Shown here: positions 1-35,805 of the stretch, piece after piece | How the letters are laid out: each line of letters opens with the position of its first letter | Position numbering within the stretch: the stretch's first letter is position 1 | IMG/VR virus record: IMGVR_UViG_3300022856_000015 | Coordinates: 1-35,805 of that record | Source: a virus | Strand: one strand, 5' to 3' | DNA length: 35,805 nt | The notes under the pieces: model-generated | Told to the model about the DNA's origin: nothing | The model's database searches: none | The model's input: the letters and a program-made list of their open reading frames with translations, nothing else | Program-made: the position numbers and the translations under genes

Positions 1-138
1 TAAGCCCTTTAAACTGGTAAAGGATATTAATTTTACTCTATCTAATGGCGATAACATGTTAATCAAAAAAGGTTATCCAACAGACTTTGCTTCTTTACCT
101 AAACCTTTTAAAGTTCTTGGAGTTTACTTAAAAACATT
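1..138. repeat. Terminal direct repeat, copy 1 (circular-map overlap)
   Basis: Bases 1-138 recur at 35668-35805 with a single difference (C at 127, T at 35794). The difference is synonymous (Tyr TAC/TAT) in the gene crossing the join. This is the signature of a circular or circularly permuted genome assembled with overlapping ends, giving a unit of about 35,667 bp. A true short terminal repeat is the alternative, but an intact gene running through the repeat favours a circular map. Confidence 0.9.
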
Positions 139-379
139 CGACCATATAGGAGATGATTTAGAAGCATTTATAATCCACGATTTTTTATCTAATTATAGAA
201 ATTATGTTAGTGATAAAAAACTAGAACCTATATATGTTACTAGAAAATTTACAACCAAAGAAATGAAATATCAGATGTTGCAATACCAAAAAGAAGTTAA
301 AAGAATCAAACCTGTAAGAAATTGGCTATTTACTAATGGTGTTCACTTTGGAGGAATCTTTAGTTATGGTAAAATATAG
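2..379 (+). CDS. DUF1353-like phage protein, 3' part (continues from 35624)
   Basis: When the circle is closed the gene runs 35624..35667 then 1..379, giving 140 residues from ATG to TAG. It carries the hallmarks of the DUF1353 family: a GYPTDFASLP segment (family pattern GF.TDLASVP) followed by an acidic stretch and an IIHDF motif (family HDYLY). DUF1353 proteins are common near phage lysis and tail genes; their function is not established. It lies just downstream of a holin-like gene and upstream of the endolysin, so it belongs to the lysis block. An internal ATG at 56 would cut the family motif region short and is not the likely start. Confidence 0.85.
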   Translation, partial: KPFKLVKDINFTLSNGDNMLIKKGYPTDFASLPKPFKVLGVYLKTFDHIGDDLEAFIIHDFLSNYRNYVSDKKLEPIYVTRKFTTKEMKYQMLQYQKEVKRIKPVRNWLFTNGVHFGGIFSYGKI

Positions 380-402
380 GAGTTAATAACTAATATAAAA
401 CA

Positions 403-561
403 ATGATAGAAATTACACGTGAAGACGCTCAAAACATTCTTGTTATGTCAGAGAAGGTTCAAATCTCTGGAAAAGAAGCAATGGCAGTAGCTCAACTACA
501 AGTAAAATTATCTGAAGCTTTAAAGAAAGAGGAAGCTCCAAAGGAAGAAAAGAAGAAGTAA
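403..561 (+). CDS. Small hypothetical protein (52 aa)
   Basis: Starts MIEITREDAQNILVMSEKV and ends in a lysine/glutamate-rich tail (KKEEAPKEEKKK). It looks helical and soluble, with no membrane segment. Small charged proteins of this shape often sit in phage lysis or tail blocks. It lies 23 bp after the DUF1353-like gene and 72 bp before the endolysin. The 562-633 gap contains only a 20-codon ORF at 568 that cannot be supported. No function can be assigned. Confidence 0.6.
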   Translation: MIEITREDAQNILVMSEKVQISGKEAMAVAQLQVKLSEALKKEEAPKEEKKK

Positions 562-633
562 TTTAATGTGGGGTAGTGAGCGATACGGATGTATCAATAT
601 AAAATCGTTATCCCAAATTAGTTTATAAACATT

Positions 634-1560
634 ATGAAAAAAAACCAAAAACAAAATACTAATATGAAAGTATATATAAATACAACAGAAGACTGGGACT
701 CAATCAAAGAAGCAGTAGTTTATGCTCGCAAGTATTTTAAGGGTTACATATCAGAGATTAAACTAAACAAAATCAATTTAGATTTAAGTATTGATGGATT
801 AGAATTTCTCTATGAAACTACTTATTCTTGGTCTTGGTTTGAAAGAGTTCCTACCCGTTCACTTAAAGGAAGTTTTATAAGAAATTTAGCTCCGAAAGAA
901 TACGACTATGCAGGATTAATAGTTGATAAAAAAGCAACATCAGAAAAAGATAGTCTTTACGGACAACATAGCTCTAAAGATAAAAGCATTGAGGTTTATG
1001 CTAAAAAGCGAGGAGTATTAAGGGGTCTGCCTTATACAACAAATAATTTGGTTCACGAATTAAATCATGCAGTATGTTCACATTATGGGATTGAAGATAA
1101 ATTGCACGAGTTCATTGATGAGAATAAAAACATGGTAGGATTTTTACCATCAAAAACTAAATCAAAAATAAACGACATATTTCCTTTAGTAAAAAAAAAG
1201 TTTAAAGCATTACAATTCTTTGCTAAATTACTAGGAACACCAATCAAAATGGTTGAGGGGTATCGTTCAGCAGAAAGACAAAATGAGTTATACAAACAAA
1301 GACCTAAAGTAACTAACGCAAGAGGTGGAGAATCAATGCATCAGTATGGGATAGCACTAGATTATTGTTTCACTAAAGGAGTGGCGTATCCACCAAGTGG
1401 AGATAGTAAATGGCGACACGTTAATAACATGGCTAAATGGCTAGGGTTTTATTCTTACGGTCTTGAATTAGGTTGGGACGACGGACATATCCAAGTAATG
1501 TTTGATTATTCAGAAAAGGATTTCCGAAACGGTAATGTAGATTATAGTAAATATGAATAA
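634..1560 (+). CDS. Endolysin-like protein with HExxH and M15 (VanY-type) peptidase domains
   Basis: This protein of 308 residues appears to hold two zinc-peptidase-type regions. Residues about 1-165 end in a HELNH motif (141-145) of the HExxH zincin type, followed by acidic residues that could be the third ligand. Residues about 185-290 match the M15 D,D-/L,D-carboxypeptidase fold: the EGYRSAERQNELY segment (208-220), H236 and D243 in the HQYGIALD segment, and H285 in the final GHIQ. M15 domains cleave peptidoglycan stem or cross-link peptides, so host lysis is the natural role. The start at 634 has the ACATTATG context used by other genes here; ATG 664 is an alternative. No signal peptide is seen, so export would need a holin. 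Confidence 0.85.
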   Translation: MKKNQKQNTNMKVYINTTEDWDSIKEAVVYARKYFKGYISEIKLNKINLDLSIDGLEFLYETTYSWSWFERVPTRSLKGSFIRNLAPKEYDYAGLIVDKKATSEKDSLYGQHSSKDKSIEVYAKKRGVLRGLPYTTNNLVHELNHAVCSHYGIEDKLHEFIDENKNMVGFLPSKTKSKINDIFPLVKKKFKALQFFAKLLGTPIKMVEGYRSAERQNELYKQRPKVTNARGGESMHQYGIALDYCFTKGVAYPPSGDSKWRHVNNMAKWLGFYSYGLELGWDDGHIQVMFDYSEKDFRNGNVDYSKYE

Positions 1561-1651
1561 CTGGGTTCTATTCTTAACAGTATCAATAATGTGTCTTACA
1601 CTATATGCTTTTTATTACGTTACCTTCAACTTCCAAAGTGTCTTGTTTTGA
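1553..1651 (+). CDS. Small membrane protein (32 aa), candidate lysis accessory
   Basis: Overlaps the endolysin stop by 8 nt in the arrangement ATGAATAA, an arrangement that recurs at other junctions here. It encodes MNNWVLF followed by a single hydrophobic helix (about residues 4-24) and a short tail. Its 3' end overlaps the convergent minus-strand gene by about 50 bp. A small one-helix protein directly after an endolysin suggests a holin or spanin-like role, but this rests on position and hydrophobicity only. Confidence 0.5.
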   Translation: MNNWVLFLTVSIMCLTLYAFYYVTFNFQSVLF

Positions 1652-1810
1652 GTCTTTTAACATAAGTTCTAATGAATCAATAACATCCTTTTTTGACTCG
1701 TAATAACCCGTTAATGGTTCTGTCCATGAGTGGGGTATTCCATCTTCATAAAAAACTTCTGCAACATAGTAAGTGTCTTTTTCTTTTATTATACGATAGC
1801 TCCAGTCCAT
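1601..1810 (-). CDS. Small hypothetical phage protein
   Basis: Begins MDWSYRIIKEKDTYYVAEV and contains SWTEPLTGYYESKKDVIDSLELML. The pattern (Tyr-Arg-Ile/Val, then a short strand, then W/YTEPL and a C-terminal helix) is that of a very common small uncharacterised phage protein. The chosen ATG lies 1 nt after the stop of the upstream minus-strand gene; ATGs at 1819 and 1837 would overlap that gene. It is the last gene of the minus operon. Function unknown. Confidence 0.65.
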   Translation of the reverse strand: MDWSYRIIKEKDTYYVAEVFYEDGIPHSWTEPLTGYYESKKDVIDSLELMLKDSKQDTLEVEGNVIKSI

Positions 1811-1811
1811 A

Positions 1812-2099
1812 CTATTCATGGTCTTCTGCTTTACCAAGAGTTCCAGAACATGTGTCGCAATGGTCTGAACCCTCTATTGTTCCTCGTCTAAGGTCGACTA
1901 AAGTTCTTACTCCTGCTTTTCCGTCTGAAAGCTCTTTGTTTAACTTTAAAAGTCTAAATACAAAATATGCTCTATAAGAGTTGTCTTGTTCTCTAAGGAA
2001 GTCTACACCTGCTTCAACTTCTTTCATTTGTCTTTTAGATAAGTTTCCAAATGATTTCTTTACTGCTTCTTTTTTTGTTACGTAAATGTCGTTTTTCAT
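1812..2099 (-). CDS. Hypothetical protein (95 aa)
   Basis: A charged protein starting MKNDIYVTKKEAVKKSF. It contains a CDTC pair near the C terminus (DHCDTCSG) that could bind metal, though a single pair is not enough to call a zinc site. It sits 1 nt downstream of the dATP/dGTP diphosphohydrolase-like gene, so it is probably co-transcribed and translationally coupled. No family is recognised. Confidence 0.65.
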   Translation of the reverse strand: MKNDIYVTKKEAVKKSFGNLSKRQMKEVEAGVDFLREQDNSYRAYFVFRLLKLNKELSDGKAGVRTLVDLRRGTIEGSDHCDTCSGTLGKAEDHE

Positions 2100-2100
2100 G

Positions 2101-2436
2101 TTATTTGTTATATTCGCTTATTTCTGCCAACCCTTCTTTTTCTAATTGTTTCTGTAATTGGGCAAGACTCCTCCAACAAACTTTTGTTAAATGCTTAACA
2201 CCATCTGTGTCAACAGGGTCTAATGCAGTATCTATAAAGTGTCTACCAAGACAATCTAGTTCATCTCCAGATTTACTTCTGTCCCATCCAAGTGGCTTAC
2301 CTGGGTTATGTTGCTCATTAGCAATTTGACTTAATCTTGCTACCTCCAATATTGCTAGTGGGAAGTATTTAATAAAGCCAGAATAAACTGGAATACCTTT
2401 TCTAATTTCTGCTTCTGTTGGTTGTTTTTTGTTCAT
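2101..2436 (-). CDS. dATP/dGTP diphosphohydrolase-like protein (DUF5664-type)
   Basis: Residues 16-98 match the phage family DUF5664, described as the dATP/dGTP diphosphohydrolase N-terminal domain: PVYSGFIKYFP, then NEQHNPGKPLGWDRSKSGDE, then CLGRHF, then DGVKHLTKVCWRSLAQLQ. The repeated His/Asp/Glu residues are the expected metal and nucleotide ligands of all-alpha NTP pyrophosphatases. At 111 residues it is a stand-alone domain. It may trim dNTP pools during infection. Related proteins occur in phages that substitute adenine with diaminopurine, but no PurZ-like gene is visible here, so that link is not supported. Confidence 0.72.
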   Translation of the reverse strand: MNKKQPTEAEIRKGIPVYSGFIKYFPLAILEVARLSQIANEQHNPGKPLGWDRSKSGDELDCLGRHFIDTALDPVDTDGVKHLTKVCWRSLAQLQKQLEKEGLAEISEYNK

Positions 2437-2478
2437 AATGATAATCTATGTTAATTGCTAATTTAAATCGACTGGTGG

Positions 2479-2742
2479 CTATCTGAGAGCCTCAGGCAGG
2501 GTTTTAAGCACCTCTTTAATCTCGTTTATAAAGTCTTTTCTTATCTTTGCCACTTTTTTAATGTAATCCTCAATGTCTTTGTAGTCTTCTTTCTTTTCAT
2601 ACTCTACTGCTATTCTATCAAGTGCAGATTCTATTGTTGGTTTGTATTTAGTAACTCCGTCACCAGTTATAATATATTGACGTTTATCTGTTGATATGGT
2701 GTAATTTCCTATTTTGAATAATTTTTTAATGTTTGATTTCAT
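2479..2742 (-). CDS. Small hypothetical phage protein (DUF5405-like pattern)
   Basis: The protein begins with a basic segment and an IGNYTISTDKRQYIIT stretch, then KYKPTIESALDRIA, then a long charged helix. This order (strand, short loop, PT, helix) resembles the small uncharacterised phage family DUF5405; the match is from memory of the pattern and is tentative. It lies 1 nt after the methylase gene in the minus operon. Function unknown. Confidence 0.55.
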   Translation of the reverse strand: MKSNIKKLFKIGNYTISTDKRQYIITGDGVTKYKPTIESALDRIAVEYEKKEDYKDIEDYIKKVAKIRKDFINEIKEVLKTLPEALR

Positions 2743-2743
2743 A

Positions 2744-3199
2744 TTAATCTCTGCTTATCATGTCAATTTCCCATTTATCCTGTATTTTCATAACCACAGT
2801 CCCAAATGTTGGTGAATTACTTTTTTTACCAAGACCACTCTCAAATTTAATCCTACCGTTTGGTATAAAGATTTTTCCACCGCCAACAAAATCATGGAAT
2901 CTTTTTGTTGTTATAAATTCAATAGGAAATAACATATAAATTTCATTTTTTGCTTCATTATAAGTTTCCCACGCTTTTTTCAAAAATTCATGTTTTATTG
3001 TAAAGGGTGGGTTAATCCATATTCTTTTGTATTTTGTCCAATCTTGTGAAAGACCGTCTGTTTCTATAGTGTCAAAGTCTTTTATTCCAAAGTCCTCTGC
3101 CTTTTCCTTTGTTGTTGCTGGGTCATAGTCAAATTGACCAAATCTAGCTACAAACTCTTTTGGTGTATAATATTCATTATCTTTTGATACGTATTTCAT
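2744..3199 (-). CDS. dam: Phage DNA N6-adenine methyltransferase (Dam-type)
   Basis: The compact phage Dam-type family (PF05869) is recognised by its motif order: NEYYTPKEFV at the start, FDYDPATT (23-30), DGLSQDW (48-54), WINPPF (61-66, the catalytic NPPF box) and a C-terminal half with SPTFGTVVM. At 151 residues it is typical. It transfers a methyl group from S-adenosylmethionine to adenine N6 in DNA. No restriction endonuclease is nearby, so it is an orphan, probably protecting phage DNA from host restriction or marking it for regulation. It is the second gene of the minus operon, with a hairpin between it and the phosphoesterase gene. Confidence 0.85.
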   Translation of the reverse strand: MKYVSKDNEYYTPKEFVARFGQFDYDPATTKEKAEDFGIKDFDTIETDGLSQDWTKYKRIWINPPFTIKHEFLKKAWETYNEAKNEIYMLFPIEFITTKRFHDFVGGGKIFIPNGRIKFESGLGKKSNSPTFGTVVMKIQDKWEIDMISRD

Positions 3200-3221
3200 T
3201 TTAATTTCGTTATGATAAATA

Positions 3222-3241
3222 CCCCGCCATTTCTGACGGGA
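3222..3241 (-). terminator. Hairpin between phosphoesterase and methylase genes
   Basis: Read on the minus strand, CCCGTC and GGCGGG can pair (6 bp with one G-U) around a 6-nt loop, followed by GTATTTAT. The T-run is weak, so this may be an attenuating or processing hairpin that lowers expression of the downstream minus-strand genes rather than a full terminator. Confidence 0.45.
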
Positions 3242-3247
3242 TATGAT

Positions 3248-4507
3248 TTAAGCAACGGGAACATCCGTTACAACTGGTAATTTATCTTTAACTGTGATGT
3301 ATAAATACCCAGACTGACTTGAGTAACCAAGTCCTTTTGAATAGTCATTGCCAGTAAAGATTGACGGTGCATGAATAACACGGTTTTCGTAAGAATCTGA
3401 TAGAACCTTACGAGTATGCAAGTGTCCCATAACAATTAAGTTATAGAAGTCTTTGAATCCATACATGTTTACAATCTGGTTGCCTCCTTTTTTAGAGATT
3501 CCCAAATGACCATGTGTGAAAACAAACCCACAACCGTCTAGCTTTAACGAGTGAACATCTGGAGTCCATACTGTTTTAATTCCAGTAAATGTATTTGATA
3601 ACACAAAATGGATCAATCTAGTTACTTCTCCCTCGACATCTTCTTTATTATTGCTAGTGACCCTATCGTGATTACCTGAAACAAGCACCAGATTATCAAC
3701 ATTGTTAATATCTGATATGAACTTTGTAAGAAGCTCAATTGCTTTGACTACAGCTTTAACACCGTAACCGTCTTTTTCATCAATATTTTTCCAAGAGTTG
3801 ATGTGGTTTAAACCTGTGAATGTTTCAATAAAGTCCCCATTGAGAACCAGAGTAACACTTTTAGGTCTTCGCCCGTTAACATCTTGAGATATTGTTTCCA
3901 GTTTTGCTTCGAGAACTTCATAATTGTAAGCTGGTAGGTTTTTTGATTTCTCAATTTTTGCACCAGCGTGTAAATCACAAACGTGAACAATAGCATTTAT
4001 ATCTACTGTTAGTTTAGTTCTTTTAGCAGTTACTTGTTTAGCTACGGTTATGTAATCCAACAAGCCAGTTTCAAACTTCTGGCGTTGATAAAACATATCC
4101 TCAACTTTTTTGATGCCTTTTGCATAAGCCCTTTTTGTTTGCTTGTCGTCTTCGTGAACGATGACAGCACGCATATTTTGAGGACTATACTTTTCGGCAA
4201 CCTTATCGGCAATCATGTCGCAAGCCTCTTTACCAGAAACTAACGATAGACTGTAAGGACTAAATACGTCAGAGTCTTTGACTAGGTCAAAAGTTCTCTT
4301 AAACGACACCCACTGGAGAGCATCAAAACCAAGATAGTTTTGAACTTGCACCTGTGATTTATTCAGTCCGTGCTTTGAGTATTGATAGAAAACATGGTCA
4401 ACTTGGTCAACAGTAAGAGCTAAATTACCCCTCCTATATTTCCAAACCAGCTTATTTCTCTTTACTTCAAACGGGTTTTCTTCTTCCTTGACTATTTTTT
4501 TCTTCAT
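3248..4507 (-). CDS. Calcineurin-like metallophosphoesterase with N-terminal helical domain
   Basis: This 419-residue protein carries the full set of metallophosphoesterase motifs: D178-x-H180 (CDLHAG), GD 224-225, GNHD 278-281, H332/H334 (THGHLG) and GHLH 361-364. These bind two metal ions and hydrolyse phosphoesters. Residues 1-160 precede the catalytic domain and include a possible helix-turn-helix (HGLNKSQVQVQNYLGFD), which could bind nucleic acid. Such phage proteins may act on DNA or RNA ends or nucleotides; the substrate cannot be read from sequence. It is the first gene of the minus operon, 20 nt downstream of a TATAAT box, with AAAGG about 8 nt before the ATG. Confidence 0.8.
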   Translation of the reverse strand: MKKKIVKEEENPFEVKRNKLVWKYRRGNLALTVDQVDHVFYQYSKHGLNKSQVQVQNYLGFDALQWVSFKRTFDLVKDSDVFSPYSLSLVSGKEACDMIADKVAEKYSPQNMRAVIVHEDDKQTKRAYAKGIKKVEDMFYQRQKFETGLLDYITVAKQVTAKRTKLTVDINAIVHVCDLHAGAKIEKSKNLPAYNYEVLEAKLETISQDVNGRRPKSVTLVLNGDFIETFTGLNHINSWKNIDEKDGYGVKAVVKAIELLTKFISDINNVDNLVLVSGNHDRVTSNNKEDVEGEVTRLIHFVLSNTFTGIKTVWTPDVHSLKLDGCGFVFTHGHLGISKKGGNQIVNMYGFKDFYNLIVMGHLHTRKVLSDSYENRVIHAPSIFTGNDYSKGLGYSSQSGYLYITVKDKLPVVTDVPVA

Positions 4508-4527
4508 AATGTGCCTTTCTGCTTTTA

Positions 4528-4533
4528 ATTATA
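4528..4533 (-). promoter_or_regulatory. Minus-strand promoter -10 for the phosphoesterase operon
   Basis: The minus strand reads GGAGTATAATTAAAAGC, with TATAAT ending 20 nt before the ATG at 4507. The transcript would start near 4521 and carry a leader of about a dozen bases, including AAAGG as a possible ribosome site. No clear -35 is seen. Confidence 0.6.
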
Positions 4534-4618
4534 CTCCTTTAATAACTCGCCTTAACTTTCTTGTTCTTTATTGTAACTTATTCCAACGTAAATTAATACC
4601 TGTCAAGATTGCATAAGG

Positions 4619-4685
4619 TGTGGATAAGTGGTGTAAAACTAACTGGGGATAACTAATTTGATTAAAGTTTTAGATGGTTTATAAT
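4619..4685 (+). promoter_or_regulatory. DnaA-box promoter P1 (divergent region)
   Basis: TGTGGATAA at 4619 is a perfect DnaA box in reverse, and a one-mismatch copy TGGGGATAAC starts at 4644. The -10 TATAAT is at 4680, exactly 36 bp after the second box, and 6 nt before the ATG at 4692. This region divides the minus operon from the plus-strand early genes and is AT-rich, so it is also a candidate origin. Confidence 0.65.
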
Positions 4686-4691
4686 TAGGGT

Positions 4692-4820
4692 ATGAAAAAA
4701 TTAGAAAATTTAATTATAGGTAAAAAGTGGGAAGCTAATGATGATGTTTTTATGTATCTTAATGGTTATCAAGAAATCAATAAAATTATTAAAGACATAA
4801 CAGATAACATTATAAAATAA
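4692..4820 (+). CDS. Small hypothetical protein (42 aa), leaderless
   Basis: Starts MKKLENLIIGKKWEANDDV. The ATG lies 6 nt after TATAAT at 4680, so the mRNA would begin at or next to the start codon. It is followed 1 nt later by the next gene. It is soluble and charged and has no recognised family. The leaderless geometry and tight packing with its neighbour support it as a real gene despite its size. Confidence 0.6.
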   Translation: MKKLENLIIGKKWEANDDVFMYLNGYQEINKIIKDITDNIIK

Positions 4821-4821
4821 T

Positions 4822-5130
4822 ATGAAAAAACCATTTTACTATTTTGTATTTAAAAGATTATTAAATAAATTTTTTGATAAATATATTAGGGGTAATAAAC
4901 AAGCAGACATAGAATTTATATCTAATATAAACGACAAATCACAAATTATATTAAACAGAACTAGATACTATTCAAATCACATGGTAACGAAAGATTTAAA
5001 ACACTTACTAAACTTAGTTGAAGAAATTATAGACGATGTTCAAGTAGAAGAAAACATGTGCGATAAAGATAGAAACTTAGTCTATCTCAGATATACCATA
5101 AAGTATGTAACGCAAAAAAAATATGAATAA
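4822..5130 (+). CDS. Hypothetical protein (102 aa)
   Basis: Begins with a basic, aromatic segment (MKKPFYYFVFKRLLNKFF) that could lie on a membrane, followed by charged helices. It forms an early operon with the 42-aa gene before it and the membrane protein after it, overlapping the latter by 8 nt (ATGAATAA). No family is recognised. Confidence 0.65.
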   Translation: MKKPFYYFVFKRLLNKFFDKYIRGNKQADIEFISNINDKSQIILNRTRYYSNHMVTKDLKHLLNLVEEIIDDVQVEENMCDKDRNLVYLRYTIKYVTQKKYE

Positions 5131-5347
5131 AAACAAACAATCAATAATACAAGATAGCCAATTTTTATGGTGCAAAGCTAAACTTAATATAATTAAATAT
5201 ATTAAAAAAACAATAAAATACACAAACTGGGAAGACTTATTTAATAAGGCATTTACATTAATGTTTTATTGTTTTTTTATTATGTTAGGAATAGGAATAT
5301 CAAAAAGTATTTACGAATTAATAGAATTATTAATTATTTGTGGATAA
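5123..5347 (+). CDS. Small membrane protein (74 aa)
   Basis: A basic, soluble first half leads into one or two hydrophobic helices (about residues 46-72, FTLMFYCFFIMLGIGI then LIELLIICG). The last codons TGT GGA TAA form the DnaA-box-like element of the next promoter, so the stop codon lies inside a regulatory site. Function unknown; a holin or membrane-remodelling role is possible. Confidence 0.6.
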   Translation: MNKNKQSIIQDSQFLWCKAKLNIIKYIKKTIKYTNWEDLFNKAFTLMFYCFFIMLGIGISKSIYELIELLIICG

Positions 5348-5379
5348 CTTTCTACACAATCCTGCAAAAATGGTAAAAT
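5339..5379 (+). promoter_or_regulatory. DnaA-box promoter P2
   Basis: TGTGGATAACT starts at 5339. An extended -10 TGGTAAAAT follows, with its hexamer at 5374, 35 bp after the box start. Downstream, AGGAAAG precedes a 10-codon ORF at 5394 (MTETTDNQIL), a possible leader peptide before the transglycosylase gene. Confidence 0.5.
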
Positions 5380-5501
5380 GATATAAGGAAAGCATGACAG
5401 AAACGACAGACAATCAGATACTATAACGACAAAACTTCAAAATTTATTAGTCCATTTTTTGTAGCCAATGAGAACAGCCCAGAAAGACTTAAGAAAACAT
5501 T

Positions 5502-5927
5502 ATAGTCAAATTAATAATAATAATTGTAGTTACATTTTTAATAATTGTAGCCACAGCCGAAGCTAGAGAATCATACACAGCACCAGAAGTTAAAAGAGTC
5601 CAAGTTGTGCAAATTATAGAAGTTAAAACAGATAGCCCTATTATAGAGCAAAAGATTAGAGAGGCGTTTCCAGATAACTATAAAGTTATGTTAGCTATTG
5701 CTCAAGCTGAATCAAATTTAAATCCTAGCGCTTTAAATCCAGAGTCTCATAATGGGTGCGACGGTTCGTTTGGAGTTTTTCAAATTGCTTGTTTGCACGT
5801 AGATGAACCAGAAATGCTTTATGACGTTGATTATAACATTGAAATTGCAAAAAAGATTTATAACAGAGATGGTATAGAAATTTGGGGAGCTTTTACAGAC
5901 AAAAGATATTTAGCCTATTTAAATTAA
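5502..5927 (+). CDS. Secreted lytic transglycosylase-like protein, apparent ATA start
   Basis: Read from ATA at 5502, the protein has 141 residues: a signal peptide (basic VK, then about 14 hydrophobic residues, then ATAEA as a cleavage site) and an SLT/lysozyme-like domain with the catalytic Glu in AIAQAESNLNP (about residue 70) and GSFGVFQI. Such enzymes cleave the glycan backbone of peptidoglycan. The first standard start in frame is GTG 5607, which would remove the signal peptide. The ATA sits in an ACATTATA context where other genes have ACATTATG. Alternatives are a mutated start or a frameshift from ATG 5468, which opens 31 codons in another frame. The 5380-5501 leader holds a 10-codon ORF and little else. 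Confidence 0.75.
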   Translation: MVKLIIIIVVTFLIIVATAEARESYTAPEVKRVQVVQIIEVKTDSPIIEQKIREAFPDNYKVMLAIAQAESNLNPSALNPESHNGCDGSFGVFQIACLHVDEPEMLYDVDYNIEIAKKIYNRDGIEIWGAFTDKRYLAYLN

Positions 5928-5930
5928 AAC

Positions 5931-5974
5931 TGTGGATAACTACTCTTTACGGAGTGGTTTTTGTTTTATATAAT
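5931..5974 (+). promoter_or_regulatory. DnaA-box promoter P3
   Basis: TGTGGATAACT at 5931 is followed by TATAAT at 5969 (38 bp) and ATG at 5981, 6 nt after the -10. A weak hairpin plus T-rich stretch (5942-5967) that may end the transglycosylase transcript lies between box and -10. Confidence 0.6.
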
Positions 5975-5980
5975 GTAAGT

Positions 5981-6361
5981 ATGAACAGAGAAATAAAATT
6001 TAGAGCATGGGTAGCAGAAGAAAAAACAATGATTAAACACCGTGAGGTTATAGAACGCTCACACTTACAATTTAAAGATAGAGTTGGTCAAGACAAAGAT
6101 ATTGTTATGCAATACACAGGTATTAAAGACAAAGACGGCGTAGAGATTTATGAGGGGGATATATTAAATAATGGCTGGGTAGGTATAGCAGAGGTTAAAA
6201 ATGGAATAGCTACAATAGAAGATAACGAAATGTATGGATTTAATCAAGTTTCTGGTTTTTACTTAGATACAGAACGAGGTTACAGACACATTGACCTAGA
6301 TAAAAATGTTGAAGTAATAGGAAACATTTACGAAAACCCAGAACTACTAGACAACAAATAA
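5981..6361 (+). CDS. YopX-family phage protein
   Basis: The start MNREIKFRAWV, the QYTGIKDKDGVEIYEGDIL core and the C-terminal EVIGNIYENPELL are diagnostic of the YopX family (PF09643), small phage proteins of unknown function that form oligomers. The start at 5981 was chosen because it begins the family's conserved N terminus and lies 6 nt after a TATAAT; an in-frame upstream start at 5882 would run through the transglycosylase end. Length (126 aa) is normal for the family. Confidence 0.85.
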   Translation: MNREIKFRAWVAEEKTMIKHREVIERSHLQFKDRVGQDKDIVMQYTGIKDKDGVEIYEGDILNNGWVGIAEVKNGIATIEDNEMYGFNQVSGFYLDTERGYRHIDLDKNVEVIGNIYENPELLDNK

Positions 6362-6370
6362 TATTAGTTA

Positions 6371-6376
6371 TATAAT
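6371..6376 (+). promoter_or_regulatory. Promoter -10 for short transcript at 6383
   Basis: TATAAT lies 6 nt before ATG 6383. No DnaA box is found 36 bp upstream. A terminator at 6438-6470 would give a transcript of roughly 85-90 nt. Confidence 0.55.
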
Positions 6377-6382
6377 GTGTTT

Positions 6383-6484
6383 ATGGATAAAAATTTAACT
6401 GTTTATCCATCTAGCCCCATTTTGTATACAACAAAGGCATCAAGCAATTCCCTCGCTTGGTGTTTTTATTTATCCATAGTATAA
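6383..6484 (+). CDS. 33-aa ORF overlapping a terminator; alternatively a small RNA
   Basis: ATG at 6383 lies 6 nt after TATAAT and opens a 33-codon frame (MDKNLTVYPSSPILY, ending LSIV). However, a strong rho-independent terminator (6438-6470) lies inside the frame, so transcripts would end before the stop codon. The sequence may therefore encode a small RNA of about 85-90 nt, or a peptide only from readthrough. No family is recognised. Confidence 0.35.
   Translation: MDKNLTVYPSSPILYTTKASSNSLAWCFYLSIV
6438..6470 (+). terminator. Rho-independent terminator
   Basis: CATCAAGC and GCTTGGTG form an 8-bp stem with one G-U pair and a 9-nt loop, followed by TTTTTATTT. Confidence 0.75.
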
Positions 6485-6485
6485 T
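6480..6485 (+). promoter_or_regulatory. Promoter -10 for structured RNA at 6492
   Basis: TATAAT ends 6 nt before ATG 6492, which opens only 10 codons (MFGFRKTTTI) before a stop. The transcript then runs through a noncoding region to the terminator at 6805-6830. Confidence 0.55.
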
Positions 6486-6491
6486 TTATAT

Positions 6492-6830
6492 ATGTTCGGA
6501 TTTAGGAAAACTACAACAATCTAAGAACGCAGAAAATCCACCAATCATTAAGACTGGTGGATTTCTGTTAGATAAGAGTCAAGGCGAATATCATCAAATC
6601 AAATATCTTTTTAAAGTTCTTTACCGAACCGTTTCCAAGAATTACTTTGGATTCACAACACTAATTAAAGCATTTATATAACATTATACTATCAAAAAGC
6701 AGTATAGTCAAGCATAACATGATAACCTACCGAAATTCAGCAGGACTGATAACCTAGCAATTTATGGATTGTTAGTCAAGCGAATAAACCAATACTTTTA
6801 AAAGACACCTTTCCGAGAGGGTGTTTTTTT
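6492..6830 (+). ncRNA. Putative structured noncoding RNA, about 340 nt
   Basis: This stretch has its own -10 (6480) and terminator and no convincing gene. A GTG-initiated frame through it (6457-6681) has no family resemblance and crosses a hairpin. Hairpins can be drawn at 6528-6570 (AGAAAATCCACCA with TGGTGGATTTCT, one bulge), around 6687-6711 (TATACT with AGTATA) and 6752-6775 (CTAGCAAT with ATTGTTAG). GATAACCTA occurs twice (near 6721 and 6749) and TAGTCAAGC twice (near 6705 and 6773). Together these suggest a regulatory or structural RNA that may begin with a 10-codon leader peptide. Confidence 0.45.
6805..6830 (+). terminator. Rho-independent terminator
   Basis: ACACCTT pairs with AGGGTGT (7 bp including one G-U) around CCGAG-type loop bases and is followed by seven T. 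Its last T is the first base of the next DnaA-box-like element. Confidence 0.8.
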
Positions 6831-6871
6831 GTGGATAACTAATTATGTCTAAAAAAACAAAGTGTTATAAT
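6830..6871 (+). promoter_or_regulatory. DnaA-box promoter P4
   Basis: TGTGGATAACT at 6830 lies exactly 36 bp before TATAAT at 6866. The transcript has a leader of about 15-20 nt containing AGGAG before ATG 6893, unlike the leaderless promoters elsewhere. Confidence 0.6.
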
Positions 6872-6892
6872 AAAACTAGGAGAACATTAAAA

Positions 6893-6976
6893 ATGCAACT
6901 AGAACTAAAACTAACAGAACAAAAGTATTATCAACTTCACTTTAATTGGTGGAGGGAGGTAGTATGCACAACATAG
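6893..6976 (+). CDS. Small hypothetical protein (27 aa)
   Basis: MQLELKLTEQKYYQLHFNWW is preceded by AGGAG 10 nt upstream. Its 3' end overlaps the start of the next gene and contains that gene's GGAGG ribosome site, so translation of the two may be coupled. No family is recognised. Confidence 0.45.
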   Translation: MQLELKLTEQKYYQLHFNWWREVVCTT

Positions 6977-7206
6977 ACTTGTTTGAAATGGCAAGAACAA
7001 AGTTGATACACAGACCCACTAACGAGCGTTTTATTTATGACGCAACTTGCTGGGCTGAAAAGCGTGTGCCAATTTTTATGGTAAAACATTATTATGATGA
7101 TTTACTTAACAACGACACTATGCCTGATTTCTTACAAGATTATTGCTTAGCTGTTTTAAACGGGGTTAAACCCCTCACGTTCACATACAAAAGGAGGAAC
7201 AAATGA
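6964..7206 (+). CDS. Hypothetical protein (80 aa)
   Basis: The start at 6964 (MHNIDLFEMARTK) is chosen because two GGAGG-type ribosome sites lie at 6951-6959; an upstream in-frame start at 6946 would sit on those sites. The protein is mixed alpha/beta with a basic C terminus (FTYKRRNK). Canonical SD sites make this operon stand out from its leaderless neighbours. Function unknown. Confidence 0.65.
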   Translation: MHNIDLFEMARTKLIHRPTNERFIYDATCWAEKRVPIFMVKHYYDDLLNNDTMPDFLQDYCLAVLNGVKPLTFTYKRRNK

Positions 7207-7409
7207 GCACCTTAGAAGACAATGAAAATCTTAGAAGAAAAATCTATCAAATAAAGGAATCTAAAAGTTCTGTAAATCGTTACTACTTTTGGATAAGGTT
7301 TAAACGCCAACCAGTAAATGATGGAGAACTTATGCTTTTCTATATTGAATCTGGGGGTGCTAGAGACTATGCTGAACGCAACAAGAATGCAACCATTAAG
7401 GAATCATGA
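7203..7409 (+). CDS. Hypothetical protein (68 aa)
   Basis: Starts with a strong site (GGAGG, 5-nt spacing) and overlaps the previous gene by 4 nt. The sequence YYFWIRFKRQPVNDGELMLFYIESGGARDYAE suggests a small beta-rich fold. It ends in TGA that overlaps the next ATG. Function unknown. Confidence 0.65.
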   Translation: MSTLEDNENLRRKIYQIKESKSSVNRYYFWIRFKRQPVNDGELMLFYIESGGARDYAERNKNATIKES

Positions 7410-7495
7410 CAGATATAATAATAGGAGCAATAATTATTGGACTAATTGTAATAGGTGGCACAATATCAATCTTACAGTCAATATTGGCTTGGTAG
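7406..7495 (+). CDS. Tiny single-helix membrane protein (29 aa)
   Basis: MTDIIIGAIIIGLIVIGGTISI forms a single transmembrane helix spanning most of the peptide. It overlaps the previous gene by 4 nt (ATGA) with AAGGA just upstream, and a strong terminator follows at 7502. It is too short for family assignment. Confidence 0.55.
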   Translation: MTDIIIGAIIIGLIVIGGTISILQSILAW

Positions 7496-7501
7496 ATTGC
7501 A

Positions 7502-7533
7502 AGAACTGTGGATAACTCCGCAGTTCTTTTTTT
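7502..7533 (+). terminator. Rho-independent terminator containing a DnaA-box-like sequence
   Basis: AGAACTGTGGA pairs with TCCGCAGTTCT (11 bp, one G-U) around a TAAC loop and is followed by seven T. The stem's left arm contains TGTGGA of the next promoter's box, so the same bases serve terminator and promoter. Confidence 0.85.
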
Positions 7534-7548
7534 AAAATAATGTATAAT
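7507..7548 (+). promoter_or_regulatory. DnaA-box promoter P5
   Basis: TGTGGATAACT at 7507 lies exactly 36 bp before an extended -10 (TGTTATAAT-like; hexamer at 7543). ATG 7555 follows 6 nt after the -10. Confidence 0.65.
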
Positions 7549-7554
7549 GTTTGT

Positions 7555-7836
7555 ATGGGAATGTATTTAGAAGAAAGCGAAAATGCAAAAGACATAAACA
7601 AAATGAGTTTAAGTTTTAAAATGCCTAAGTCTACCCCTAAGAAGTCCTCACAACAGACGCTAGTGGACAGAATACTAGAAGTGACAGGACAAGACCCAAA
7701 AAAGTATTACGGGTTCTGGTGCTTAAAATCTAGCGAAAAAGGTTTGCCAATGAATGTTGTATTAGACCTTTGCGACACAGCTGAAAAGTTGCCAGCTAAA
7801 TATTCTAAAGTGGGCTATCTTATTAAAAGATTATAG
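7555..7836 (+). CDS. Hypothetical protein (93 aa), leaderless
   Basis: The start at 7555 (MGMYLEESENAKD) is preferred over an in-frame ATG at 7540, because 7540 lies inside the -10 region. The second half (LVDRILEVTGQDPKKYYGFWCLKSSEKGLPMNVVLDLCDTAEKL) looks like a compact helical domain. No family is recognised, though the position suggests an early accessory role. Confidence 0.65.
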   Translation: MGMYLEESENAKDINKMSLSFKMPKSTPKKSSQQTLVDRILEVTGQDPKKYYGFWCLKSSEKGLPMNVVLDLCDTAEKLPAKYSKVGYLIKRL

Positions 7837-7867
7837 TGTATACTTTAGGAAGAACTTTAACATAAAT

Positions 7868-8030
7868 ATAATGTGTAGAAGCAGGGGTAGACAGGGGTTC
7901 GATTCCCCTATGATTAGCGAAATATAATGTGTAGGATATTGTCGAGTGTACATTAAACAATATTTAAAACATTTGATATAGCTGTATTCATTCGTCTAGA
8001 GGTTAGGATACCCCCGCTCCTGCACATTAT
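7868..8030 (+). ncRNA. Inside-out (permuted) tRNA-like element
   Basis: The 3' half of a tRNA precedes its 5' half. The 3' half has variable bases TAGAC (7888-7892), a T-arm (AGGGG, loop TTCGATT, CCCCT; 7893-7909) and acceptor strand ATGATTA (7910-7916). The 5' half has acceptor strand TATTCAT (7985-7991, pairing at 6 of 7 positions), then TC, then a D-arm (GTCT, loop AGAGGTTA, GGAT; 7994-8009). D and T loops keep the conserved tRNA bases (GG and TTCRA). The place of the anticodon stem is taken by a 20-position helix, 7868-7887 with 8011-8030, pairing at 18 of 20. The 68-nt intervening segment has its own hairpin (ATATTGT/ACAATAT). No U33 or clear anticodon is present, so decoding is unlikely without unusual processing. 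Confidence 0.6.
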
Positions 8031-8032
8031 AA

Positions 8033-8240
8033 ATAGTGTGTAGAATTGAGGAGTATCGGACTGTGAGCCGAAAGCTACCTAGAATATACGGTAGCTAGGA
8101 ATAGGGATAACGCACGTTCCCAAAATAAAATAGGTCGCCCTGAATTGACAGGAGTTGGAAAAGGATACGGTTATATTCCCCAACATAAACCTAGAGCCTT
8201 CTTGCAAGTCAAACCTTGCCTTCTCAATCTTGCACATTAT
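8033..8240 (+). ncRNA. Structured RNA closed by a long helix
   Basis: Bases 8033-8053 pair with 8220-8240 at 20 of 21 positions (five G-U pairs, one A-C mismatch). Inside are hairpins AGCTACC/GGTAGCT (8073-8079 with 8090-8096), TCGG/CCGA, GTTGG/CCAAC and a possible CTAGG/CCTAG helix. No ORF of note crosses it. The closing helix strands resemble those of the adjacent tRNA-like element (GCACATTATAAATAG occurs at the 3' edge of both). Large phage RNAs such as GOLLD or ROOL also lie near tRNAs, but no identity is claimed. Confidence 0.5.
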
Positions 8241-8246
8241 AAATAG

Positions 8247-8324
8247 ATTGAGAATTGATGCAGCTAGGTGATTTTAGAAAATTAGGTACTAATCATGCTT
8301 AGCCTAGCGCCACCAGTTCTTAAT
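8247..8324 (+). ncRNA. Third structured RNA element
   Basis: ATTGAGAATTG (8247-8257) pairs fully with CAGTTCTTAAT (8314-8324), counting two G-U pairs. An inner helix GCTAGG (8263-8268) with CCTAGC (8303-8308) and a further TGATT/AATCA helix extend the arm. Its left strand resembles the start of the preceding element's helix (AGAATTGAGG). Confidence 0.4.
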
Positions 8325-8380
8325 CATAGAGAAGTGTTCAAAAGTAGACTATTTTGAGCTGAATGAACCCGTAGAGAATA

Positions 8381-8470
8381 GAGTGATGTATGCACACAAT
8401 TTCGATGTTTGGTAAGCTTTATGCTTCTCATAAACCAGATAATGATTTGTAAAAGGTGTGTATATCACTC
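8381..8470 (+). ncRNA. Fourth structured RNA element
   Basis: GAGTGAT (8381-8387) pairs with ATCACTC (8464-8470) and CACAC (8393-8397) with GTGTG (8456-8460). Inside, GTTTGGT pairs with ACCAGAT and AAGC with GCTT. Between this and the previous element lies a hairpin TCAAAA/TTTTGA (8338-8357). A short hairpin TCTGC/GCAGA (about 8469-8485) may end the RNA locus. Confidence 0.4.
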
Positions 8471-8506
8471 TGCACTTTAGCAGAAGTTTCACACAACTTA
8501 AAACTG

Positions 8507-8515
8507 TGATATAAT
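8507..8515 (+). promoter_or_regulatory. Extended -10 promoter
   Basis: TGATATAAT (TG plus TATAAT at 8510) lies 6 nt before ATG 8522. No DnaA-box-like element is found 36 bp upstream. Confidence 0.6.
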
Positions 8516-8521
8516 ATATAT

Positions 8522-8593
8522 ATGACTAAAGCAGAATCAGTAAAAGAATATTTCACACCGAACTGTTTTTTTACTGGTTTAGTCACCGCATAA
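8522..8593 (+). CDS. Very short leaderless ORF (23 aa)
   Basis: MTKAESVKEYFTPNCFFTGL begins 6 nt after TATAAT and ends just before a strong terminator, so the transcript is only about 100 nt. It could be a micro-peptide gene or a small RNA whose first bases happen to be translatable. Nothing identifies a function. Confidence 0.4.
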   Translation: MTKAESVKEYFTPNCFFTGLVTA

Positions 8594-8596
8594 AAA

Positions 8597-8622
8597 GTCG
8601 CACAGCAATGTGCGTCTTTTTT
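8597..8622 (+). terminator. Rho-independent terminator with GCAA tetraloop
   Basis: CGCACA pairs with TGTGCG across a GCAA (GNRA) loop and is followed by TCTTTTTT. Confidence 0.85.
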
Positions 8623-8891
8623 GCATACAATTTATTTACAACATTCCTTTAAGGCGTTCTGGAATTTTAAACTACGTCTTCTAAATTTTAAAGTTGATTA
8701 AGGTATTTATGAGAAAACAGGGAAAACAAGTTGGCAACTCTTGCCCTGTCGTTTAATAAGTATCGTAATTAACTAGATAGAGAAGCATTAACTTGTGTAA
8801 ACTATTAACAGTAAATAATACATATAAAGAGAGCCAAAGTTTGCCTTACATTAAAAGGTAAAAGTTGCTTTCTATGTCTGTAATATAAAAC
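8623..8891 (+). other. Intergenic stretch without a supported gene
   Basis: This AT-rich segment holds only a 15-codon ORF at 8709 and a long imperfect hairpin at about 8829-8877 (AGAGAGC with GCTTTCT, then TTTGCCTT with AAGGTAAA). The hairpin lacks a T-run. No other structure or gene is evident. Confidence 0.5.
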
Positions 8892-8933
8892 TGTGGATAA
8901 CTAATTAGACAATCAAAACAGATTAGCTATAAT
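8892..8933 (+). promoter_or_regulatory. DnaA-box promoter P6
   Basis: TGTGGATAACT at 8892 lies exactly 36 bp before TATAAT at 8928. ACAGATTAG (8918-8926) abuts the -10 and is shared with the promoters at 13025 and 17221. ATG 8960 follows after a leader of about 20 nt. Confidence 0.7.
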
Positions 8934-8959
8934 ATACACATAGCAGTTAACAAAACATT

Positions 8960-9142
8960 ATGAGAACAATAGATTACGCAGGTATAAGTAGAAACGAAGA
9001 CACCTTAGCTTATCAATTACTTCCCAAGCTAAGACATTTAACTTTAGAAGGTGTTGCAGAAGATGGAAACCTTATTTGGTCAGGACACAAAGACGAAGTT
9101 GAAAAAGTGGAGTTAATAGTTAAAAAATATGAAAATGGATAA
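8960..9142 (+). CDS. Hypothetical protein (60 aa)
   Basis: MRTIDYAGISRNEDTLAYQL begins in the ACATTATG context with no SD. It is a small alpha/beta protein with a charged C terminus and overlaps the next gene by 8 nt (ATGGATAA). It heads a run of closely packed genes to 12971. No family is recognised. Confidence 0.6.
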   Translation: MRTIDYAGISRNEDTLAYQLLPKLRHLTLEGVAEDGNLIWSGHKDEVEKVELIVKKYENG

Positions 9143-9248
9143 CTTACCACCAGATGTAGACGAATACGCAATCGGCATAGAAGAATATGAGGATGAAAAA
9201 GAACCAGAAGAAGGAGTTATTAGCGAAGACGGAGAGATAATCAATTAA
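9135..9248 (+). CDS. Small acidic protein (37 aa)
   Basis: Begins MDNLPPDVDEYAIGIEEYED and is very acidic (about 15 Asp/Glu of 37). Strongly acidic small phage proteins can mimic DNA, but there is no direct evidence here. It starts inside the end of the previous gene and is followed 2 nt later by the hexapeptide-repeat gene. Confidence 0.5.
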   Translation: MDNLPPDVDEYAIGIEEYEDEKEPEEGVISEDGEIIN

Positions 9249-9250
9249 TT

Positions 9251-9796
9251 ATGGAAAATATAAATAATTCAAGTGATGTAGATTCAAGTCGTGTTGTATA
9301 TTCAAGTCGTAATGTATATTCAAGTCGTAATGTAGATTCAAGTCGTAATGTAGATTCAAGTTGTAATGTATATTCAAGTCGTAATGTATATTCAAGTCGT
9401 AATGTAGATTCAAGTCGTAATGTAGATTCAAGTCGTATCGTATATTCAAGTCGTAATGTAGATTCAAGTCGTAATGTAATCTTCTGCTGTGATATAAAAT
9501 GCAAAGAATACTATGCGTTTAATAAGCAAGTTACAACAGATAGGTTATATGAAATTATAAACCTTTGGAACAAACTAAAAGGAGATTTCAAACTAGAACT
9601 AGAAAATAACGAATGGACAGACGAATGGAAAAAATTACCTAACTCTGTATGGCAGGAACTAGCTAAACTACCAGAATGGGATATAAATGTTGTAGAGAAA
9701 ATTATAGGGTTTAAACCTAATATGGAGATTTCTAAAGAAATGACAGTAGCAGAAATATCAGAGAAGTTAGGATATGAAGTAAAAGTAATAAAATAA
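9251..9796 (+). CDS. Hexapeptide-repeat (SSRNV-Y/D) protein
   Basis: Residues about 6-77 are a near-perfect repeat of a six-residue unit, Y/D-S-S-R-N-V, ending in IFCCDIKCKEYYAFNK; residues about 90-181 form a non-repeated domain with several Trp (NNEWTDEWKKLP). The alternating pattern suggests a narrow beta-solenoid with stacked Arg, Asn and Val. Proteins with decayed versions of this repeat followed by a C/FNK segment occur in many phages, with unknown function. It is directly followed by a pentapeptide-repeat gene, so two repeat-built proteins are co-expressed. Confidence 0.75.
   Translation: MENINNSSDVDSSRVVYSSRNVYSSRNVDSSRNVDSSCNVYSSRNVYSSRNVDSSRNVDSSRIVYSSRNVDSSRNVIFCCDIKCKEYYAFNKQVTTDRLYEIINLWNKLKGDFKLELENNEWTDEWKKLPNSVWQELAKLPEWDINVVEKIIGFKPNMEISKEMTVAEISEKLGYEVKVIK
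9268..9480 (+). repeat. 18-bp coding minisatellite
   Basis: About 12 copies of an 18-bp unit (TTCAAGTCGTAATGTAGA, with G or T near its end) start at 9268 and then every 18 bp from 9283 to 9463. The first spacing is 15 bp. Because 18 is a multiple of three, copy number can change without shifting the frame. Confidence 0.95.
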
Positions 9797-9798
9797 TT

Positions 9799-10401
9799 AT
9801 GAAATACACATTAAAAAACAAAGAAATAGAATTAACAGATGATGAAGTAAAAGCAATTGTAAAACAAAACAGTAAACCTGTAGAAGAAAAGAAAGTGGGG
9901 TTAGAAATTAAAAACAGATTTACGGGAAATGTAATATTTACATCAACTAAAACAACATGGGGAGAAGCTGTAGAGGAAGCAAACCTTCGTGAAGCAGACC
10001 TTAGTGAAGCAAACCTTCGTGGAGCAAACCTTCGTGGAGCAAACCTTCGTGAAGCAGACCTTAGTGAAGCAAACCTTCGTGGAGCAAACCTTCGTGGAGC
10101 AAACCTTCGTGAAGCAAACCTTCGTGAAGCAGACCTTAGTGAAGCAAACCTTCGTGAAGCAGACCTTCGTGAAGCAAACCTTCGTGAAGCAGACCTTAGT
10201 GAAGCAAACCTTCGTGAAGCAGACCTTCGTGGAGCAAACCTTCGTGAAGCAGACCTTAGTGAAGCAAACCTTCGTGAAGCAAACCTTCGTGAAGCAGAGT
10301 TAATGAATGCTAAATTCTATGGAAAAGGAGGAACATCAAAACTAACAAAAGAGCAGTTACCAGATTTCTTAAACGCACTTGGTTTTCAAGTGGAGAACTA
10401 A
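9799..10401 (+). CDS. Pentapeptide-repeat protein
   Basis: After a 58-residue N-terminal region, residues about 60-165 are canonical pentapeptide repeats (A-D/N-L-R/S-E/G), such as NLREADLSEA. This family folds into a right-handed square beta-helix; some members (Qnr, MfpA) mimic DNA and bind gyrase. The C terminus (KLTKEQLPDFLNALGF) is a short helix. Target unknown. The central Leu is invariant in the units. Start ATG 9799 lies 2 nt after the previous stop. Confidence 0.9.
   Translation: MKYTLKNKEIELTDDEVKAIVKQNSKPVEEKKVGLEIKNRFTGNVIFTSTKTTWGEAVEEANLREADLSEANLRGANLRGANLREADLSEANLRGANLRGANLREANLREADLSEANLREADLREANLREADLSEANLREADLRGANLREADLSEANLREANLREAELMNAKFYGKGGTSKLTKEQLPDFLNALGFQVEN
9976..10295 (+). 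repeat. 15-bp coding minisatellite
   Basis: About 21 units of GAAGCAAACCTTCGT and close variants (GGAGCA..., GAAGCAGACCTTAGT). Codon choice is almost identical between units, showing recent expansion. All reading frames stay open through it, so the apparent overlapping ORFs are artefacts. Confidence 0.95.
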
Positions 10402-10403
10402 TT

Positions 10404-10769
10404 ATGAAATACAAACAAAACGACATAATAATAGATAAAAACGGAAATACAAGAAAAATATTAGGAATAGTTAGAGATTATTATATTCTTACTCATGAAA
10501 ATTCAGATAAAGTGAGTGAAATGCTTTGGAATCAAGAAGAATTAGACAATTCAGGCTACACACTACAAGAACCAAAATGGACACCAGAAATATATGAAGA
10601 TTATTATTATCCAAATATTGAAGTAAATTCTGTTAGAAGAATTTTCTGGTTTAATTGTGAAATTGATAACAGTAGAAAAGATTTAAACCTAATTTTCCCT
10701 TTTACACCAGAAGGAAAGAAGCAGGCAGAAGCAAGATTATTAGAAGTAGTAGAGTTACTTAAAAAATAA
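10404..10769 (+). CDS. Hypothetical protein (121 aa), duplicated family, copy A
   Basis: Starts MKYKQNDIIIDKNGNTRKI; the second half has QEPKWTPEIYEDYYYP and a C-terminal NLIFPFTPEGKKQAEARL segment. The WxPxxxxxYYY plus F-T-x-E-x-x-A pattern is frequent in small phage proteins of unknown function. A second copy lies at 11849-12208 and the two share nearly identical DNA at the 5' end. It is followed by a 60-aa repeat-rich protein whose start is also duplicated. Confidence 0.65.
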   Translation: MKYKQNDIIIDKNGNTRKILGIVRDYYILTHENSDKVSEMLWNQEELDNSGYTLQEPKWTPEIYEDYYYPNIEVNSVRRIFWFNCEIDNSRKDLNLIFPFTPEGKKQAEARLLEVVELLKK

Positions 10770-10773
10770 ACAT

Positions 10774-10956
10774 ATGACAAAACAAGAACAAAAAGACAAA
10801 GCGTATGCAGAATATAATGCAATAGAAGAACCAGCGTATAAAGAATATCAAGCAATAGAAAAACAAGCGTTTAAAGAATATCAATCAAAATGTAATGAGA
10901 TAGACGAGCTAGATATTAAAATAATTGATGGCAAGAAATATAAGTTAGTGGATTAA
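10774..10956 (+). CDS. Short helical repeat protein (60 aa)
   Basis: MTKQEQKDKAYAEYNAIEEP continues as repeats of an 11-residue unit close to AIEEPAYKEYQ. Such repeats form long helices or coiled coils and are known from phage proteins of variable repeat number. The first 36 codons and upstream bases recur at the start of the gene at 12432. Function unknown. Confidence 0.6.
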   Translation: MTKQEQKDKAYAEYNAIEEPAYKEYQAIEKQAFKEYQSKCNEIDELDIKIIDGKKYKLVD

Positions 10957-10966
10957 AAAATAAATT

Positions 10967-11287
10967 ATGAAAATAGATAATAAATTAACAGAATTAAGTA
11001 AAAAATATGAGTGCTATTGGGATATTTCATTTAAAGTTTTTCAAACATATACATATTATGAGATTTACTGTGGAAATTGGGATTATAGTAGAAAAAGGTT
11101 TAACAGTTTAAAAGAATTAGAGAATGAAATTGATAATTTACTAGAACATACTGACAAAACTTTATACAGAGAAATTGAAAATGATTTGCAGGAAAAAATT
11201 AACTCTAATAAAGAAAGATTATCAGAACTTAAAACTAAACTAAAAAGGGTTCAAAAGGGAAATAAAATACTTAAATCACGATTCTAA
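10967..11287 (+). CDS. Hypothetical protein with C-terminal coiled coil (106 aa)
   Basis: The first half has several aromatic strands (FQTYTYYEIYCGNWDY); residues about 60-106 are a charged coiled coil rich in Lys, Glu and Leu. Spacing to neighbours is 10 and 1 nt, consistent with one operon. No family is recognised. Confidence 0.6.
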   Translation: MKIDNKLTELSKKYECYWDISFKVFQTYTYYEIYCGNWDYSRKRFNSLKELENEIDNLLEHTDKTLYREIENDLQEKINSNKERLSELKTKLKRVQKGNKILKSRF

Positions 11288-11288
11288 T

Positions 11289-11639
11289 ATGTCAACAATA
11301 GATAACATACAAAAGAATATAGAGGAGTTTAGAAATAATTTTATGAATAATGGTATAGACGGGGTGTTGCCTGATGAATTTCAAGAACCACAATTGGTGA
11401 GAATAGATATTTTCATCAAACAATCTCACATATCATTTATAGAGAACGAGATAGAGAGATTAGAGTTGGAGAAGGGAACAATAAAAATTAACCTTAGAAA
11501 GATAAATGAGATAGAAAGAATAGAATCAATTACTATTCCACAGGATTATGAATCCTCTTACTTTCTGGGCAGGAAAATAGCAATCCAAGACCAAATAGAC
11601 TATTACAAGAAGACATTAGCGTTAATACAAAAATTATGA
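11289..11639 (+). CDS. Hypothetical protein (116 aa)
   Basis: MSTIDNIQKNIEEFRNNF and later helices (FIENEIERLELEKG) suggest a mostly helical, coiled-coil-forming protein. It ends in TGA overlapping the next ATG by 4 nt (ATGA). No family is recognised. Confidence 0.6.
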   Translation: MSTIDNIQKNIEEFRNNFMNNGIDGVLPDEFQEPQLVRIDIFIKQSHISFIENEIERLELEKGTIKINLRKINEIERIESITIPQDYESSYFLGRKIAIQDQIDYYKKTLALIQKL

Positions 11640-11845
11640 ACATTAAAACAATACAAGAGAATATAGTAGACCTAGCAATGGAAGAAATGACAGAGGATGG
11701 AATACATCACGATGATTTTCCAGACAGAGAAAGTGAATATGTTGCTGAAATTGTTAAAGACTTATTAGAAATAAATGAAATAGAATTAGATGAGATACCA
11801 CAGTTTAAAGGAACAAGAGATATGCTTGAAAAACTCCAAATATGA
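11636..11845 (+). CDS. Small acidic protein (69 aa)
   Basis: Begins MNIKTIQENIVDLAMEEMTE and is strongly acidic. It overlaps the preceding gene by 4 nt and ends with TGA at 11843. The next frame, a paralogue of the 10404 gene, continues in the same frame directly after this stop. Function unknown. Confidence 0.6.
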   Translation: MNIKTIQENIVDLAMEEMTEDGIHHDDFPDRESEYVAEIVKDLLEINEIELDEIPQFKGTRDMLEKLQI

Positions 11846-11848
11846 AAT

Positions 11849-12208
11849 ATCAAACAAAACGACACAATAATAGATAAAAACGGAAATACAAGAAAAATAT
11901 TAGGAATAGTTAGAGATTATTATATTCTTACTTATGATAATTCAGATGAGGTATGTAGAGAACTTTTGACTCTACTAGAATTAGATTTTTATGGTTTTAC
12001 ACTACAAGAACCAAAATGGACACCAGAAATAAATGAATTGTATTACTATGTAGATATAGAACCTTTAGGTGTATATGAAGAATCTTGGAGTGAGCAGAAA
12101 GAAGATAAAAACAGACTATCCCTCAACCTCATCTTCCCCCATACACCAAAAGGTAAAGAACAAGCACAAGCAAGACTAGAAGAAGTTATTAACTTACTTA
12201 AAAAATAG
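11849..12208 (+). pseudogene. Copy B of the 10404 gene, start codon disrupted
   Basis: The frame matches copy A closely (KQND-IID, GNTRKILGIVRDYYIL, LQEPKWTPEI, NLIFPHTP). The aligned start is displaced: ATG 11842 is in a different frame because of one extra base near codon 3 relative to copy A. In the correct frame the first codon after the upstream TGA is AAT, then ATC. Possibilities are a frameshifted pseudogene, reinitiation after the TGA, or initiation at ATC 11849. The first ATG-like start would be TTG/ATG inside the body near 11966, losing the conserved N terminus. The rest of the frame is intact and shows no decay. Confidence 0.5.
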
Positions 12209-12211
12209 GAT

Positions 12212-12391
12212 ATGAAATGGAATAAAAGACATTGTGAAGATTGTAAAGATTTACCAGAAGGAGATGTTAAAAGAGGACACAACCACAGAATGACTTACGA
12301 CATGTTTATTAGAGATGGGTATGATTCAGGGTTCACAGATGAACAAATGAACTTTTTAGAAAAATGGTTTGGCGATGAGATAAAAAACTAA
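12212..12391 (+). CDS. Small hypothetical protein (59 aa)
   Basis: MKWNKRHCEDCKDLPEGDVK contains a CEDC pair and a C-terminal helix with Trp (FLEKWFGDEIKN). It sits between copy B and the chimeric gene, at the place where copy A's neighbour follows directly, so it appears to be an insertion in the duplicated cassette. No family is recognised. Confidence 0.55.
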   Translation: MKWNKRHCEDCKDLPEGDVKRGHNHRMTYDMFIRDGYDSGFTDEQMNFLEKWFGDEIKN

Positions 12392-12431
12392 TATGTTAGC
12401 AATAAAAATTATTAACTTAAAAAATAAACAT

Positions 12432-12971
12432 ATGACAAAACAAGAACAAAAAGACAAAGCGTATGCAGAATATAATGCAATAGAAGAACCAGCGTATAAA
12501 GAATATCAAGCAAAATGTAATGAGATAGATGAAAAAGAAATTAGTAAAGTGAAATGGAGAGATGGGGTTATCGTCCTTTTTGAAGTATATGATAGTCACA
12601 CAGGAGAGGGTGGTGATGAGGTGTTTGACAGTGAAATATCATTACTACAAAAAGGGATAGTGCTAGGAAGTAGGGTTGTGGGTTGTGATTACGAACTAGA
12701 AGAAAACGATTTTGTAAATGGGCTTTACGAAGAGGGTGTTGATGAAGATGGCGGGTATAACGTGTATGAGTATACGAAAGCAACGCTTGTTGAACCCGAA
12801 TGGCTCGCCACCTCAATCGCACAAGACGTAGCAGAAGAGAGAGAGAGGTTGAGGGGGAAGATAGAGAAGATAAAGACATTAGTACAAAAACAAACAGGCA
12901 GTTTTAAATATGACAGTTGCTATGATGATGTCATCTCTCTATTACCAACTAACACGAAAAGGGAGAAATAA
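12432..12971 (+). CDS. Chimeric protein: duplicated repeat N terminus fused to an unrelated domain
   Basis: The first about 35 residues and the bases just upstream (ACTTAAAAAATAAACATATG) are almost identical to the 10774 gene. From about residue 40 the sequence is new (VKWRDGVIVLFEVYDSHTGE... through a charged C-terminal helix EERERLRGKIEKI), with more GG-rich codons than its neighbours. This suggests recombination that fused the duplicated N terminus to incoming DNA. The start at 12432 is preferred to ATG 12393, whose extra codons are the untranslated tail of the duplicated gene end. Function unknown. Confidence 0.6.
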   Translation: MTKQEQKDKAYAEYNAIEEPAYKEYQAKCNEIDEKEISKVKWRDGVIVLFEVYDSHTGEGGDEVFDSEISLLQKGIVLGSRVVGCDYELEENDFVNGLYEEGVDEDGGYNVYEYTKATLVEPEWLATSIAQDVAEERERLRGKIEKIKTLVQKQTGSFKYDSCYDDVISLLPTNTKREK

Positions 12972-12988
12972 CACTAGATAATTAAAAC

Positions 12989-13030
12989 TGTGGATAACTC
13001 AATAGCTTAAAACCACAGATTAGTTATAAT
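12989..13030 (+). promoter_or_regulatory. DnaA-box promoter P7 (recombination operon)
   Basis: TGTGGATAACT at 12989 lies exactly 36 bp before TATAAT at 13025, with ACAGATTAG (13015-13023) next to the -10. It drives the annealing protein, exonuclease and SSB genes. Confidence 0.7.
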
Positions 13031-13056
13031 ATAAGTATTAATAGTTAAACAAACAT

Positions 13057-13212
13057 ATGGTAAATTTTCAAGTGTTAGAGAGGTCAACAGGGTGGATAGT
13101 GATAGACCATGAAGCAGACATCGTGGCAGAATATGAAACCAAAGAGGAGGCAGTTGAAGTTGTAGAGAAGTTATTAGGATTAACCAATAACAATGAAAGC
13201 GAAAACAATTAA
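13057..13212 (+). CDS. Small hypothetical protein (51 aa)
   Basis: MVNFQVLERSTGWIVIDHEA reads as two short strands and a helix (TKEEAVEVVEKLL), a layout seen in many tiny phage proteins. It is the first gene of the recombination operon and overlaps the next start by 20 nt. Function unknown. Confidence 0.55.
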   Translation: MVNFQVLERSTGWIVIDHEADIVAEYETKEEAVEVVEKLLGLTNNNESENN

Positions 13213-13675
13213 ACTAGGTAGTGCAGATTATGCCAAAGTTAGTGAAAGAATAAAGCTTTTTAGAGAGGACTGCCCAAATGGAGACATTGATACAGACCCT
13301 CTTGAACTAACAAGCGGTCTAGTATTTAAAGCAACAGTAATTAAAGACAAGTCCAATCCTGAAACTTGTGCAAGAGCAACGGGACATGCTCAATCAGTTA
13401 AGAAGGGCGAGAAGGCATTTGAGAAGCTAGAAACTATCGCAGTTGGTAGAGCTTTAGCCAATTTAGGATATATGGCTAGTGGAGAGATTGCTTCAACAGA
13501 AGAAATGGAAGAATTTATCGAATACAAGAATGAAAAACTTGAGGGAATATTTGATAAAGTAAATAAAGCTAAAACAGAAGAAGAACTCAAACAAGTATGG
13601 GAAGAAAATAAAGGTTTAGGTAAAGATTTTGCAAAGCTAGTAACTGATAGAAAAAATGAAATCGCACAAAGTTAA
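13193..13675 (+). CDS. Putative single-strand annealing protein (ERF/Rad52-like)
   Basis: Residues about 80-110 contain FEKLETIAVGRALANLGYMASGEIAST, closely resembling the E-T-x-A-V-G-R-A-L-A-x-L-G-Y...IAS core of ERF/Rad52-type annealing proteins of phages. The following helices are charged. At 160 residues it is short for the family. Its position immediately before an exonuclease and SSB is typical of a Red-like pair, in which the exonuclease makes 3' tails and this protein anneals them. Assignment rests on motif and context. Confidence 0.55.
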   Translation: MKAKTIKLGSADYAKVSERIKLFREDCPNGDIDTDPLELTSGLVFKATVIKDKSNPETCARATGHAQSVKKGEKAFEKLETIAVGRALANLGYMASGEIASTEEMEEFIEYKNEKLEGIFDKVNKAKTEEELKQVWEENKGLGKDFAKLVTDRKNEIAQS

Positions 13676-14261
13676 TCAAGGAACACCAGAATGGTTTGAG
13701 TTAAGGATTAAACATCCATTAACAGCAAGCAAAGCTCAAGCTATATCGGCTCAAGGAGCAGGTTTAAAAACATTATGTATAGAAAAGCTATCTGAAAAGT
13801 ATTCATCAGAAGTTAAAGAAAAATATACTAATAAAGACCTAGAGCGTGGTGTAGAGCTAGAAGAACAAGCAAGAGCCATTTATGAACTACAAACAGGTAA
13901 TACTGTCAAAGAGGTTGGCTTTATAACTGATAGCAAAATATCTAAACTAGCAGGAGTAAGCCCAGATGGCTTAGTAGATAAAGATGGAATGGTAGAGATT
14001 AAATGTTTTGCAGATAAAAAACATTTTGAGATGATTATTGATGGGATAAAGATTGAAAAACAGTATATGTGGCAAATGCAAATGCAATTATTGTTTACAG
14101 GTAGAGAGTGGAATGACTTTGTTGTGTTCAATCCCAACTTCCCAGACTCAATATTAGTAGAAAGAGTTTTTCCAGATAGTGAAATGCAAGATAAAATAGT
14201 AGCTGGACTTGTTATGGGAGAAGAAATTATAAATCTAATAGAAAATAAACTTAAAAAATAA
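13656..14261 (+). CDS. YqaJ/lambda-type alkaline exonuclease
   Basis: Motifs of the YqaJ viral recombinase family are in order: GTPEWFELR (9-17), RGVELEEQAR (64-73), SPDGLV (102-107), the metal-binding EIK (114-116) and QMQMQL (140-145). It digests one strand of duplex DNA 5' to 3' to leave single-stranded tails. The start overlaps the preceding gene by 20 nt, implying coupled translation with the annealing protein. Length (201 aa) is normal. Confidence 0.88.
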   Translation: MKSHKVNQGTPEWFELRIKHPLTASKAQAISAQGAGLKTLCIEKLSEKYSSEVKEKYTNKDLERGVELEEQARAIYELQTGNTVKEVGFITDSKISKLAGVSPDGLVDKDGMVEIKCFADKKHFEMIIDGIKIEKQYMWQMQMQLLFTGREWNDFVVFNPNFPDSILVERVFPDSEMQDKIVAGLVMGEEIINLIENKLKK

Positions 14262-14263
14262 AT

Positions 14264-14698
14264 ATGTATTTAAACAAAACACAGATTATAGGAAACTTAA
14301 CAAGAGACCCAGAACAGGCTTCACTTCCGAGTGGTGTAGTTGTATCGAAGTTCTCTCTAGCAACCAACAGAACATTTAAAAATAAAGAGGGAGAAAAGCA
14401 AGAAGAAGTAGAATTTCATAATGTTGTTGCTTTCGGAAAAGTTGCAGAAATTATAGGTCAATATTGTAAGAAAGGAAAACAAATATATGTAGAGGGCAGA
14501 TTGAAAACAATCACTTGGGAAGATAAAGATACGCAAAAGAAGATGTATAGAACTGAAATTATTGCTGAAAACTTCCAGTTCGGAAATTCAGAGAAAAAAG
14601 AAAACACAACAGACAGGACAGAAAAAGATTGGAAAGATATGGATAAAAAAGAAGAACTACCAGTAGATGATATTAACCCAGAAGACATCCCTTTTTAA
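14264..14698 (+). CDS. ssb: Single-stranded DNA-binding protein
   Basis: Starts MYLNKTQIIGNLTRDPE and keeps the OB-fold core (FSLATNR, VEFHNVVAFGKVAEIIGQYCKKGKQIYVEGRL). The C terminus is acidic and ends DIPF, the tip that recruits partner proteins. It binds single-stranded DNA during replication and recombination. It lies 2 nt after the exonuclease gene. Confidence 0.95.
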   Translation: MYLNKTQIIGNLTRDPEQASLPSGVVVSKFSLATNRTFKNKEGEKQEEVEFHNVVAFGKVAEIIGQYCKKGKQIYVEGRLKTITWEDKDTQKKMYRTEIIAENFQFGNSEKKENTTDRTEKDWKDMDKKEELPVDDINPEDIPF

Positions 14699-14719
14699 TT
14701 ACATAACAATTATTACATT

Positions 14720-15040
14720 ATGTCAAATGAACTAAAAATAAGCAAAGCACAAAGAGGCTCATACCACGAATGGATGCAAGCAACAGCAGACATGTGTTTA
14801 GAAACTGGTACTGATTTAACCATCCTGTTTGATAAGCCAGAAGACATACCAGTAACGAAAGATACACTCCATGAAGGCATGACGCACAAACTTATCAAGT
14901 TCAGGTACAACAAAGACAGCACAGAAGACTGCACAGAAGATGAAATTAATGTAGTTATAAACGACTTAAGAAATATTATTAGCCAAAGGTCTAAAGGCAG
15001 GGTTAATTTACCTTTTCCTGTCAAATCAATAGAAGATTAA
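14720..15040 (+). CDS. Hypothetical protein (106 aa)
   Basis: MSNELKISKAQRGSYHEWMQ, an all-alpha or mixed protein with a charged middle (DSTEDCTEDEINVVINDL). Downstream of SSB in the recombination operon, so a DNA-related role is possible, but no motif supports one. Confidence 0.65.
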   Translation: MSNELKISKAQRGSYHEWMQATADMCLETGTDLTILFDKPEDIPVTKDTLHEGMTHKLIKFRYNKDSTEDCTEDEINVVINDLRNIISQRSKGRVNLPFPVKSIED

Positions 15041-15051
15041 CCTACCATTCA

Positions 15052-15267
15052 ATGAAAAAGATATGCCCGATTTGTAAAGAAGAAAACTTAACCTCGTGGA
15101 AATACTGTTCTGCTGACTGTATAGATATGGCTAAGAAACTATCTAAACTAAACCAGAAACAGTTTGGGTTAGAAATAGAGATAGAGTTACAACCACCAGA
15201 AAACTATAAAAGACCACCTATTAATAATCTTGAAATGGTAGATGAAAATGGTTATAGAATGGTCTAA
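15052..15267 (+). CDS. Zinc-ribbon protein (71 aa)
   Basis: The first 25 residues hold two cysteine pairs, CPIC (5-8) and C19/C23 in WKYCSADCID, a compact zinc-binding layout like those in proteins that handle nucleic acid. The rest is a short acidic tail. Function unknown; position suggests nucleic-acid metabolism. Confidence 0.6.
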   Translation: MKKICPICKEENLTSWKYCSADCIDMAKKLSKLNQKQFGLEIEIELQPPENYKRPPINNLEMVDENGYRMV

Positions 15268-15279
15268 ATATAGCTATTA

Positions 15280-15288
15280 TGGTATAAT
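15280..15288 (+). promoter_or_regulatory. TGGTATAAT promoter for HNH gene
   Basis: Extended -10 with TATAAT at 15283 and ATG at 15295, 6 nt later. Same TGGTATAAT element as the virion-region promoters. Confidence 0.65.
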
Positions 15289-15294
15289 TAGGTA

Positions 15295-15693
15295 ATGAAA
15301 AGGAGTCCTATAAAAAGAGTTGGTAAGTCTGCAACATCTAAAATGCAGAAGAAGTGCGATAGATTACTTTCTCCAATTATTACAGAAATGCACCCAGTGT
15401 GTCTCTTAAATGGGTTGGAGGATAATCTTAATTGCTCTTATAAATCTCAAGTCGCCCATCACCATGTGCATAAGTCAAAGAGTTTAGCTTTAAGATATGA
15501 CCTAGAAAACCTAATACCATTATGCACACATTGTCATTTAATGTTACACCATAATGAAAGCTATTGGGCTTCCAAGATTGTTGAAATAAAAGGACTCGAC
15601 TGGTTTAGAGAAATAGAAATTAAAAAGCGTGGAACAGTTAAAGCAGATATACATTGGTATAACATGCAGTTTAAAACATTAAACAATAAATAA
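15295..15693 (+). CDS. HNH endonuclease-like protein (NinG-type)
   Basis: Residues 36-90 hold the zinc/HNH layout: C36, C47, VAHHHVHKSKSLALR (54-68) and LENLIPLCTHCHLMLH (70-85). The basic N terminus (MKRSPIKRVGK) resembles NinG-like recombination nucleases. In this operon it may process recombination intermediates; a homing role is less likely because it lies in a recombination module. Confidence 0.75.
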   Translation: MKRSPIKRVGKSATSKMQKKCDRLLSPIITEMHPVCLLNGLEDNLNCSYKSQVAHHHVHKSKSLALRYDLENLIPLCTHCHLMLHHNESYWASKIVEIKGLDWFREIEIKKRGTVKADIHWYNMQFKTLNNK

Positions 15694-15694
15694 T

Positions 15695-16036
15695 ATGGAT
15701 TACGAACTAGCAAAAGAATTAAAGGATGCAGGGTTTCCGCAGAGTTCTAGTCGGTATGGTAAATACTGGCACAATGGCGAGGTTAAAGTGTGGCAAGACC
15801 TAGACGATAGATGTGAGAATTATCTAGGAGTGTTTGATAATGCTTATTATATCCCTACCCTCTCAGAACTAATAGAGGCTTGTGGAGATGGGTTTGATAC
15901 TTTATATAGAACAAATGGTAGGTGGTATGCTATTGGGTACACAAGGGTAAAGAGAATTGATATAGATGGAATTGAATTAGATTGTAATTCCCCAGAAGAA
16001 GCAGTAGCTAGACTATGGTTAGAATTAAATGAATAA
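15695..16036 (+). CDS. Small conserved phage protein, paralogue A (113 aa)
   Basis: MDYELAKELKDAGFPQ, then YIPTLSELIEACGDGFD, then NSPEEAVARLWLELNE. This pattern (LxxAGFPQ... PTLSELIEACG... PEEAVARLWL) is one of the commonest small phage proteins, function unknown. A related copy is at 16856. The end overlaps the next gene by 8 nt (ATGAATAA). Confidence 0.75.
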   Translation: MDYELAKELKDAGFPQSSSRYGKYWHNGEVKVWQDLDDRCENYLGVFDNAYYIPTLSELIEACGDGFDTLYRTNGRWYAIGYTRVKRIDIDGIELDCNSPEEAVARLWLELNE

Positions 16037-16187
16037 TGATATACAGTGGACAGCTGAAGAAAAATGGATTAACCAAAAAGTTAAAACACTTATGGAGAAT
16101 GAAAGAGACGGAGAAACAGATAAGATTCGAGCGAGTATCAGACAAACAATTATTGATAGTGCCAATAGAGCCAAGCAAGATAGCTAA
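16029..16187 (+). CDS. Small hypothetical protein (52 aa)
   Basis: MNNDIQWTAEEKWINQKVKT reads as a well-formed helical protein. It begins 8 nt before the previous stop (ATGAATAA). A longer frame from 16036 covers the same bases with a less protein-like translation and is rejected as a composite. The end overlaps a possible ATA-started ORF by 8 nt. Confidence 0.6.
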   Translation: MNNDIQWTAEEKWINQKVKTLMENERDGETDKIRASIRQTIIDSANRAKQDS

Positions 16188-16284
16188 AACAACATGGCAA
16201 TATTGTAGACCTTTATACGAGGACTCATGGGTTGTTTTTAATAGTTATAATGAAGTTTATGAGTTTAGTTTTACCTGTGGATAA
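16180..16284 (+). CDS. Small ORF (34 aa) with apparent ATA start
   Basis: From ATA 16180 the frame reads (M)AKTTWQYCRPLYEDSWVVF and ends in TGT GGA TAA, inside the next DnaA-box-like element. The ATAGCTAA overlap with the upstream stop has the same geometry as the ATGNNTAA overlaps at 1553, 5123, 9135 and 16029, which supports ATA as the start. No standard start exists in this frame downstream. No family is recognised. Confidence 0.45.
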   Translation: MAKTTWQYCRPLYEDSWVVFNSYNEVYEFSFTCG

Positions 16285-16317
16285 CTTTCTGGACTAATTC
16301 CCCGCAACTTATATACT
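16276..16317 (+). promoter_or_regulatory. DnaA-box promoter P8
   Basis: TGTGGATAACT at 16276 lies exactly 36 bp before TATACT at 16312, upstream of ATG 16347. Its TAA is the stop of the preceding ORF. Confidence 0.6.
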
Positions 16318-16346
16318 TAAGATATTAATAAGTTAAACAAATAAAC

Positions 16347-16493
16347 ATGAACGATAAATACACAGCAAAAAGAAAAAAGATGTTAAGACAATCACAAGGT
16401 ATAGAGTCAATAGGAGATATACTAATGAGTTCAATTACAATCGTAGGAGTATTAATAGTATTTGTAGCTGTTTACTTAATGTTAAAAGTATAG
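16347..16493 (+). CDS. Small membrane protein (48 aa)
   Basis: A basic N terminus (MNDKYTAKRKKMLRQ) precedes one transmembrane helix (about residues 28-46, SSITIVGVLIVFVAVYLML). The positive-inside rule places the N terminus in the cytoplasm. Function unknown; a holin or anti-host peptide is possible. Confidence 0.6.
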   Translation: MNDKYTAKRKKMLRQSQGIESIGDILMSSITIVGVLIVFVAVYLMLKV

Positions 16494-16513
16494 ACATAAA
16501 CCAATATACATAG

Positions 16514-16519
16514 TATAAT
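16514..16519 (+). promoter_or_regulatory. Promoter -10 for 16527
   Basis: TATAAT ends 7 nt before ATG 16527, giving a nearly leaderless mRNA. No DnaA box upstream. Confidence 0.55.
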
Positions 16520-16526
16520 TTAATTA

Positions 16527-16841
16527 ATGATTATTGACTTTACTACTTTCCCAGACCCATTTATAGCTTACTCTGATAAATACAATATTGCTGCCGAAAT
16601 ACTAGAGAAAGTATATCGTTCAGGATATCTATGGAGAGAGTATGACAACCAAGAACTACTAGAATACTTACAGATACTATCAGGCAAAAAACTAGAAAAG
16701 CAAATTCTAAAAAAGTTTATACGTCACGCTGATATGAATGAATACATACTAGACTTAAAGATGAGAGGGTTAAAAACGTGCAACTTAGATAAGTTAAAGG
16801 ATAAGTCTTATATTAAGAGGCTTGTTAAAGAGGGACTATAA
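16527..16841 (+). CDS. Hypothetical protein (104 aa)
   Basis: MIIDFTTFPDPFIAYSDKYN, then helical with many Lys and Glu and a basic C terminus. Starts 7 nt after TATAAT. No family is recognised. Confidence 0.65.
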   Translation: MIIDFTTFPDPFIAYSDKYNIAAEILEKVYRSGYLWREYDNQELLEYLQILSGKKLEKQILKKFIRHADMNEYILDLKMRGLKTCNLDKLKDKSYIKRLVKEGL

Positions 16842-16855
16842 ACTAATATAATAAT

Positions 16856-17134
16856 ATGGATTACGAATTAGCAGAGGAATTACACAAAACAGGGTTTAAA
16901 CCAAAAAATGTAACAATAGCAGGGTCAATACTTGCTATACAAACAACTTCACTATCAGAACTAATAGATGCTTGTGGAAAAAACTTTCCAAAGTTATCTA
17001 ATGAGTATGGTGAATGGGAATGTGGTGAAATGGAATATTGTTGTGGAGAACATGGTTACAGTTGGGAAACAATAACATTAGGCAAAACTCCCGAAGAAGC
17101 AGTAGCAAAACTATGGTTAGTATTGAATAAATAG
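16856..17134 (+). CDS. Small conserved phage protein, paralogue B (92 aa)
   Basis: Paralogue of the 15695 gene: MDYELAEELHKTGF, LSELIDACGKNF and TPEEAVAKLWLVLN match it. The stop TAG ends on the first base of the tRNA-Thr gene, so the gene and the tRNA share that base. Function unknown. Confidence 0.72.
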   Translation: MDYELAEELHKTGFKPKNVTIAGSILAIQTTSLSELIDACGKNFPKLSNEYGEWECGEMEYCCGEHGYSWETITLGKTPEEAVAKLWLVLNK

Positions 17135-17206
17135 CTGGCATAGCTCAGATGGTAGAGCAATTCACTTGTAATGAATAGGTCAGGGGTTCGAATCCTCTTG
17201 TCAGCT
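17134..17206 (+). tRNA. tRNA-Thr (anticodon UGU)
   Basis: A complete cloverleaf: acceptor GCTGGCA/TGTCAGC (one G-U), D-arm GCTC/GAGC with AGATGGTA loop, anticodon arm ATTCA/TGAAT with loop CTTGTAA, five-base variable region and T-arm AGGGG/CCTCT with TTCGAAT loop. Anticodon TGT at 17167-17169 reads ACA, a codon used very heavily in these genes. No CCA is encoded. TerS promoter follows directly. Confidence 0.93.
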
Positions 17207-17208
17207 CA

Positions 17209-17226
17209 ACAGATTAGTAGTATAAT
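17209..17226 (+). promoter_or_regulatory. Promoter for TerS
   Basis: ACAGATTAG (17209-17217) precedes TATAAT at 17221, and ATG 17233 follows 6 nt after it. The ACAGATTAG element is shared with the promoters at 8928 and 13025. Confidence 0.6.
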
Positions 17227-17232
17227 TTATAT

Positions 17233-17664
17233 ATGACAGCAGGAAGACCAACAATACTAAATGAGGAGTTAACCACAAAAATTAGAACTTTGTATCTTGA
17301 TGGGCTTAACTATAAATCTATACAAGAAACACTAGACATAAACCCATCAACGTGGGATAATTGGGTTAATAAAAATAAAGTGGATTTTAGAGTTAATTTG
17401 CAATCATGGAAACATGAAAAACTAATAAGAAAAGCAGAGTTAAGATTAGATTTATTACTAGACTCAGAAGACGAAAGAATATCAACCTCTAACTTACAGT
17501 TTACACTTAAAACATTAGGTAAAGACTTAGGTTATTCAGACAGAACAGAACTTACAGGTAAAGGAGGTAAAGACTTAACACCAGATAGAGAAACACAAGA
17601 CAGGGTAGATAACACATTAGATAAATACTTAGATGACGATAAAAGAAATACTCAAACAGGGTAA
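17233..17664 (+). CDS. terS: Terminase small subunit
   Basis: Starts MTAGRPTILNEELTTKIRTL, with an N-terminal helix-turn-helix (NYKSIQETLDINPSTWDNWV) and a charged C terminus, the usual TerS layout: it binds the packaging site and regulates TerL. It overlaps TerL by 32 nt. The ATG lies 6 nt after TATAAT at 17221. Confidence 0.8.
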   Translation: MTAGRPTILNEELTTKIRTLYLDGLNYKSIQETLDINPSTWDNWVNKNKVDFRVNLQSWKHEKLIRKAELRLDLLLDSEDERISTSNLQFTLKTLGKDLGYSDRTELTGKGGKDLTPDRETQDRVDNTLDKYLDDDKRNTQTG

Positions 17665-19192
17665 TCCAAAAGAGTTAATTGCTTTATTCAATTTTACTCC
17701 AGAAACAAGTGATGATAAAATCCTAATAAAGTTTAATCTTTGGGGTAGATACTTTTTTCATAAGTATTTTGAATCAGGAGACGCACCGTTTCATAAAGAA
17801 ATGACATTAAATTTAATACACGCTTATAAGGGAAACATAGAAACCTTTATTAATATTGCATTTCGTGGAGCCGGTAAAGACGTTAAGACTAAATTGTTTA
17901 TAGCTTTTTGTATATTAAACGACACAACACACTTCCGAAAGTTTTATAAAGTATTGTCAGCCGACCTAACTAACGCTAAACAGTTATGTACTGATGTTTA
18001 CAACATGCTTATTCAACCTAGAATATTAAAACTATACCCAGACACATTTATTAAGTCAGAGTTTAAAAGAGAAGAAACTATGGGAGCTTTCACTACTGCA
18101 ACAGGTATTAAAGTTATGTCAGATACTGTCGGCACAGAGCAACGTGGAGCTATTCAAGAGGAGGCAAGACCCGACCTCATCATCTTTAACGATATTGAAT
18201 CACGCAAAACATTAAGAAGTGCTGTTATATCTCGTAATATTTGGGATAACATGGAAGAAGCACGAACAGGACTACAAAAAGGTGGTTCAACTGTATTTCT
18301 TGCTAACTACATATCAGAAATGGGTAATGTTCATAAACTTGTTACAGAAAAACTATCGCCCAGCAAATCTATAATGATTGTGCCTATTATAGAAGATGGG
18401 AAGCCTACTTGGGATAGATATACATTAAAAGAAATAGAAAAAATATTAAAAAATGCTGATGACCCAGAAGGGGAATATCTATGTCAACCGAGTGCATCTA
18501 AAGACCAATACTTTGACAGAGCTTCATTAGACAGAATGACACCAATAGAACCAATAGAAACTTTAGCAGGATTTAAAATATTTAAGAAATACAATCCTTC
18601 TCATAGATATGCAGGAGGAATGGATATTGCAGGAGGTGTTGGACTTGATAGCTCTGCATCTGTGTTTATAGACTTTTCTACTGTGCCAGCTCAAGTAGTT
18701 GGAACTTATAATAGCAATGAGATTTTACCAGAAGCATTTGGTGATGAAATTGTTAGAGAGGCTAATATCTTTGGAGGTTGTTTGATTGCACCAGAGAATA
18801 ATAAGTTTGACCAAACTATCCTAAAAGCTCAACAGCTTGGAGCAAAACTATATACAGCAGTTGGAAGGATTATAAAGATACATCAAGTTGCTCCCCAGAC
18901 TTTTGGCTGGAACACTAACTCTTTAAATAAGTCTACAATGCTCTCAGGTCTTCGTGAGGCTATTGAATCAGGTTTGTTGGAGCTAAACGACAAAGACCTA
19001 ATAAATGAAGCTAAATACTACTCAAGGAACGATATGATTGACAGAGATGTAGACATAAGATTAGCAACACGACACAACGACTTACTAATGGCTTGTTGTA
19101 TTGCATGGCAAATGAATCAACATGCTAGACCAAGTAAACCTTTAATGGAATATAGTTTTGACGATTTAAAAGAATCTAACGAGGCTATTTAA
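17633..19192 (+). CDS. terL: Terminase large subunit
   Basis: A packaging motor with an N-terminal ATPase: a Walker A-like FRGAGKD (77-83) and a Walker B-like DLIIFNDIE (181-189), then a C-terminal nuclease with D331 in MDIAGG and later acidic residues (APENNKF). It cuts concatemers and drives DNA into the procapsid through the portal. Length 519 aa is normal. The start overlaps TerS. Confidence 0.92.
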   Translation: MTIKEILKQGNPKELIALFNFTPETSDDKILIKFNLWGRYFFHKYFESGDAPFHKEMTLNLIHAYKGNIETFINIAFRGAGKDVKTKLFIAFCILNDTTHFRKFYKVLSADLTNAKQLCTDVYNMLIQPRILKLYPDTFIKSEFKREETMGAFTTATGIKVMSDTVGTEQRGAIQEEARPDLIIFNDIESRKTLRSAVISRNIWDNMEEARTGLQKGGSTVFLANYISEMGNVHKLVTEKLSPSKSIMIVPIIEDGKPTWDRYTLKEIEKILKNADDPEGEYLCQPSASKDQYFDRASLDRMTPIEPIETLAGFKIFKKYNPSHRYAGGMDIAGGVGLDSSASVFIDFSTVPAQVVGTYNSNEILPEAFGDEIVREANIFGGCLIAPENNKFDQTILKAQQLGAKLYTAVGRIIKIHQVAPQTFGWNTNSLNKSTMLSGLREAIESGLLELNDKDLINEAKYYSRNDMIDRDVDIRLATRHNDLLMACCIAWQMNQHARPSKPLMEYSFDDLKESNEAI

Positions 19193-19194
19193 TA

Positions 19195-19203
19195 TGGTAT
19201 AAT
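19195..19203 (+). promoter_or_regulatory. TGGTATAAT promoter
   Basis: TATAAT at 19198, ATG at 19214 (10 nt). It overlaps the end of the TerL gene. Confidence 0.6.
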
Positions 19204-19213
19204 TTAAACATAT

Positions 19214-19495
19214 ATGTCAACACCTACAAAAACAGTTGCAGAAAAGAAAGCACCTGCAAAAGAACCAGAATTTCATTTAGTAATAAGTCTTAACGATGAG
19301 GTATTTGAATTTGATACAGATGACTTGAGAGAATCTATTTTGTCAGTAGAGCCAGAGTTTTTAAGAACTAAAGTAATACTTAAAGTAACAAAGGAGGGCA
19401 AGACACTAGACAGACTGTATTTTTTACAAGAAGGAAAGAAATTGTTTTACAATAAATACTTTATGGAAACACTTATTAAAAACTTAATTTTCTAA
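19214..19495 (+). CDS. Hypothetical protein (93 aa)
   Basis: An Ala/Lys/Pro-rich start (MSTPTKTVAEKKAPAKEPEF) precedes a compact domain (FHLVISLNDEVFEFDTDDL). It sits 1 nt upstream of the portal gene. It may be a minor head protein; no family is recognised. Confidence 0.6.
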   Translation: MSTPTKTVAEKKAPAKEPEFHLVISLNDEVFEFDTDDLRESILSVEPEFLRTKVILKVTKEGKTLDRLYFLQEGKKLFYNKYFMETLIKNLIF

Positions 19496-19496
19496 C

Positions 19497-21278
19497 ATGA
19501 ATGTATTTGATTATATAAAACTAGAAGAAACAACTTGGGCAACAGAGCAAGTTCCTTTGACTAACTCTAAGGAATGGAACATGAAAGACCACATCGAAAG
19601 ATGTATGAATGTTTCTAACGGTTGGTTTCATAAAGGAAAGAATGACGGGATGCGACCATACAATGATATTGTTACACCAATTATTGACGTAGCTTTTCGT
19701 TTAGAAGGATTTGATGTTAAAGACATTGTGCCTTTTGTTGATGACATAGAAGAAAATTACAAATCATTTTTAATTAAAAAGTTTCACCCACAATGGGCTA
19801 GAACTAACGAGCTAGATACGTTTATTGATGAGGTAGTAGAAAGCTCAGTTATTTATGACCTTGTATTGATTAAGAATCTAAACCAATCAAGACCAGAAGT
19901 AGTTAAACTACAAGACATTGCATTTTGTGACCAGACAGATATTCTTTCAGGAGCATTATGTATCAAACATCAGTACACAATCCCACAACTATTAAGCTAT
20001 AAAGGTAAATGGAACGATGATAAGATTGACGAATCTATTACAATGGCTCAAGCAAGCAAGAGTATTTCAACAGCAACTGATAGAAAGGTAAAAACACCAT
20101 CTAAATATATAGAAGTTTATGAACTTAGGGGTTCTTTTAAAGAAACATGGCTAGATGAAGACGGAGACGAAAATGTTTACACACCACAACTACATATTGT
20201 TACTTATTACACATCAGAAGATGGCTCAAAGAATGGTATTGAACTATTTAAAGGTAAAGACAAAGAAATATCAGCTAACTTCAAAGCATTGAAGATTGAC
20301 CAAGTTCGTTCACACGGTAGAGCTTGTGGAAAATCTATTGTAGAAAGACTATTTGAACCACAAGTATGGAATAATTACTCAGGAATCAAGATTAAAGGTA
20401 TGCTTGACAGTGCTGTAAATCTATTGCAGACTGATAGTGAAGAATATGGAAACAAAAAGATTTCAGACCTTAAAGAAATGAGAATCCTTAAACATGAGCC
20501 GGGAAGACCTATTTCAAGAGTAGACATGAACCTACAAAATGTTACAGAGCTAACTAACTACCAAACACAACAAGAAAACAACGCTAGGATGCTTGGTTCA
20601 GCTTCTGACGGAGCATTAGGTAGAAACCCAGTATCAGGAACACCATTTGCATTACAAGACCTAGTAGTACAACAAGGAGAAGGAATACATGAATACCGTA
20701 GAGGTAAGATTGCTACTTTCTTTGCAGATGTTTTGTATCGAGATTGGATATTAAGTTATCTAGTTAAAGATATGAATAAAGGTGTTAAATTCTCAGAAGA
20801 TTTATCTCTTGATGAGTTAGAAGAAATTGCAACAGCTATTTCAGACAATTTAGTTAATACTAGATTAAAAGAAGGAATGCTTGAAGGTAGAACTTACACA
20901 CCAGAAGACAAGGATGCTTTAGCTAGAGTTATTAAAGAAAACTTAATGAAGGGTGGTAACAAAAGATTTATGGAAGTGGTTAAAGATGAGCTTAAAGATA
21001 TTCCAGTTAAAGTGTTTGTAAACATTGCAGGTAAACAAAGAAACATGGCACAGAACGCTGATAAGATTTCTAAGTTACTAAGTAATATCTTGGCAAATCC
21101 ACAAGCCTTTGCAACTATTCCAGGACTAGCTAAAAGTTATAACGAATTGCTAGAAGAATCAGGAATGAGTGCAATAGATTTTGCACAAATCACAAGAGGA
21201 GTTCAGCAAACACCAGAAGCACCTGCTGCTAAAATAAAGACACCAGTATCAGAACAAGAATTAAAAACTAAACAATAA
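19497..21278 (+). CDS. Portal protein
   Basis: A 593-residue protein in the portal position (after TerL, before scaffold and capsid). It has the acidic/amphipathic N-terminal region, a central beta-rich segment, and long C-terminal helices (FFADVLYRDWILSYLV and following) that form the crown. It forms the dodecameric DNA channel at the capsid vertex. Assignment rests on size, order and general composition more than on one motif. Confidence 0.8.
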   Translation: MNVFDYIKLEETTWATEQVPLTNSKEWNMKDHIERCMNVSNGWFHKGKNDGMRPYNDIVTPIIDVAFRLEGFDVKDIVPFVDDIEENYKSFLIKKFHPQWARTNELDTFIDEVVESSVIYDLVLIKNLNQSRPEVVKLQDIAFCDQTDILSGALCIKHQYTIPQLLSYKGKWNDDKIDESITMAQASKSISTATDRKVKTPSKYIEVYELRGSFKETWLDEDGDENVYTPQLHIVTYYTSEDGSKNGIELFKGKDKEISANFKALKIDQVRSHGRACGKSIVERLFEPQVWNNYSGIKIKGMLDSAVNLLQTDSEEYGNKKISDLKEMRILKHEPGRPISRVDMNLQNVTELTNYQTQQENNARMLGSASDGALGRNPVSGTPFALQDLVVQQGEGIHEYRRGKIATFFADVLYRDWILSYLVKDMNKGVKFSEDLSLDELEEIATAISDNLVNTRLKEGMLEGRTYTPEDKDALARVIKENLMKGGNKRFMEVVKDELKDIPVKVFVNIAGKQRNMAQNADKISKLLSNILANPQAFATIPGLAKSYNELLEESGMSAIDFAQITRGVQQTPEAPAAKIKTPVSEQELKTKQ

Positions 21279-21280
21279 TT

Positions 21281-21610
21281 ATGGAAAATTTAAACGACCT
21301 AGAAGTAGCAAAGATTGAAGCATTTTGTAAAGATGAAGCAATGTTTGAAGCAGTTAAAAAAATCTTATTCGCAATCCTATATTCAGATGGTGTAGTTAAT
21401 AAAGATGAAAAGCTTAACCAAAGAAACGGAGCTTTCTCACTTATTGCTAATGCTTACTCAGAAAACAAGAATATTACTAATGACGAATTAGGAGAACAAC
21501 TAAGAGCTAAATTTGAAGGAGTGCATACAATCTTAAACGGTTTTGACCAACTAAAAACTATCAAAAAAGAGGAAGTTGTGATTGAAGATTTAATAAACGA
21601 GGCAGAGTAG
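21281..21610 (+). CDS. Hypothetical protein (109 aa)
   Basis: MENLNDLEVAKIEAFCKDEA, helical and acidic, 2 nt after the portal gene. It could be a portal-associated or scaffold-helper protein. No family is recognised. Confidence 0.6.
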   Translation: MENLNDLEVAKIEAFCKDEAMFEAVKKILFAILYSDGVVNKDEKLNQRNGAFSLIANAYSENKNITNDELGEQLRAKFEGVHTILNGFDQLKTIKKEEVVIEDLINEAE

Positions 21611-21615
21611 TAGTG

Positions 21616-21624
21616 TGGTATAAT
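21616..21624 (+). promoter_or_regulatory. TGGTATAAT promoter
   Basis: TATAAT at 21619 and ATG 21633, 8 nt later. Confidence 0.62.
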
Positions 21625-21632
21625 ATAAACAT

Positions 21633-22265
21633 ATGAATAAATATAAAAACTTAACGGCAACATCGCAAGTAAAAGCAATAACAGGAGTATTAAAGGGGAT
21701 GTATGTAAATTCTACATCAACAGGAACTATTGAGTTCAATGATGGATTTACTGCAACTGAGGCAGGAATTAAAGCCACAGGAACATTCACAGTAGCGGCA
21801 GCAATCGTAGACGACGACACAGTATCTATTGGAGGACAAACTTATACATTTAAGACAACTCTAACAGCATCAACAACAGCAAACGAAGTTCTCATTGGTG
21901 TATCAGATGCAACAGCATTAGACAATATTAAGAGTGCTATCAATAAATCAGCAGGTGGAGGAACTACTTATGGTTCTGAAACAGTAGCTAACGCTTTTGT
22001 AGCAGGAACTACAAATACGGATACTACTCAAGTGGTAGAAGCATTAGCAGTGGGAACTTCATACAATGAAGTCGCAACATTGTCAAGTGATGCAGCTAAC
22101 CTATGGGGAGACCCCACACTTACAGGTGGACTTAATGTATCACCACTAATTAATAACACAATAACACCAGCTATCGGTTATCATGATTTAGGAGATGTAT
22201 CGTTTTCAAATGGGTTACTTGCAACTATTGCAAACACATTAGACGTTACAATACACTACGAATAG
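21633..22265 (+). CDS. Putative virion protein with a repeated-type phage beta domain (210 aa)
   Basis: Residues about 60-175 (DDTVSIGGQTYTFKTTLTAS, ANEVLIGVSDATALDNIKSAIN, GGGTTYG, WGDPTLTGG) match a beta domain found in many phage structural proteins, often surface or fibre proteins. The N terminus (LTATSQVKAITGVLKGMYV) is a different short domain. Located between portal and scaffold, it is probably a head or decoration protein. Confidence 0.65.
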   Translation: MNKYKNLTATSQVKAITGVLKGMYVNSTSTGTIEFNDGFTATEAGIKATGTFTVAAAIVDDDTVSIGGQTYTFKTTLTASTTANEVLIGVSDATALDNIKSAINKSAGGGTTYGSETVANAFVAGTTNTDTTQVVEALAVGTSYNEVATLSSDAANLWGDPTLTGGLNVSPLINNTITPAIGYHDLGDVSFSNGLLATIANTLDVTIHYE

Positions 22266-22344
22266 TAGTTTGGTTATATTTCACCCATAAAAAATACTTA
22301 TAACATGTGTATCATTCCACACTGAATGACCTTAAAACATATAT

Positions 22345-22890
22345 ATGAACGAAGAAAACGAAGAATTAAACGAAGATGTAGAAGAAGATATTGACATTGA
22401 ACTTGACGAAGAAGAAGTTGAGGATAAAGCCGAAATCAAAAAACCTACAGAAACGTTAGAAGCAAGACGCTCAAGACTAACTAGACAATTAGAGCAAACT
22501 AACAAAAAGTTAGGCGTAACGGAAGAAAAAGAAGTAAAACAAGAATCAAATAACTTAGGAGAATCTGCATACTTAATTGCTAATGGCATTAAAGAATCAG
22601 ATGAAAAAGATTTAGCTAGGAAACTATCTAAAGAGACAGGAAAAGACTTAGAAGCACTTTTGGACAGCACTTACTTTCAATTAGAACTTAAAACTTTAAG
22701 AGAAACTAAAACAACTGAACAAGCTAATCCAGAAGGTAGTAAACGCTCAAATAATTCAACATCAGATTCAGTAGAATATTGGATAGCAAAAGGAGAATTA
22801 CCACCAGCATCAGAACAGCAATTAAGACGTGACGTAGTAAACGCACGAATTAAAAAAGATGATTCATCAGGAACTTTCTACAACTCTTAA
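22345..22890 (+). CDS. Scaffolding protein candidate
   Basis: A highly acidic N terminus (more than half Asp/Glu in residues 1-35) leads into coiled-coil helices (LEARRSRLTRQLEQTNKKLG) and a basic C terminus (EQQLRRDVVNARIKK). This is the classic scaffold layout, and it lies just before the capsid gene. Scaffolds guide capsid assembly and leave before maturation. The start has only a weak -10 (TATAAC) about 45 nt upstream. Confidence 0.7.
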   Translation: MNEENEELNEDVEEDIDIELDEEEVEDKAEIKKPTETLEARRSRLTRQLEQTNKKLGVTEEKEVKQESNNLGESAYLIANGIKESDEKDLARKLSKETGKDLEALLDSTYFQLELKTLRETKTTEQANPEGSKRSNNSTSDSVEYWIAKGELPPASEQQLRRDVVNARIKKDDSSGTFYNS

Positions 22891-22936
22891 GTTAAATTAA
22901 TAAATTAACTAAAGATGACGCCGAAGCTCATTCACA

Positions 22937-22951
22937 ATTAAATATGCTATA
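22937..22951 (+). repeat. Left arm of an inverted repeat flanking the HNH gene
   Basis: AATTAAATATGCTAT here is the exact reverse complement of ATAGCATATTTAATT at 23538-23552. The pair brackets the HNH gene, and the left arm contains part of that gene's TGCTATAAT promoter. Confidence 0.85.
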
Positions 22952-22953
22952 AT
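22945..22953 (+). promoter_or_regulatory. Promoter for HNH gene
   Basis: TGCTATAAT (hexamer at 22948) lies 9 nt before ATG 22963, inside the left arm of the inverted repeat. Confidence 0.6.
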
Positions 22954-22962
22954 GTGGTTAAT

Positions 22963-23541
22963 ATGCCATCAGGAGTTTACCAAAGAACAGAAAAGCACAA
23001 ACTCATAAACAAGGGTAGAACCCATACCAACAGAAAGAAATATTTTAAAGGGAGAAAAGTTACTATCAAAACTTGTGAGTATTGTAAAAAAGATTATGAA
23101 GCAAACTATAAGAATGCTAAAAAATCTAAATTTTGTTCACTATCTTGTTCTGCTAAAAGTAGACCAGAGTTTGTTTATTCTAATCTAGGAAAAACAACAT
23201 CAGAAAAACAAAAACAATCTGCTCGTTCAAGAGTGGGTACAAAACACCCCAGATGGATTAAAAATAGAACTGCCCAGTTAGAAAAGCAAAGGCTAAGGGG
23301 TGGTGGCGAGTGGAAGGATTGGAGAAAAACTATCTTTGAAAGAGATGATTTTACTTGTCAGGAATGTAGAACCATTGGAGGTCGCTTGGAACCTCATCAT
23401 ATTGTTCCATTAAGAAATGATATGAATATAAAGTTTGACATTAATAATGGAATAACTTTGTGTAGAAAATGCCATATGAAAACTTTTTATAAGGAACATT
23501 TATTTGAAGAAAAATACAAAAAGATATTAACCCCAATATAG
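22963..23541 (+). CDS. HNH homing-type endonuclease, inserted before the capsid gene
   Basis: MPSGVYQRTEKHKLINKGRT, a CxxC...CxxxC zinc region (CEYCKKDYE..FCSLSC), a GKTTSEKQKQSARSR segment like NUMOD DNA-binding modules, and an HNH core (FERDDFTCQECRTIGG..EPHHIVPLRND..NNGITLCRKCH). It is a free-standing homing endonuclease candidate. It splits scaffold from capsid, and a perfect 15-bp inverted repeat brackets it. The start at 22963 is preferred to GTG 22954, which lies just after the -10. Confidence 0.85.
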   Translation: MPSGVYQRTEKHKLINKGRTHTNRKKYFKGRKVTIKTCEYCKKDYEANYKNAKKSKFCSLSCSAKSRPEFVYSNLGKTTSEKQKQSARSRVGTKHPRWIKNRTAQLEKQRLRGGGEWKDWRKTIFERDDFTCQECRTIGGRLEPHHIVPLRNDMNIKFDINNGITLCRKCHMKTFYKEHLFEEKYKKILTPI

Positions 23542-23552
23542 CATATTTAATT
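23538..23552 (+). repeat. Right arm of the inverted repeat flanking the HNH gene
   Basis: ATAGCATATTTAATT, reverse complement of 22937-22951. On the minus strand it reads TGCTATATT, a possible antisense promoter toward the HNH gene. It ends 6 bp before the capsid gene's -10. Confidence 0.85.
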
Positions 23553-23558
23553 TGAAGA

Positions 23559-23564
23559 TATAAA
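23559..23564 (+). promoter_or_regulatory. Candidate promoter -10 for major capsid gene
   Basis: TATAAA at 23559 lies 6 nt before ATA 23571, the same spacing as TATAAT to ATG elsewhere. No -35 is evident. Confidence 0.45.
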
Positions 23565-23570
23565 GCAGTC

Positions 23571-24431
23571 ATACTAAACAATATTTCAATCGTACCATCA
23601 GAAGAGTTTGAAACAAAATTACAAGAACGTCTATCTGCACCAGCAGTGTGGAAAGAGGTTTGTAAAGTTTCTTACACAGACACAGGAGTCCTACACAATC
23701 CTTATCTAACAGATTCAACAATAGGAACAGGAACTAGAGGAACAGGTTACACATCTACAGCATCAGCTACAACAGATGATACAGTAACAATCAACACTTA
23801 CAAATATTCAGCACAACATATTGATGAAGCTGACTTAGCTCAAAAGTCATTCAGCGACTTCATGGAAATTGCTGACAATATGGGAACAATGTTGAACGAA
23901 ACTATGGAAACTGCAATGCTTGCAGGACACGCTTCATGGACAAACTTCGACAACGCTTCAATTGGAGGTGCAGCAGGAAACATTACAGTAGCGACTTCAA
24001 ACATCGATGACATCGTTGTAGAAATCAAAACTGCAATCAGAACAGCAGGAGGAGGAGAAATGGCTGACCGAAACGGAATCTTCATCCAATGGAGAGAAGC
24101 TGATTTCGCTAAAGTTGAAAGACTAGCAGCATCACAAGGTTTCAACACAGCAGATAACGTTCTAAACAACGGAATCAAACAAGGTTTCTCATACCTTGGT
24201 GTAGAACATTATTCAACATCAAAGAACGTGTCAGGTCACGTATTTGCTGGAGTAAAGAAAGCATTTCACGTTGGAATTGTTAAATCAACTTACGGAAAAA
24301 TGAAACAAATTGTTAACCCAGTTGTTTCATCAGCTCAAATTTCAGGACTAGGACTAGAATCAAGAATTGATTACAAATTCAACGCTTGGACTAAAATGGC
24401 ACCAATTTTGTATGATGTGCTAGTAGCGTAA
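23571..24431 (+). CDS. Major capsid protein, apparent ATA start
   Basis: Residues about 30-286 have the look of a phage major capsid protein: WKEVCKVSYTDTGVLHNPYL, a conserved TGTRGTGYTS loop, EADLAQKSF then MEIADNMG, and a C-terminal domain ending ILYDVLVA. It follows the scaffold gene. The frame is open from 23556, and the upstream segment LNNISIVPSEEFETKLQERL is a convincing N-arm, but no ATG, GTG or TTG precedes GTG 23646. ATA 23571 gives MLNNISIVPSEEF and lies 6 nt after TATAAA, as in leaderless genes here. Start at GTG 23646 would remove 25 residues. Fold family not certain. Confidence 0.82.
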   Translation: MLNNISIVPSEEFETKLQERLSAPAVWKEVCKVSYTDTGVLHNPYLTDSTIGTGTRGTGYTSTASATTDDTVTINTYKYSAQHIDEADLAQKSFSDFMEIADNMGTMLNETMETAMLAGHASWTNFDNASIGGAAGNITVATSNIDDIVVEIKTAIRTAGGGEMADRNGIFIQWREADFAKVERLAASQGFNTADNVLNNGIKQGFSYLGVEHYSTSKNVSGHVFAGVKKAFHVGIVKSTYGKMKQIVNPVVSSAQISGLGLESRIDYKFNAWTKMAPILYDVLVA

Positions 24432-24472
24432 TTTACTTTAAAGGTAATATTATTAACTAACATAAAAACATT

Positions 24473-24883
24473 ATGGCACTATCAAATGGAAAAAATCCTA
24501 CATTCGATACAGTTAAAATAGAAGCACAAACACTTGTACCAAATTCAAGTCAACTTGCAACTAACAGTATTAATGCAGGTGTTACATCAGTCAGATTGGA
24601 AGCTAATGCGAACGGAGTTACAGACTTTACAGTTTTACCTTCACTCACATCAGTACCAGTTGGACACGTAGTAACTATCGTAGCAGGTGCAGCTAACTCA
24701 GAAGTTAGAACACCAGAAGATTCAGATGAGGAAATTAACTCAGAGAATAGTGATGGAACAAAAGAATATCTTATTCTAGCTACACAAATCCACAGATTCA
24801 CTAAAATTGATAACACTATCGGTTGGATGGGACAAGGATTTACAGCTATAGGTGCAGTCGCAACAGCAGTTGTGCCTGACTAA
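24473..24883 (+). CDS. Head decoration or minor virion protein (136 aa)
   Basis: MALSNGKNPTFDTVKIEAQT, then beta-rich segments with VGHVVTIVAGAANSEVRTPE. Begins in the ACATTATG context. Small beta-rich proteins right after the capsid gene often decorate heads. Not assigned to a family. Confidence 0.55.
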   Translation: MALSNGKNPTFDTVKIEAQTLVPNSSQLATNSINAGVTSVRLEANANGVTDFTVLPSLTSVPVGHVVTIVAGAANSEVRTPEDSDEEINSENSDGTKEYLILATQIHRFTKIDNTIGWMGQGFTAIGAVATAVVPD

Positions 24884-24937
24884 CTAGCATATTCATTCAG
24901 ACCCTTTATTGGGGTTTGGAGTGAGTATACTAAATAA

Positions 24938-24946
24938 TGGTATAAT
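24938..24946 (+). promoter_or_regulatory. TGGTATAAT promoter
   Basis: TATAAT at 24941 and ATG 24954, 7 nt later. Confidence 0.63.
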
Positions 24947-24953
24947 TAGACAA

Positions 24954-25733
24954 ATGGCAATTCAATTTAACGACATAACAAATTTACGAGGGCTAGTTCA
25001 ACTAGCAGAAGAAGAACTAGGTTACACATCTGGTGCTATTTCAGGTAATGCAACAAGATTAAAGCAATTTACAGCACGAGTAAACAACTCACTTGATACA
25101 TATTTTTCTATTGGAGTTCAGGCTAGCGGGACATGGCAATTAGATAGTAAAAACCACACAGACTACAACATCATTGAAACAGACCTTATAGCACTTCAAA
25201 GAGATTACAATTTTTCAGCAGATGGTAGTGGAAATATGATACTAGATATCTACAAAGTAATGATAAAAGACGAAGCAGGAGTTTATTATGAAATATTCCC
25301 AGTAGACCAAGAAACAGATTCTAACATGCAAGCATTTTGGGATGGTAAGAACACAACAGGACAGCCCATTAGATACGACAAGACAGCAAACGGTATTTTC
25401 TTAGATGTTTTACCTACTTGGAACTGGAGAATTGGAACAGAGGGAGAACAGGGTGTTAAGATTTTTATAAACAGAGAATCAGATTACTTTGTGTCAACAG
25501 ATACAACGAAAACAGCAGGTTATCCATACCATCAAGAATACTTTTATTTAAAGCCTTGTTTAGAAATGGCACGAATAAACAACCTTGACTCTTTTACAAA
25601 ATTAAGAGATGAAGTCTTAAAACTAGAAGGAGATGTAACAACAGGTCGAGTTGGTTCTATTGCTAAAGCATACGGTAATAGAGCAAAAGACGAGCAATCA
25701 GTATTAGAAGCAGTGTCAATAGACAGTAGATAA
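24954..25733 (+). CDS. Putative head-tail adaptor or tail protein (259 aa)
   Basis: The start at 24954 is preferred because it lies 7 nt after TATAAT; an upstream in-frame start would sit in the promoter. It contains an alpha/beta region (DYNIIETDLIALQRDYNFSA) and a C-terminal segment YFYLKPCLEMARINNL. By position, after capsid and decoration genes, it resembles adaptor proteins that join portal to tail in short-tailed phages. No decisive motif. Confidence 0.6.
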   Translation: MAIQFNDITNLRGLVQLAEEELGYTSGAISGNATRLKQFTARVNNSLDTYFSIGVQASGTWQLDSKNHTDYNIIETDLIALQRDYNFSADGSGNMILDIYKVMIKDEAGVYYEIFPVDQETDSNMQAFWDGKNTTGQPIRYDKTANGIFLDVLPTWNWRIGTEGEQGVKIFINRESDYFVSTDTTKTAGYPYHQEYFYLKPCLEMARINNLDSFTKLRDEVLKLEGDVTTGRVGSIAKAYGNRAKDEQSVLEAVSIDSR

Positions 25734-25754
25734 TTAACAACATTAAAAATAAAC

Positions 25755-26222
25755 ATGATTAAAGAAACACTTAAAGGATTAGTAGGAACATATAAGTTCG
25801 AAATAAAAGACGTGAACGGAAATGTTCGTGATACTTTTGAAGTTAAAAACCTAGTAACAACAGTAGGTTTTGCTCAACTGGCATTACTTGCAGGAGACGC
25901 AACAGCAGTTCCCTTTACATATCTTGCAGTAGGAACCTCATCAACAGCAGTAGCTATTTCAGATACAACTCTTAATGCAGAAACTACAACAAATGGATTA
26001 GAAAGAGCAGCAGGAACAGTTTCACGAATAACAACAACAGGAACTAACGATACATACCAAATTACAAAGACTTGGACAGCAACAGGTTCAGTATCAGTTG
26101 AAGAAGTTGGAGTATTCAATGACGCATCAACAGGAACAATGCTTTCACATGCACTAACTGGAACTAAGGCAGTTACAACGGGCGAAACTTTGACGGGAAC
26201 TTATCAATTAGAGGTAGCTTAA
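25755..26222 (+). CDS. Tail or fibre-associated protein (155 aa)
   Basis: The pattern NLVTTVGFAQLALLAGD, YLAVGTSSTAVAISDTTL, then SVEEVGVFNDASTGTMLSH is common in fibre-associated phage proteins, with the GxFN/VFND segment near the C terminus. It is probably a structural protein of the tail tip. Function in detail unknown. Confidence 0.65.
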   Translation: MIKETLKGLVGTYKFEIKDVNGNVRDTFEVKNLVTTVGFAQLALLAGDATAVPFTYLAVGTSSTAVAISDTTLNAETTTNGLERAAGTVSRITTTGTNDTYQITKTWTATGSVSVEEVGVFNDASTGTMLSHALTGTKAVTTGETLTGTYQLEVA

Positions 26223-26233
26223 CCTAAAATAGT

Positions 26234-27577
26234 ATGGCTCATGTCGCAAATTTAACCGTAGACAATACTAAAGTTGCTGCTAATGCAACTGATTTTCCAG
26301 TTTATGTAGATTTATCTGACATGAACGCTACTTTTTGGTCTACGGTAGCTAATGGTGGTGGAGATATTCGTATATTTAAATCAGATGGCACAACAGAACT
26401 AGCAAGAGAAGTTGTTAGTTGTGATACTTCTGGAGAAACTGGTGAACTACATTTTAAATACACAGGAACTTTATCATCATCAGTAGATACAGAAATACAG
26501 ATACATGCAGATGGTTCATCAAGTGATTACGCAGTAGGTGCGACTTATGGAAGGAATAATGTGTGGAGTGGGTATGATGGTGTATGGCATACTAATGAAA
26601 GTTCAGGTACGAGATACAGTGCGACAGGTTCAAATAACTTCACAGATAATAACACTGTAACGAGTGCAACAGGAAAAGTTGGAACTTCTGCTAGTTTTGC
26701 TTCTGCGAATGAGGAATATTTATCAGGTGTTTTTGCAGATTTAAACGCCTATGGCACAGGCTCATTCTCTATTTCAATGTGGATAAATCTTATAGATGTT
26801 ACTTCGGTAAGTCTATTTAGAAACTGGTACACTACTAACCAAACTCCGAATAATGTTCAATATAATACTGGAGTTGTTTCTGGTCAATTAAATCATTTTA
26901 TTTACCAACAAAATAAAACTGCTCCAGAATCTACCTCACTAGATGGGTCTTCAACAATATCTACTAATACTTGGTACAATGTAGTACTTGTCAGAGAATC
27001 AAATGTATCAAAGTTTTACTTAAATGCGAGCATTGACGGAACATCTGCTTCTAATAATATAAATGTAACAAAATCGGGCAACACAACAACCATTGGTGGG
27101 GCATTACCAGAAGATATATCGTACACAAACGGTAAAATAGATGAAGTAAAAATCATAGGTTCTGCACTCTCTGCCGATTGGATAACAACAGAATACAACA
27201 ACCAAAACTCTCCTAGCACTTTTTATACAGCGACAGCACCAGGCATTACATTCTCTATCACAGACACACTTTCTCTTTCAGAAACATCAACAAATCTAAG
27301 AGGTCTTATTACAACTACATCAGAATCACTATCTGTATCAGAAACAATATCAGCTCTTAAAGGTATTTCATTTACTATCTTAGACACTCTTGGTTTAGTT
27401 GAAACATTTACATCAACAAGAACCAGACTATTTAACATCGCAGAAAGTCTAGGGTTAATAGAAATAAAAGCATACGTTCAAAAAAAATGGAGCAATATAT
27501 CTAAATCAACGGTAGCAACAGTAACTAACGGTGTAAAGACTGCCGTATCTGTAATAACTAATACACCTAAGTCTTAA
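26234..27577 (+). CDS. DUF2341/LamG-type structural protein with C-terminal repeats
   Basis: Residues about 1-110 (DFPVYVDLSDMNATFWSTVAN, DIRIFKSDGTTELAREV) match DUF2341; residues about 110-330 are a LamG/concanavalin-like jelly roll (YDGVWHTNES, FSISMWINLI, GKIDEVKIIGSALSADWI). The last about 110 residues carry degenerate repeats (DTLSLSETSTNL, TTSESLSVSETISAL, DTLGLVETF). Jelly rolls usually bind glycans, so it may contact the host surface. The DUF2341-LamG pair is frequent in CPR bacteria, which hints at host exchange (inference). A TGTGGATAA at 26778 here is coincidental. Confidence 0.75.
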   Translation: MAHVANLTVDNTKVAANATDFPVYVDLSDMNATFWSTVANGGGDIRIFKSDGTTELAREVVSCDTSGETGELHFKYTGTLSSSVDTEIQIHADGSSSDYAVGATYGRNNVWSGYDGVWHTNESSGTRYSATGSNNFTDNNTVTSATGKVGTSASFASANEEYLSGVFADLNAYGTGSFSISMWINLIDVTSVSLFRNWYTTNQTPNNVQYNTGVVSGQLNHFIYQQNKTAPESTSLDGSSTISTNTWYNVVLVRESNVSKFYLNASIDGTSASNNINVTKSGNTTTIGGALPEDISYTNGKIDEVKIIGSALSADWITTEYNNQNSPSTFYTATAPGITFSITDTLSLSETSTNLRGLITTTSESLSVSETISALKGISFTILDTLGLVETFTSTRTRLFNIAESLGLIEIKAYVQKKWSNISKSTVATVTNGVKTAVSVITNTPKS

Positions 27578-27586
27578 TGGTATAAT
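27578..27586 (+). promoter_or_regulatory. TGGTATAAT promoter
   Basis: TATAAT at 27581 and ATG 27593, 6 nt later. Confidence 0.65.
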
Positions 27587-27592
27587 ATATAT

Positions 27593-28090
27593 ATGCAACC
27601 AGAAGACTCCAACACAAAAATAGATAATTTAGAAAGACAAATAGAAGCATTAACTAAAAAGGTTGACGATTTTTCCAATCCGACTACAATGCCAGAACAA
27701 TTCTTAAAAACTCTTTCAGATAAAGGTTTTGTTAGGTTTAAAACTGGATTAACAACTTACACAAATCCGTCAGGTCTTGAATTTAAAAGTTATATAGCGG
27801 AGTTTTTAAATACAGAAGGTTTGATTGGTTATACTCCAAAACCATACTTATTGAAATTTACAGCAGCAACTTCTGATGTTTGTACTTCTCCTAATCACCA
27901 AATGATAGACGACTTGGGAGTGTTTGTGGTTTCAACAGGTGTGTTCCCAGCACCTCTTGGAAACAACGCTCAGTATTTTATTATAGATGCAACGGCAAAC
28001 ACGTTTAAATTAGCTTTATCACAAGGAGGTACAGCGGTAGACATTACTTCAACAGGAGGAGGTGACAATTATGTTTTAATTACAGGATAA
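27593..28090 (+). CDS. Putative virion protein with N-terminal coiled coil (165 aa)
   Basis: A short coiled coil (IDNLERQIEALTKKVDDF) precedes a beta domain, residues about 95-160 (FTAATSDVCTSPNHQMIDDL, YFIIDATANTFKLALSQGGT, GGGDNYVLI). That small beta module recurs in many phage structural proteins and resembles a segment of the 701-aa neighbour. Function probably structural. Confidence 0.6.
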   Translation: MQPEDSNTKIDNLERQIEALTKKVDDFSNPTTMPEQFLKTLSDKGFVRFKTGLTTYTNPSGLEFKSYIAEFLNTEGLIGYTPKPYLLKFTAATSDVCTSPNHQMIDDLGVFVVSTGVFPAPLGNNAQYFIIDATANTFKLALSQGGTAVDITSTGGGDNYVLITG

Positions 28091-28091
28091 T

Positions 28092-30197
28092 ATGTTTAAA
28101 ATACCATTAGAAACAAAAGAATACCAACAAAACAATTCTTCAGACAGAAAAGGAAATGTTCATATTACTAAAAACATAACTTTTGATAATGATGGGTATA
28201 TTTCTTTATCAGACAGAACAAGAAGTATTGGAGACAGTTCAAATCTTTCAGATTTAATTGACGGTTCAACTGAAGCTCCTGTTTTAGCAGCAACACAAGA
28301 CAATTCAAGATTTTATATGCTTTCAAATGAAAAAATATATAGAACAACAAATGTTGTATCTTACAGTGACGACGTTTTAAATTGGGAAGTTGATAATGCT
28401 ACTGATGTTCCAACATTAAGTGCAGGTGGTAAAAACGACATGTTTTATACAAGGTTTAGAGTGGGTGCATCAACATCAGACCAGATGATTGTTTGTAATG
28501 GAACTTCTGATTTGTTTGTAAGAGGTGCAAGTGCTTGGACAGAAATAGACATTACAGGAAATGCAAATTTTTTGTGTCAATTTGATAACTTGAGTGCTTT
28601 AGCATATTCAGCAGACAACATTGTCAGATTAATAGAATTATACACAGGAAGTGTTACACCTATTAAAACACTTACTTTACCAGAAGAATATACAATTACT
28701 TCTATGGCTTATTCTAATAACAGACTTTATATTGCAACTGTATCTAATAAAGATGATTATTGTATTCTTTTTGAATGGGACGGTATTTCAGATGAAGCTA
28801 ATGTTGGATATACAGTAAACGCTAAAGGTGTATTTTCGTTAGACAAATATAAAAATGGTGTTGCGTTTTTAGACACTAATGGAGACTTGTTTTATTGTTC
28901 AGGTGGGTTGCAAAAACTAGACTCATTTCCAAGAGCCAAAAACGAAAAGAGACAATATTTTCTTGGTAGTAACCCAGCTTCTAGCGCCGTAGTGCCAAGA
29001 GGTCTTGTTGTAGACAGAGAAAACATTTATATTTCAATGAATATTCAATTAAATTCTAATGATGGAGACAACAAAGATTATTGGACAACAGACTTGCCAT
29101 CTGGTGTATGGTGCTATAATCCAACAAATAAACTTCATCTTAAATACACAATTGGAGAATCACAACAATTACCTACAGATGTAATTACAACTGGAAATGT
29201 AGCCATATCAACAGACATTATTACAGTAGCTGGTCAAACAGTTCCAGCAACAGGAACACAATGTTTTTATTTTTCAGGTTCTGATAGTGCAACTAAAATA
29301 GCAGGTCTTGACAATTCTAAAAGATACTTTGTAATTTATCAGAGTGATACAACTTTAAAACTTGCAGATAGTTATTCAAATGCAATAGCAGGAACAGCAA
29401 TAGATTTAACAGGCACAGGAAATGATTTACAGTTTATAACTTTTAATAAAGATTTAGATTATGGTGGAACTTATAACTTTTATGGAGGTCTTTTCTTAGT
29501 TAGAGATTTAGACACATTAAAACAAGTTTCCCCGTCAACTATAAATGAACTGCTTATAGGTGGTAATATACAAGCAGGAACGTCAACATCTCTTAATAGA
29601 AATGGATTATTTGCCACACAAACAAATCAAGAAAACAGAGGGTATTGGATTACTCCTAGAATGGAATCACAAAACTTAATAGACAATTTTAAATCTGTAA
29701 TTAAAAAGTTCAAAAAGTTAGTCTATGAAGAAGATAAAATAATTGTTAAATACAGAACAGAAGAAAACACACTTCCTAATTGGGTTGAAAGATTACAAGC
29801 ACCAGCAACATGGGTAAATACAACTTCATTTACAACAACACAAGATTTGTCAGATGTGGTAATAGGCAACGAGGTAGAATTTGTGGCAGGGGTTGGAGCA
29901 GGTTATCTTGCACATATTACAGCTATAACTGAATCATCAGGGACTTATACAGTAACAATAGACGAAACGGTTAAAAATGTAGTGGCAGATGACAGGGTAG
30001 TAGCAACTTTTTCTAATTGGATTAAATTAGGAGTAATTACAAAAGACTCACCAAACAATGACCTTGGTTATGAACAATTTGCAGAACTTAATGTTAAAGC
30101 TAAATGGTTGCAGATAAAAACAGAGTTTAGGGGAATATCAATACAAGAAGAAGAATTAATGGTTGATAATGATGTTCAACTACGGGCTGGTAAATAA
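28092..30197 (+). CDS. Large structural protein, candidate tail nozzle
   Basis: The protein (701 aa) is beta-rich throughout (for example LYIATVSNKDDYCILFEWDG, FYCSGGLQKLDSF), with a beta-domain near residues 380-460 (YFVIYQSDTTLKLADSYSN) like the previous gene. Length and position, after the adaptor and before internal proteins, fit the tail nozzle of short-tailed phages such as T7 gp12; this is inferred from context, not homology. It starts 1 nt after the previous stop. Confidence 0.6.
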   Translation: MFKIPLETKEYQQNNSSDRKGNVHITKNITFDNDGYISLSDRTRSIGDSSNLSDLIDGSTEAPVLAATQDNSRFYMLSNEKIYRTTNVVSYSDDVLNWEVDNATDVPTLSAGGKNDMFYTRFRVGASTSDQMIVCNGTSDLFVRGASAWTEIDITGNANFLCQFDNLSALAYSADNIVRLIELYTGSVTPIKTLTLPEEYTITSMAYSNNRLYIATVSNKDDYCILFEWDGISDEANVGYTVNAKGVFSLDKYKNGVAFLDTNGDLFYCSGGLQKLDSFPRAKNEKRQYFLGSNPASSAVVPRGLVVDRENIYISMNIQLNSNDGDNKDYWTTDLPSGVWCYNPTNKLHLKYTIGESQQLPTDVITTGNVAISTDIITVAGQTVPATGTQCFYFSGSDSATKIAGLDNSKRYFVIYQSDTTLKLADSYSNAIAGTAIDLTGTGNDLQFITFNKDLDYGGTYNFYGGLFLVRDLDTLKQVSPSTINELLIGGNIQAGTSTSLNRNGLFATQTNQENRGYWITPRMESQNLIDNFKSVIKKFKKLVYEEDKIIVKYRTEENTLPNWVERLQAPATWVNTTSFTTTQDLSDVVIGNEVEFVAGVGAGYLAHITAITESSGTYTVTIDETVKNVVADDRVVATFSNWIKLGVITKDSPNNDLGYEQFAELNVKAKWLQIKTEFRGISIQEEELMVDNDVQLRAGK

Positions 30198-30198
30198 A

Positions 30199-30207
30199 TG
30201 GTATAAT
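30199..30207 (+). promoter_or_regulatory. TGGTATAAT promoter
   Basis: TATAAT at 30202; a second TATAAT at 30211 lies only 2 nt before ATG 30219. The first, with its TGG, is the likely -10 and gives a leader of about 5 nt. Confidence 0.6.
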
Positions 30208-30218
30208 AAGTATAATAT

Positions 30219-31655
30219 ATGGCACCACTAACGAGAGAACAAGTAACAAATATAGGAACAGCACTAGCAGGAAACAAAGAGGCTAGAGATATTGTTGTAT
30301 CTGCTGCACAAGACAAAATTTCACGTCAATCAGAAACAGCTAGTTCAGTTGGAGGTAACTTAGCTGCCGGTGTAACTACTATTAATTCAAATAATTTAAA
30401 ACCGACTCCAGTAGTTAATCCAACTGCTTTACCACCAAACCCTACTAATACAAGAATAAACGCCGCTACAAACATCTCAGAGGCTCAGGCGATACCTCCA
30501 AAGGCACCCGTTACTTCTTTACAAGACAAAACACAACAATTTTTACAAGACCAATTGGGAGAGGGTGGACAAATTAATACTCAAGCAGTTAGAGAAGAAC
30601 TTCGACTTGATGAAAAACGTAAAAAAGCTATTGATTTAGATAATAAAATTATTAGTGTTAAAACAAGATACGAAGACCAAATTGCAGAATTAGAAAAAAA
30701 CGCACAAGGAAATTTTGGTGGTGCTTTAGCAGGAAGAATAAATCAATTATCACAAGAAGCTAATAAAGAATTAGCAAATCTTTCTTTTCAATATAAAATT
30801 GCAAATGATGATTTAACTGGAGCCAGAGAAACATATGATGCAAGAGTAGCTGACATGAAAGATTTTAGGGATTACCAATTCCAAGTATATAACGCTACAA
30901 GAGATGCTCTACAGAATGATTTAACAGCAAGTGAAAAACTAACATTAGACCAAAACTTTAAAATACAACAAGATGAAACAGATTTTGAGCAACAGAAAGA
31001 ATTGGTTGATTACAAAGCAAGTATAGACGCTATGAGTGGAGGAGGTGAAACTCCAAAGATTGTAAAAGTTAATGGTGTAGATTCAGTATTTAATTCAGAA
31101 ACAGGACAGTTTGAGCCCGCACCAGTATCATCTTCAAGCGATAGCCTAACACCATTAGGTAAATTACAAAAAGAAGAAAAAATACTGCAGGTTGACAGCT
31201 TGATTAACAATAGTTATCTAAACAATGCGGTAGGAACAAACAGAGCGGCAAGGCTATCTCCTGCCAGTGTATTTACAGCAGGTAAATCAGACTTCGTTGC
31301 TAGTGTTGAACAACTTGTATCAAGTCTGTCCTTAACAGAGTTACAAAACGCAAAAGCACAAGGAGCAACTTTTGGTGCATTATCTAATGCAGAATGGAAG
31401 ATACTTGGTGCATCTGCTACTCAAATAGAAAACTGGAAAGAAGAAAAACTAATAGGAAAGAAAACAGAAGGATATCAAACTAGCCCTGCTAAATTCCAAG
31501 CAGAACTAGATAAGATTAACAGGTTTGCAAGTATGGACTATATCATTAGGGGAGGACTACCAGAAGATATTGGCTTAATTACAACAGATGATGGTAATAT
31601 TTGGTATGAAAATGCAGACGAAACATTAACGCAATTAGAGCGAATACTAGACTAA
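30219..31655 (+). CDS. Coiled-coil virion protein, candidate ejection protein (478 aa)
   Basis: The first 110 residues are low in charge and Ala/Thr-rich, the middle (about 120-270) is a long coiled coil (EKNAQGNF, LTASEKLTLDQNFKIQQDET), and the C terminus is compact (YIIRGGLPEDIGLITTDD). Proteins like this, in the last part of a short-tailed phage's head-tail block, often are packed inside the head and ejected. Role inferred from position and composition. Confidence 0.55.
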   Translation: MAPLTREQVTNIGTALAGNKEARDIVVSAAQDKISRQSETASSVGGNLAAGVTTINSNNLKPTPVVNPTALPPNPTNTRINAATNISEAQAIPPKAPVTSLQDKTQQFLQDQLGEGGQINTQAVREELRLDEKRKKAIDLDNKIISVKTRYEDQIAELEKNAQGNFGGALAGRINQLSQEANKELANLSFQYKIANDDLTGARETYDARVADMKDFRDYQFQVYNATRDALQNDLTASEKLTLDQNFKIQQDETDFEQQKELVDYKASIDAMSGGGETPKIVKVNGVDSVFNSETGQFEPAPVSSSSDSLTPLGKLQKEEKILQVDSLINNSYLNNAVGTNRAARLSPASVFTAGKSDFVASVEQLVSSLSLTELQNAKAQGATFGALSNAEWKILGASATQIENWKEEKLIGKKTEGYQTSPAKFQAELDKINRFASMDYIIRGGLPEDIGLITTDDGNIWYENADETLTQLERILD

Positions 31656-31656
31656 T

Positions 31657-33135
31657 ATGGCAACAATAACAAAAAAACAATTTGAAGAACAATATGGAAG
31701 CAATGTTCTAGAACCTAAGAAAGAAGGTTTTATTAAAGAAACTCTGGGTGATGTTGTAGAAACTGGAAAATCTGTAGTAGGTTCATTTAAAGAAGCTGGA
31801 GAAGAAGTTGTAAGCGATTTTCAAAAGTCTCAATCTGGAGAAAGAAACCCTGTTAAAGCTGGTTTTGATATTGCCAGTTCTGTTGTGGGAGGTGTTAGTG
31901 GTGCTATAGGAGATGTAACTGTAGGAGTAGGTAAAGTAGCCCTACCACAATCAGCAGAGGACAAGGTAGCAGAGGTTGCACAGGTTGGAGCAGAAAAACT
32001 ATTTAATACAGAGTCAGTTCAATCACTTGTAAACAGTTATGGTCTTTTACCAGAAGATAGAAAACAAGACCTTAGAACATCAGGAGAATTTTTAGAAGCA
32101 ATGCTAGACATTGTGGGTCTTAAAGGTGCAACAGCTTTGAAACAACCATTAGCTCAAATAAGTAAACAAGGATTAGACGTTGCAACAGATATAGCAACAA
32201 AGGGAGTTAAAATAGCAAAAGAAACTATTGATACAGTAGTTCCAGTAGGAAAGAATTTAATTAAACCCAAAAAGAAAGTAACAGATGTTGTTGGAGAGAT
32301 TATACAAGGTAAATCAAAAGATGTTGAAAAAGGAGTTAAAGCATTATCTAATTTAGATACAACAAGTGTAAAAACATACGATGATTTAGGTAAGGCACTT
32401 CAAACAAGAATTAGCTCACTATCTAAAGGTGTTGATAAGGTTCTTGGACAAGATGTAACACCAACTAAACTTAATAAACTAACAACAGAAACAAAATCAA
32501 CTTCTGGTAAAGTTATTAAAACTAATTATGTTAATAGAGCATTAACTGACCTTGCAGAATTATATGCAAAGATTGGTGATGGTGCTAAAGCACAAAACAT
32601 TAAAGACTTAGTAAGTAAGGCTAAAAAAACAGGTCTTACTAAACTAGAAGTAAATAATATTGCCAGAGAGTATGGTCAAGAGTTTGGAAGTAAAGCTTTC
32701 AGTAAATTAGGTGACCCATTAACAAGTGTAAACGCACAACTATTTGAGAACACCAGAAAAGGATTAAAGAGTGTTGCAAGAAAAGGTATAGGAAGTAAAG
32801 AAGCACAAGAAATAGACTCTGTAATTAGTTCTATGTTTAACACAAGCAAACTTGTTCAAAAAAACATTGAGGCTGTTAATAAACTACAACAAAAAATATC
32901 AGACAGAGGGCTACTAGAAAAACTTGGGTATGTTGTATCAAAAACAGCAGACGTTGTAACTGGTGGAGCTGTTAGAGGTGTAATAGGAGGAATACTGCCA
33001 AGAGGAGTTGGTAACAAAGTATTTAATGCACTTGATTTAGAAAAACGACTAGCCGACAACCTTAAATTAATTAATAAAGCATTAAAAGGTAAAACCGATG
33101 ATGAAATAGTTAAAATATTAGAATCGGCTAAATAA
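31657..33135 (+). CDS. Virion-internal or membrane-active protein (492 aa)
   Basis: Glycine/alanine-rich amphipathic segments (AGFDIASSVVGGVSGAIGDV, GGAVRGVIGGILPRGVGN) resemble the membrane-inserting parts of ejected internal proteins; the middle is helical (KVLGQDVTPTKLNKLTTETK). It lies 1 nt after the coiled-coil gene, with which it probably works. No catalytic motif is seen. Confidence 0.55.
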   Translation: MATITKKQFEEQYGSNVLEPKKEGFIKETLGDVVETGKSVVGSFKEAGEEVVSDFQKSQSGERNPVKAGFDIASSVVGGVSGAIGDVTVGVGKVALPQSAEDKVAEVAQVGAEKLFNTESVQSLVNSYGLLPEDRKQDLRTSGEFLEAMLDIVGLKGATALKQPLAQISKQGLDVATDIATKGVKIAKETIDTVVPVGKNLIKPKKKVTDVVGEIIQGKSKDVEKGVKALSNLDTTSVKTYDDLGKALQTRISSLSKGVDKVLGQDVTPTKLNKLTTETKSTSGKVIKTNYVNRALTDLAELYAKIGDGAKAQNIKDLVSKAKKTGLTKLEVNNIAREYGQEFGSKAFSKLGDPLTSVNAQLFENTRKGLKSVARKGIGSKEAQEIDSVISSMFNTSKLVQKNIEAVNKLQQKISDRGLLEKLGYVVSKTADVVTGGAVRGVIGGILPRGVGNKVFNALDLEKRLADNLKLINKALKGKTDDEIVKILESAK

Positions 33136-33175
33136 CTACTCTACTAGATATTCAACAAAACCCTTGAAGAACATT

Positions 33176-33286
33176 ATAAGTGGACATATCCACAACATGT
33201 TCCAGCCAAAGACAGCACAACCAATAATAAAGATTAATATACTCATGCCTAAACTCTACCACCTCCCTAACATTTGTAAAGCATAA
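33176..33286 (+). CDS. Small ORF (36 aa), apparent ATA start
   Basis: From ATA 33176 (ACATTATA context, as for the transglycosylase) the frame reads (M)SGHIHNMFQPKTAQPIIKIN and ends at TAA 33286. An ATG at 33197 would give 29 residues. The peptide is basic and may be a virion component. It ends just before the next promoter. Evidence is limited. Confidence 0.4.
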   Translation: MSGHIHNMFQPKTAQPIIKINILMPKLYHLPNICKA

Positions 33287-33287
33287 A

Positions 33288-33296
33288 TGGTATAAT
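33288..33296 (+). promoter_or_regulatory. TGGTATAAT promoter for fibre gene
   Basis: TATAAT at 33291 and ATG 33305, 8 nt later. Overlaps the end of the upstream small ORF. Confidence 0.63.
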
Positions 33297-33304
33297 TAAA
33301 CAAT

Positions 33305-35275
33305 ATGGACGAAAAAAAACGTAAAAAAATAGAACGAATATCTCAACTAGCTCAAGACGGAGAATTAGCTTTATTTAAATACCTATTAGATATCGAAGAA
33401 AAGATTGACGAGGAAATCCCAGAGCTTAAAAACATATTAAAGAGAGTAAAAGGAGATAAAGGAGAGACACCAACTAAAGAGGAAATAATTAAACTTATTA
33501 AGCCTCTTATTCCTGTTGTAAAGAACGGAGCAGACTATGTTCTAACTTCACAAGACAAAAAGGAGATTGTCAAGGCTATTAAAGTTCCTGTTGCAGAAAA
33601 GGTTATAAACAATACAGAGACAATCAGAGAGGTTTTCGATACAGACAAAGTAGCCTTAAAGGCATCTAAATTAGCTGAGGTTACATTAAAAACGCTTATA
33701 CCTACATCAGAGAGTATTGCTAAAAACATTCCTGTTCTTGGAGAAAAAGTAAGAGACAGTTTAGAAATACTTAATGGAGATGAAAGACTAGATATTAATT
33801 CAATTCGTGGTCTTGGTGATTACAAAGAAGTATCTGAAATGGCAAGAAGACCTTTCCCTACATATACACCATCTGGAAATATTGAGATATTAGAGGACGG
33901 CGTAAAGAAAGGATTATCAAAAAGACTAAACTTCAGTACGGGATTAGACGTTGCTTTGAATGGAAATCAGGTTGACATCACAGTAGACCCTACCGAACTA
34001 ACTACTATTAACTGGGGAAATATCAATGGAACTCTAACAGACCAAACAGACCTCACAACATACATTTCAGACCAACTAGCAACACAAGATACTCTACAAG
34101 AAGTTACAGACAATGGTTCAATCACTACCAACAACATAGAAGCATTATCTTTCACAAAGACAGGAGGAACTTCATCACAGTTTCTAAAAGCAGATGGAAG
34201 TGTTGATTCAAATACATATTTAACAACAGAGGTTCAAACTCTAGCTGGTATTTCACTATTGTCAGACAATACAGCAAAATCTTTATATACAATGACATCA
34301 GGTGTAGATGTAGAGTTTGAAGATAGTTCTAATGCAACAATTTTATATTTAGATGAATCTACTGGTAATGTAGGTATAGGGACAACAGCACCAGATGAAA
34401 TGCTACATCTGGAAGCATCGAGCGGATACGGAGCAAGAATGACTCTAAAGAATACACATAACTCTTCAACAACTATTAATTTCGATTCAAACCGAACATC
34501 TACTGGTTCAGGACTAGGAGGTTTTACGGGGTATTGGAATGGAAACAGAGTCAATGGAGTAGTATTTGCCTCAGGGGATGATACAACAAACAAAGACGAA
34601 GGTTTTTTGAGATTCTTTACAAGAGATACAGGAGAAGGTGATTGGTCAGAAAAAATGAGATTAAGCCAAGATGGTAACGTAGGTATAGGAACAGATACAC
34701 CAGACGAATTACTCCACTTACAAGCCACAGGTATTTCTGGTAGAGAAACTTTACTAAAAGCTAATGTTTCAGATGCTGGTAACGACTTCTTTGGTGTTGG
34801 TAATGGAACTTCTACTGCTGCCAACTTTGCACCAACATTTATAGGATATAAAGATAGTAATTATGGTTCAGGGTATATTTATTCTCTAAACTTTAGAGGG
34901 CTTATTCCTACGAGTCAAGATATAACTAATATAAACAGATTTGGAATTGTTCATTTTGAAGTATTTAATACAGATAATGCTGCTGACCCTAATAATAATT
35001 TAGATGGGGCTGTGGTAAATAGAACTTTATACACATTTGCAAATGGCTCTGATACCTTATTACAAATTGATGCCAATGGTGATATTGGTATTAGAACAAC
35101 AGCCCCAACAGAAGCATTAGATATAAATTCAGATGCAATAAGAGTTAGAAATGATTCAACACCTGCTTCTGCTTCTGCAACTGGTGCAAAGGGAGAGATT
35201 AGATGGGATTCAAGTTATGTATATGTTTGCACAGCTACAGACACTTGGAAAAGAACAGCAATCGCAACGTGGTAA
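33305..35275 (+). CDS. Tail fibre protein (656 aa)
   Basis: Order of parts: a coiled-coil N terminus (MDEKKRKKIERISQLAQDGE, then helices to about 170) for attachment; a beta segment with STGLDVALNG; shaft repeats with the GNVGIGTTAPDEMLHLEAS type motif (about 355-370 and 450-465, with a variant at 600); a tip ending GEIRWDSSYVYVCTATDTW and KRTAIATW. The repeats and tip are typical of phage fibres, and the tip probably binds a host surface sugar or protein. Confidence 0.85.
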   Translation: MDEKKRKKIERISQLAQDGELALFKYLLDIEEKIDEEIPELKNILKRVKGDKGETPTKEEIIKLIKPLIPVVKNGADYVLTSQDKKEIVKAIKVPVAEKVINNTETIREVFDTDKVALKASKLAEVTLKTLIPTSESIAKNIPVLGEKVRDSLEILNGDERLDINSIRGLGDYKEVSEMARRPFPTYTPSGNIEILEDGVKKGLSKRLNFSTGLDVALNGNQVDITVDPTELTTINWGNINGTLTDQTDLTTYISDQLATQDTLQEVTDNGSITTNNIEALSFTKTGGTSSQFLKADGSVDSNTYLTTEVQTLAGISLLSDNTAKSLYTMTSGVDVEFEDSSNATILYLDESTGNVGIGTTAPDEMLHLEASSGYGARMTLKNTHNSSTTINFDSNRTSTGSGLGGFTGYWNGNRVNGVVFASGDDTTNKDEGFLRFFTRDTGEGDWSEKMRLSQDGNVGIGTDTPDELLHLQATGISGRETLLKANVSDAGNDFFGVGNGTSTAANFAPTFIGYKDSNYGSGYIYSLNFRGLIPTSQDITNINRFGIVHFEVFNTDNAADPNNNLDGAVVNRTLYTFANGSDTLLQIDANGDIGIRTTAPTEALDINSDAIRVRNDSTPASASATGAKGEIRWDSSYVYVCTATDTWKRTAIATW

Positions 35276-35290
35276 TAATTAACAAAAAAC

Positions 35291-35404
35291 ATGCCAACAA
35301 TAGAGAAAACACAAGAAGAAATAGTTAAAGATGTAGTAGCAACTATTATCAATAAATCTAATAGATTAGAGAGAAGACTTAAATTCAGAAATTTAAAAGA
35401 TTAA
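35291..35404 (+). CDS. Small basic protein (37 aa)
   Basis: MPTIEKTQEEIVKDVVATII, with a basic C terminus (NRLERRLKFRNLKD). Follows the fibre gene by 15 nt and precedes the holin-like gene by 1 nt. A role in fibre assembly is possible but not shown. Confidence 0.5.
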   Translation: MPTIEKTQEEIVKDVVATIINKSNRLERRLKFRNLKD

Positions 35405-35405
35405 C

Positions 35406-35624
35406 ATGGACTTACCACACTTAAAAAAGAATTGGTTTATATACATATTTGTTATTCAACTCGTAGTTCAGTGGGTAACATTTGGAACTCAAATACAAGT
35501 AAATACAGACAATATTTCAGAACTTAAAGAAAAACAAAATAGTAGCCAATTGGTTTTAGTAGACATACAAACAAGACTAGCTTCTATTGAAACATCACTA
35601 ATATTTATTAAAGATAGAATATAA
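35406..35624 (+). CDS. Holin-like or hemolysin XhlA-like membrane protein (72 aa)
   Basis: A single membrane helix (about residues 10-28, WFIYIFVIQLVVQWVTFG) is followed by a coiled coil (VNTDNISELKEKQNSSQLVL, SIETSLIFIKDRI). This layout fits XhlA-like lysis-associated proteins. Its stop overlaps the next ATG (TAATG), which starts the DUF1353-like gene. Confidence 0.6.
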   Translation: MDLPHLKKNWFIYIFVIQLVVQWVTFGTQIQVNTDNISELKEKQNSSQLVLVDIQTRLASIETSLIFIKDRI

Positions 35625-35805
35625 TGAAACTACCAAGAGCAATACTTACATATTCAGGTATAAAGAATAAGCCCTTTAAACTGGTAAAGGATATTAATTT
35701 TACTCTATCTAATGGCGATAACATGTTAATCAAAAAAGGTTATCCAACAGACTTTGCTTCTTTACCTAAACCTTTTAAAGTTCTTGGAGTTTATTTAAAA
35801 ACATT
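35624..35805 (+). CDS. DUF1353-like protein, 5' part (continues at 1)
   Basis: ATG at 35624 starts MKLPRAILTYSGIKNKPFKL and runs to the window end; the same frame continues in the 1..379 copy. The bases from 35668 repeat 1-138. The complete gene encodes 140 residues. Confidence 0.85.
   Translation, partial: MKLPRAILTYSGIKNKPFKLVKDINFTLSNGDNMLIKKGYPTDFASLPKPFKVLGVYLKT
35668..35805. repeat. Terminal direct repeat, copy 2
   Basis: Repeats bases 1-138; the single difference is T at 35794 against C at 127. Confidence 0.9.

What the first reader, a model, noticed from the sequence alone, without database searches (positions are those of the whole stretch)
7868..8030. An inside-out tRNA-like element with 3' half before 5' half
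T-arm, acceptor strand, 68-nt spacer, acceptor strand and D-arm occur in permuted order. D and T loops keep the canonical bases, 6 of 7 acceptor positions pair, and the position of the anticodon stem is a 20-position helix with 18 pairs. Permuted tRNA genes are known from some algae and archaea, where flanking helices are spliced; a phage example would be notable. The absence of U33 and of a clean anticodon suggests a tRNA mimic rather than a decoder, for example a decoy for host tRNA-processing or tRNA-cleaving enzymes.
Basis: partly seen in the sequence, partly recalled or inferred. Interest (0 to 1): 0.88.

Follow-up and report, generated by a model that had tools for sequence, protein, structure and literature searches.

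The report
Inside-out tRNA-mimic RNA in a phage
An uncultured bacterial virus carries a small RNA built like a tRNA with its halves in swapped order and held shut by a long stem; it resembles the known bacterial 'Y RNA' tRNA mimics but lacks their usual partner gene (Ro60), so it is a variant of a known kind and probably not a working tRNA.

Summary
In window 7867-8031 a perfect T-arm, an acceptor strand, a 68-nt linker, the other acceptor strand (6 of 7 pairs) and a tRNA-Glu-type D-arm occur in permuted order. They are closed by a 22-position stem with 20 pairs (fold z -6.2). ARAGORN and Rfam miss it.

Permuted tRNA bodies proved common in phages. A pattern scan of IMG/VR gave 80 held loci, 79 of them with T-side and D-side acceptors pairing around a UUCG cap. 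I collected 109 unique units; reversed sequence gave none. Most are evidently bacterial Y RNAs (YrlA): 35 of 50 such records encode a TROVE/Ro60 protein, and Rfam YrlA matches the Mycobacterium phage Sparky unit.

The window element has that architecture but differs. Its acceptor is capped by a long hairpin, the anticodon loop is degenerate, Rfam YrlA does not match, and no Ro60 gene exists in its phage or 49 relatives. Its basal-stem motif recurs in a second window RNA and in two relatives around unrelated heads (4 hits in 2.4 Mb, 0 in 28.8 Mb shuffled), a Y-RNA-like arrangement.

Best reading: a Y-RNA-like tRNA mimic, partner unknown. Separately, 49 of 109 phage units keep an intact anticodon arm whose positions 27-28 are completed from the D-side.

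The parts
7867..7888 (+). basal (closing) stem, 5' strand; carries the motif GTGTAGA
   Evidence: inverted repeat; fold; strict motif search 4 real hits vs 0 in 28.8 Mb shuffled
7893..7909 (+). T-arm (5 bp, loop TTCGATT)
   Evidence: tmRNA T-arm hit 12.7 bits; profile score
7910..7916 (+). acceptor stem, 3' strand
   Evidence: pairs 6/7 with 7985-7991
7917..7984 (+). 68-nt linker folding into a hairpin that caps and extends the acceptor stem (UUCG tetraloop in most other units)
   Evidence: fold; longest credible linker among 109 units
7985..7991 (+). acceptor stem, 5' strand
7994..8009 (+). D-arm of tRNA-Glu type (GTCT AGAGGTTA GGAT)
   Evidence: compare Glu-type UUCG units
8010..8031 (+). 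basal stem, 3' strand; includes the degenerate anticodon-loop equivalent GCTCCTG
8033..8240 (+). second RNA domain (D2) with the same basal-stem motif and a different, only faintly tRNA-like head
   Evidence: fold; motif

Best explanation
The element is a small structured RNA that mimics the elbow of a tRNA: a Y-RNA-like RNA. A long basal stem made by its 5' and 3' ends is the handle, which a protein probably binds. The head is a circularly permuted tRNA-Glu body (T-arm, acceptor stem closed by a hairpin, D-arm). Because the acceptor is capped and the anticodon loop is degenerate, it probably does not decode. It would instead present the D-loop/T-loop elbow to proteins that recognise tRNA. In known YrlA these include DusA, TruB and PNPase; a tRNA-cleaving nuclease is the other candidate, with the RNA as decoy. 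A second RNA in the window and two RNAs in related phages share the handle but carry other heads. Shown: anatomy, non-randomness, the shared handle, and the existence of a large phage class with the same permuted head, mostly linked to Ro60. Inferred: transcription, protein partner and function. It works like YrlA; I do not file it as a YrlA member.
For: Anatomy and statistics. Same permuted head in 109 unique phage units, 0 in reversed sequence; 79 of 80 UUCG-capped hits pair 6-7/7 although pairing was not part of the search pattern; strong covariation over 95 units (98.7% of cells paired, score 0.846 vs 0.205 shuffled, 86). Ro60/TROVE gene in 35 of 50 records with such units, against 0 of 50 in the window's clade. 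Rfam YrlA hit on the Sparky unit, 36.6 bits, E 1.2e-6, next to a Ro-like gene. YrlA described as a basal Rsr-binding stem plus a tRNA-like D/T/acceptor domain, substrate of DusA and TruB, binding PNPase (PMC8394870). Shared handle with different heads: motif GKGYAGA/CYTGCMC in window D1, D2, G008 and G012 only. A relative in the same terminase clade (G016) has two unambiguous permuted tRNA-likes, linkers of 7 nt and UUCG, 7/7 acceptor pairs.
Against: No Ro60 gene in this phage or 49 relatives; the host is unknown and could supply one. Rfam YrlA does not match the window even at E 5 (5), and my covariance model of the short-linker class sees only the T-arm, because of the 68-nt linker. The conserved internal loop of Ro60-linked units (3' CUUGAUC/CUUGUUCC) is not seen in D1's stem. 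D1's profile score lies at the 6th percentile of members. No expression data.
Confidence: 0.6

Rival explanations
1. It is a permuted tRNA gene whose halves are joined at the basal stem and whose acceptor is opened by RNase P, giving a working tRNA, as in red algae and some archaea.
For: D1 fits the layout of units split in the anticodon loop (D-arm, 26, 27-31, loop, basal stem). In other phage units 49 of 109 have an intact anticodon arm (74), and positions 27 and 28 taken from the D-side make Watson-Crick pairs with 43 and 42 in 41/49 each, both in 39/49, against 10.3 expected after shuffling, max 21 (81).
Against: No U33 and no consistent anticodon in D1. No bulge-helix-bulge is visible in the stem. 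Bacteria have no tRNA splicing endonuclease (general knowledge); RtcB is present in only 3 of 50 phage records with such units (83). The 27/28 result shows a continuous anticodon stem, not that the backbone is joined.
Confidence: 0.1
2. It is a decaying fragment: a rearranged tRNA-Glu pseudogene caught between inverted repeats, with no function of its own.
For: One acceptor mismatch, C.A at 31/39, degenerate anticodon loop; found only in this phage and a near-identical contig.
Against: A perfect T-arm and D-arm and a 20-pair stem are kept together. The handle recurs in a neighbouring RNA and two other phages. Permuted units with the same topology are maintained in many phages.
Confidence: 0.15
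3. The stem-loops of 7860-8480 are RNA-processing or stability elements (RNase III or RNase P sites) of a long transcript, and the tRNA likeness is only a processing tag.
For: Four consecutive long-stem domains between two genes and before a terminator-like site; T-arm plus acceptor is the minimal RNase P substrate (general knowledge).
Against: Does not need a D-arm, which is canonical here; does not explain why the shared handle carries unrelated heads.
Confidence: 0.1
4. It is a relic of a two-piece (permuted) tmRNA.
For: Same topology: P2 strand, T-arm, acceptor, linker, acceptor, D, P2 strand (topology from general knowledge; element).
Against: Canonical 4-bp D-stem and tRNA-Glu D-loop; no tag reading frame seen; no tmRNA or permuted tmRNA match in the window beyond the 18-nt T-arm.
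Confidence: 0.03

Closest known systems
YrlA / bacterial Y RNA (Rfam RF02553; Salmonella YrlA structure PDB 6CU1 as cited in PMC8394870)
   Same: Basal stem from 5' and 3' ends; head in the order T-arm, capped acceptor, D-arm; tandem RNAs sharing a handle, only some tRNA-like.
   Different: 68-nt hairpin cap instead of a short loop; the Ro60-type internal loop is not recognisable; no Ro60 gene in the phage or its relatives; no Rfam match.
Ro60-linked permuted tRNA-like RNAs of phages (e.g. Mycobacterium phage Sparky 28848-29009)
   Same: Permuted T/acceptor/D body on a closing stem.
   Different: UUCG cap, conserved GGYGUAG / CUUGAUC internal loop, Ro60 gene present; 49 of the 109 units of the wider set keep an anticodon arm.
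Ro60-less permuted tRNA-likes (Cronobacter phage GAP32 310070-310330; G016 in the window's own terminase clade)
   Same: Permuted body, no Ro60 gene; G016 is a relative of the window phage.
   Different: Closing stem followed by ACAGCAA, not GUGUAGA; short caps.
Circularly permuted tRNA genes of red/green algae and archaea
   Same: 3' half encoded before 5' half with a linker between acceptor strands.
   Different: Those are spliced at BHB motifs and decode; D1 lacks a clean anticodon and a visible BHB.
Permuted two-piece tmRNA (RF04321)
   Same: Order of T-arm, acceptor, linker, acceptor, D-side on a long stem.
   Different: No reading frame; canonical D-stem; no match in the window.

Membership tests
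YrlA / bacterial Y RNA | tRNA-like head in permuted order (T-arm, capped acceptor, D-arm) | tested here: met
   the cap is unusual (68 nt)
YrlA / bacterial Y RNA | long basal stem from 5' and 3' ends | tested here: met
   20 of 22 positions paired, z -6.2
YrlA / bacterial Y RNA | Ro60-binding motif in the basal stem | tested here: inconclusive
   5' GUGUAGA resembles GGYGUAGA of Ro60-linked units, but the 3' CUUGAUC/CUUGUUCC part is replaced by CYUGCAC, which pairs through
YrlA / bacterial Y RNA | Ro60/Rsr (TROVE) gene linked to the RNA | tested here: not met
   0 of 50 records of the window and its relatives; the host was not testable
YrlA / bacterial Y RNA | matches Rfam YrlA model RF02553 | tested here: not met
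   no match up to E 5 in 7600-9000; the Sparky unit does match, below gathering
YrlA / bacterial Y RNA | binds Rsr, is modified by DusA/TruB, recruits PNPase | not testable with these tools
   described for YrlA in PMC8394870
Functional permuted tRNA gene | intact anticodon arm or a loop with U33 and R37 after joining | tested here: not met
   loop equivalent GCTCCTG
Functional permuted tRNA gene | complete acceptor stem | tested here: inconclusive
   6 of 7 pairs, no encoded CCA
Functional permuted tRNA gene | joined product, CCA, aminoacylation | not testable with these tools
   needs RNA from infected cells
Permuted two-piece tmRNA | tmRNA model match and tag reading frame | tested here: not met
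   only an 18-nt T-arm match to RF00023, 12.7 bits

The most novel reading that the evidence does not exclude
Phages hold a large class of complete tRNAs, many with anticodon arms, circularly permuted in the anticodon stem between positions 28 and 29 or in the anticodon loop. Part of the class has no Ro60 partner, including the window element's clade and jumbo phages such as GAP32. On this reading the RNAs are not only Y-RNA mimics but tRNA precursors or a reserve form resistant to tRNA-cleaving defences, and the window element is a degenerate, anticodon-less descendant used as a decoy.
Probability: 0.15. Interest if true: 0.9.

Novelty: new variant of a known kind. Interest (0 to 1): 0.5.

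Why it matters
tRNA finders and Rfam miss these RNAs, so phage genomes are probably under-annotated for tRNA mimics. A tRNA mimic in phages without Ro60 raises a testable question: which protein binds the handle, and is the head a decoy for tRNA-cleaving defences. The anticodon-bearing units with the 27/28 signature make it directly testable whether some phage Y RNAs are, or come from, permuted tRNA genes.

Tried and rejected
Host identification: the terminase found one contig in cellular genomes, in a Methylococcaceae MAG bin, possibly misbinned; not used. INPHARED blastn of the region: no match. Group I/II intron, RNase P, tmRNA, GOLLD/ROOL: no Rfam match. attP origin of the tRNA halves: no integrase gene seen near the element among the proteins scanned, and both halves are present in permuted order; dropped. 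Promoter reading of the repeated TATAATGTGTAG: the repeat is part of the stem, and the motif is not enriched in the window. Integron attC-like or transposon terminal repeats: conserved A.C mismatches argue for a folded single strand; no attC core seen. RtcB partner: 3 of 50 records. Cellular genomes: the UUCG pattern was absent from 299 genomes of the phylum of the Methylococcaceae MAG (79). Covariance model with short linkers: does not span D1's linker. A looser stem motif (UAGUG/CAUUA) is only weakly enriched (10 vs about 2 expected) and is not relied on. The library searches turned up no paper on phage permuted tRNA genes; the primary YrlA paper is not held, so what it reports on phages is known to me only from memory.

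Full report
What is there. Window 7867-8031 lies in a 1.1-kb stretch (7837-8959) without ORFs of 60 aa or more and reads, 5' to 3': basal stem strand 7867-7888, T-arm 7893-7909, acceptor 3' strand 7910-7916, 68-nt linker, acceptor 5' strand 7985-7991, D-arm 7994-8009, basal stem strand 8010-8031. Six of seven acceptor positions pair. The basal stem has 20 pairs in 22 positions; both misfits are A.C. The MFE fold keeps the basal stem and the T-arm and extends the acceptor into a hairpin made by the linker; z is -6.2. ARAGORN and Rfam see only a normal tRNA-Thr at 17134. Rejoined in tRNA order, ARAGORN recognises a tRNA body in 123 of 374 junctions, but with shifting anticodons.

Chance. A T-arm, a pairing acceptor and a D-arm in permuted order occur by chance in about 0.5% of shuffled windows (30 occurrences in 6595) and not at all in 2.3 Mb of reversed real sequence. 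The flanking 20-pair stem comes on top of that.

Homologues of the element. The window is a whole IMG/VR record. Only one other contig carries the region, identical over 701 bp. Diverged relatives found through the terminase and an exonuclease lack it as far as they were held. Covariation in the element itself therefore cannot be tested.

A wider class. Searching 1.45 Mb of the terminase clade for permuted T/acceptor/D found the window element and two unambiguous cases in relative G016: 'CTTGGTTCGAGTCCAAG TGGGGGC acagtac GCCCCCA TAGCCTAACAGGTAAAGGC' and 'GTTGGTTCGAGTCCAAC CTCTGCC ttcg GGCAGAG TAGCTCAGTTGGTAGAGC'. A degenerate pattern built on the second (T-arm, 10 N, TTCG, 7 N, D-arm start) hit 94 stretches in IMG/VR. 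Of the 80 held, 79 pair 6 or 7 of 7 acceptor positions, although pairing was not in the pattern; about 1% would be expected by chance. With other linkers I collected 109 unique units; linkers are mostly TTCG, up to about 50 nt, and the window's 68 is the longest credible one. Over 95 units 98.7% of cells pair, with a covariation score of 0.846 against 0.205 for shuffles. The acceptor part of that figure is inflated because these units were kept for acceptor pairing.

What the class is. Cultured phages carry such units unannotated: Mycobacterium phage Sparky, Gordonia and Microbacterium phages, Cronobacter phage GAP32 and related jumbo phages. In Sparky the unit lies between a tRNA cluster and a 'Ro-like RNA binding protein' gene. 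A TROVE/Ro60 gene occurs in 35 of 50 records with UUCG units. Rfam YrlA matches the Sparky unit below its gathering score (36.6 vs 69 bits, E 1.2e-6). Bacterial Y RNA (YrlA) is described as a basal stem that holds Rsr plus a tRNA-like domain of D, T and acceptor arms, modified by DusA and TruB and bound by PNPase (PMC8394870). The Ro60-linked units are therefore very probably Y RNAs, a known kind. From memory, Chen et al. 2014 reported Y RNAs near Ro60 in bacteria and phages; that paper is not held.

Where the window element stands. It shares the architecture but not all defining features: no Ro60 gene in the window phage or 49 relatives, no YrlA match, a long cap, and a basal stem whose conserved part is GUGUAGA/CYUGCAC instead of the GGYGUAG/CUUGAUC-type internal loop of Ro60-linked units. 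That handle motif, required to pair outside and inside, occurs exactly four times in 2.40 Mb: twice in the window (D1 7873/8019, D2 8038/8229), once in G008 (L016 13918) and once in G012 (L026 15263). It occurs 0 times in 28.8 Mb of shuffled sequence. The four heads differ and only D1 is clearly tRNA-like. A constant handle with variable heads is how Y RNAs are organised. I therefore conclude that D1 works like a Y RNA, with an unidentified partner, and do not file it as a YrlA member.

Function. The capped acceptor, the missing U33 and the degenerate loop speak against decoding. A tRNA elbow on a protein-binding handle fits tRNA mimicry.

A separate surprise. Of the 109 units, 49 have an intact anticodon arm directly upstream of the T-arm (23 anticodons; 1-5 hits at shifted offsets). 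In these, nucleotides 27 and 28 taken from the D-side complete the anticodon stem with Watson-Crick pairs in 41/49 each (both in 39/49; shuffled mean 10.3, max 21), whereas position 29 onwards comes from the T-side (45/49); mean pairing peaks at exactly two D-side nucleotides. So these phage RNAs hold a complete tRNA with the break between 28 and 29. This shows a continuous anticodon stem, not that the backbone is joined. RtcB is rare in these phages (3 of 50). Records without Ro60 use different flanks, often a closing stem followed by ACAGCAA.

Verdict. Observation confirmed; interpretation partly supported; new variant of a known kind. The main open points are expression, the protein partner, and whether any of these units is processed to a tRNA.

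Noticed in passing
window 8033-8240: Second long-stem RNA (D2) with the same basal motif; a 4-bp hairpin followed at once by a 7-bp hairpin (AGCTACC/GGTAGCT) could be a decayed permuted T-arm/acceptor.
   Followed up: partly
window 8246-8330 and 8380-8471: Two more long-stem hairpins (about 12-18 bp) in the same intergenic region.
   Followed up: no
window 8488-8620: Strong sigma-70-like promoter (TTCACA-16-TATAAT, 11/12, with TG) followed about 85 nt later by an intrinsic-terminator-like hairpin at 8599-8614: a candidate ~95-nt small RNA.
   Followed up: no
L016 16284-16330 (phage G008): Type I hammerhead-ribozyme core (CGCGA CTGATGA GAGTTTAAAACTT GAAA CAGAAATG TA TCGCG) inside a long-stem domain; the only strict match in about 1 Mb of the clade. 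No Rfam hammerhead match up to E 5.
   Followed up: partly
L016 16397-16551 (phage G008): tRNA-like element in normal order with the acceptor stem extended by a long helix and a large insertion in the anticodon loop; missed by ARAGORN.
   Followed up: partly
L101 8330-8840, minus strand (phage G016): Array of modules, each a short closing helix followed by (U)ACAGCAA; two hold permuted tRNA bodies. The same motif occurs in Ro60-less phages such as GAP32, often with CUGUUA after the 3' strand (possible ACAG/CUGU pseudoknot).
   Followed up: partly
held IMG/VR loci L136-L229: Phage permuted tRNA units with intact anticodon arms whose positions 27-28 are supplied by the D-side (junction 28/29).
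   Followed up: yes
L073 3583-3915: A phage of the terminase clade encodes a tmRNA, tag VNTQKSDMVASPFMSLLSRDTVLA (ARAGORN).
   Followed up: no
L044 2376-2536: tRNA-Leu-like element with a ~22-bp extended acceptor stem and a large insert.
   Followed up: no
window 10400-10855 and 11838-12513: Internal gene duplication (about 76% identity over ~370 bp) with a 99-bp stretch 100% identical.
   Followed up: no
window 9251-9796 and 9799-10401: Two adjacent repeat proteins, one of SSRNVD repeats, one pentapeptide-repeat-like (ADLSEANLRGANLREA).
   Followed up: no

Follow-up and report, generated by a model that had tools for sequence, protein, structure and literature searches.

An HNH endonuclease gene inside a putative structured RNA cassette in front of a viral major capsid gene that lacks a standard start codon

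Why should an HNH endonuclease gene, bordered by a long inverted repeat, stand directly in front of a major capsid gene that has no standard start codon? This question is raised by a 35.8-kb virus record, IMGVR_UViG_3300022856_000015 (positions 1–35,805, referred to as the window), in which three genes follow one another on the plus strand. The first ORF (22345–22890) gave no family match in the family searches and is called scaffold-like by its position, which is kept 5' of the capsid gene in relatives. The second (22963–23541) encodes a 192-aa protein with a Cys4-finger-like region and an HNH domain (Pfam PF01844, 9.6e-7, above the cut-off; PHROG 1271/8446/144), and the third is a capsid ORF matching PHROG 267, major head protein (3.1e-13). 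A relationship of the HNH protein to IscB of the IS200-IS605 group was rejected, as the NCBIfam IscB score was 28.6 bits against a cut-off of 175 and the protein has just 192 aa. Elsewhere in the window, we recorded a further HNH protein encoded in the early region (15295–15693), a single tRNA-Thr (TGT) directly before the terminase genes (17134–17207), two ORFs containing short tandem repeats (SSRNVYSSRNVD, pentapeptide-like ANLREADLSE) that are open in more than one frame (9251–10401), and TATAAT boxes located 7–8 nt 5' of structural-gene start codons (21620–21633 and 24940–24955), the last of which suggest leaderless mRNAs in the host.

The perfect inverted repeat around the HNH gene, previously given as 15 bp, is present, its perfect core being 16 nt long (22936–22951 and 23537–23552), and the full repeat consists of 29-nt arms matching at 27 of 29 positions (93%). 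The left arm (22936–22964) extends into the HNH start codon, while the right arm (23524–23552) contains the final HNH codons with the stop and ends, as was observed before, 6 nt ahead of a capsid −10-like TATAAA (23559–23564). Perfect inverted repeats reached at most 14 nt when the junction was dinucleotide-shuffled 1000 times, and at most 11 nt in 692-nt stretches taken from elsewhere in the window. Both arms are kept in six divergent HNH copies, each of which stands at the corresponding scaffold-capsid junction, and are intact in a mini copy (L106), in which the HNH gene is cut down to ten codons (MPKGIRLENY); in every HNH copy and in L106, 26–27 of the 29 positions pair. Searches of viral contigs with the exact gapped arm pattern gave no match; the half-pattern gave at least 119, of which at least five listed contigs (L114, L124, L130, L131, and L137) are HNH loci already in the set, and the remaining ones have probably arisen by chance, the DNA being AT-rich. 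We judge the repeat to be real, conserved, and functional in appearance.

The manner in which the arms vary points to RNA. Double compensatory changes, in which both partners of a standard pair have changed, occur in six arm columns, and exchanging right arms between loci reduced the mean duplex stability from −33.3 (own) to −24.8 (swapped; p = 0.0016). Among non-complementary arm positions, 14 cells are G-U and five are A-C, a small excess in cells that are not independent, which leans towards RNA and not DNA symmetry. In L106, the left-arm TATAAT has become TGTAAT, with the −10 consensus lost and the stem held by G-U.

Moreover, the arms, designated stem P2, and the HNH gene between them are enclosed by a second stem, P1, found by swap-test covariation and pair probabilities. 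Its strands in the window occupy 22913–22921 and 23565–23574, so that P1 ends about 10 nt 5' of the capsid start. It is preceded by a predicted hairpin, P0 (22890–22910), between the scaffold stop and the cassette, and a hairpin in the P0 position is present in nearly all relatives, with or without the cassette. P1 comprises 5–11 pairs immediately outside GAAGU and UAUAA, which face each other in a recurrent internal loop between P1 and P2. According to the junction table and the folds, the first loop strand of the window is a conserved GAAGC (22923–22927; GAAGU in most relatives), and opposite lies GATATAA (23557–23563), which is also capsid −10-like. The P1 sequence itself varies by locus (GGTAGTA/TACTACC, ATGTTGT/ACAACAT, GTTGATAGC/GCTATTGAC, GTGTGTT/AACACAC, and others). 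In a swap test with 14 loci, the strands of the same locus paired with a mean of −7.4 kcal/mol versus −3.1 kcal/mol for swapped strands, a difference reached in none of 20,000 permutations (p < 5e-5); P1 is weak in L106 and L004, and the loop strand UAUAA is missing from L048 and L093.

Unconstrained folding of the 750–920 nt junctions of six HNH loci gave pair probabilities above 0.99 for P2 and mostly above 0.9 for P1, lower values (0.81–0.87) being limited to three pairs of the window, whose P1 probabilities span 0.81–0.96 (22916–22921 with 23565–23571), and one P1 position being unpaired in L093. The folding z-score was −5.25 for the window junction and −6.45 for L106. The collapsed stop-to-start distance at the HNH loci was no better than in shuffles, and since shuffled long sequences collapse too, it was dropped as evidence of coupling. 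No credible Rfam match was obtained for the junction RNA. From the predicted folds and the covariation, the junction is best read as an RNA structure carrying a homing-endonuclease gene in its loop, with the HNH AUG in the stem.

An alternative is that the arms act as DNA, either as transposon-like terminal inverted repeats or as binding or cleavage half-sites of the HNH protein, with dimer binding or gene conversion between the arms preserving their likeness. The near-perfect palindromic ends and the partial conservation of the arm sequence between copies would agree with this, and L010 is readable as an empty site with a shared TTAA. However, P1 lies outside the arms and pairs without a common sequence, the non-complementary arm positions favor G-U over A-C, and target duplication was not clear. 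A strict scan of 480 kb of relatives, which recovers just three known cassettes, found the cassette core nowhere else, and arm-flanked HNH homologs occur at this junction only. An insertion sequence with terminal inverted repeats was rejected on the single junction and the want of a clear target duplication, and the proposal that the arms are cleavage-site halves found no support, as they look like RNA stem strands nested inside a second covarying stem. We regard a DNA role of the arms as rather unlikely.

Capsid searches of IMG/VR yielded 33 and then 58 loci, whereas no capsid relatives were found in GenBank phages or GTDB genomes. The junctions were sorted into classes. Cassette-less loci have one hairpin (P0), followed by an ATG about 33–57 nt after the scaffold stop; in cassette loci, P0 is followed by a second structure; in HNH loci, this second structure has the HNH gene inside. 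Cassettes without HNH were identified in L010/L022/L023, L013/L014, L032, L004, L008, L017, L071/L089, and L088, of which L032 retains a scar (TTGAATATATAGCATATTCAA); in L061 and L083, a second hairpin is present but the cassette core is not. In one further relative (L029, 5001–5774), the capsid ORF is about 26 internal residues shorter than in all others, through either a deletion or an assembly fault.

As already noted for the window, the capsid ORF has no ATG, GTG, or TTG at its conserved N-terminus, and none occurs in frame upstream before a stop. The alignment with the ATG of the relatives moves the start from ATA at 23571, assumed in the earlier note, to ATT at 23583, which is most likely the start codon as judged from these sequences (capsid gene: 23583–24431). 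It had also been proposed that insertion of the HNH gene replaced the original ATG. Relatives without the HNH gene were compared, a check that had been set in advance, and they carry the same kind of flank and non-ATG starts, i.e., ATT in L010/L022/L023, ATC in L032, L017, and L071, and TTG in L013 and L004. Because HNH-less cassettes also start with codons other than ATG, the HNH gene is not the cause of the odd start; replacement by insertion survives in a changed form, for the cassette. In a 54-row tree set with scored labels, non-ATG starts were found in 21 of 25 cassette loci versus none of 29 cassette-less loci, although L008 and L088 have the cassette core and yet an ATG. On the capsid tree, there were at least eight changes for the cassette, at least six for the non-ATG start, and at least five for HNH. 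All informative pairs in an independent-pairs test of cassette versus non-ATG start had the same direction but were too few for significance, and the relation is to be taken as an association based on few independent events. The sequences indicate that the non-ATG start and the cassette travel together.

Comparison of particular pairs points in the same direction. The sequences flanking the junction on either side are about 97% identical between L024 (cassette-less, ATG) and L032 (cassette, ATC), and the L032 cassette, which ends in ATC, occupies the place of AATTATCATG in L024. Furthermore, the cassettes of L028 and L071 (both ATC) are more alike than their capsid genes (identity of 0.95 versus 0.79), as are those of L019 and L013 (both TTG; 0.86 versus 0.70), whereas the window and L004 have a capsid identity of 0.90 and a cassette identity of 0.56. 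Since cassette and capsid identities are at odds and matching cassettes have the same start codon, the cassette and the start codon in it are exchanged together, as one unit.

Two other explanations of the stems were weighed. The duplex might mainly be a processing site, where RNase III would cut the 25–30 bp, free the HNH RNA, and set the 5' end of the capsid mRNA. A long near-perfect duplex between two genes of one operon would suit this, as would its retention in L106, which lacks HNH; however, L010, L071, and L088, being HNH-less cassettes with a short P2 only, still keep P1. We consider processing as the main role quite unlikely. The second explanation is a promoter cassette, in which a late capsid promoter (GAAGTTC ... 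TATAAT) was split by HNH and the stems are by-products. Indeed, GATATAATA or a similar sequence is located 13–17 nt before most cassette starts, and similar −10 boxes are seen by eye before other genes of the window. Nevertheless, a promoter scan of the region gave no excess over shuffles, the covariation of P1 and its exact fit around the motif speak against it, and L048 and L093 lack TATAAT and still have a 9-bp P1; we hold this explanation to be improbable.

The HNH gene shows the patchy occurrence at one site among close relatives that is characteristic of homing genes, as seen from its changes on the capsid tree and from the window compared with L004. Clearly divergent copies occupy the same junction in L007, L019, L028, L048, and L093, and the first three encode proteins with 50%, 45%, and 38% identity, respectively, to that of the window. 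The HNH proteins of L048 and L093 (L087, L093) have a common C-terminal half unlike that of L028, while in the N-terminal half, L048 matches L028 and L093 resembles the window; both may be mosaics of HNH modules assembled at one site. In L003 (4334–5025), a relative with about 96% identity to the window, a TGA stands in frame in the HNH gene where the window has TGG, and both arms are intact; this reflects either gene decay or a sequencing error.

An extended −10 sequence, TATGCTATAAT (22943–22953), lies inside the left arm 9 nt 5' of the HNH ATG (22963), and it is the probable HNH promoter. TATGYTATAAT is present 7–9 nt before the ATG in HNH-bearing copies, the TATAAT being kept in five of six (TATACT in L019), and no Shine-Dalgarno sequence was seen for the HNH gene. 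It is plausible that the left arm serves as the promoter of a near-leaderless HNH mRNA. At the same time, prediction and covariation place the HNH AUG partly inside P2, in agreement with the hiding of the start in segB/mobE-type control.

Taken together, we favor, with moderate confidence, an exchangeable cassette at this junction, built of outer P1, the GAAGU/UAUAA internal loop, and the long arm-built P2, whose loop holds a homing HNH gene; this gene would be silenced on late mRNA, expressed from its own promoter, and spread by creating a resistant allele. On the long structural-gene transcript, the arms would pair across the whole HNH gene, looping it out between scaffold and capsid and placing its AUG in the stem, so that little endonuclease would be made from late mRNA. 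The capsid start would be left beside the hairpin base, sparing scaffold-capsid expression. An mRNA from the putative left-arm promoter would begin close to the AUG, and the masking strand would therefore be absent. At the DNA level, alleles without the cassette would be cleaved by the enzyme close to the capsid ATG and would acquire the cassette, non-ATG start included, during repair, after which they would be resistant. As a counterpoint, the P2 strands are 560–700 nt apart across the HNH gene; pairing between them may be slow, or ribosomes or RNA polymerase may separate them.

HNH genes are often carried in introns, and the cassette might be a remnant of an earlier interruption of the capsid gene by a group I intron or a ribosome-bypass element. 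In T4, the bypass insert of gene 60 is associated with a homing endonuclease, from whose cleavage it may give protection (PMC5009743). However, the Rfam search returned no group I core, and a group I intron was rejected accordingly; the cassette sits after the scaffold stop and before the start codon; and its removal rebuilds no ATG in L010 or L032, for which reason splicing to restore an ATG was also dismissed. Such an origin appears very improbable. The favored cassette shares with the T4 mobA/gene 60 insert an HNH homing gene tied to a small structured insert for which protection has been proposed, as it would be here, but it is intergenic, has HNH inside the loop, and does not need bypass. 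Similarly, its HNH gene in a folded-RNA loop recalls the homing genes that group I introns carry in peripheral loops, but it comes without a group I core and without signs of splicing.

The closest likeness is to the hairpin-controlled endonucleases of T4-type phages, i.e., I-TevI, I-TevII, I-TevIII, segB, and Aeh1 mobE, where a stable RNA structure hides the ribosome-binding site on upstream transcripts and mRNA from the gene's own promoter escapes (PMC2988022). Likewise, the structure predicted here would mask the start region, and mRNA from the gene's own putative promoter would escape it. In those genes, the masking structure is found at the gene start, whereas in the present case the start region would pair with the 3' end of its own gene, about 560–700 nt away; moreover, no Shine-Dalgarno sequence is visible here, and another covarying stem surrounds this one, 5' of a capsid gene, in a non-intron cassette. 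In ShiLan, an HNH insertion that is neither intron nor intein lies in frame inside a phage methylase gene, and it is similar in its patchy distribution and in the HNH start and stop being near the insert ends, while a flanking inverted repeat is not mentioned in the available part of that report (PMC11855218). A search of an open-access library found no description of an arrangement like the present one.

It is also conceivable, though we hold it to be doubtful, that P1-GAAGU/UAUAA-P2 represents a new class of mobile structured RNA that places itself over the capsid start codon, supports initiation at AUU, AUC, UUG, or GUG, and has a homing endonuclease gene in its loop while being no intron. 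If the favored reading is true, homing genes would need no intron to reside in essential late operons, as folding would keep them out of the message. The element is compact and covarying, it occurs naturally without HNH and in a mini form, and phages that are 97% identical differ in its presence. Finally, these loci form a natural series in which major capsid genes apparently start with AUU, AUC, UUG, or GUG behind a conserved RNA, through which structure-aided non-AUG starts in phages would become testable.
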